Translations under genes and position numbers: made by a program
In this document: positions 1-36,091 of the stretch, piece after piece
Layout of the letters: each line of letters begins with the position of its first letter
Numbering within the stretch: position 1 is the first letter of the stretch
The notes under the pieces: generated by a model
Seen by the model: the letters and a program-made list of their open reading frames with translations, nothing else
The model's database searches: none
What the model was told of the DNA's origin: nothing
Assembly: GCA_009779935.1 (NCBI GenBank)
Contig: WRAX01000025.1
Coordinates: forward strand, 1-36,091
Reading direction: 5' to 3'
DNA length: 36,091 bases
Origin: Defluviitaleaceae bacterium
Lineage (GTDB): Bacteria > Bacillota > Clostridia > Lachnospirales > WRAX01

Positions 1-147
1 GTTTAACGACTTAAACTGGCTAAGTATTATTTTGACTATGGCAATACCTGCGATTGCAGTTGGGGTAGTAAGTGCCGTGATTACAAATAACAGAAATAAA
101 AAAGACAGTTAAAAGGGAGGATTACACCATGTACGAATACAAGAGTG
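1..147. repeat. Left copy of ~147-bp terminal inverted repeat
   Basis: The first 147 bases recur as the reverse complement at the very end of the window, and both copies begin at the same base. I can see one substitution (A here, G in the other copy, seven bases before the ATG at 129). There also seems to be a one-base length difference in the A run near 98-103. The copies stop matching after the sixth codon of the DUF4177-type gene. The repeat holds the C-terminal codons of a small membrane protein, a ribosome binding site and the first codons of the next gene. There is no transposase or integrase signature, so this is duplicated gene sequence and not a recognised insertion-sequence end. Confidence 0.95.
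2..112 (+). CDS. C-terminal part of a small membrane protein (5'-partial)
   Basis: An open frame enters from the left edge and ends at a TAA at 110-112. It reads about 20 hydrophobic residues (WLSIILTMAIPAIAVGVV...), then a short charged tail ending NNRNKKDS. This is the pattern of a single membrane helix with a positively charged cytoplasmic end. The start lies outside the window, so total length is unknown. The following DUF4177-type gene starts 16 bases later behind a shared-looking ribosome binding site, so the two are probably cotranscribed. The same tail is repeated in reverse orientation at the right end of the window. I cannot assign a family. Confidence 0.55.
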   Translation, partial: FNDLNWLSIILTMAIPAIAVGVVSAVITNNRNKKDS

Positions 148-344
148 AGGCAATTATCGCAAATTTCAACGTAACCAAGAAAAGAAAAGATGCAGATGTA
201 TGTCAAGCCAGCGTTGTTGATGAAATAATTAACGAAATGGCTTCTGAGGGTTGGGAACTAGTTGCACACTCTATGGCAGTGGCATACGCTGTAGTGGATT
301 CGGCTCATACTGTTTTGTTGACTTTCAAAAGATTAAAAGGCTAA
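129..344 (+). CDS. DUF4177-type small cytosolic protein
   Basis: A 71-residue protein beginning MYEYKSEAI with the segment EGWELVAHSM and ending LLTFKR. This matches the DUF4177 pattern of a short beta strand, a helix, a G-W-E-L-V core and a final strand, at about the usual length. The start ATG follows AAAAGGGAGG at a spacing of about 8. The function of the family is not established; members are small and often sit beside membrane proteins. The gene is complete here, whereas the copy in the right terminal repeat breaks off after codon six. A hairpin with a T run follows at 418-455. Confidence 0.75.
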   Translation: MYEYKSEAIIANFNVTKKRKDADVCQASVVDEIINEMASEGWELVAHSMAVAYAVVDSAHTVLLTFKRLKG

Positions 345-417
345 CGATTTATGAGGCAAGCGGCTTTTACGAACGGCGGATTAGACAGCGACACAGACGA
401 ATAACCCCCCCAATACA

Positions 418-455
418 AAACGCTATCGATGCTGTATGCTCCCGATAGCGTTTTT
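418..455 (+). terminator. Rho-independent terminator after the DUF4177-type gene
   Basis: An 11-bp perfect stem (arms 418-428 and 443-453, sequence AAACGCTATCG and its complement) encloses a 14-base loop. On the plus strand it runs directly into TTTTT, as expected of an intrinsic terminator. It ends the transcript of the small gene at 129-344 and separates it from the opposing restriction-modification remnant. Confidence 0.8.
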
Positions 456-489
456 CCATGCATGCCGTCGACTGCAAGACCATTTTATT

Positions 490-2957
490 TTTGGTTTCCC
501 TTTTATGTTTCGTTATTAACCTGGAGCCTTGGTCGATGTTATTAAATAAATCCCCAATGCGGAAACTTGCCCATTTAGGCTGATAATCCAAGATTACTTG
601 TTCTTCATCTGTTATATATATGGGTTATCATCAACCACATGGCACATGGCTTTTAGTCGTGTTTCTGCATACCGCCCAAGTTCGTCTAACCTTTCAATTT
701 CAATTTGGCGAATGTACGCTGTCATATACTCAAAATCAGGCTTACCATCTTTACCCTTAGGCAATTGCAAAGCAACATTACTTATGATGCTATTGTCATA
801 TGACATACCCCAACCAAAAAGGCTAAATGACCGCTTCATTGCCGTGATTACATACATCGCAATGGTTGTATTAAAATCAATTCTGGGGTAGAAAACTTTT
901 ATTTTGTCGCCTGTGAAATAAGGTTTGCTTTGGTAAAACATCACAGCTGTGTCCATGCCAAAGCTTATTGTATTAGCGTCATTCAAAAATTGCTCATCAT
1001 GGTCAATATATCCACGTATGCCGTTGTTGCCTGCTTGGCGTGTGACATATGGGTGTTTTCCGTTGAATTTTAATGTATTGGCATTAAGCTTCTTTTTTGT
1101 GTAAGCGATTTCAAACAAATCCCCAACCCGAAACTCGCCCCATTCAACCTCTTTCTCCAAAATTGCAGGGTCAAATGGGGATAGAGCTTTCCCGTTTTGC
1201 TGTCATTATCTGGTGCCCAGCCTGTTTTTAACAGCTGGTCAACCTCCCAAGCCATATAATCCGCCACGGTTTTGCGGAAGTCTGCTTCTGTGGGGCTGGT
1301 GTCTATCTTTTTGTGTTGCTCAAAATTCCAGTCCGCTCCACTTTGCGGGTCTATGGTATCCTCTACATACTCCTCTTTTGTAAAAATGTTAAGGTAAGCC
1401 CTGCCATGCAGCGCAAGGTCTATAAGCTCCGCATAACGCCCTTTTGCATCATCCATATCCCGTAAGTTTATACTTTTGTCCCTTGTTTTGCGGTTGCTGC
1501 GTTTATACCCGTCGTTACGAAAATCTATAAACCTGACAATTTGTTTGGGGTTGTGCGCCCTGCCCACATCAAACACATAAAGACTTGTCTGCACGCTGGA
1601 TTTGCCAATAAACACATCGATTGGCATTTAATGCTGGCAACCAGTGTGTTGCCCTGCAAAATCTCTTTATTTATAACACTTGCCTTGCCACTGCCTGCCG
1701 AATCTTGGATGATAATGCAAGCCCTGCCGCCCTTCATCATGCTAAGGGCTTTTTTCACAAAAATCATCCCATTACCCTCTGCGGAATAGGGCGGGTTTAG
1801 CAAAAACACATTTGCGGGAAAGTTTATACCGTCCGTAAAAGTTGTAAGGCTGTCCCCATGTAGGATGTTGGAGCTGCCATCCCCCACCAAAAACATGTTA
1901 AGCACTGCCAGCATCTGTATATCACTTCGCTTTTCAATGCCTAATAGCTGATATTCCTTGATATGCCTAATTTTTTCGTCCCGCTCGCTTTCGTTGGGCA
2001 TGGTTTGTACGGCATTGTTTATTGCCTCGTTCATCCCCGAAATTAGAAAGCCGCCGCTGCCCAAGGCAAAATCCCAAATATAGGAATCCTTATCAACCTG
2101 CGCCAGTTTTACCATTAAATCGATTACATAGCGTGGGGTTAGCACCACATCATTTGCCTCATCATCCGCCAGGGACATCCATCGGGTAACCTCGTTATAC
2201 ACAGCTCCTGCAAAGTCTAACATCCTATTTTCGGCATGGTGTATAATGGTTTCCGTCACTTGCCTGTAAATCATCTTCAAAACAGTTTCGCTTCCATTTT
2301 GCACTGTGTTAAACTGGGTGTTGGATTTTATTGTGCGCTCTATTTCCAAGAGGATGGAGCGGGCTCTGGCATTTGGTACATCCCGGCTTGTTAGCAGATT
2401 GGCAATTTTGCGCAAAATCAAATCCGCATCGGTACTACCTTCCTCGGTGGAGCCTTTTAAGTCATCCACCCGCAATTTGTTTATACCCACGCCCCCAAGC
2501 CCGGATAGCACATTCATCTCACTTTTTATGCGAATTTCTTCTCTCTGCTCCTCCGTTAGGTGGATTTGGGAAACTTGCTTCAAAGTGCCCGCTAAGTTTT
2601 GGGGGTATAAAAAAAGACAGGTCGTTTGCATCCATAAAACGGATTGCCTCGCCGCCGGTTTCGTTGTTTAGCACAAAGCAGGAAACATCCAGCTTGTACT
2701 TGCCCAGCTCCTCGTAACCACAAACACCAATTACAAGATAGTTTTTGTAATCCGTGTCACGATAGCAGTTTTTGGCGTAATAATAAGCACCGTTAAGGGC
2801 AAATTTGGCAACCTTGTTTTTGTGGGCAATGGAAGCGTCTTTATTAAAGTTATCAATAAGGTTATTGGTGGTTAGTTTGCCCATGCCGGCCTTGCCCGAC
2901 TTATTTTCTATAATACCAAACCATGTTTCGTCCCCTTATCAGCATTTAGGATGCGGG
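490..2957 (-). pseudogene. Decayed type I/IIG-like restriction-modification gene (N6-adenine methylase fused to specificity domain)
   Basis: Read in pieces across frames, this is one long polypeptide. The N-terminal remnant contains WFGIIENKSG, a possible E-x-K nuclease-type segment. A methylase domain follows, with motif I as DFALGSGGFL (usually DPACGSGGF) and catalytic motif IV NPPYS. The C-terminal specificity (S) domain reads WGEFRVGDLF, and a second half-repeat begins WASFRIGDLF. The frame is broken near 2932-2935 (missing G), 2588-2590 (extra G), 1627-1629 (missing A), 1191-1193 (missing G) and 611-620 (length change in a TA repeat). Restoring each one rejoins sensible sequence, for example ASIK-MPIDVFIGK at 1628. 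The 5' part is missing: the frame runs straight into the end of the ung gene with no start codon. The second S half-repeat stops after about 25 residues. It is a broken remnant unless the indels are sequencing errors; the truncated ends argue for true decay. Confidence 0.85.
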
Positions 2958-3626
2958 TTATAGGTTGGGTATTTGCCAATCTATTGGGGTTTTGCCGCAT
3001 TCTTCCAAAAACCGGTTGGCTTGGGAAAAGTGGCGGCTGCCAAAAAACCTGCCGCCGGCAAGGGGGCTTGGGTGGGCCGCCGTTAGTATTTTGTGGTGGG
3101 GGTGTATTTTGCTCGCCTTTGCCTCGGCCACCTTGCCCCATAGCATAAAAACCATGGGCTGGTCACGGTTTGCAAGGGCTTCTATTATATGGTCTGTAAA
3201 AAGTTCCCAACCCTTGTTTGCGTGGGATTTGGATTGCCCCGCACGCACGGTTAGTACGGTATTTAACAAAAGCACACCTTGGCCTGCCCAAGGCATAAGG
3301 TAGCCGTTGTTGGGTATGGCGCACCCTAAATCCTCTTGCAGCTCTTTGAAGATATTGCGAAGGGACGGGGGTATTTTTGCGTGGGGCAACACGGAAAAAG
3401 ACATGCCGTGGGCTTCGCCGGGGTTTATGTAGGGGTCCTGCCCTAAAATTACCACTTTTGTGGCGGCAAATGGGGTGTGGCGCAGGGTGGCGAATATTTC
3501 GTGCATGGGTGGGTAAATGGTTTGGTTAGCATATTCGTGTTTCAAAAATTGGCGCAGGGATTGGTAGTAGGGCAGTTGTTGCTGTCCGCCTACAATTTCG
3601 TCCCAGTCGTTATTCAGCTGTATCAT
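2958..3626 (-). CDS. ung: Uracil-DNA glycosylase, family 1
   Basis: A 222-residue family 1 uracil-DNA glycosylase, which removes uracil from DNA at the start of base excision repair. Visible motifs are VVILGQDPY with the catalytic Asp, NPGEAHGMSFSV, VLLLNTVLTVR, and the C-terminal AAHPSPLA loop with the catalytic His. The residue after GQDPY is Ile where the family usually has His. The start is taken at ATG 3626 (MIQLNND), not the in-frame codon 15 bases upstream, because GAAGG lies 8 bases before it. The start overlaps the upstream membrane-protein gene by 17 bases, suggesting translational coupling. The restriction-modification remnant begins immediately after the stop. Confidence 0.95.
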   Translation of the reverse strand: MIQLNNDWDEIVGGQQQLPYYQSLRQFLKHEYANQTIYPPMHEIFATLRHTPFAATKVVILGQDPYINPGEAHGMSFSVLPHAKIPPSLRNIFKELQEDLGCAIPNNGYLMPWAGQGVLLLNTVLTVRAGQSKSHANKGWELFTDHIIEALANRDQPMVFMLWGKVAEAKASKIHPHHKILTAAHPSPLAGGRFFGSRHFSQANRFLEECGKTPIDWQIPNL

Positions 3627-4612
3627 TTTCATCACCTTCAAGTATGTTGACGAAAGTGGCGGATGTGCCGTGTTTTTCGTCTAATTGCTTTACTAAGCTT
3701 TCAATGGCATCGGGGGTAAGGCGTGCCACTGTTAATGCCCGCCCGTGGGTCATAGCATTTAAGATTTTTGGCGATATGCCGCCTTTGCTAATATCGGGAG
3801 CCTTGTGGATGGAAATATAGTCCGTGCGCTCGCTTCCGTCATAAAGCAAAGCTACATTATGCCCTTTTCCGGTAACGGCAAGGGGCTTGTTTGCAATTAC
3901 ACTAACTTCGCCACTTTCAATTCTGTATAGTTCATCCCTGCTAAACTGGCCAAAACGATAGGGTAGCACCTCGCTTTTTGCCAGCACGCCACGATCTTTT
4001 AAGAAAACACCAACGGGTTCTGCGGCCACCACAAGGGGAATGGAGCAGATTATTGTAAGCTCCACCACCCAAATAACCCACAAAAACACACCTGTTACCG
4101 GTGTGCCGTCGGCACCCAAGCCCCATGTTCCCCATTCGTTAAAGGCACGCAGGTCTGTGATAAATGTTGCTGCGGGGTTTAGGTTGTGCTCAAAAGGGTA
4201 TCGGAATATCCAGACGATTGCATCGATAAAATAACGTAAATCCAGAAAAACGTTAAGAAATGACCTGTCGAAATAAAAATATTCCCCACCCCAATGTTGG
4301 GGCCAGTACATGCGGCTGTACCACATGGCAAACCACATTTGCCCACGCATTATGTTGATGATAAAAAGTGCCATAAGCACCACAACAATACTGCCCACCA
4401 CACTGGTTACCGCAAACTTTTTCTTAACAAAGCTGATGATGAAGCCAAGGGCAATGGCAAAACCTGCTGTTGTTAAAAAGTTTAAGTAAATAAAAGGGAT
4501 GATGTCAATTAGCCCGATATATACCCAGCTAAGGATGATGCCGGCCACGGTTAAAGCAAAAAAATAATGTGGTTAACCCCAAGGCGTTTTGGGGTTGTTT
4601 TGACCCATTCAT
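3610..4612 (-). CDS. Multi-spanning membrane protein of unknown function; N-terminal frameshift in a T run
   Basis: The long open frame begins at a weak GTG (4548) inside a membrane helix. A far better start is ATG 4612, preceded by AAGGAG at a spacing of about 8. It reads MNGSKQPQNALGLTTLFF and then hits a run of seven T (about 4558-4564, minus strand). Removing one T continues ALTVAGIILSWVYIG directly into the long frame, giving about 333 residues. The protein has about four membrane helices in its first half (up to about residue 190) and a cytosolic C-terminal part ending in an acidic tail (EGDENDTAE). No family is recognised. It precedes and overlaps ung. The T-run indel may be a sequencing error, a real mutation or a slippage site. 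Confidence 0.65.
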
Positions 4613-4665
4613 AAAAAATCTCCTTTATGTCGAATAATAATTTATTGTATCATATCACGAAATAA

Positions 4666-4694
4666 TTGCAATATATTTTTAATTCTGGTATAAT
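4666..4694 (+). promoter_or_regulatory. Sigma-A promoter for the aspartase-led gene run
   Basis: TTGCAA (4666-4671) and TATAAT (4689-4694) are separated by exactly 17 bases, and TG one base before the -10 gives an extended -10 element. Transcription would start near 4701, about 20 bases before the aspartase start, so the leader is very short. The surrounding stretch is very AT-rich. It is the only strong promoter I see before the co-directional run ending at 15801. Confidence 0.8.
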
Positions 4695-4721
4695 AAAAGT
4701 CAGTTGAAGGGAGCTGTAAAT

Positions 4722-6179
4722 ATGACAGAGGAGTTTAGAATAGAACGGGACCCGCTGGGGGAGCGCAAGGTGCCTGCGGATGCCTGCTATGGGCCGCAAA
4801 CCTCCCGGGCTTTAGAAAATTTCCCAATAACAGGGCATAGATTTCACGAGGCCTTTATTGTTGCTATTGGCATGGTTAAAAAGGCGGCAGCAATGGCCAA
4901 CAAACAACTGGGCTTACTGGATGCCGCCATTGGCGATGCTGTTATAGAAGCGGCAGACGAGGTGGCAAAAGGCCTGCATAGCGATTGTTTTGTTGTGGAT
5001 GTGATACAAGGTGGGGCCGGCACATCTTTTAATATGAATGCCAATGAGGTTATAGCCAATGTGGCACTTGTAAAGATGGGGATGAAAAAAGGGGATTATA
5101 AAACAATTTCCCCCAACGACCATGTAAACATGTCCCAATCCACCAACGATGTGGTGCCCACATCCGCTTTTATTGCGGCGCATATGGAAATGGATAAACT
5201 TTTGGCAACCACCCGGCGCATGATACAAACCTTTGAGGAAAAAGCTAAGGAATTTGACCATGTGGTAAAAATTGGACGCACCCATTTGCAAGATGCTGCC
5301 CCAATCCGCTTGGGGCAGGAGTTTACAGCCTATGCGGAGGTTTTGAAGCGGGATTTGGCAAGGATGGGGCGCACCACGGCAAATCTGTTAAATATCAACC
5401 TTGGGGCAACGGCGGTTGGTACTGGGCTTAATTCCAACCCCCAGTACATTAAGTTGGCGGTGGATTATTTAAGCGATATTACAGGATACAAGCTGCACAC
5501 CCCGGACAGCTTAGTGGATGCCACCCAAAATACGGACAATTACACAGCAATTTCCGCCAGTTTAAAGATTACCATGATAAATATGTCAAAAATTGCTAAT
5601 GATATACGCCTAATGGCATCAGGCCCCTACTGCGGGTTTAGGGAGATTTATTTACCCGAGCGGCAGGCGGGCAGCAGCATTATGCCCGGCAAGGTAAACC
5701 CTGTTATGCCGGAGCTTATCAACCAAGTTTCCTTCCAAGTGATTGGTAATGACCATACTATTTGCCTTGCCAGCGGGGCAGGGCAGCTGGAGCTTAATGT
5801 GATGGGGCCTGTGCTGGTGTTTAACCTTATGCAGTCCATCACCATGATGAACAACGCATTTAGGGTGTTTGACGAATACTGCCTGCGGGGCATAACCGCC
5901 AATGAGGATTATTTGCAAGGCAAGGTGGCAAATTCTGCTACAGTGGCAACTGCGTTAAATGTGCATATCGGATACAATTTAAGTGCGGAAATTGCCAAAA
6001 TGGCTCACGCAGGCGGCCACGGTACCGTAAAGCAAATTTGCATGACCCCCGAAATGCAGGAGCGCATTAAGAATGAAACAGGAAAATACCTATCAGAAGC
6101 CGACCTGGACATCATCTTAAACCCACGTAAAATGACGGAAATGGGCATACCGGGGGAGGAGTTATTGAACAAGAAATAG
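4722..6179 (+). CDS. aspA: Aspartate ammonia-lyase (aspartase)
   Basis: A 485-residue member of the fumarase/aspartase superfamily, predicted to deaminate L-aspartate to fumarate and ammonia in the cytosol. Family motifs run in order: ERDPLGERKVPADACYG near the N-terminus, QGGAGTSFNMNANEV, SQSTNDVVPT, GRTHLQDA, and the signature loop GSSIMPGKVNPVMPE with its catalytic Ser. The 'VNPVMPE...NQV.FQVIGND' form and the NVMGPV segment fit aspartase; class II fumarases usually have VNPTQCE. The start is ATG 4722 behind AAGGGAG, not the upstream in-frame TTG. It is the first gene behind the promoter at 4666-4694 and fits with the peptidases elsewhere in the window. Confidence 0.92.
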   Translation: MTEEFRIERDPLGERKVPADACYGPQTSRALENFPITGHRFHEAFIVAIGMVKKAAAMANKQLGLLDAAIGDAVIEAADEVAKGLHSDCFVVDVIQGGAGTSFNMNANEVIANVALVKMGMKKGDYKTISPNDHVNMSQSTNDVVPTSAFIAAHMEMDKLLATTRRMIQTFEEKAKEFDHVVKIGRTHLQDAAPIRLGQEFTAYAEVLKRDLARMGRTTANLLNINLGATAVGTGLNSNPQYIKLAVDYLSDITGYKLHTPDSLVDATQNTDNYTAISASLKITMINMSKIANDIRLMASGPYCGFREIYLPERQAGSSIMPGKVNPVMPELINQVSFQVIGNDHTICLASGAGQLELNVMGPVLVFNLMQSITMMNNAFRVFDEYCLRGITANEDYLQGKVANSATVATALNVHIGYNLSAEIAKMAHAGGHGTVKQICMTPEMQERIKNETGKYLSEADLDIILNPRKMTEMGIPGEELLNKK

Positions 6180-6217
6180 TATAACGAGAGTGTGGAACTT
6201 GGGAGGGGTGATTATTT

Positions 6218-7198
6218 ATGCTGCTTGCTATAATACCACCTTTGCTTATTGTGGTGGCTTTTTTGGGCTTGCTACTATCAACCCGCTTTTCCCGCACAAA
6301 AGCCATCATTTGTACCAGTGTAACCGCACTTGTGGTTTTGCTTGGGGCGTTTAGTGCGCACTTCACAATTATCCGAATTGGTTGGCGACTACCTGTAACC
6401 CACATCTTCACCATTCCGTGGATATTGGTTTTGCTTTGTGTGGTTGTGTTAAACCTCGCTATCGTGATAAGAGAAAGAGAACCTCTCGCACCCGAAATTA
6501 AGCAAGGGGTAATACGCAAGGCAAACAAATGGTTCTTGGTAGCTTTGGTGGCGATTTTGGTGGCGGGCGTTCCACTTTATTGGGATTGGAATATGGGTAC
6601 AAGTCACAGGGGTTACAGTTTCAATCGGGTTAATACTGGTAGTTCCTTTTACCTTTATGGCGGAGGAGAATTGTTTGTTTCCTTCCGACCTTTTACTGCA
6701 CTCAATGCTTACCAAATCACCAATAATCAGCACCAGTCTCCTTTCGAGGGCGAAATAATTACATTTATAGGACGCAATCAAATACACTTTTCTGGTAGAT
6801 TTTATGATTATTATGTACGAAATCCTCGTTTTGGTATTTGGCACGACATTCGGATAACAGGAGAAATTGACTGTAGATGGGATGTTGAAAATTTGACTCG
6901 CCACAACGATAGACGGTGGGTTGAATGGTATTTGGCATATATACTTCCAGAGTACAGCTCATCATGGCAATATGAATGGGATGAGCAGTGGTATGAGCGA
7001 TATATGGAATACTTTTTTGAAGCAGACCAAAGAGCTTACATAATATTTTCAGCAATTAAGAACGCTGAACTGGTGCAAAGTGTTGGCTTTATCGACAACT
7101 TTTTCCGTGTGATACGCATACCAACCCTTGCCCTGCTGGCAATCTACACCATGTTCCGCATTGGATTGCGTGTAAAGCCCGGCAATGACCAGAATTGA
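6218..7198 (+). CDS. Membrane protein of unknown function, paralog A of a tandem pair
   Basis: A 326-residue protein with about five predicted membrane segments: two near the N-terminus (PPLLIVVAFLGLLLST onward), one around residues 65-85, one around 108-125 ending PLYWDWN, and one at the C-terminus. A large polar part of about 150 residues, rich in Trp and Tyr, lies between the fourth and last segments. The start ATG follows GGGAGGGG. It shares long stretches with the next gene: FSRTK, KANKWFL, GTSHRGYSFN, LVQSVGF, DNFFRVIR. The pair therefore arose by duplication, with strongly diverged central domains. No known family is recognised; the large domain is probably outside the cell, judged only from hydrophobicity. 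Confidence 0.75.
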   Translation: MLLAIIPPLLIVVAFLGLLLSTRFSRTKAIICTSVTALVVLLGAFSAHFTIIRIGWRLPVTHIFTIPWILVLLCVVVLNLAIVIREREPLAPEIKQGVIRKANKWFLVALVAILVAGVPLYWDWNMGTSHRGYSFNRVNTGSSFYLYGGGELFVSFRPFTALNAYQITNNQHQSPFEGEIITFIGRNQIHFSGRFYDYYVRNPRFGIWHDIRITGEIDCRWDVENLTRHNDRRWVEWYLAYILPEYSSSWQYEWDEQWYERYMEYFFEADQRAYIIFSAIKNAELVQSVGFIDNFFRVIRIPTLALLAIYTMFRIGLRVKPGNDQN

Positions 7199-7240
7199 CT
7201 TACATACACCTGAAATGCTTACCTGAAAGGGTGATTGTTG

Positions 7241-8158
7241 ATGTTGCTTATCATAATACCTCCCTTACTTATCGTGGTGGCTTTTCTGGGCTTGTTGCTA
7301 TCGACATGTTTTTCCCGCACAAAAACAATTATTTACACCGGCGCAACCGCTCTTGCGGTTTTGCTTGGGATGCTGGGTGCAAACGCATTTCATCTACGCT
7401 TTCCTTGGTCAGTACCGATAGCCTTTACATTCGCATTTCCATGGATGTTGGTTATGCTTATTGCGGTTGCAATAATTGTTGGAGTGTATCGTAAAAAAGA
7501 AGAACCGGCTGCGCCGGAAACAAGATTAAGGATGGTTGTCAAGGCTAACAAATGGTTTTTGATGGCTTTGGCAGGGATTTTGGTGTCGGGCATACCGCTT
7601 TATTGGGATTGGAATATAGGAACAAGCCACAGAGGGTACAGCTTTAATCCGGCAGAGCCTGCCGATGTTAAGTTTAGTTCCCCCTCTCCCATTCGTTTTA
7701 CACTCAACACCTTAATGCAAACATACAAAGCCACAAATGCTGACGAATCAAATGGTTTTCACGGCGAAGGAATTGTATTTGTAGAAGATAATCACCTAAT
7801 TTTTGATGGTATATATTTCTTCTACTCCATACAAAATCGTGGCTTTGGGCTTTGGCATGATGTGTACCTTATACGCCTTCTTCCGCCTGCCACGGATCAA
7901 TTTTATCTTGGTAGTTATATGCACAATATACCACGTCTGGGTTTTGGAAAACAAATAAATACCGAAGAAAATGAAAGATATTACATAGTATTTTCGGCAA
8001 TTGCAAACACTCGGCTGGTGCAAAGCGTTGGCTTTGCAGACAACTTTTTTAGGGTGATAAGAGTGCCGACCCTTTCCCTGTTGGCAGTTTATATTATGAA
8101 CCGCATTGGGTTGTGGGTTAAGTGGACGAAGGAAGCAAGGGTAGATATAAATACATAA
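7241..8158 (+). CDS. Membrane protein of unknown function, paralog B of a tandem pair
   Basis: A 305-residue paralog of the gene at 6218-7198, with the same order of hydrophobic segments and the shared blocks PPLLIVVAFLGLLLST, KANKWFL, PLYWDWN, GTSHRGYSFN and DNFFRVIR. The middle part is shorter and unlike paralog A, apart from similar spacing before the C-terminal IVFSAI.N segment. The start is ATG 7241 behind AAAGGG; two in-frame TTG codons just upstream are less likely. It lies 42 bases after paralog A and 18 bases before the M18 aminopeptidase, so it is probably in the same transcript. Its function is unknown. Confidence 0.75.
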   Translation: MLLIIIPPLLIVVAFLGLLLSTCFSRTKTIIYTGATALAVLLGMLGANAFHLRFPWSVPIAFTFAFPWMLVMLIAVAIIVGVYRKKEEPAAPETRLRMVVKANKWFLMALAGILVSGIPLYWDWNIGTSHRGYSFNPAEPADVKFSSPSPIRFTLNTLMQTYKATNADESNGFHGEGIVFVEDNHLIFDGIYFFYSIQNRGFGLWHDVYLIRLLPPATDQFYLGSYMHNIPRLGFGKQINTEENERYYIVFSAIANTRLVQSVGFADNFFRVIRVPTLSLLAVYIMNRIGLWVKWTKEARVDINT

Positions 8159-8176
8159 ACTTTGGGAGGAAATGAA

Positions 8177-9442
8177 ATGAAGGATAACGCACAAAAGCTA
8201 CTGGATTATATTTACAAAAGCCCCACGGCATACCATGCCACGGATAATGCTGTGGAGGAGCTTAAAAAAGCCGGTTTTACCCAGCTTTTTGAAAAGGATA
8301 CCTGGGATATGCAGGCCGGGGGCAAGTATTTTGTGGCTAAAAACGGCTCTGCCTTTGCGGCGTGGGTTGTAGGAAGTGATATGGATAATCCCGCTGTGCG
8401 TTGCATTGCGGCGCATACGGATTCGCCTGCTTTTGTGATAAAACCCAACCCACAGATGAAAACGGGGGAATACATTAAGCTAAACACAAGCCCATATGGC
8501 GGTATGATTTTGCATACTTGGTTTGACCGCCCATTGGCTTTGGCGGGGCGGGTTTTGCTAAAATCCGATAACTTTCTTGCGCCTGTGGAGCGTCTTATTA
8601 ACATTAACCGCCCCTTGCTGGTTATCCCATCCCTTGCCATCCATCTTAACCGGGAAGTGAATAAGGGCGTGGAAATTAACCCGCAAAACCACACCCTACC
8701 TTTTGCCGCCATGGTGAATGAGGAGCTGGAAAACGACAACTATCTTGTCAACTTACTAACGGCGGAGCTAAAATGTGATGCAAGCGAAATTCTTGATTTT
8801 GACCTGACATTGTATGAATATGCCCGCAACGGCTTTGTGGGCGGGGGCAAATTTATTTCATCCCCCCGTTTGGATGATTTGTGGATGGTACATGCGGGGC
8901 TGGAAGCCATTTTGGGTGCCGGGCCCGACACATTTACTAAGCTACTTTTCTGCCCTGATAACGAGGAAATTGGCTCCATGACCGCATGGGGAGCCCACAG
9001 CCGCTTTATCCAAAGCGTTTTGGAGCGCATTGTGGGGCGTGATAAATTTGACCAGGCAATGGCAAACAGCTTTATCGTGTCGGCTGACCTTGGGCATGCC
9101 CAAAACCCCAACTATGCGGATAAGGATGACCCCACAAGCCCCTCCATTATGGGCAAGGGGCCAATTGTGAAATATTCTGCCATGCAAAAGTATGCTACCA
9201 ATGGCTACACGGCCGCTGTTTTTAGGGGTTTGTGCGAAAGGGCCAATGTGCCCTGCCAAGGATACATAACCCGCTCGGATGTGACGGGGGGCGGCACAAT
9301 TGGTGCCATGATGAGTGCAAAATTAGGATGTGCTGTGGTGGATATGGGGCTTGCCGTGCTTGGCATGCACAGTATACGGGAGCTTGGCGCAGTTATCGAT
9401 AACGAATATGTGTTAAAGCTTTTCAAAACATTTTTTGAATAA
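8177..9442 (+). CDS. apeB: M18 family aminopeptidase
   Basis: A 421-residue cytosolic zinc aminopeptidase of family M18, predicted to release N-terminal residues (often acidic) from peptides. The expected metal and catalytic positions are visible: AAHTDSPAF (His-x-Asp), SPRLDDLW, CPDNEEIGS (catalytic Glu pair), SADLGHAQNPNY, DVTGGGTIG, and the C-terminal GMHSIRE with the last His ligand. The length is normal for the family. The start is ATG 8177 behind GGGAGGAAA; the TTG five codons upstream lies on top of the ribosome binding site. It is embedded in the co-directional run, 12 bases before the DUF368 gene. Confidence 0.93.
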   Translation: MKDNAQKLLDYIYKSPTAYHATDNAVEELKKAGFTQLFEKDTWDMQAGGKYFVAKNGSAFAAWVVGSDMDNPAVRCIAAHTDSPAFVIKPNPQMKTGEYIKLNTSPYGGMILHTWFDRPLALAGRVLLKSDNFLAPVERLININRPLLVIPSLAIHLNREVNKGVEINPQNHTLPFAAMVNEELENDNYLVNLLTAELKCDASEILDFDLTLYEYARNGFVGGGKFISSPRLDDLWMVHAGLEAILGAGPDTFTKLLFCPDNEEIGSMTAWGAHSRFIQSVLERIVGRDKFDQAMANSFIVSADLGHAQNPNYADKDDPTSPSIMGKGPIVKYSAMQKYATNGYTAAVFRGLCERANVPCQGYITRSDVTGGGTIGAMMSAKLGCAVVDMGLAVLGMHSIRELGAVIDNEYVLKLFKTFFE

Positions 9443-9454
9443 TGGAGTTGAATA

Positions 9455-10372
9455 ATGATAATTAACGCTATCAAAGGGATATTTATCGGCATTGCGCTGA
9501 TAATACCCGGCCTTTCGGCAAGCACCTTTGCAGTGGTGATGGGCTTGTATGACAAACTTATCTCATCAGTAAACGAGCTGCGCAAGCAACCGAAAAAAAG
9601 CCTGAAATTTTTGCTGCCCATTGGGGTGGGGGTTGCGGTTGGCATTTTGGTGTCGGCGGGGCCATTTTTGCATGTTATTAACTACTTCCCGCTGCCAAGT
9701 TATGCCTTTTTTATCGGTTTGGTGCTGGGCAGTGTGCCCGTCATCTTCCGCAAAATGAAGCCGGGCTTGCCCCAAAAATACAACTTTGCTTTTTTGGTGC
9801 TGGGGCTTGCCATTATTGTGGTTATGAGCCTTTTCACATCCGCCGGAGAAATTGGGGATGATGCGGCAAACAGTATTTACAGCCTTTGGCGTGCTGTTAC
9901 CATTTTTGGGGCAGGCTTTATATCTTGTTTTCTTATTGCTGTGCCGGGTGTTAGCGGGTCTATGGTGCTTATTTTGATTGGTATGGCGGCCATTGTTTAC
10001 GGTGCGGTGGATAATTTGGCGGATGCGCTGATAATGATTGTGCGTGGGCAAGAAGGGGCTTTTGCCCTTGGGGCCGGTGCATTTGGCATTTTAATTGTGT
10101 TTTTTGCAGGGGCACTGCTTGGGCTTTTGCTTGCCGCCAAACTTATTGGCGCATTAATACAGCGGCGTGAGGCCAGCGTGTATTTTGCGGTTATGGGTTT
10201 GGTGCTGGGGGCGGTTTATGCCCTTTATGCCATAGGCATACATGACAATATTTTAGCAACATTTGACAGTGGCGGCGGGGCAATTCCCCGTGATTTGTTG
10301 CTGGTTGGCGCATCCCTTGCCCTTGGCTTTATTTGCACAGGTTTTATGGGTAGGGAGAAGCGCAATACATAA
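9455..10372 (+). CDS. popT: DUF368/PopT-type undecaprenyl-phosphate translocase
   Basis: A 305-residue polytopic membrane protein. The DUF368 signature appears twice as an inverted-repeat-like pair: IIPGLSAST near residue 17 and VPGVSGSMV near residue 165, each at the start of a re-entrant hydrophobic segment. About eight hydrophobic stretches are present. DUF368 proteins have been shown to act as undecaprenyl-phosphate flippases (PopT), which recycle the lipid carrier used for cell-wall and surface-polymer synthesis. That role is inferred here from family membership only. The start ATG follows GGAG and lies 12 bases after the aminopeptidase stop. Confidence 0.88.
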   Translation: MIINAIKGIFIGIALIIPGLSASTFAVVMGLYDKLISSVNELRKQPKKSLKFLLPIGVGVAVGILVSAGPFLHVINYFPLPSYAFFIGLVLGSVPVIFRKMKPGLPQKYNFAFLVLGLAIIVVMSLFTSAGEIGDDAANSIYSLWRAVTIFGAGFISCFLIAVPGVSGSMVLILIGMAAIVYGAVDNLADALIMIVRGQEGAFALGAGAFGILIVFFAGALLGLLLAAKLIGALIQRREASVYFAVMGLVLGAVYALYAIGIHDNILATFDSGGGAIPRDLLLVGASLALGFICTGFMGREKRNT

Positions 10373-10445
10373 GCAAGCAGGGTGGACGGGTGGGCGCATA
10401 TTAACAGGGACTGGCGATGCCTGCCCCTAAAAAGGAGGTGAGAAA

Positions 10446-11360
10446 ATGAAATGGACAAGAACAACCATAACCACAACCCCCCAGCAGATTGAGGAGTTAG
10501 CAGCGGTGCTTATTGCCCGCCATATCGAGGCTTTTGAAATTTTTAACCCTGATGAGCAAAATCAACTGCTGGATGAAGGTGAATGGGATTATGTGGAAGA
10601 AGGGTTGGTGTATGATGGCCCTGCCCATATCCGCTTTTATCTAGACGAGGAAAATGCCACATTTTTAACCCATGGGCTGGCAGAGGCCGTTGACCATTTG
10701 GGCAAAACAGAAATTACCATTGTGGAAGATGACTGGACAGATGCCTGGCGGGAGTTTTACAAACCTTTCAAAATCGGGAGGCGTATTGTTATCCGCCCCC
10801 ATTGGGAAGAATATATGGCAGAAGGTGATGACGTTATTTTCACCATCGACCCCGGCCATGTTTTTGGCACAGGTCAGCACCAAAGCACCGCCCTTTGCAT
10901 CCAAATGATAGAAACCCATTTGCAAGGTGGCGAAAATGTGCTGGATATTGGTTGCGGAAGCGGTATTTTATCCATCATATCCTTGCTTTTGGGGGCGCAC
11001 CATGCCACGGCGATGGATATTGACCCCATGGCAACTAAAATGACCGATACCAATGGTGCGCTAAATGGCATCCCCGATGGCAAGTTAACCACATTACACG
11101 GCAATTTATTGGCAAACCCAAACCTAATAAAAAATAAAAAATTTGACCTTATTGTTGCCAATATTGTTGCAGATGTGGTTATCCAGCTGGCACCTGTTGT
11201 AAAAGGGCTTATTGCACATGGCGGGCGGTTTATCGCCGGCGGCATAATTGCCGAACGGGCAAATGATGTGGAGCAGGCTCTGGAAGCGGCAGGATTTAGC
11301 GTGGATGGCAAGATTACACAGGAAGGATGGGTGGCATACTATGCATCGCTTTTTTATTAA
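10446..11360 (+). CDS. prmA: Ribosomal protein L11 methyltransferase
   Basis: A 304-residue SAM-dependent enzyme that trimethylates lysines and the N-terminus of ribosomal protein L11. An N-terminal substrate-binding domain (to about residue 115) is followed by DPGHVFGTGQH and the SAM-binding motif LDIGCGSGILSI (about residue 165). The segment VANIVADVV stands where the family has its NIL-type motif. The start ATG follows a near-perfect AAAGGAGGTGAG. A 73-base gap with no clear structure precedes it. The last 20 bases overlap the start of rsmE, a pairing common in Bacillota. Confidence 0.95.
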   Translation: MKWTRTTITTTPQQIEELAAVLIARHIEAFEIFNPDEQNQLLDEGEWDYVEEGLVYDGPAHIRFYLDEENATFLTHGLAEAVDHLGKTEITIVEDDWTDAWREFYKPFKIGRRIVIRPHWEEYMAEGDDVIFTIDPGHVFGTGQHQSTALCIQMIETHLQGGENVLDIGCGSGILSIISLLLGAHHATAMDIDPMATKMTDTNGALNGIPDGKLTTLHGNLLANPNLIKNKKFDLIVANIVADVVIQLAPVVKGLIAHGGRFIAGGIIAERANDVEQALEAAGFSVDGKITQEGWVAYYASLFY

Positions 11361-12057
11361 CCCAGACGAAATGAAAGACCAAACCGTGGTGTTGACGGGG
11401 GAAAATGCCTATCACGGCAATGTGTTGCGCCTGCGTGCAGGCGAGGAAATCGTGGTGGCTATGGGTGATGGTTTTGACCATCGTTGCGCTGTAACCCAAG
11501 TGGATAAGCGGGAAATACATGCCAATGTAACCGCTAAGTTGGAAAACGAAACGGAGCTGCCTGTTAAAATAACCCTTTTCCAAGCCTTACCCAAAGGGGA
11601 CAAGATGGCAGATATCATCGAATTTGCTGTGGAGCTTGGCGTGCATAGCATTGTGCCTGTGGAAACAGCACGTTGCCTTGCAAAAGGTGATAAGGCGGAG
11701 CGATGGCAAAAAATTGCAGAAGCCGGTGCAAAACTATCCCATAGGGCTTATATCCCCCAAATTGGGCAGATTTGTAGCTTGGAAGAAGCCATTGCGCAAG
11801 CACAAGCGTTGGACATGCCCTTTGCCTGCTTTGAAGGGGAAAAGACATATAACCTACCGGGATTATTGCAAGGCAAAAGCCCTGCAACCATAGGTTTTTT
11901 TGTGGGTCCGGAAGGCGGCTTTGATTATGATGAGGTGGATTTGTTCCACAAAAGCATCATACCAACCATAACCCTTGGCAAGCGTATTTTGCGCACCCAG
12001 TCCGCTGCCGCCTGTGTGCTTGCGGGCATAAATTTTTGGCAAAGCATGGCAAAATAA
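11341..12057 (+). CDS. rsmE: 16S rRNA (uracil-1498-N3)-methyltransferase
   Basis: A 238-residue SPOUT-class methyltransferase for U1498 of 16S rRNA. It begins MHRFFINPDEM, followed by an N-terminal PUA-like domain. The knotted SAM-binding core shows VGPEGGFDYDEVD and LGKRILRTQSAA, where the family usually has LG.RILRTETA. The start is ATG 11341 inside the end of prmA; the in-frame upstream extension overlaps the prmA domain and lacks family similarity. The length is normal. Confidence 0.95.
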   Translation: MHRFFINPDEMKDQTVVLTGENAYHGNVLRLRAGEEIVVAMGDGFDHRCAVTQVDKREIHANVTAKLENETELPVKITLFQALPKGDKMADIIEFAVELGVHSIVPVETARCLAKGDKAERWQKIAEAGAKLSHRAYIPQIGQICSLEEAIAQAQALDMPFACFEGEKTYNLPGLLQGKSPATIGFFVGPEGGFDYDEVDLFHKSIIPTITLGKRILRTQSAAACVLAGINFWQSMAK

Positions 12058-12072
12058 CGGGAGGTGTGCGCT

Positions 12073-13098
12073 GTGACTGTTGGCTATTTGTGGCCGCCGC
12101 TGTATAAAAAAAGAACGGACTTTCATCGTGTGATGAGCGGCGTGGCAGCTATGCGAGGCATAGAGCTTTTTCATTTTTTTAGTACGAAAAGCATCAACTT
12201 CGACGACAAAACAATTTTGGGAAATGTGTGGAGTGTTAGATTGGGAAGGTTTGTCAGAAAACCCATGCCATTTCCGGACATTATTCAAGACGTCACCGTT
12301 CCTATTGATTCAAAAGCAAGGGACAGGCTAAGAAGAGCCGGCGTGTTAACCACTTGGGTCAACTTGGGCGGTAAGATAAAAATCGACAATATTTTAACAA
12401 ATAGCCAACTGGAAAAGTACACACTTAAAACATATAGCTTGCAGAAAACATCTATCGAGCAGTTGTTAGATGAGCATGAAACGGTGATTGCGAAGCCTTT
12501 GCAAGGTATGCTTGGTGGTGGTGTTCATAAATTCACCAAAAGCAATTATGGCATTTTTATGCACCTGCGGAATGAGAGGCGAGCCATCACAAGCCAGCAA
12601 TTGCACGAAAAGGAAGAGGAGCTAAGAGCAAAAAACTACATAGCCCAAGAGTTTTTTGATTCCCGCACAAAAGCGGGCAACCCCTTTGATGTGAAGATTT
12701 ACACCATAAGGGGCGGGGGAAACGGCGAATGGACGCATTTGACAATGCTGCCAAGGGTGGGGGCTGCCGAGGGGCTGGTTTCCAATGTGGGGCAGGCGGG
12801 CAACGCTTTGCTTTTTCCCGAAAACTTTTTGCGTACTGAGCTTGGTGATGTATGGGAAGGAGTTTACGATGAGCTTAAAAAACTTGCCAAGGATGTGCCG
12901 GTAGTTTTAGAAAAAGAGTACAAAAGGCCACTGACAACCATTGGGATTGATGTGGGTATAGAAAGAAAAAATAACACCGTAAAACTTTTTGAGGCGAACA
13001 GCACCATTTATATGACGCCCCACAAAATGGAAATGTTTGAAGCCCACATAAACCAGTGGAAGTGGCTCTATAATCACCACAAAAGGATGGAGAGCTAA
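12073..13098 (+). CDS. YheC/YheD-family ATP-grasp protein
   Basis: A 341-residue protein matching the YheC/YheD ATP-grasp family, first named from spore-coat-associated proteins of Bacillus. ATP-grasp features are IAKPLQGMLGGGV (about residue 140), YIAQEFFD followed by NPFDVKIYTIRG, RVGAAEGLVSNVGQAG, and a C-terminal TIGIDVGIE...LFEANS block that supplies the metal-binding Glu and Asn. The substrate of this family is unknown. The start is taken at GTG 12073, 8 bases after GGGAGG, so the protein begins MTVGYLWPP; the GTG at 12064 overlaps the ribosome binding site. The receiver-like gene begins on the base after its stop, so the two are very likely cotranslated. Confidence 0.8.
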   Translation: MTVGYLWPPLYKKRTDFHRVMSGVAAMRGIELFHFFSTKSINFDDKTILGNVWSVRLGRFVRKPMPFPDIIQDVTVPIDSKARDRLRRAGVLTTWVNLGGKIKIDNILTNSQLEKYTLKTYSLQKTSIEQLLDEHETVIAKPLQGMLGGGVHKFTKSNYGIFMHLRNERRAITSQQLHEKEEELRAKNYIAQEFFDSRTKAGNPFDVKIYTIRGGGNGEWTHLTMLPRVGAAEGLVSNVGQAGNALLFPENFLRTELGDVWEGVYDELKKLAKDVPVVLEKEYKRPLTTIGIDVGIERKNNTVKLFEANSTIYMTPHKMEMFEAHINQWKWLYNHHKRMES

Positions 13099-13497
13099 AT
13101 GACTGACAAAATCAAAATCTTTATAGTAGACGACAGTAAAATGGGACAGATGATGCTGTCCAGATTGTTAACGGAAACATCACCCCATGCGGAGGTTGTG
13201 GGAGAAAGCAGCAATGCCAGCGGGGCAATTTTTGCGCTGGAAGATGCTAACCCCCATATTGTAATGTTAAAGCTTAATATACCGGGCGATATGGATTCAG
13301 AAGAAGCTTTACGCAGAATTAAGGAAGTGGATCCAAATATCTATATTGTGCTATGTCCTATGCCGCAGGACAGGGAGGAGCTTGACAACTACATCCGCAC
13401 AGGCAAGGCGGATAACTTTTTGGCAAAACCTATACAAAAACCTGCTTTACAGCGGCTTATTGCGGCTTATGGGCAGCGGAAGAGGTCCCAGCAATGA
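13099..13497 (+). CDS. Stand-alone CheY-like receiver protein lacking the phospho-acceptor Asp
   Basis: A 132-residue single-domain receiver. The start FIVDDSKMGQMMLSRLL gives the acidic pair of the metal site, and NFLAKPIQ gives the conserved Lys-Pro near the C-terminus. The strand that should read 'DIVLLDxxMP' reads HIVMLKLNIPG, so the phosphorylated Asp is replaced by Lys. The protein is therefore probably a pseudo-receiver that cannot be phosphorylated in the usual way, acting by binding a partner. There is no DNA-binding domain. It begins directly after the YheC/YheD stop and overlaps the desulfurase start by four bases (ATGA), so its dose is tied to both neighbours. No histidine kinase is present. 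Confidence 0.85.
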   Translation: MTDKIKIFIVDDSKMGQMMLSRLLTETSPHAEVVGESSNASGAIFALEDANPHIVMLKLNIPGDMDSEEALRRIKEVDPNIYIVLCPMPQDREELDNYIRTGKADNFLAKPIQKPALQRLIAAYGQRKRSQQ

Positions 13498-14576
13498 TTT
13501 ATTTGGATCATGCAGCAACCACGCCGCCATCAAAGGCGGCAAAGGCGGCTGCTTTGCGCAGTTTTAATATGTTTGGCAACCCATCGTCCTTGCACGTTTT
13601 GGGGATTGAGGCTGAAAAGGAAATTGCCCATGCCCGTGATGTTTTGGCAAGAATTATTGGTGCAAGCCCGCCTCGGCTAATTTTTGCATCCGGCGGGACA
13701 GAGGCTAACAATTTGGCATTAAAGGGGACGGCACGCAAGCACAAGGGACGGCGCATTATAACAACAAGGATGGAGCATTCCTCCATCCTTGAAACTTTGG
13801 CTGTAATGGCGGATTTTGAGCCCCTTTACCTTGATACGGACGAGGGTGGGGCCATATGCCTTGATGCACTGCAAAAAGCCCTGGAAGAGCCAACCTGCCT
13901 TGTTTCCATCCATCATGTAAATAGTGCTACGGGAGTTATTCAAGACATACATGCCATTGGGAACATAATTAAACGGGTAAGCCCCACCACCTTATTTCAT
14001 GTGGATGCTGCCCAGTCATTCTGCAAACTTCCTATACATGTGAATAATATGCAGGTTGACTTGCTGACGGCATCCGCCCATAAAGTTGGCGGGCTGAAGG
14101 GCTGCGGCTTCCTGTTTATACGTGATGGTGTGCATTGTGCGCCCACAACCCAAGGCGGCGGGCAGGAGAGGGGCTTGCGCAGCGGCACGGAAAATGTGGC
14201 GGGCATTCTGTCTTTCGCTGCTGCTGCCGAAAGCTTTATGCCTATAACCGCCCCGCTTAAACAGGTTTTTCTGGATGCACTAAATCTTGATGATGTAAAG
14301 GTTTTGGGCAAAAATACCAGCCCATACATCCTCAACATTGATGTGGCAGGGGTTAATCCCGAGGTGCTTTTGAATGCCCTTAGCCAGCGGGGCGTGTGCG
14401 TTTCTGCTGGTGCGGCGTGTTCGGCCAATAAAAAGGGGCAGGGGCAAATAGGGTGGGGGCAAGCCCCCACCCTACGGGTTAGTTTTGGTGAAGGCAATAC
14501 AGTGGATGAGGTGGTTAAAGCCGCTGAATTACTTACAGAAATCGCTACCAACCTGCGAAAGCTACGTAAATTGTAG
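13494..14576 (+). CDS. Cysteine desulfurase (NifS/IscS-like) with a palindrome-derived C-terminal segment
   Basis: A 360-residue pyridoxal-phosphate cysteine desulfurase that takes sulfur from cysteine. It shows MIYLDHAATTPP at the start, GGTEANNLALKG, HVDAAQS, the PLP lysine in TASAHKVGGLKG, RSGTEN, and the active-site loop SAGAACSA with the nucleophilic Cys. Directly upstream of thiI, its probable job is sulfur supply for ThiI-dependent tRNA 4-thiouridine or thiamine synthesis. It is shorter than usual: only about 15 residues lie between ACSA and LRVSFG, where relatives have more. Part of that stretch (GWGQAPT) is encoded by a 26-bp palindrome whose second copy provides the TAG stop codon. 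The start ATG overlaps the receiver stop. Confidence 0.9.
   Translation: MIYLDHAATTPPSKAAKAAALRSFNMFGNPSSLHVLGIEAEKEIAHARDVLARIIGASPPRLIFASGGTEANNLALKGTARKHKGRRIITTRMEHSSILETLAVMADFEPLYLDTDEGGAICLDALQKALEEPTCLVSIHHVNSATGVIQDIHAIGNIIKRVSPTTLFHVDAAQSFCKLPIHVNNMQVDLLTASAHKVGGLKGCGFLFIRDGVHCAPTTQGGGQERGLRSGTENVAGILSFAAAAESFMPITAPLKQVFLDALNLDDVKVLGKNTSPYILNIDVAGVNPEVLLNALSQRGVCVSAGAACSANKKGQGQIGWGQAPTLRVSFGEGNTVDEVVKAAELLTEIATNLRKLRKL
14449..14474. repeat. Palindrome copy 1, inside the cysteine desulfurase gene
   Basis: A perfect inverted repeat with 12-bp arms (TAGGGTGGGGGC and its complement) around a 2-base AA centre. It lies in frame within the desulfurase coding sequence and encodes roughly I-G-W-G-Q-A-P-T-L. 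An almost identical palindrome, differing only in the centre (TT instead of AA), lies 125 bases downstream. The pair looks like a short interspersed palindromic element. Confidence 0.9.
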
Positions 14577-14599
14577 GGTGGGGGCTTGCCCCCACCCTA
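14574..14599. repeat. Palindrome copy 2, spanning the cysteine desulfurase stop codon
   Basis: The same 12-bp arms as the copy at 14449-14474, around a TT centre. The first three bases of the palindrome are the TAG stop codon of the desulfurase. It lies between that stop and the thiI ribosome binding site (GGGAGG). No T run follows on either strand, so it is not a normal terminator, although the hairpin could modulate thiI translation or protect the upstream message. Confidence 0.9.
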
Positions 14600-14622
14600 T
14601 GCAATAAACCGGGAGGAAAACT

Positions 14623-15801
14623 GTGGATAAAACACAAGAAATTTTGCTGATAAAGTATGGTGAGATTGCCCTGCGGGGCGGCAACCGCCGAATATATGAA
14701 AATATGCTGATGGATGCCATACGCAAAAACCTTGCAAATGCCGGGTTTGCAGGCTTATCGGTTTATAAAGAGCAGGGGCGTTTTGTGGTGGTGGGTGATG
14801 GGCTTGCCGGTGCAATCCCCCATATTGCTTGTGTTTTTGGCATCACATCCATTTGCCGTGGCGTGCGCACATCCCAGCGCACTTTGGAGGGTTTGTATGA
14901 TGCTGCTTTGGAATACACCAAGGAAAATCTGGGCCATTGCGCTACTTTTAAGGTGGCGACCAAAAGGGCAGATAAAAACTTCCCCGGCCGAAGCGACCAA
15001 ATGTCTGCCGAGCTGGGTGGGCATTTGCTTGCCCACTTTCCCCATCTTAAAGTAAAGCTGGAAAAGCCTGATTTTAACCTTGTTGTGGAGATTCGTAACA
15101 GTATTTACATCTACTCCCAATCCACGGAAGTGGCAGGGCCCGGTGGTTTGCCCTCCGGATCTGCCGGTAAGGGCGTGCTACTTTTGTCCGGCGGCATTGA
15201 TAGCCCTGTGGCGGGTTATTTGGCGGCAAAACGGGGCATTTCCCTTACTGCTGTCTACTTCCACTCACCCCCTTATACATCCGAGCGTGCAAAGGAAAAG
15301 GTGGTGGATATTGCCAAGCAGCTGGCATTTTACGCAGGCGGGGTTAAACTAATTGTGGTTAATTTTACCGAGATACAGCTGTTTTTGACAGACAAAACCC
15401 CTGCTGCCAAAATAACCCTGCTGTTGAAGCGTGCCATGCTTAAAATGGCGGACAAAACCGCAAAAAAAGAGGGTGCATTGGCACTGGTGACGGGGGATGC
15501 GGTGGGGCAGGTGGCAAGCCAAACCCTGCACAGCCTGCACGCCATGACGGGAGCGGCAGATTTGCCAATTTTGCGCCCACTGGTATGTTATGATAAAAAG
15601 GACATTGTAAGCCTTGCCCAAAAAATCGGCACATTCGACATTTCGGTGCGCCCTTTTGATGATTGTTGCACGTTGTTTTTGCCAAAAAACCCCGAAACCA
15701 AGCCAAAGCTGTCCATAATACAAAATATCGAGCGCAGGATGGATGAGCTTGATGAAATGATGGAAAAAGCCCTTGATGGGGCGGAGGTTTTTGAATTTTA
15801 G
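14623..15801 (+). CDS. thiI: tRNA 4-thiouridine synthetase ThiI
   Basis: A 392-residue ThiI without a C-terminal rhodanese domain, the form usual in Bacillota, where sulfur comes from a partner desulfurase. An N-terminal ferredoxin-like/THUMP region binds tRNA (KYGEIALRGGNRR, then VATKRADKNFPGRS). A PP-loop adenylation domain with LLSGGIDSPVAGY follows at about residue 187. The segments ALVTGDAVGQVASQT and RPFDDCCTLFLPKNP are typical. It activates U8 of tRNA and may also supply sulfur for thiamine. The GTG start at 14623 is 7 bases after GGGAGGAAAA. The gene lies downstream of its probable sulfur donor. Confidence 0.95.
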   Translation: MDKTQEILLIKYGEIALRGGNRRIYENMLMDAIRKNLANAGFAGLSVYKEQGRFVVVGDGLAGAIPHIACVFGITSICRGVRTSQRTLEGLYDAALEYTKENLGHCATFKVATKRADKNFPGRSDQMSAELGGHLLAHFPHLKVKLEKPDFNLVVEIRNSIYIYSQSTEVAGPGGLPSGSAGKGVLLLSGGIDSPVAGYLAAKRGISLTAVYFHSPPYTSERAKEKVVDIAKQLAFYAGGVKLIVVNFTEIQLFLTDKTPAAKITLLLKRAMLKMADKTAKKEGALALVTGDAVGQVASQTLHSLHAMTGAADLPILRPLVCYDKKDIVSLAQKIGTFDISVRPFDDCCTLFLPKNPETKPKLSIIQNIERRMDELDEMMEKALDGAEVFEF

Positions 15802-15820
15802 AGTCGCTTGCTTACAACCG

Positions 15821-15863
15821 CTACACCCCCACAACGTCTGCAATGGGCGTTGTGGGGGTGTAG
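15821..15863. repeat. Long GC-rich hairpin between convergent genes
   Basis: Perfect 16-bp arms (CTACACCCCCACAACG at 15821-15836 and its complement at 15848-15863) enclose an 11-base loop. It lies between the convergent ends of thiI and the diguanylate cyclase. No T run follows on either strand, so it is either an unusual bidirectional end-of-transcript structure or a short palindromic element. Its composition resembles the two palindromes near the desulfurase stop, but the sequence differs. Confidence 0.8.
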
Positions 15864-15888
15864 CCATTTACTTATCTAAAAGAGTGTT

Positions 15889-17355
15889 CTAAGTCGGGGG
15901 CCTTATATTGCCATGCGTATACCGGTTGCGGTCATTTTGTTTGGATTTGTATAACAATTCATCCGCATGCTTTACAAGCTTATCAATGCTTTCTATGTGC
16001 TTGGCATGTATGGTAACAATTCCCACAGAAGCGGTTACACGGTCGGATGCTTCATTTTCTCTGTGGGGTATGTTTAGGTTGTACACACCTTCAACTAACT
16101 TTTGTGCCACCACATGCGCCCCTGCTTCATCCGTGTTCGGGAATACGGCAACAAACTCTTCGCCGCCATATCGGGCAACAAAGTCGCCGTTCCGCACAAC
16201 GGTTTTAGTTAGGGCGTTTGCTACCATTTTGAGGCACCTGTCACCCTCCCCGTGGCCATATACATCGTTATATCTCTTGAAGTAATCGATATCAATCATC
16301 GCCAAGCTGATCATGACATCCGAACGTGACAGGGGCTCTATCATTTGGACTAACTTCTCATCAAAATACCTTCTGTTGTGAATGCCGGTTAAGGCATCCA
16401 AATGAAGCTGGTCAAGCTTTTTAGAGATTGGATTTGCAATTCTTTCTGAGATAAATCTGATAATAAGTGTGCTAATCACCAAAAACAGGGCACTTAGAAG
16501 TGCGCCGGTTATGATGAAAGATTGAACCACACTTGCCTTTTCGGTTAGATGATGCCCGATAAACAAGGTGGCAACCACATTACCATAAGCATCAAAAATT
16601 GGGGTGGCTTTTACTATCATGTTTTGTTCCAAAAATGTTAGCTCGCCTAAAAAGGTTTCGCCGCCAAAGATAACTGTTTGACGAATATCTTCAGGAGCTT
16701 CCGCTCCAATTGCCCGCTGGCCATTTTGGTTTTCCAAAGTGGTTACAATAACCTCAGTCCCTCGAAAAATAGCAACTTCGGCACCCGTTATATGCCTGTG
16801 CCTGTCCACAAATTCATTTGTATCAAGCCTAAACCCTACAAGAACCGCACCTATAACTTCGCCATAGGTGCCAAAAATTGGGCTGCTTGCGCTAACCATT
16901 AAGTTTACAGCAGAACCCCCCTCTACCGTTGTAACGGGGACGCCTCCCATAAGTGCATGCCTAACACTGCGCATGGCGGTTAAGTAAAAAGCCACAAAAT
17001 CAGGCGAATGGGGCTGTGCAATCACCCTACCCCTGATGTCGGTAACGGTAAAAAGCTCTATGCCTGTTTCAACAAACAACTCGTCAGTTCTGCCAATCAA
17101 GGCATCATTGTTACCGGTTTCGATGGCGTTTATAAGAATGGGGTCATTAGCAAAGTAAATTGCTGCAAGATGGGCTACATTGTTTTCCAAGATGCTGATT
17201 TCATTCAAAACTTCAAGGGTTGCCCTTTCCAAGCTGTTTTCAAAATTCGAATCAACAAACCTCGAAAACAAAACGATGTTGGACACCAGCACAGAAGTAG
17301 CAACGAGAATAACTGTAATAACCATTGTAATAATTATTTGATTTTTTACAGACAA
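15889..17355 (-). CDS. Membrane diguanylate cyclase with extracellular Cache-type sensor
   Basis: A 488-residue protein: a membrane helix near the N-terminus (about 5-32), an extracellular region of about 240 residues with Cache-like repeats (segments VTDIRGRVIAQ and AEVAIFRGTEVIV), a second helix (about 280-305), then a GGDEF domain. The domain has DALTGIHNRRYFDE, MIDIDYFKRYNDVYGH and the active site RYGGEEF. An RNGD motif five residues before GGEEF fits the RxxD inhibitory site. It should therefore make cyclic di-GMP and be product-inhibited. The start is TTG 17355, 8 bases after AAAGGAGG; the open frame up to 17412 has no ribosome binding site. It is third in a set with two sugar-binding lipoproteins, which may feed it information. 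Confidence 0.85.
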   Translation of the reverse strand: MSVKNQIIITMVITVILVATSVLVSNIVLFSRFVDSNFENSLERATLEVLNEISILENNVAHLAAIYFANDPILINAIETGNNDALIGRTDELFVETGIELFTVTDIRGRVIAQPHSPDFVAFYLTAMRSVRHALMGGVPVTTVEGGSAVNLMVSASSPIFGTYGEVIGAVLVGFRLDTNEFVDRHRHITGAEVAIFRGTEVIVTTLENQNGQRAIGAEAPEDIRQTVIFGGETFLGELTFLEQNMIVKATPIFDAYGNVVATLFIGHHLTEKASVVQSFIITGALLSALFLVISTLIIRFISERIANPISKKLDQLHLDALTGIHNRRYFDEKLVQMIEPLSRSDVMISLAMIDIDYFKRYNDVYGHGEGDRCLKMVANALTKTVVRNGDFVARYGGEEFVAVFPNTDEAGAHVVAQKLVEGVYNLNIPHRENEASDRVTASVGIVTIHAKHIESIDKLVKHADELLYKSKQNDRNRYTHGNIRPPT

Positions 17356-17412
17356 TTCTACTGCCTCCTTTAATGGCGATATAGGCTTGATAAGCTTGCG
17401 ATATCCAAGCAA

Positions 17413-18396
17413 CTAGTAAGTGCGAGCATCAATAATCTCTTGGGTTAAGTATCTCCAATCAAACGCTTCTCCGTCCACATAATTTATTCTTGGTACACTT
17501 TCTCCTCTTTCAAGTGCAAGTATAATTTCCGCCACCCGCAAGCCGTGCAGGGGATTGCATTCCACATTAAAGTTTATCTTGCCCGTGTCCAGGGCCAGTT
17601 GCAAATACCTTCTGTTTGCATCAAAGGAAATAATGGTAATACCGTCATATCCGCCGGCGGTAAGCCCGGCGGCTTCGATTGCTTGTATGGCACCGTCGGC
17701 CATATTGTCATTTTCTGCATAAACCACGTTAATATCAGGGAACCTTGTTAACCAGTTTTCCATAACTTGTTTTGCCTGTATCGTATCCCAATTTGCGGTC
17801 ATGGAAGCATGGATTGTCCATCCGTTTTCGGCGGCGGCATCCTCAAATGCGCCTGTGCGCCCAATTTGAGCAGTAGAGCCCATTATGCCCTGCAAGTGGA
17901 CGGCTCTAACATCATAACCTCTAAATCCTTGCAACCATCTAACTGCTGTTTCGCCTTCTTCCCTAAAATTGGCACCAACCCATGTCACAAAAAGGTCATC
18001 ATTTACTGCAGCAACACGATCCACAAGTATAACGGGTATGCCGGCATCCCTTGCTTGCTGCAAAACACCTTCCCATCCAATTTCTTGAACGGTTGCAATA
18101 ACTATATAATCCACGCCCTGTTCTATCATATTGGCAACATCTGCAAGTTGCTTGTTGGGGTCGTTTTGCGCATCAACGATAATCAAATCAAAGCCGTTTT
18201 CCCGGCTTAATGCTTGCCTCATAGACTCTGTATTGGCTATGCGCCAATCAGACTCGGTAAAATCAGCTTGGGAAAACCCGACCCTTATCAACCGTTCGCC
18301 ATCTTCATTCGCTATACCTGAAGATTGCCCACTGTTGCAAGAAGCAAGCAAAAAAGTTGCAACAAATATAAAAAATATAAAAGCCACTTTTCTCAT
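17413..18396 (-). CDS. YtfQ-like sugar-binding lipoprotein
   Basis: A 327-residue periplasmic-binding-protein-fold (type I) protein with a lipoprotein signal peptide (FIFVATFLLASCNSG, with the lipobox Cys near residue 20). The mature part resembles the galactofuranose-binding YtfQ group: VGFSQADFTESDWR, NMIEQGVDYIVIATV, GIPVILVDR, VHLQGIMGSTAQIGRTGAF, VYAENDNMADGAIQAI. It is expected to bind a sugar outside the membrane. The start is ATG 18396, not the GTG six codons earlier. It sits between a ChvE-like lipoprotein (upstream) and the diguanylate cyclase (downstream). No ABC ATPase or permease lies next to it, so sensing is as plausible as transport. Confidence 0.85.
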   Translation of the reverse strand: MRKVAFIFFIFVATFLLASCNSGQSSGIANEDGERLIRVGFSQADFTESDWRIANTESMRQALSRENGFDLIIVDAQNDPNKQLADVANMIEQGVDYIVIATVQEIGWEGVLQQARDAGIPVILVDRVAAVNDDLFVTWVGANFREEGETAVRWLQGFRGYDVRAVHLQGIMGSTAQIGRTGAFEDAAAENGWTIHASMTANWDTIQAKQVMENWLTRFPDINVVYAENDNMADGAIQAIEAAGLTAGGYDGITIISFDANRRYLQLALDTGKINFNVECNPLHGLRVAEIILALERGESVPRINYVDGEAFDWRYLTQEIIDARTY

Positions 18397-18463
18397 TTCC
18401 ACGCCACCCTCCACAAAAACTTTGCAAGCTTCACAAAATCATATTAGATTTTTAATTGCCCAT

Positions 18464-19579
18464 TCACGGTAATAAAAACTTGTCTTTTGAATAGTATCCC
18501 GTTTCGATTAACACAGAATACCAATTGTTAATGTCTACATGCACTATGTCCAGCAGGTATGAGGGAACTATCTTAAAATTGTTGTAAATTGTCATATCGT
18601 TTACGGGCACAGGCTCATTTACGGTAATGGCTTGAATCATTCTTACAGTGGCAGCTGCAAGCTCCCTTGTATCTTTGAATACTGTGGAGAATTGCTCCCC
18701 GTCGATTATTGATTGCACAGAAGGTACTGTCGCATCCTGACCGGAAATAACCGGCCAAGGCATGCGGGCTGTGCCATAGCCGGCATCACGAAGTGCAGAT
18801 ATTATTCCGATACTAATGCCATCATATGGCGATAAAACCGCATCGATCCGCACATCGCTGTAAAATTGCGATAACAATTCTTGCATACGGTTCCCTGCCC
18901 TTTCCCCGGACCAGCCAAGGGAGCCAACAACATCCATGCCCATTTGGCCGCTTCTGACAACCAAAGTGCCATCATCAATTAAGGGTCGAAGAACACTCAT
19001 AGAACCATCGTAGAAAATAAAAGCGTTATTATCATCCAGCGAGCCGCCAAACAGCTCTATGTTAAAGGGTCCTGTTTCGCCGTTATTAATTCCGAGGCCC
19101 ATAAGCAGGGAATTTGCCTGCATAACACCAACTGCAAAATTGTTAAATGTTGTGTAATAGTCAACATTTGGTGTATCCATAATCAAGCGGTCATATGCAA
19201 TAATTGTAATACCCTCCCTGTCAGCCCGGGCAAGAACGCCGCCAAGAGCAAAACCGTCAATTGCGGCAATAACAAGAATATCGGCACCCTCATCAATCAT
19301 TTCGTTGATATGAGCAACTTGGTCGGCTACAACATCATCAGCGTATCGGAGGATTGTTTGGAAGCCAAGGCTTTCAAGTTTGTAAACCAGATTATTTCCA
19401 TCATCAATCCACCGGGGTGAGTGCTGGGTGGGCATGGATATACCGATAAGGCCCATGCTATCTGTTGCACCAACACCGCCATTATTTTCACCATTTTCAC
19501 TACTATCGTTTCCACCACATGCAACAGCTAAAACTGATATAGCAATTAGCATTAGCAAAATCGCAATATATTTTTTCAT
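18464..19579 (-). CDS. chvE: ChvE-like multiple-sugar-binding lipoprotein
   Basis: A 371-residue lipoprotein; the signal peptide ends LAVACGGND, with the lipobox Cys near residue 21, followed by a Ser/Gly/Asn-rich linker. Strong similarity to ChvE-type proteins is visible: IGISMPTQHSPRWIDDGNN, VIAAIDG, IIAYDRLI, GPFNIELFGGS, DDNNAFIFYDG, SGQMGMD, DAVLSPYDGISIGII, SGQDATVPSVQSI and FKDTRELA. ChvE binds several monosaccharides. The start is ATG 19579 behind GGGGAGGAAGG. A sigma-A promoter at 19618-19646 makes it the first gene of a three-gene minus-strand set. The usual partners (the gguA/gguB type ATPase and permease) are absent. Confidence 0.9.
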   Translation of the reverse strand: MKKYIAILLMLIAISVLAVACGGNDSSENGENNGGVGATDSMGLIGISMPTQHSPRWIDDGNNLVYKLESLGFQTILRYADDVVADQVAHINEMIDEGADILVIAAIDGFALGGVLARADREGITIIAYDRLIMDTPNVDYYTTFNNFAVGVMQANSLLMGLGINNGETGPFNIELFGGSLDDNNAFIFYDGSMSVLRPLIDDGTLVVRSGQMGMDVVGSLGWSGERAGNRMQELLSQFYSDVRIDAVLSPYDGISIGIISALRDAGYGTARMPWPVISGQDATVPSVQSIIDGEQFSTVFKDTRELAAATVRMIQAITVNEPVPVNDMTIYNNFKIVPSYLLDIVHVDINNWYSVLIETGYYSKDKFLLP

Positions 19580-19617
19580 ACCAACCTTCCTCCCCATAAA
19601 CAGCTTGTGCAACATAC

Positions 19618-19646
19618 AGTGTACCACACTTATGTCTCATTGTCAA
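19618..19646 (-). promoter_or_regulatory. Sigma-A promoter for the sugar-binding/diguanylate cyclase set
   Basis: On the minus strand, TTGACA (19646-19641) and TACACT (19623-19618) are 17 bases apart, with TG two bases before the -10. Transcription would begin near 19611, about 32 bases before the chvE-like start. The flagellin terminator lies 26 bases upstream, so the two transcription units are insulated from each other. Confidence 0.8.
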
Positions 19647-19671
19647 GAATTACGCATAAATTGCACGAAGT

Positions 19672-19716
19672 TTATAATTAACAAAACCCCCGTGTGGGGG
19701 GCTTTGTTAATTATAA
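19672..19716 (-). terminator. Terminator of the flagellin operon
   Basis: A long hairpin: an AT-rich outer stem (TTATAATTAACAAA against TTTGTTAATTATAA) continues into a C-rich/G-rich inner stem around a GTGT loop. The flagellin stop codon (19711-19713) lies in the outer stem. On the minus strand the G-rich arm is followed by TTTTGTTAATT, giving a usable T-rich end. Confidence 0.7.
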
Positions 19717-20595
19717 TAATTGCAGGATTTGTTGCGGGCGGGCGTTTAGTTGCGCCATAATTGCCATGCCCGCTTGTGAAAGGACATTGTTTTTAGACAA
19801 CATCATCATTTCGTATGCCATGTCTGTATCAAAAACACGGGAAAGGGAGCGGGTTGTGGCTTCTGTGGAGCTGCGAAGACTTTCGGATGTATATTCAAAA
19901 CGGTTGATAAATGCACCAATTTCTGCCCTTACCATAGCAAGTTGTCCCATTGCCACATCAATGTCATAGATATGTTGGCTGGTTTGGTGATGATCAATGG
20001 TGGCATCGATTTGGTCGAGACCGGAACCTTTGTACCAATTTTCCTCAGTCAGACCCGGCTGGGTTGCACCTGTTGCTTGATCCGTCCTGCTGCCAATGTC
20101 CCATGTGCGTACGGCCGGAATGGTTAAGCTGATAGACATACCGCGGCGGCCGCCCACCTGCACACGCATGTTTTGCGCTTCGCCATTTAACAGGCGGATA
20201 TTGTTAAACTCCACTTTACGGGTGGTGTCGTTAATTTCTTCTAATAGGGTGCTGATTTCCATTTGAGCAGCTTCACGGTTTTCGGTGGCATAAGTGTCGT
20301 TGGATACTTGCACTAAAAGCTCACGAATACGGTGCAGCATATCGTGGATGCCTTGCAAAGCCCCGTCTGCTGTTTCTAAGAGAGAGCTGCCGTCCAATGT
20401 ATTTCTATCTGCCATTTGCATGCCGCGGATTTGGTTGCGCATATGTAAGGATATTGCAAAGCCTGCAGGGTCATCCCCCGCAGAATTGATGCGCTGGCCG
20501 GTGGACAAGCGCAGGCTGTGCCCTTCGATGGCACGGTTGGTGCGGGTTAGGCTGGTATGGACACGCAAGGCGGCTATATTATCAACTATTCTCAT
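19711..20595 (-). CDS. Flagellin
   Basis: A 294-residue short flagellin, the filament subunit exported by the flagellar type III system. The conserved N-terminal D0/D1 region has LSTGQRINSAGDDPAGFAIS, TLDGSSLLETADGAL and FNNIRLLNG. The C-terminal D1/D0 region has DTDMAYEMMMLSKNNVLSQAGMAIMAQLN. The variable middle (about residues 145-205) is very short, so no surface-exposed D2/D3 domains are expected. The start ATG follows AAAGGAGGACAAG. Its codons look like those of the neighbouring genes and not like the biased surface-protein gene at 27006, which may mean modest expression or a minor flagellin. It is cotranscribed with two genes upstream. Confidence 0.95.
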   Translation of the reverse strand: MRIVDNIAALRVHTSLTRTNRAIEGHSLRLSTGQRINSAGDDPAGFAISLHMRNQIRGMQMADRNTLDGSSLLETADGALQGIHDMLHRIRELLVQVSNDTYATENREAAQMEISTLLEEINDTTRKVEFNNIRLLNGEAQNMRVQVGGRRGMSISLTIPAVRTWDIGSRTDQATGATQPGLTEENWYKGSGLDQIDATIDHHQTSQHIYDIDVAMGQLAMVRAEIGAFINRFEYTSESLRSSTEATTRSLSRVFDTDMAYEMMMLSKNNVLSQAGMAIMAQLNARPQQILQLL

Positions 20596-20740
20596 TCTTG
20601 TCCTCCTTTATAGGGCGCACAGCGTGCGCTGTTGCTGGTTGGCGTTCCAAGTATTTGGTTTCAGTTTTTTCTAAAAATTGAATTATGCCTGATATGGCTT
20701 CATAAACCTCGGGGGGTAACTGCTTGTCGGTTTGCGGCAT
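20582..20740 (-). CDS. 52-residue protein of unknown function upstream of flagellin
   Basis: A short open frame starting MPQTDKQLPPEVYEAISG and ending PIKEDKNENS. AGAGGTGA lies a few bases before its ATG. Its end overlaps the flagellin start by 14 bases, and its start is 20 bases after the stop of the 904-residue gene, the tight packing expected of a real cotranslated gene. A helix is likely around residues 10-32 (VYEAISGIIQFLEKTE), with a charged, probably disordered tail. No family is recognised. A flagellar chaperone-like or regulatory role is a guess from position only. Confidence 0.6.
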   Translation of the reverse strand: MPQTDKQLPPEVYEAISGIIQFLEKTETKYLERQPATAHAVRPIKEDKNENS

Positions 20741-20760
20741 TTTGTTGTCACCTCTCACTA

Positions 20761-23475
20761 TTAATACTTCGGCAAATTATTCGTGCGGCTTAACTGGTTT
20801 TTGAAATAATTTTTATCCAAAAAAATGATGTGGACTTGAGTGATGCCCAAATCCGCTAAAATACCTGTTAGCATATCCCGATTTGCTTTTAGGAAGTTAA
20901 GCCCATCCCCTGCGGCGGATATGGAAACCTCGGCTTTTTCGCCTTGGAATTTTACAAACCCTTCCACCTCACCCAGGGCGGTGTTTAGGGAGAGGTAGAC
21001 GTTGACGCCTGTGGCGAGGTCTGTATTGCTGCTAAGGAGATGCAACTTCACATCGGCCATGCGCCCATTAAATCTGATTGGGAAGCTAAAATCTACACCA
21101 CTGTTGTTTAGCATTTGGCGGAAGTTAAGGTTTTTAAGTATCACATCGATTTTGGTGATTTTTTCAGGTGTGTCAGCGGTTTCCATTATGGCTTCTAATT
21201 TGTCTGCCATCAGGTGCTGTGTGGCATTGGATGTGATTTTGTCCGGGGTTGGTAAAATTTGGAGGATTTCTGCTTGCTCGTCTGCATCAAGGGTGTTTAT
21301 TTCCTGCTCCAATTGCTTGTCTTTTGTTGCTTTTAGCTGGCGAAGGTTGGTAAGGGTAACCGGTATGCCCATGGATGTTAATGTGCGAAGTGCATCTTTG
21401 CCTGTCTGACCCAGCTCTTTAATGGCTTGGTTTATTTTTTCCATGTCCAAACCTTCTTCAATTGCGAGGTTTTCCAGCTTTTTAGTGGATTTTGGCAGGG
21501 GGTCTGTTAAGGGTTCGTTTTTAACAAGGGCGGCCAGCGGGGCAGGATAAGCAGCGGCGATAAAGCTGGACACGGCATGCTTGGCAAAATACACCCCATC
21601 TTCGGCGGCATAGTTGATGGTATTGTTTTTGGCTTTGCCCGCATCAAAGTTTTCGGCGAAGTTAAGTAGGTTTTCCAACGTCAAATCCACGCCGGCATTT
21701 ATGGCATAACCAATACCGGCACCGCTGTTTTGGGTGATTTTTAGGAGCATTTTATAAATGTCCATCATTTGCCTGCGGGCGGCCGGGTCAACATCACCTT
21801 GTTTATCCAGCTTTACAATATTTTCTAATAGCTGGTCATGGTCACTTGTGCCGTATTGTTCCGTGTGCTTGTTGATATATGTAAGCACATCATCAATGTG
21901 CATGTTGGCGGGGTTTAACCCTTCCATAACCATTTGGGCGGCCATGCGGGGGTGCAGTTTTGCTTGTATATCGGTTATTTTTGCATCCATATCCTTAATT
22001 TTGGCGAGGTTTTCTGCGTTGATGTCCATATTGATGGCGGTTAGGATTTTGGCTGCACGTATTGCGTAATCATCATCGGCAAATCCCATGCTGTGTAGCA
22101 TTGGTGCAAACTGCTCTGCAATTTTTGCAAAACTATCGCCGTATTTTAGGCTGGCAGTTGTGGCATTTTGGTCGTATTTATTGGTTGTTATGTGCTGGTC
22201 AATGGCGGAAAGGGTGAAGGTGGCAGGGTTTTGGGCAATTTCTGCGTAGTATGCAAAGGGCATTTGGGGCAGGGCGTGGGTTGTTTTTATAGCTTCTGCG
22301 GTTTTTTGCACAGCCTGCTCTGTTGGGGTTTCGGCAGGGGCAAGCTGTTTTAAGGCTTTTACCGCCTCTATTTGCGGGTCTAAGTCTATTTCCAAATTGG
22401 TGTGGGTTTGGGCGGCGGCGTAGGACATGGCAAGGCGGGTTTCCGCCTTAAAAAGCGTTTCTTTGTATATGTCCAACTTACCAAGGTTTTCGCCTGCGTG
22501 CTCCATTTCTATTGCCTTTTCAAGTAAGGCGGGCATGTCCACATTGCCCTCAATATCCTGCAAGAATACAAGTTTGTCAAAATTATCCCGTGTTAGGGGG
22601 ATTCCATTGTCCAGAAGCTGGCGTATGCGGCCTAAGTTTTTAGTTGTTTTTTCTATTACATGGTCATGCAAAAAACGCTCCACATCTTTTTGCAGGGCTT
22701 GCCAGTCTGCTTCCGCCATTTTTTGGTGCTTTTCGTGCATTTCATGGTTGGTTGCTTTTTTATATTGGTAAAGGTTGTCCAAGGTTATGTCGGCTTGGTT
22801 TGCAAGCAGGTGGGTTATTTGGTCAGTATCCAGCCCTGCCGCATCTGATATTTTTTGGGTTATTTCCTTGGAAATATTTTTCTTGTGGTTTGTTTTGGCT
22901 TCGGATAGTTGGCTAACAACCCCATCCAACAAGGGGACGGAAATTTTATCGATATTAATACCTTCGGCGGCAAGCTGGGCTATGGCGGCAGAATGAACAT
23001 TGCCGCTAATGCGCCCAATATTGCGGGCAAGGCGGTTTGCAGCAGTGGCGGCGGCTTGCCTTGCTTCCAATCTCGCTTCCAACTCAGCGGAGATATTTAG
23101 TGCACCTTGCTCCGGGCGCACAAAATCACTGTGCTTCATCAATTCTTGCACAGATTGAAGGGAGAGTTGCTTGCCCAAAATATTTTGCCCATTGGCGGCG
23201 GGAAATACTTGTTTTAAGGCATTTTCGCCGGTTTGTTGAAAGAAGACAGTATCACCTTCGTTACCAACAATTTCTCCATTGGAGATTGTTACAATAAAGC
23301 TTTGGCCGTCGGCCATGGAAAGGGTTGTGCCTTGGGTGTTTTTTTGTTGTATAACAGCGGAAATTAAGCCATTGGCATCTTGTGTGAAATTAAGCGGGTT
23401 ACGGCTGTTGTTAAAAATGCGAGGGGTGGCGGCCGTGCCACGTGGGTTAAGTGCTGGTATATTGGTGTTTGTCAT
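20761..23475 (-). CDS. Large repetitive FliK-like flagellar protein
   Basis: A 904-residue, Ala/Asp/Asn/Lys-rich protein without signal peptide or membrane segment. It contains a loosely repeated helical unit with a core like 'G-I/V-P/D-L-T-x-x-N-L': GIPLTRDNFDKL, GVDLTLENLLNF, GIPVTLTNLRQL, ADITLDNLYQY and similar. The C-terminal ~110 residues (FSFPIRFNGRMADVKLHLL ... LGEVEGFVKFQGEKAEVSI ... LGITQVHIIFL) resemble the C-terminal hook-length-control domain of FliK. It heads an operon with flagellin behind a sigma-D-like promoter, which supports a flagellar role. FliK itself is usually shorter and sits with basal-body genes, so it may be a divergent FliK or a clostridial family of unknown role (possibly DUF6240-type). 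The start ATG follows CGGAGGAT. Confidence 0.7.
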   Translation of the reverse strand: MTNTNIPALNPRGTAATPRIFNNSRNPLNFTQDANGLISAVIQQKNTQGTTLSMADGQSFIVTISNGEIVGNEGDTVFFQQTGENALKQVFPAANGQNILGKQLSLQSVQELMKHSDFVRPEQGALNISAELEARLEARQAAATAANRLARNIGRISGNVHSAAIAQLAAEGINIDKISVPLLDGVVSQLSEAKTNHKKNISKEITQKISDAAGLDTDQITHLLANQADITLDNLYQYKKATNHEMHEKHQKMAEADWQALQKDVERFLHDHVIEKTTKNLGRIRQLLDNGIPLTRDNFDKLVFLQDIEGNVDMPALLEKAIEMEHAGENLGKLDIYKETLFKAETRLAMSYAAAQTHTNLEIDLDPQIEAVKALKQLAPAETPTEQAVQKTAEAIKTTHALPQMPFAYYAEIAQNPATFTLSAIDQHITTNKYDQNATTASLKYGDSFAKIAEQFAPMLHSMGFADDDYAIRAAKILTAINMDINAENLAKIKDMDAKITDIQAKLHPRMAAQMVMEGLNPANMHIDDVLTYINKHTEQYGTSDHDQLLENIVKLDKQGDVDPAARRQMMDIYKMLLKITQNSGAGIGYAINAGVDLTLENLLNFAENFDAGKAKNNTINYAAEDGVYFAKHAVSSFIAAAYPAPLAALVKNEPLTDPLPKSTKKLENLAIEEGLDMEKINQAIKELGQTGKDALRTLTSMGIPVTLTNLRQLKATKDKQLEQEINTLDADEQAEILQILPTPDKITSNATQHLMADKLEAIMETADTPEKITKIDVILKNLNFRQMLNNSGVDFSFPIRFNGRMADVKLHLLSSNTDLATGVNVYLSLNTALGEVEGFVKFQGEKAEVSISAAGDGLNFLKANRDMLTGILADLGITQVHIIFLDKNYFKNQLSRTNNLPKY

Positions 23476-23524
23476 GGTTTATCCTCCGTGTTGTGTTGCC
23501 CGGTTAAATTGCTTGTCCTATATT

Positions 23525-23552
23525 ATTTCGGCATGTGGGCAAAAAAGCTTAA
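23525..23552 (-). promoter_or_regulatory. Sigma-D (flagellar) type promoter for the flagellin operon
   Basis: On the minus strand, TTAAGCTT (23552-23545) is followed after 12 bases by GCCGAAAT (23532-23525). The flagellar sigma consensus is TAAAGTTT-N11-GCCGATAA, so both boxes match well and the spacing is off by one. The start codon of the 904-residue gene is about 50 bases downstream. This supports flagellar-class control of the three-gene operon. Confidence 0.65.
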
Positions 23553-23556
23553 TACA

Positions 23557-23597
23557 AAAAAACATCGCCGCAACCATAAGCCACAGCGATGTTTTTT
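23557..23597. terminator. Bidirectional hairpin terminator
   Basis: Twelve-bp arms AAAAAACATCGC (23557-23568) and its complement (23586-23597) surround a 17-base loop. It ends in a T run when read on either strand. On the minus strand it sits just upstream of the sigma-D-like promoter and would stop transcripts arriving from the broken gene at 23775-24087. Confidence 0.75.
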
Positions 23598-23660
23598 GCT
23601 AATATTTGCTACACCAAGCTTTAATGCCCAGTGAAAAAACAAGGAGGCGAAAATGCTGTC

Positions 23661-23720
23661 CTAAATTACATTGCCTATTGTAAGCAATTGGAATTGGGAT
23701 GCAGATACTTCAAATCTCAT
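23661..23720 (-). CDS. Possible 19-residue peptide
   Basis: A very short frame starting MRFEVSASQF and ending TIGNVI, preceded by a strong GGGGAGGGTGAAGG at good spacing. It lies between a broken secreted-protein gene and a terminator. Without homologs it cannot be told from chance. The strong ribosome binding site is the only reason for listing it; it could be the remnant start of a lost gene or a small signalling peptide. Confidence 0.25.
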   Translation of the reverse strand: MRFEVSASQFQLLTIGNVI

Positions 23721-23774
23721 AAACCTTCACCCTCCCCAAGTTACCCTTAACCCCTCGGGTGGTTGAATGTGGAG

Positions 23775-24087
23775 CTAAGAGATACGCAACCCCTTGATGT
23801 CAAGAATAAACGAATTTGCATTATAGTCACCAGCCCTAATTTTGCCCATTATTTGATTGTGGAGCCAAGGGGCAGCCGCATCTACGTCAGAAGTTTCGAT
23901 TATGACGATGTCGGTATCTGAAACGGAAGATAGCTTTTGAATGAATTCAGATTAAGTTTCGCCGCTTTCCAAAATGGTACCAAAACCTATGTAGTCAGGC
24001 TGACTTAAGCCTTTGGCCATAACAATAGCACTGGCAGAAAACACCGTGGTTATTGTTAAAACTGACGCAATAATTTTTTCTTTTCAT
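23775..24087 (-). pseudogene. Broken gene for a small secreted protein
   Basis: ATG 24087 (behind TAGGAG) begins MKRK and then loses frame in an A run. Adding one A gives MKRKKIIASVLTITTVFSAS, a good signal peptide, followed by AIVMAKGLSQPDYIGFGTIL. The frame then meets an in-frame TAA at about 23952-23954 and continues with readable sequence (SEFIQKLSSVSDTDIVIIE ... NSFILDIKGLRIS) to a TAG at 23775-23777. The restored protein would be about 104 residues and secreted. Two separate lesions point to real decay, although the A-run indel could be a sequencing error. Its function is unknown. Confidence 0.6.
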
Positions 24088-24159
24088 TTGTAATTACTCC
24101 TAAAAATGTTTTTTAGGAAGCTACTAATTTTTGGCAAGATATACAATAAAAATACCGGC

Positions 24160-24208
24160 AAACCCCCGGTTACGCCAAATTTAACGAATTTGGCGTAACC
24201 GGGGGTTT
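24160..24208 (-). terminator. Terminator of the cyclic-nucleotide-binding-domain gene
   Basis: Arms of at least 21 bp (AAACCCCCGGTTACGCCAAAT at 24160-24180 and its complement at 24188-24208) enclose a short AT-rich loop. It lies immediately downstream of the stop at 24213. On the minus strand the last arm ends in GGGGGTTTGCC, so the T run is short, but stem strength and position fit transcript termination. Confidence 0.75.
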
Positions 24209-24212
24209 TGTA

Positions 24213-26495
24213 TTATTTTTCCAAAAATTGCATTTGTTTCTGCAATTCGGCGGGGACGGGCTTGCCCGACTTCTCCACCTTTTGTATCATGCTTGCAAGC
24301 TTTTGCTTTGCTTGTGTGTTTTGCAAATCCCGTAATTTAAGGGGCTCTGCATATTGGGGGTTGGCGGCAAGTTTTTCCCTAACTTCTTTGGTAAAGGGGC
24401 AATACAATGCCATAATTTTGCGTGCAACCTTGTTAAGCCTTTGGGAGCCATTGCATTCGTACATCAACCAGTCTATATAATTATTAACAAACACGGCACG
24501 GTACACATTGCGGGCACGCATTATCTCGGTTTTTACGCTGGATTTGGCATCCATGGAAAGGTCCTTATTATTGCGGTAGAATTGTAGGTAGGTAAAATAT
24601 TCGCTGGTAAGGGATGGATAGGTGGCATCGGACCAGCGTGCGCCCTGCACCCTTTTGCACATTTCCCATCTAAATTCGCCGGCAAGGCGGATAAGGGCTT
24701 GACCCATATCTTCCAAATAAAAGGCGGGGAAAAACATACGTGCACTGGTGTTGCGGTTGCGCCCTTCAATTTCCTGCCACAAAGCACCACGCACGCCCAC
24801 ATTGGGCATTAAGATAAAGGTCGGCAACACCTCCATATCAAGCTGGGTGCTGTTTATTTCCAAGTCTTGGTTGCTATACACCACTTCACGGCGGAAGGCG
24901 GAATAATCCAGCTTCAAAATACCTTCCAAGGTCTCTGTCAATTTATCGGCGGTTACAAGGGCTTGCTTTAAGCTGCGTTGCACATTATGGTCTGCAAACA
25001 CAGGTACGTAAGAAGAAACCCGCCCAAATGTGATTTTGTTGCCGATGGGGAAAACCGATTCCAATTCAAAGCGCATTTTGCCTTCTGTGTCGGCAAGCAG
25101 GCGTTTTTCCTCTTTTTCCGCATCCGGCCCATGCAGGCGTTTGGACTGGATAATGTCCTTAACACTGCTGGCATAATCCGTATCCAAATCCCCTTGGCTG
25201 GGCTCTTTTTCTCCGTTGTAGATTGCCGTAAGCCATTCGGTGATGGTGTATACGCCCTTGGAGGGGTCGCCCTTATAACTGTCAGCAATTGAATATAGGT
25301 AGTCGGCATTTTCGGGGCCGGCTAAGGCTGCATCCATATAGCCGAAGTTTAGGAACATTTTTATAACCGTCGGCACGTTGTCATCCCGCAGGCTTTTGAT
25401 GAATGCAGGTGTATAAATCTTAAAGAAATCGCTGGTTATTTCACGGCGCAGGCGATATACATTGTCATCGGTGCTTGTCCTGTCTCTAACAAGTGTAAAA
25501 TCGTGGATATTGCGGGCGAAGCGGTTTGCATCCTCTTCCGCAATTTCGGAATATTCCAAAATTGTGTATAGAGAATCTTTTAAGTTGTGCTTTATGCCGC
25601 CATCGCCCATGGGTGCATCTGCAAGCTCTTCCGAACCGCGCTTGGCGGATGCGGCTTCTTCGTAACCGCCCCAACGCTGGGCAAGCAGGGCTTGGTCCGC
25701 CCCGGGCATATCCTGTAAAAAGTCCCCAATTTGTTTTACAAGCTTGCCAACGGTTTCATCTGCGCCACGCACGCCCATGGAGCTTGTGTGCAGCTCGCTA
25801 ACCACCCCAAGCAGGTCGTTTCCGCTTTCGTTAAGGAATTTTGCGGCAATATCTTTAAGATAAGCTTTACAAACCTGTGCAGATATAATAAGTTGGTTTA
25901 TATGTTGTAAGCCGGTGCGCAAAAAACCAAGGGATATGCCAATGCTTGCAAAAAAGTTCTTAAAAGCATCCCCGTCCATTTTGGATATTACCGGATAATA
26001 TTCTGCAAGCCAGTCACCCAGCCCGTCCACTTCCGACGGGGTTTTTATTGCATCTAAGCCGCCAATGTCCTTAGCCGTAAAGGAATACAAGGAGCAAAGC
26101 CTTTGATATTCACAATTTGTGGTGGTTAAAAGCTCGTGGGCTTCTTTTGCCTTGTCTGCATAAAATTGGCGGATTTTGGTAAGCTCTGCCGCTTGGCGGC
26201 ATAGGGACCATACAACCTTACCGGTTAAATCCTCACTGCTGCGCAAAAGGGCTTCCAAATCACTAAAATTAGCGTATTTGTTGGTAAATGCCGTAACATC
26301 ACTTTCGGCTGTGTAGCTAAGCCCGAAAGTGCCTGTGTCAAAGGCGCAAAGCCCAATTAAATCCCCTTGCCCAAAGGCAAGCCTGCGCCCCAAAAAGGTG
26401 GCAGAAACATTGCCCTTTGCCACAAACAAAATGGCATCCAGCCCATCCCCTGTCGCACGCAGGGTTTCACCTTGCTTAAATACTGTTAAAGCCAT
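24213..26495 (-). CDS. Large protein with N-terminal cyclic-nucleotide-binding-like domain
   Basis: A 760-residue cytosolic protein with no signal peptide or clear membrane helix. Residues ~1-75 have the jelly-roll pattern of a cNMP-binding domain: VFKQGETLRATGDGLDAILFVAKG, then LAFGQGDLIGLCAFDTG. The Arg of the usual phosphate-binding cassette is not obvious, so it may not bind cyclic nucleotides. The remaining ~680 residues are mostly helical, with a charged middle, and end in a Lys/Gln-rich tail (AKQKLASMIQKVEKSG). No catalytic motif is recognised. The start is ATG 26495 (MALTVFKQGE) behind AAAGG, downstream of a sigma-A promoter. It is transcribed alone and divergently from the surface protein. 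The function is unknown. Confidence 0.7.
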   Translation of the reverse strand: MALTVFKQGETLRATGDGLDAILFVAKGNVSATFLGRRLAFGQGDLIGLCAFDTGTFGLSYTAESDVTAFTNKYANFSDLEALLRSSEDLTGKVVWSLCRQAAELTKIRQFYADKAKEAHELLTTTNCEYQRLCSLYSFTAKDIGGLDAIKTPSEVDGLGDWLAEYYPVISKMDGDAFKNFFASIGISLGFLRTGLQHINQLIISAQVCKAYLKDIAAKFLNESGNDLLGVVSELHTSSMGVRGADETVGKLVKQIGDFLQDMPGADQALLAQRWGGYEEAASAKRGSEELADAPMGDGGIKHNLKDSLYTILEYSEIAEEDANRFARNIHDFTLVRDRTSTDDNVYRLRREITSDFFKIYTPAFIKSLRDDNVPTVIKMFLNFGYMDAALAGPENADYLYSIADSYKGDPSKGVYTITEWLTAIYNGEKEPSQGDLDTDYASSVKDIIQSKRLHGPDAEKEEKRLLADTEGKMRFELESVFPIGNKITFGRVSSYVPVFADHNVQRSLKQALVTADKLTETLEGILKLDYSAFRREVVYSNQDLEINSTQLDMEVLPTFILMPNVGVRGALWQEIEGRNRNTSARMFFPAFYLEDMGQALIRLAGEFRWEMCKRVQGARWSDATYPSLTSEYFTYLQFYRNNKDLSMDAKSSVKTEIMRARNVYRAVFVNNYIDWLMYECNGSQRLNKVARKIMALYCPFTKEVREKLAANPQYAEPLKLRDLQNTQAKQKLASMIQKVEKSGKPVPAELQKQMQFLEK

Positions 26496-26572
26496 CAGCC
26501 CCAACCTTTCTTAAATGCATTTATTTTGCGTAAAGTTCTGCAATATTTTTTTCTAAAATCATCCTTCCTTAT

Positions 26573-26601
26573 ATTATAACACCATCCGCCAAAAAACGCA
26601 A
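26573..26601 (-). promoter_or_regulatory. Sigma-A promoter for the cyclic-nucleotide-binding-domain gene
   Basis: On the minus strand, TTGCGT (26601-26596) and a perfect TATAAT (26578-26573) are 17 bases apart. The start codon at 26495 is about 75 bases downstream, giving a leader of about 70 bases. Confidence 0.75.
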
Positions 26602-26702
26602 CCAATTTTTGCCTAACATATTTAGACAAAACCGTTAAATACTATCAGGGCAAGCATTTACAATATCTACCCCAAACCACACAAGGGATTTTGTTAAAAC
26701 TG

Positions 26703-26802
26703 TGTTACAAACCAAACAAAATAGTAGACGAGGCACATCATTTTATGTTATCCTTTCTCATACTGTCTTATACGGGCGGGCGTGTGTCACAAATGTTACA
26801 AA
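26703..26802 (+). promoter_or_regulatory. Direct 9-bp repeats upstream of the surface-protein promoter (operator candidate)
   Basis: TGTTACAAA occurs at 26703-26711 and 26794-26802. TGTCACAAA, one base different, abuts the latter at 26785-26793, making a tandem pair that ends 24 bases before the -35 box. This is typical placement for an activator or repressor site. The rest of the ~230 bases between the two divergent promoters shows no open frame or RNA gene that I can support. Confidence 0.5.
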
Positions 26803-26826
26803 GGGGTTACACTTGCCACCTTTGTG

Positions 26827-26855
26827 TTGACATGGGGCATTCCGCTTGATACAAT
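26827..26855 (+). promoter_or_regulatory. Strong sigma-A promoter for the surface protein
   Basis: A perfect TTGACA (26827-26832) and TACAAT (26850-26855) lie 17 bases apart. Transcription would start near 26862, about 144 bases before the start codon. That is an unusually long leader for this window and a common property of S-layer messages. The leader ends with AAAGGAGGAATTTACGCA just before the ATG. Confidence 0.85.
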
Positions 26856-27005
26856 GGCAGTGTAAACTTTAAAAAAGGGCCACCCAACTGTCATATCGGT
26901 TTGACGCTTCCCACCAAAAACCGAACAAACGACAATCCTCTGGCGCATCGCCATACGGGAAAACCCTTACAAAATCCAATTTTCTTTAAAGGAGGAATTT
27001 ACGCA

Positions 27006-30000
27006 ATGAAATTGAAAAGAAGAATTGCGTCGCTGTTAGCTTTTGTTATGGCTTTCAGCACAATTGCAGCCTTCAGCGTTTCTGCGGATGTTGCCGCTCC
27101 TACCAGCATTGGTATTGAGCCGTTTTCTACGCCAACTCCATGGGCTAACGCTTCAGATGCAATTACGGCTATCAACTCTATCACGTCTATTCAGGTAACT
27201 CCTGCAGTTATCGCTTCTGAAGGTCACTTTGATAATTTTGCGGCCTTCACCACTTGGTTAGGCACTTTGGTACCAGTGGTTGATCTTGCAAGTGCTACAG
27301 GCTTTGCTTGGCCTGAAGTGGTTGCCACTGGCGCCACCGGTGACCAGGTAACATTGCCAGCTGGTAATTTAGATACCACAACCACCCCATCAGCTACCAC
27401 ATTTGCTACTAATGTTAACACGATGTTGGGTGCTGTTGCTTTGATACCATCCGGCACTGCTGACCGTTTGAATACAGAATTTCACTCGGCTTTTGAAACT
27501 TTCGCAGGGACCGTTGCTGGTGCCGTGAATGTTGTTGGTGCACCTGCTGTATTTGGCTGGCCAACAATTACTAATGCTACACTTCCAGGTGCTGCTGCAA
27601 ACTTTACAACTGCACAGCTTGCTGCTTTGAACACTTTTGTTGCTGCTCGTGGTGCTTTGACTATGAACCCACCAACGAATGCTACAACAGCAATTAGTGC
27701 TGGTGCTGGTGTGCTTGCGTACCCAGCTGATGAAGCTATGGTGCGTGCTGCTTTGGGCACTATGATTGTGCCACCACCAGCTATGGCTGTGCCTGGTCTC
27801 ACTCCAAGCCAAGCCGTTAACTTCCCACGTCCTTTTGCTTGGGGTCCTGTTGGTACTTTGGAGCAAAACTGGTTCTTTGTTGACAGATATGTGCAAGGTG
27901 CTGAACAAAATAATCACGATTTGGGTGCCGCCGCTGGCGACCGTCCAACCCTTCAAGCTGCCGAAGTTGTTATCCCGGGACCGCAGCTTCCAATGTTTGG
28001 TGGTAGCTTCACTTTGCAACTTACCGAATGGGGTGCAAACCCATGGAACCATATGTTTAACAACGACAATATCCACCAAATTGCCTCTACTGTAAGTGTG
28101 AATCCGTGGGGCGAAGTTAATAACATTACTTTGTTGCCAGAGCATGGACGTTTCTATCAGCTTAATGCTAACACCATCGTTTACTCCGGTCGTAGAGCTG
28201 ATGCAAACTCTATTGCTGAAATCCCGTTGTTTATCCAAAGAAGCGGTCAAACCTTGACCATCACCCCACAAGGTGACTTTGCCGGTAGAAACGATATCGT
28301 TGCCAGAGTTCCAATTCTTGCTAACATAACCCTTGGTGTGGTTCCAACGCTTACAATGCGTGGAATTGGTGCAGATGTTGAAGTGCCTTTCACAACTGCT
28401 GGTGGCGGTGTAACCGCTTCCGTTACTGCTGTAACCGCACGTAATGATATTACCTTAAACCAAATCACCATCAACGAGAACGCCTATGGTGCTATCCTTG
28501 GCGGTGGTCAAGTTGCTATCACCTTCCCAATGGGTTGGACTGTTACCGACCGTCCATCTGTTGTACTTGGTGGCCTTGCAGCCAATACCACACCTTCTTG
28601 GCCGAGTCATGTAGTTGATCCTGGAACCGGTGCTTTTATGAACTCTCTTCCAAGAGATGGTATTATTGCACCTGTTGTTATGGTTGTAAATCTTAACACC
28701 GCCCTTAACAGGCCAAGTGTTGGTATCCGTAGCGGTATCACCATTTCTGGTTTGCGTTTGGTAAACACTGCAAACCCATGGGATGCTCCTGTTGAAGGTT
28801 CACTTTATGCAACTTTCTCTACCGGTCCTGATGCTTCTGGTATCATGCCAGCTGGTCAAGGCAACGCCAATAACATTGGCCTTCGCCAAGCTTACAGAAC
28901 TATCAACAACGTAGATTTGCGTGTTGCTGAGGTTCGTGACTTTGATATTTCCTTCGTAAGAAGCCCTGCTACCGGTGGTGTTGGCAACATCCCAACCATC
29001 GTAGCCGGCTGGTTGCCGGCACCAGGAAACCAAGCTGGACGCACACATGTTAGCAACCATGAGAGAGGCGTAGGCCGTAACGTAACTACCGGTGCTGCTG
29101 CTTATGGTAACTCTGCTTCTGTAAGATTTGAAGAGGTTGTTCCACGCTCTGCTTGGACTGCCCACACACTTACATTTACCCTTGTAGATGCTGATGGTAA
29201 TCCACATCCATATGCTACAATCCGCAATGTAAACTTCCAACCTGATGTGATTGGCGTTACCGGCGAAGTGGCCAACAACATGCCACACAGAGTAACCGGC
29301 AACTTCATCAACCAACGTGCTGCTGCTACTGCTGCTAATCCAAACTATCAAGGCACCGGCACAATCACTGGTAACGCTGCTGTTATATTCGACGAAACCG
29401 GTCGTAGTGTAACTGTTTCCGGTCTAAGCCTTGCTACCCAAATTGAGAATGTTTGGAGAAATGGCCGCATCCGTCTTGATGCCCACTTTGGTATCACTGC
29501 TGATGTAAGCTTTGCAGGCAATGTGTATGTTCAAGTAACCAATGGTGGCCGTGCTTTCACTGGCAACTTTGGTGAAATTGACCTTCCACAAGTTCAGATT
29601 GCTGAAGTGCGCCGTGGTGTTTATGTAGAAACCGAGGTAACTGAGGTAAGAGTTGGCTTCCAAACCTTTGGCGTTGCTGATATCACCATCCACGAAACCA
29701 TGCCTGGCGACTTCCGCTCTGGTCACGACATCCGTCTGTCCTTGGGTGAGTATTTCACTGGTCAAGTTTCTGGTGATGCTAATGTGCAGTTTATACCACT
29801 TACAACCCTGCAAGCTCAAAACCACATTTCTGTTGGTGGAGCTGATAGAGTGCAAGATCGTGCCGCTGCACACTTGGCACCCTTCCATCACATCACCGAC
29901 GAGCTTGTTGTTACCATCACTCGTCCAACCAATGCAAATGCAACCACAACTTCTTACATCAGCTTAACTGACTTGAATGTAAGACTTAACCGTGCTGTAC

Positions 30001-30713
30001 CGCATGGTGACTACCAGCTTGTTGTACGTGGTAGCTCCGTTCTTAACAATGAGAACTTCTATGGCAACCTTAACGTAGCAGGCAACGGAAACTTCCTTCG
30101 TCCTAACGAAACTAACTTCCGTCGCTACCCACACACACCTTTGATGATTGACTTTATCACCGTTGGAACACCTGGTGATTATGCTGTGGGCAACCTAACT
30201 GGTGGCAACCAAGTTGCTATTAATGCGCCAACCCTACGCATTCCCTTCAATGCAACCACTAACTTCTACATCGACAATGAAGCGGCCGTTTTCCCTGTTC
30301 CTGTTGTAAACCTTGGTGCGCCTGCTGTTGTTAATGGTGTAGAAGTGCCTGCTGGCAGAATGTTTGTGCCTTTCCGTGCAGTTGTAAACGCTTTGAATGG
30401 CAATGACCTTGACGAGCGCTATACTGATGCAATTGTTTGGCATCAAGGTTCTCCAAACGAAAATATCCCACATGCTGTAACCATCAGCCTTGGCGATAGA
30501 ACTGCTACTTTCACAATCGGTAGCCATGAAATCGTTCGTGGTGACCGTTCTGTGGTACCGATGGTAGAGGGTGCTGATGTTATCCGTCCATTCATTGGTA
30601 ACGGCACTGTTGGACAACAAGACACCATGTACTTGCCAATCAGATTCATCGCTTACGCTTTTGGTCTAAGTGTTGATACTGCTACTGTGGCTGGCAATGT
30701 TGTAATCAACTAA
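27006..30713 (+). CDS. Secreted major surface (S-layer-like) protein with C-terminal stalk domain
   Basis: A 1235-residue secreted protein. The signal peptide is MKLKRRIASLLAFVMAFSTI, with cleavage expected after AFSVSA. The long middle is rich in Ala, Asn, Thr, Val and Gly with few Lys or Cys, typical of beta-rich surface proteins. The last ~130 residues (PAGRMFVPFRAVVNALNG ... MYLPIRFIAYAFGL) form a copper-amine-oxidase-N 'stalk' domain, often present in clostridial envelope proteins. The start is ATG 27006 behind AAAGGAGGAATT; upstream in-frame codons have no ribosome binding site. Codon use differs sharply from the neighbours (GCT, CCA, GGT and AAC preferred), which with the strong promoter and long leader suggests very high expression. 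No SLH or cell-wall-binding repeat is visible. Confidence 0.8.
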   Translation: MKLKRRIASLLAFVMAFSTIAAFSVSADVAAPTSIGIEPFSTPTPWANASDAITAINSITSIQVTPAVIASEGHFDNFAAFTTWLGTLVPVVDLASATGFAWPEVVATGATGDQVTLPAGNLDTTTTPSATTFATNVNTMLGAVALIPSGTADRLNTEFHSAFETFAGTVAGAVNVVGAPAVFGWPTITNATLPGAAANFTTAQLAALNTFVAARGALTMNPPTNATTAISAGAGVLAYPADEAMVRAALGTMIVPPPAMAVPGLTPSQAVNFPRPFAWGPVGTLEQNWFFVDRYVQGAEQNNHDLGAAAGDRPTLQAAEVVIPGPQLPMFGGSFTLQLTEWGANPWNHMFNNDNIHQIASTVSVNPWGEVNNITLLPEHGRFYQLNANTIVYSGRRADANSIAEIPLFIQRSGQTLTITPQGDFAGRNDIVARVPILANITLGVVPTLTMRGIGADVEVPFTTAGGGVTASVTAVTARNDITLNQITINENAYGAILGGGQVAITFPMGWTVTDRPSVVLGGLAANTTPSWPSHVVDPGTGAFMNSLPRDGIIAPVVMVVNLNTALNRPSVGIRSGITISGLRLVNTANPWDAPVEGSLYATFSTGPDASGIMPAGQGNANNIGLRQAYRTINNVDLRVAEVRDFDISFVRSPATGGVGNIPTIVAGWLPAPGNQAGRTHVSNHERGVGRNVTTGAAAYGNSASVRFEEVVPRSAWTAHTLTFTLVDADGNPHPYATIRNVNFQPDVIGVTGEVANNMPHRVTGNFINQRAAATAANPNYQGTGTITGNAAVIFDETGRSVTVSGLSLATQIENVWRNGRIRLDAHFGITADVSFAGNVYVQVTNGGRAFTGNFGEIDLPQVQIAEVRRGVYVETEVTEVRVGFQTFGVADITIHETMPGDFRSGHDIRLSLGEYFTGQVSGDANVQFIPLTTLQAQNHISVGGADRVQDRAAAHLAPFHHITDELVVTITRPTNANATTTSYISLTDLNVRLNRAVPHGDYQLVVRGSSVLNNENFYGNLNVAGNGNFLRPNETNFRRYPHTPLMIDFITVGTPGDYAVGNLTGGNQVAINAPTLRIPFNATTNFYIDNEAAVFPVPVVNLGAPAVVNGVEVPAGRMFVPFRAVVNALNGNDLDERYTDAIVWHQGSPNENIPHAVTISLGDRTATFTIGSHEIVRGDRSVVPMVEGADVIRPFIGNGTVGQQDTMYLPIRFIAYAFGLSVDTATVAGNVVIN

Positions 30714-30735
30714 CAAATAGTAATATCAAATAATT

Positions 30736-30767
30736 ATAGGGGCGGCCAATGGTCGTCCCTATTTTTT
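30736..30767 (+). terminator. Terminator of the surface-protein gene
   Basis: A 12-bp stem (ATAGGGGCGGCC against GGTCGTCCCTAT, with two G-U pairs in RNA) and a 3-base loop, followed by TTTTTT. It lies 22 bases after the surface-protein stop and 13 bases before the next start codon. Confidence 0.85.
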
Positions 30768-30779
30768 AGGGGAAGGTTT

Positions 30780-32012
30780 ATGGACATTAGATTGCAAAAA
30801 TATGTAGATGCTGTGATAAATATTGGTGTGGGCATACAGCCCGGGCAAAAACTAATTATCCATTGCGAGGTGGATGTGGCGTATTTTGCACGAATGGCCA
30901 TGGAGGCGGCATACAGGGCGGGTGCTGCAGAAGTTATGATAAGCTGGACGGATGAGATTAGCGACCGCATTGATTACCTGCTTGCGCCTGATGAAAAGTT
31001 TGGGCAGGTTGCCCCGTGGGTGCAGGCACGGATAGACCATTTAGTTGGTGAGAAGTTCCACCGCCTAAGTATTTATGCTGATGACCCGGAAAGTTTGAAG
31101 GGAGTAGACCCGGAACGAATAAACCGGGATTATGCGGCACTTTCCCAAATTAGTAGTGAGCGCAGCAAGCAGATTGCCGCCAGCGAGGTGCAGTGGTGCG
31201 TGATGGCTGTGCCATCGCCTGCGTGGGCGAGAATGGTTTTCCCCGGCGCAAGTAGCGACGAGGAGGCCGTGGCGTTGATGTGGGATGCAATTTACGCCGC
31301 CTGCCGCATTGATGATGGCTGTGCCGTGGAAAATTGGCGAAAACATTCGGATAACTTGCAGGCCAAGGTGGATGCTATGAATGCCCATAACTTCAAAAGC
31401 TTGCGCTTTACAAGTGGTGCGGGTACAGATTTGGAAATGGATTTGCCCAATAACCATCTTTGGATGGGCGGGGACGAGATTTCCAAGGAGGGAGTGCGCT
31501 TTGTGCCAAATATGCCAACCGAGGAGGTTTTTACTGCACCCCGGCGGGATGGTGTAAACGGCGTGGTTTATGCCACCAAGCCATTGGTGTATATGGGTGA
31601 TGTGATTGATGGGTTTTGGCTGAAATTTAAGGGCGGCAAGGTGGTAGAATATGCCGCCGAAAAAAATCAGCACCTGCTGGAAAAGCTGCTTACAACCAGT
31701 AAAAATGCGGACTTTTTGGGCGAGGTGGCACTTGTTCCTTACAGTTCGCCCATTTCCCAATCCGGCATTTTGTGGTACAACACCTTGTATGACGAAAACG
31801 CATCCTGCCACCTTGCACTTGGCTCGGCTTACCCCGACTGTGTTAACGGGGCGGCAGGCAAAAGTGAGGAAGAGCAGATTAAGCTTGGCCTAAATGTGTC
31901 TGATGAGCATGAAGATTTTATGATAGGCTCGGACGACATGGATATTGTTGGGATTACACAAGATGGAAAAGAAGTACAAATTTTCAAGCAAGGCGAATGG
32001 GCTTTGCAATAA
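30780..32012 (+). CDS. M29 family aminopeptidase
   Basis: A 410-residue cytosolic metallo-aminopeptidase of family M29 (PepS/AmpS-like), predicted to release N-terminal amino acids from peptides. The metal-binding and conserved positions run NMPTEEVFTAP (about residue 250), LGEVALVPYSSP, LYDENASCHLALGSAY, and near the C-terminus SDEHEDFMIGSDDMDI. The length is normal for the family. ATG 30780 follows GGGGAAGG. The stop codon lies inside a hairpin shared with the convergent amidohydrolase gene. Confidence 0.93.
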   Translation: MDIRLQKYVDAVINIGVGIQPGQKLIIHCEVDVAYFARMAMEAAYRAGAAEVMISWTDEISDRIDYLLAPDEKFGQVAPWVQARIDHLVGEKFHRLSIYADDPESLKGVDPERINRDYAALSQISSERSKQIAASEVQWCVMAVPSPAWARMVFPGASSDEEAVALMWDAIYAACRIDDGCAVENWRKHSDNLQAKVDAMNAHNFKSLRFTSGAGTDLEMDLPNNHLWMGGDEISKEGVRFVPNMPTEEVFTAPRRDGVNGVVYATKPLVYMGDVIDGFWLKFKGGKVVEYAAEKNQHLLEKLLTTSKNADFLGEVALVPYSSPISQSGILWYNTLYDENASCHLALGSAYPDCVNGAAGKSEEEQIKLGLNVSDEHEDFMIGSDDMDIVGITQDGKEVQIFKQGEWALQ

Positions 32013-32053
32013 AACACAGGGATGGTCATAATGGCCATCCCTGTGTTTTATTG
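32007..32053. terminator. Symmetric bidirectional terminator containing both stop codons
   Basis: Perfect 19-bp arms (CAATAAAACACAGGGATGG at 32007-32025 and its complement at 32035-32053) enclose a 9-base loop. The outer CAATAA on each strand is the final Gln codon plus TAA stop of each convergent gene: the M29 peptidase on plus and the amidohydrolase on minus. T-rich ends follow on both strands. Confidence 0.9.
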
Positions 32054-33349
32054 ATTGGATATTTCTAAAATCATGGCGGTGAAAAGTGCTGCGGTTTTCC
32101 ATAGGCAATCCTCATCAAAATCAAAACCCTTGGTGTGGTGGGCATCTGCTAAATCCGCCCCCATTATAAGGTGGGTGGCCTTGCCGCCCCTTGCCTGTAC
32201 ATGCTCCATAAAAAAGCTATAATCCTCGCTGGCATGCAGGCCAATACTGTCGCCTACATGGTTAAAAATACTTAAATCTTGGGCGGTTTTCTTGGTAAGA
32301 TTCACCAACACCTGGTCGCAGGTGGCCGCTGACGCCTCGCCTACAATTTCAAGTCGATGGCTTACATCATGCATCCTTGCGGCGGCTTCTATGATACGTG
32401 CGGCTTCGCCCTTCATAAAATTATTAATTTGAGTGGTTTCGCCTCTTGTTTCCAGAGCCATAAATGCCTTGTCGGGCACAATATTAGATGATGTGCCTGA
32501 TTGCAAAACGCCCACACTTATGCGGCTTGCGCCCCCGCTGTGGCGGTAAATACCTTGTAAGCCCATGGTTGCCGTAGCCGCCGCCAAAAGGGCAGATTTG
32601 CCATCTTCGGGATTTGCCCCTGCGTGGGCAGTTTTGCCTGTAAAATGGGCGTTAAATTTGGTTGCCGCCAAAAAGTCGGTTGTTTGGCAATACACTTCAC
32701 CGGATTTAGCTGCAAGACCAATGTGAAAGCCCAGCATGTGGCTAACATCATCCACTAAGCCCTTTTTAATAATGGATGTTGCGCCGCCCTGTACGCCCTC
32801 CTCGGCGGGCTGGAAGATTATTTTGACAATGCCTTTCAATTGCCCCTTTGAATCCGCTAACATTTTAGCAATTCCAAGCCCAATTGCGGTGTGGCCATCA
32901 TGGCCGCAGGCGTGCATAACACCTTCATTTATCGAGGCAAAGCTCTGTTGATGGGGAAAATGTGCCACTTCGTCCGCCTCTTTAATGGGCAGTGCGTCCA
33001 TATCCACCCGCAGGGCGATTACAGGGCCCGGTTTGCCTGTGTCTAAAATGCCCATTACGGCAGTTTTGCCGCCCTGCATTTTGTCAATATATTCCATAAA
33101 TGCACCTTGGGTAATGGCACGTTTTGTCTGGACTTGCAACACATCATCGGCCAACAAATTAAGCATTTGGCTATCATCCATGGCATCCCCGCCAATTAGA
33201 AGCTGGTAGCCGAAATCCGCCAAATTTTTGGCAACGATTGATGCGGTGCGAAATTCCGTCCAACCAAGCTCCGGATGCTTGTGAAAATCCCTGCGCCAAT
33301 TTACCAACTGGGGTTGCAGGTTTTGTGCAGATGCGGCAATTTTAGTCAT
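32048..33349 (-). CDS. M20 family amidohydrolase (AbgA-like)
   Basis: A 433-residue metal-dependent amidohydrolase of the M20D group, closest in layout to AbgA, a subunit of p-aminobenzoyl-glutamate hydrolase. Visible motifs are WRRDFHKHPELGWTEFRTA, MGILDTGKPGPVIALRVDMDALPI, the metal-binding MHACGHDGHTAIGLGIA, IFQPAEEGVQGGA with the catalytic Glu, and TGKTAHAG in the dimerisation domain. The substrate could also be another N-acyl amino acid or peptide; no abgB-like partner or transporter is present. The start ATG follows GGAGGAAG. It may be cotranscribed with the 2TM protein 22 bases upstream. Confidence 0.88.
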   Translation of the reverse strand: MTKIAASAQNLQPQLVNWRRDFHKHPELGWTEFRTASIVAKNLADFGYQLLIGGDAMDDSQMLNLLADDVLQVQTKRAITQGAFMEYIDKMQGGKTAVMGILDTGKPGPVIALRVDMDALPIKEADEVAHFPHQQSFASINEGVMHACGHDGHTAIGLGIAKMLADSKGQLKGIVKIIFQPAEEGVQGGATSIIKKGLVDDVSHMLGFHIGLAAKSGEVYCQTTDFLAATKFNAHFTGKTAHAGANPEDGKSALLAAATATMGLQGIYRHSGGASRISVGVLQSGTSSNIVPDKAFMALETRGETTQINNFMKGEAARIIEAAARMHDVSHRLEIVGEASAATCDQVLVNLTKKTAQDLSIFNHVGDSIGLHASEDYSFFMEHVQARGGKATHLIMGADLADAHHTKGFDFDEDCLWKTAALFTAMILEISNQ

Positions 33350-33371
33350 TCATCTTCCTCCATTACATGTA

Positions 33372-33890
33372 TTATAAGTTGATTTTGGTTGGCGGGGCGG
33401 CTTTTAAGCGTTCATACTCTGATTTTAGGGCATCTTTGGAGGGTCTGCTTCTTGTAAGCCAATCACGCAATTGCACAAATATTTTGTGGGCAATAAAAAC
33501 GCCCCAAGTTAAGTAAATGCCAAGGAAGAATTCGGGGGCAAACCCGCCCCTTACGCCAAACCCATCGGTTATAATCAGCAAAATCACAAAACTTGTAAAA
33601 AATGCGGCAATGTGGACAAGAAGCTCCTTGCGTTTACGGATATTGCGTTTTGCAAGGTGCATTAGCAAATCCTCACTGGGAGCCGGGTGATGTGGTGGTG
33701 TTTCGGCAGTTTCCCGCAGGTCAATGTATTGGTTGTTTTCCATCTTTTCCTCCTCTTGGGCATTTAGTAGGGTTATGGCATTTTCGTTAAGCCACATTGC
33801 CCGCTCTTTCAACACCAACTGCTTTGCACGGCGCGGAAAGGTTTCGCCCACAATGTTTTTGTTTTGGTCGTAAATAACAACCTTGTCCAT
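33372..33890 (-). CDS. 2TM-domain membrane protein
   Basis: A 172-residue protein in three parts. The N-terminal part reads YDQNKNIVGETFPRRAKQLVLKERAMW, a basic segment. A Pro-rich linker follows. Two membrane helices (about residues 92-108 and 120-138) are separated by FGVRGGFAPEF, and the tail is basic. The helix pair fits the '2TM' family, whose role is unknown. The GETFPRRAKQLV segment looks like a small separate domain that recurs in clostridial proteins, from memory and not checked. The start ATG follows CAGGAGGTAG. It lies upstream of the amidohydrolase on the same strand. Confidence 0.65.
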   Translation of the reverse strand: MDKVVIYDQNKNIVGETFPRRAKQLVLKERAMWLNENAITLLNAQEEEKMENNQYIDLRETAETPPHHPAPSEDLLMHLAKRNIRKRKELLVHIAAFFTSFVILLIITDGFGVRGGFAPEFFLGIYLTWGVFIAHKIFVQLRDWLTRSRPSKDALKSEYERLKAAPPTKINL

Positions 33891-34129
33891 ATACTACCTC
33901 CTGTATAGGGCGGGTAATGCTTGCCTACGACCTCTGCTGTTTTTTGTTATGGGTGCCATCCCCGGTCGCGGTGTTTATATATACGCAAAATACCCACCTT
34001 TGTCTGATGGAATTTTATTGGCCCCCATAGGTTCTTAATCTGTGTTGGGGTGCGGGAATAGCACGGGGTGCGCTTGTGTTTGTTTTTTGGTTTGGGTGGA
34101 TATTTAGTTACTATTTAATTAGCGGCACT
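33891..34129. other. Intergenic stretch with little structure
   Basis: This is the 239-base gap between two minus-strand genes. It should hold the 3' end of the S41 transcript and the promoter of the 2TM gene. A TATATATAA tract near 33976 could serve as a -10 box, but I see no convincing -35. It also contains the 27-bp element at 34052-34078. No open frame or RNA gene is supported. Confidence 0.5.
34052..34078. repeat. 27-bp element, left copy of a pair flanking the S41 protease gene
   Basis: The 27 bases from GCGGGAATAGCACGGGG to GCGCTTGTG recur in opposite orientation at 35864-35890 with 24 of 27 identical; all three differences are transitions. The pair brackets the S41 protease gene as imperfect inverted repeats. 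Confidence 0.65.
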
Positions 34130-35791
34130 TTAATAATTACCACCGGCGATAATTGCAAGTACAGTGTGCAGGGCATCCAAGCCATCAAAATTACGTATTT
34201 GCGGAGCAATACCATAAACTTCGAGAGAGCGGCCATAAGCATCTGTTTGATAACCTACATCAATACGCCATATGATACCTGTGTTTGGCAATGGCAAATA
34301 TATGTGCATGGAGCCCATAACGCCGGATGTATTTTCACCTACAACAGTGGCAAAACCGGTGTATAGTGCCGCATTGGTAGCAAGTGCAGCTGCGGACATG
34401 GAAAAGCCGTCCACTAACAACCAAATCTTGCCTTCAAAATTAACACTGTCGTCGGGGAAAAAGGCGGATTGTGACAACATTACATAATCCAACCTTTCCA
34501 AATCATCTGCATTAAAATAGCGCATGCCACGTTGGTATATAAAATCATCAGCCGGCATTATTGATACATGTACCAGCTCAACCCAGTCCGCTGCAGATTC
34601 TGCCTGTAAAGCGGTGTTTAGGGTTGCCTCCACAAATTCAAAAGCCAAATTGCCGCTGGAAAAAAATTCGTGAGAACTTATTTTGACCGTATCGTTAATA
34701 AGCCGCCTTAAAATAAGCTCATGGAAATATGTCATCAGTCCGCCGCCATTGCCCCTTAAATCTATAATTATATGATTAAAATCTTGCACTTCTTGAAGAA
34801 ATGGAAGTATTATCAAATCATCAAATTCCGGATTGGATATAAAGGTGTTGATGCGCATAAAGGCAATCTCTCCGGGTACTATAATATCTGTTAAAATATT
34901 ATCCGGTACGATGGGGAAAGAATGTTCTTGTGCATCCAAGTCCACATCTACCTCACCATAAAACCAAATGGCACTGGGATGGGTAAATGCATCCAGAAGA
35001 AGAGGTAGTGTAAACTGGTTTTCTGCACCTTGCTCATATTGCCTTACAAAGCCGGTAAGTAATGCTGTGTACAAAGTTAAGTCCCTTGGCATTAAATGCC
35101 CTATGCCTTGCAATATCGGTGCAAATTCAAAGGCTAAAAGCGCATATAGGTAATTTGCAGCAATCGAGCGTGCATCGTCCCCATCTTGTATAGGAAATGA
35201 TGCTCTGAACGAATCCTCATCCAACATTGTTATGGTTAACGGATTCATTCCTTCTATGTGCCGCCTAAGCATGGCAGTAAATTCTGCAAAGCTAAAACCC
35301 TCGTCCTCAAAAATCCTTCTGTTTAGCACGCTTTCCCAAGGGGAATTTAGAAGGATGGCATTTATCATATAATCAAAATCATATAACACTATATCCCTTG
35401 CTTCTTCTGTTAAAGTGAAGGTGATGGTGGGGAGAAGGGATCTTTGAAGCGACATCAAATCAGTTTCGGATATAAAAGACCTGTCTTGCCACAAAACAAC
35501 ACCATCTTGCAAAGCAACAACACTTCCATTCACATAGGCAAGTGCTTGGTTTGCAAACAAAACGATGGCTACATCATCTATCGCAATATGTATAACTCTT
35601 TCTTCTGCATCCCATGTTACAATGCCGCCCAACTCCTCAAATATCGCTCTGACAGGTATAAAACCCATTTCTTCCGGCGATGGCTGCGCAGTGTCCGCTG
35701 CAACCACCAAAGGTTGTATAAACGCAATCGCCGGCATTGATATTGCAAAGGCCAATATCAATGCCACTATGGTTGTTTTTGCTTTTCTCAT
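34130..35791 (-). CDS. Secreted S41 family protease with N-terminal stalk domain
   Basis: A 553-residue exported protein. The signal peptide is MRKAKTTIVALILAFAISMP, ending near VVAADT. A copper-amine-oxidase-N stalk domain follows (MGFIPVRAIFEELGGIVTWDA ... HIAIDDVAI). A poorly conserved helical middle leads to a C-terminal S41 (tail-specific protease) domain from about residue 300: IIIDLRGNGGG, then LLVDGFSMSAAALAT with the probable nucleophilic Ser, then VVGENTSG. No PDZ domain is evident. It may trim surface or peptide substrates outside the cell; activity is inferred from the family. The start ATG follows AGAGGAG. The stalk domain links it to the envelope like the surface protein at 27006-30713. 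Confidence 0.85.
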   Translation of the reverse strand: MRKAKTTIVALILAFAISMPAIAFIQPLVVAADTAQPSPEEMGFIPVRAIFEELGGIVTWDAEERVIHIAIDDVAIVLFANQALAYVNGSVVALQDGVVLWQDRSFISETDLMSLQRSLLPTITFTLTEEARDIVLYDFDYMINAILLNSPWESVLNRRIFEDEGFSFAEFTAMLRRHIEGMNPLTITMLDEDSFRASFPIQDGDDARSIAANYLYALLAFEFAPILQGIGHLMPRDLTLYTALLTGFVRQYEQGAENQFTLPLLLDAFTHPSAIWFYGEVDVDLDAQEHSFPIVPDNILTDIIVPGEIAFMRINTFISNPEFDDLIILPFLQEVQDFNHIIIDLRGNGGGLMTYFHELILRRLINDTVKISSHEFFSSGNLAFEFVEATLNTALQAESAADWVELVHVSIMPADDFIYQRGMRYFNADDLERLDYVMLSQSAFFPDDSVNFEGKIWLLVDGFSMSAAALATNAALYTGFATVVGENTSGVMGSMHIYLPLPNTGIIWRIDVGYQTDAYGRSLEVYGIAPQIRNFDGLDALHTVLAIIAGGNY

Positions 35792-35821
35792 AAGTAACTC
35801 CTCTTATTTTTTATTTTGATT

Positions 35822-35849
35822 TATTTATGCACAATATTCTATTGTGCAA
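35822..35849 (-). promoter_or_regulatory. Promoter of the S41 gene with embedded palindrome
   Basis: On the minus strand, TTGCAC (35849-35844) and TAAATA (35827-35822) are 16 bases apart. Within this region TGCACAATA and its complement form a 9-bp-arm palindrome with a 3-base centre (35828-35848), overlapping the -35 and filling the spacer. That is the placement of a repressor operator. The start codon is about 31 bases downstream. No known regulator consensus is recognised. Confidence 0.5.
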
Positions 35850-35863
35850 CTCATCATCCCAAC

Positions 35864-35890
35864 CACAAGCGCACCCCGCGCCACTCCCGC
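35864..35890. repeat. 27-bp element, right copy of a pair flanking the S41 protease gene
   Basis: This is the reverse-oriented partner of the element at 34052-34078, with 24 of 27 positions identical. It lies between the S41 promoter and the terminal repeat. Confidence 0.65.
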
Positions 35891-35926
35891 AGTTTAGACT
35901 GTAATAACACAGATTACTTACATTGC

Positions 35927-35962
35927 TTACACTAAATCAAACAGCACTCTTGTATTCGTACA
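35927..35962 (-). pseudogene. Stub of the DUF4177-type gene in the right terminal repeat
   Basis: The ATG and ribosome binding site match the gene at 129-344, but after MYEYKS the sequence diverges and ends after five further codons (AVDLV, then TAA). The repeat boundary therefore lies inside this gene, leaving an 11-codon stub. A functional product is unlikely. Confidence 0.75.
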
Positions 35963-36091
35963 TGGTGCAATCCTCCCTTTTAACTGTCTTTTTTATTTCT
36001 GTTATTTGTAATCACGGCACTTACTACCCCAACTGCAATCGCAGGTATTGCCATAGTCAAAATAATACTTAGCCAGTTTAAGTCGTTAAAC
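35944..36091. repeat. Right copy of ~147-bp terminal inverted repeat
   Basis: This is the reverse complement of the first ~147 bases of the window, reaching exactly to the last base. On the minus strand it carries the C-terminal codons of the same small membrane protein (around 35979-36091) and the first six codons of the DUF4177-type gene. There is one visible substitution relative to the left copy, and apparently a one-base difference in the A run. Confidence 0.95.

Follow-up and report, generated by a model that had tools for sequence, protein, structure and literature searches.

The 3' end of a cysteine desulfurase gene in a Defluviitaleaceae bacterium carries two palindromes that are, with high confidence, members of the GTAG class of REP elements. 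REPs are short repeats that cannot move on their own but can be mobilized as single-stranded hairpins by a REP-associated tyrosine (Y1/HUH) transposase (RAYT). The first copy is translated as part of the desulfurase, and the second contributes the stop codon of the gene. The window, meaning the whole 36,091-nt stretch of DNA that was analysed, contains the following features at this locus.

13494..14576, plus strand: cysteine desulfurase gene (NifS/IscS family, NifZ-type partner of ThiI), 360 aa; Pfam Aminotran_5, E 6.9e-61; directly upstream of thiI
14418..14420, plus strand: codon of catalytic Cys309, an invariant column in 27 desulfurases
14448..14474, plus strand: codons 319-327 (IGWGQAPTL) through REP copy 1, in place of the relatives' unrelated loop
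14451..14475, minus strand: REP copy 1, reading GTAGGGTGGGGGCTTGCCCCCACCC on the minus strand; perfect match to the genomic family
14573..14597, plus strand: REP copy 2, in the opposite orientation to copy 1; desulfurase-thiI gap
14574..14576, plus strand: TAG stop of the desulfurase gene, lying within the GTAG head of REP copy 2
14611..14616, plus strand: GGGAGG, likely thiI ribosome-binding site, 6 nt before the GTG start and 13 nt past REP copy 2
14623..15801, plus strand: thiI, tRNA 4-thiouridine synthetase without a rhodanese domain; Pfam ThiI, ThiI_fer and THUMP

The palindromes at 14449-14474 (TAGGGTGGGGGCAAGCCCCCACCCTA) and 14574-14599 (TAGGGTGGGGGCTTGCCCCCACCCTA) are the same in their 12-nt arms and differ only in their two central bases, AA in the first and TT in the second. 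This agrees to the base with the first-pass annotation, which had also correctly placed the desulfurase TAG (14574-14576) at the start of the second palindrome. Copy 2 is the exact reverse complement of copy 1 over 28 nt, including one flanking base on each side, and the AA/TT difference thus reflects one asymmetric element in two orientations. Copy 1 lies wholly in frame (ATA GGG TGG GGG CAA GCC CCC ACC CTA) and encodes I-G-W-G-Q-A-P-T-L ten residues past catalytic Cys309. In the mRNA, copy 2 forms a G+C hairpin of high stability between the desulfurase and thiI. Duplicated flanks that would mark a target-site duplication were sought around the window copies and none were found. The pair is oriented opposite to this genome's usual REPIN pairs, which implies either two separate events or one rearranged pair. 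A REPIN spanning the desulfurase C-terminus was considered and rejected, since the copies point the wrong way for one and the sequence separating them encodes the conserved C-terminus.

The window holds other repeats. Its ends (1-147 and 35945-36091) form a 147-nt inverted repeat (99%), probably a repeat that broke the assembly. At 6206-8122, direct repeats 110-160 nt long have diverged from one another and recur at intervals of about 945-1023 nt, which suggests tandem paralogous genes.

The palindrome belongs to a multi-copy family. The 2.14 Mb genome, a draft of 53 contigs without annotation in which ORFs were called mechanically, matches it with at most two mismatches at 48 places; the reversed pattern gave 0 places. 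The conserved unit is a 25-nt GTAG-headed sequence, 5'-GTAGGGTGGGGGCTTGCCCCCACCC, with a perfect stem of 10 bp (12 with flanks) and a 2-nt centre. When copies are set in one orientation, GTA precedes the 22-nt core in 39 of the 47 distinct copies and the opposite flank is variable. Such a one-sided head is characteristic of GTAG REPs (PMC3733652, PMC2817692). Several copies pair up as inverted dimers with GTAG outward, like REPINs, for example C13 26967+/27051-, C49 568+/662- and C28 12571+/12655-. TnpA_REP of other bacteria recognizes GTAG and cleaves between C and T in vitro (PMC8266576). A C-T junction lies at or adjoining the palindrome end in 25 of the 47 copies, a count that is uninformative by itself. 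A few REP copies carry the TT/AA centre the other way round with respect to the GTAG head, which would look like a flipped hairpin loop (L027 7777 and L029 3349, at C21 11276 and C32 8348).

Exactly one Y1/HUH transposase (Y1_Tnp) match exists in the genome, at C13:27699-27932, adjoining ruvA-ruvB. Five REP copies (26970, 27027, 27994, 28218 and 28466) surround this locus on both sides of the gene. One of the five is in frame inside the RAYT gene itself (VEGVGASPHPTSIGEI), before the HUH motif, and another is in frame in a neighbouring methylase-like gene. The protein has the H86-x-H88 and Tyr motifs, which are invariant in seven relatives. This putative RAYT probably moved the REP copies. The first-pass annotation had suspected a mobile short palindromic element remodelling a coding sequence, and had named further genomic copies and a partner transposase of the REP-associated type as things to look for; the repeat family, the single REP-flanked and REP-containing Y1/HUH gene and the palindrome-free DNA of relatives bear this out.

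In-frame palindromes also recur in RAYT genes elsewhere. A survey of RAYT loci (L112, L116, L119, L122, L123, L127 and L130-L200) found in-frame GTAG palindromes in 49 of 82 RAYT ORFs, which came from Clostridia and other phyla, against about 1 of 82 in a codon-shuffled control. The palindromes recur at two positions, one some 40 codons ahead of the HUH motif and the other some 13 codons past it. Both positions are filled in 24 of the 82 ORFs, as a rule in opposite orientation, and the paired palindromes are equal or nearly equal within one gene and different between genes. In these 24 ORFs, the HUH-coding segment is therefore enclosed by a REPIN.

The desulfurase was compared with its relatives. 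Its PLP lysine (SAHK) and Cys309 are retained. From the KK after the Cys to the conserved R-V-S-F strand it has 13 residues, nine of which the REP encodes. In the congeners G002 and G001 (65 and 61% identity) this loop is 23 residues long and encoded by different DNA, and no palindrome occurs at the site in any aligned relative, these two included. In the more distant REP-free relatives G012, G014 and G004, the loops have 11, 11 and 8 residues. The first-pass annotation had described copy 1 as coding for part of a loop that is shorter than in relatives. The in-frame coding and the shortening relative to the two congeners both stand, but the REP insertion is unproven as the direct cause of the shortening, given that REP-free relatives have shorter loops still. 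The alignment confirms palindrome-free, unrelated DNA at the site; the edges of the insertion are blurred because the nearest desulfurase is only 65% identical. Judged from these alignments, the REP peptide has taken the place of native residues in a loop whose length varies in any case.

The AlphaFold model of the desulfurase keeps the fold (mean pLDDT 90, pTM 0.90). Its pLDDT falls below 50 only at residues 308-322, a disordered loop that holds Cys309 and the start of the REP peptide, and the peptide leads from this loop into strand 327-330. The closing T-L-(R) of the REP matches the conserved T-A-(V/L)-R motif of the relatives, and this probably made the insert easier to tolerate. The gene order here is the nifZ-thiI arrangement, which in Bacillus makes 4-thiouridine in tRNA (PMC5372745). 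Here, the conserved residues and the predicted fold suggest that the enzyme would still work with ThiI. Copy 1 may have survived because one of its open frames (GWGxAPTL) is tolerated in the mobile Cys-loop, with TL-R filling the place of T-A-(V/L)-R. Copy 2 may have been accepted because its GTAG head would regenerate the stop codon at the original position. The desulfurase of G002 ends CTG TAA and this one ends TTG TAG, with the same final residue and the TAG taken from the REP.

Donation of a stop codon is common in the family. In 16 of 40 GTAG-headed copies, the TAG of the REP ends an ORF of at least 150 aa, whereas other GTAG tetramers at the same loci serve as such stops in 8 of 414 cases (Fisher p 2.5e-13). 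The main REP family of G002 does so in 0 of 31 readable copies (p 2.3e-5), the 31 being drawn from a few contigs and from about 100 copies. Orthologs of 11 stop-donated genes were found in G001, G002 or G012 via a concatenated query. The stop falls at the identical residue as in at least one relative in six of the 11, including RuvA, a DnaK-like protein and the desulfurase, and the ends of the remaining genes differ from those of relatives by a few residues. Mere tolerance downstream of genes would scatter copies over many positions, which argues for a preference for GTA(A/G) gene ends or for an advantage of that position. In a small, post hoc hand count, a G precedes the relatives' stops in 6 of 9 same-residue cases and in 2 of 17 others (p 0.008).

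REP copies lie in frame in at least eight other genes. Within proteins, they are found in prdA, prdC, a DUF2161 gene, the methylase-like gene and the RAYT, and they form C-terminal tails in ROK, ABC2 and GNAT genes. Some long ORFs across REPs are probably spurious antisense frames, and the copies near the N-termini of SpoIIIAE and DUF4430 may fall outside the translated or conserved part. Ten of 11 in-gene copies use GWGxAPT frames (p 0.0007 post hoc, assuming that two of five open frames are equally likely). Donated stops and in-frame copies are family-wide. The remodelling near the active-site Cys loop proposed in the first-pass annotation stands as an in-frame copy but not as something special to that loop.

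Both proline-reductase genes on contig C19, prdC and prdA, carry REPs in frame (L026 892-913 and 2366-2387). In both congeners the prdA site is occupied by a REP of another family, GTAGGG[GT]CGGGCATTGCCCG[CT]CCC, whose forward matches number 128 in G002, 34 in G001 and only 4 in this genome. The prdC copy is shared by G002, where it has decayed yet still codes GWGLxPA; it is absent from G001 and the other relatives. In the DUF2161 gene, the REP stands in place of native sequence with no change in protein length, and a congener has TTGGGGCAAGCCGCCCCC at the site. The decayed prdC copy and the differing prdA REPs indicate that some copies are old and kept at the protein level, and that the content of a REP slot changes between species. 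A tentative proposal, which we rate below an even chance, is that the REP genuinely prefers stop codons (GTA-A/G) as targets, putting its own TAG in place of the native stop without changing the protein, and that it can also replace an older REP at the same intragenic site. Host proteins would then keep a REP slot whose content follows the resident transposase.

In a rival account, RAYT insertion at new sites is not the means of spread; palindromes that already exist would instead be copied over one another through homology or stem-loop replacement, by gene conversion or template switching. The different REP at prdA in two congeners, the displacement of native DUF2161 sequence at constant protein length and the few copies with a loop inverted relative to the GTAG head are all in keeping with it, and stem-loop replacement has been described for IS1272 (PMC5678879). 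At most sites for which there are orthologs, including the desulfurase, no earlier palindrome is seen, and we regard this account as unlikely.

A still less probable explanation is that copy 2 is an ordinary functional hairpin between the desulfurase and thiI (an intrinsic terminator, attenuator or mRNA stabiliser) and that the in-frame copy is incidental. The gap does contain this highly stable G+C hairpin just ahead of the thiI ribosome-binding site, and a role as 3' mRNA elements has been reported for REPs elsewhere (PMC3733652). An intrinsic terminator was rejected, since no U run follows the hairpin in the transcript, the next DNA being TATGCAATAAACC. The hairpin is absent from this position in both congeners, and the identical 25 nt occur in sense and antisense, inside frames and on the stops of unrelated genes. 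Very improbable is a non-autonomous relic of a DDE-type element (MITE), for although other MITEs likewise behave as short, multi-copy, intragenic inverted repeats, the window copies have no target-site duplication, the GTAG head is one-sided and a cognate Y1 gene is present. With mobile GTAG REPs as the preferred reading, the element most likely would have no purpose in sulfur transfer, and would be a selfish insertion that the host tolerates and that also places a strong hairpin in the mRNA before thiI.

The element resembles several known systems. It shares with the GTAG REP superfamily the one-foot GTAG, a short perfect stem, a 2-nt loop, inverted dimers, intragenic in-frame copies and the head TAG as the stop of flanking ORFs (Di Nocera et al., 2013, PMC3733652). 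That work already covers GTAG REPs within ORFs and TAG stops supplied by their heads. The hosts of that survey were Proteobacteria, Cyanobacteria, Chloroflexi and the PVC group, whereas the present genome seems to be a MAG of clostridial origin, as spoIIIAE and proline reductase suggest, and the stop-codon share (16 of 40) and the same-residue comparison were measured in the present genome. The REPs of Haemophilus parasuis (GTAGGGTGGGTCTTGACCCACC) and P. fluorescens (GTGGGAGGGGGCTTGCCCCCGAT) closely match it in head, stem and CTTG centre (Nunvar et al., 2010, PMC2817692), but these hosts are unrelated and the likeness of short G-rich stems may be convergence. Variants GTAGGGTGGGGTCTTGACCCCACCC are present in this genome. 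TnpA_REP subclass 2.4 also has in-frame REPs within the transposase gene (Quentin et al., 2018, PMC6006769). Unlike it, the RAYT of this genome has one REP before the HUH motif, a position that goes unmentioned in the passages considered, and 24 of the 82 relatives have a REP pair flanking the motif. Rickettsia palindromic elements (RPE) likewise code in-frame peptides in unrelated conserved proteins. RPE-4 and RPE-6 have a CGTC head and no known transposase, and RPE-1 is a longer insert. Identity with them was rejected, since the element here is headed by GTAG rather than CGTC, is a 25-nt unit rather than a long insert, and is accompanied by a RAYT.

Beyond what is published, this analysis adds a likely clostridial host, a measured stop-codon preference, the same-residue comparison and turnover at the same site. 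It bears on how REPs choose sites and are tolerated in dense genomes, where a head that carries a stop codon, used as a gene stop in about 40% of copies, offers a simple testable rule for where REPs settle and why they do little harm. In the desulfurase, prdA and prdC, a selfish hairpin has turned into part of conserved enzymes.
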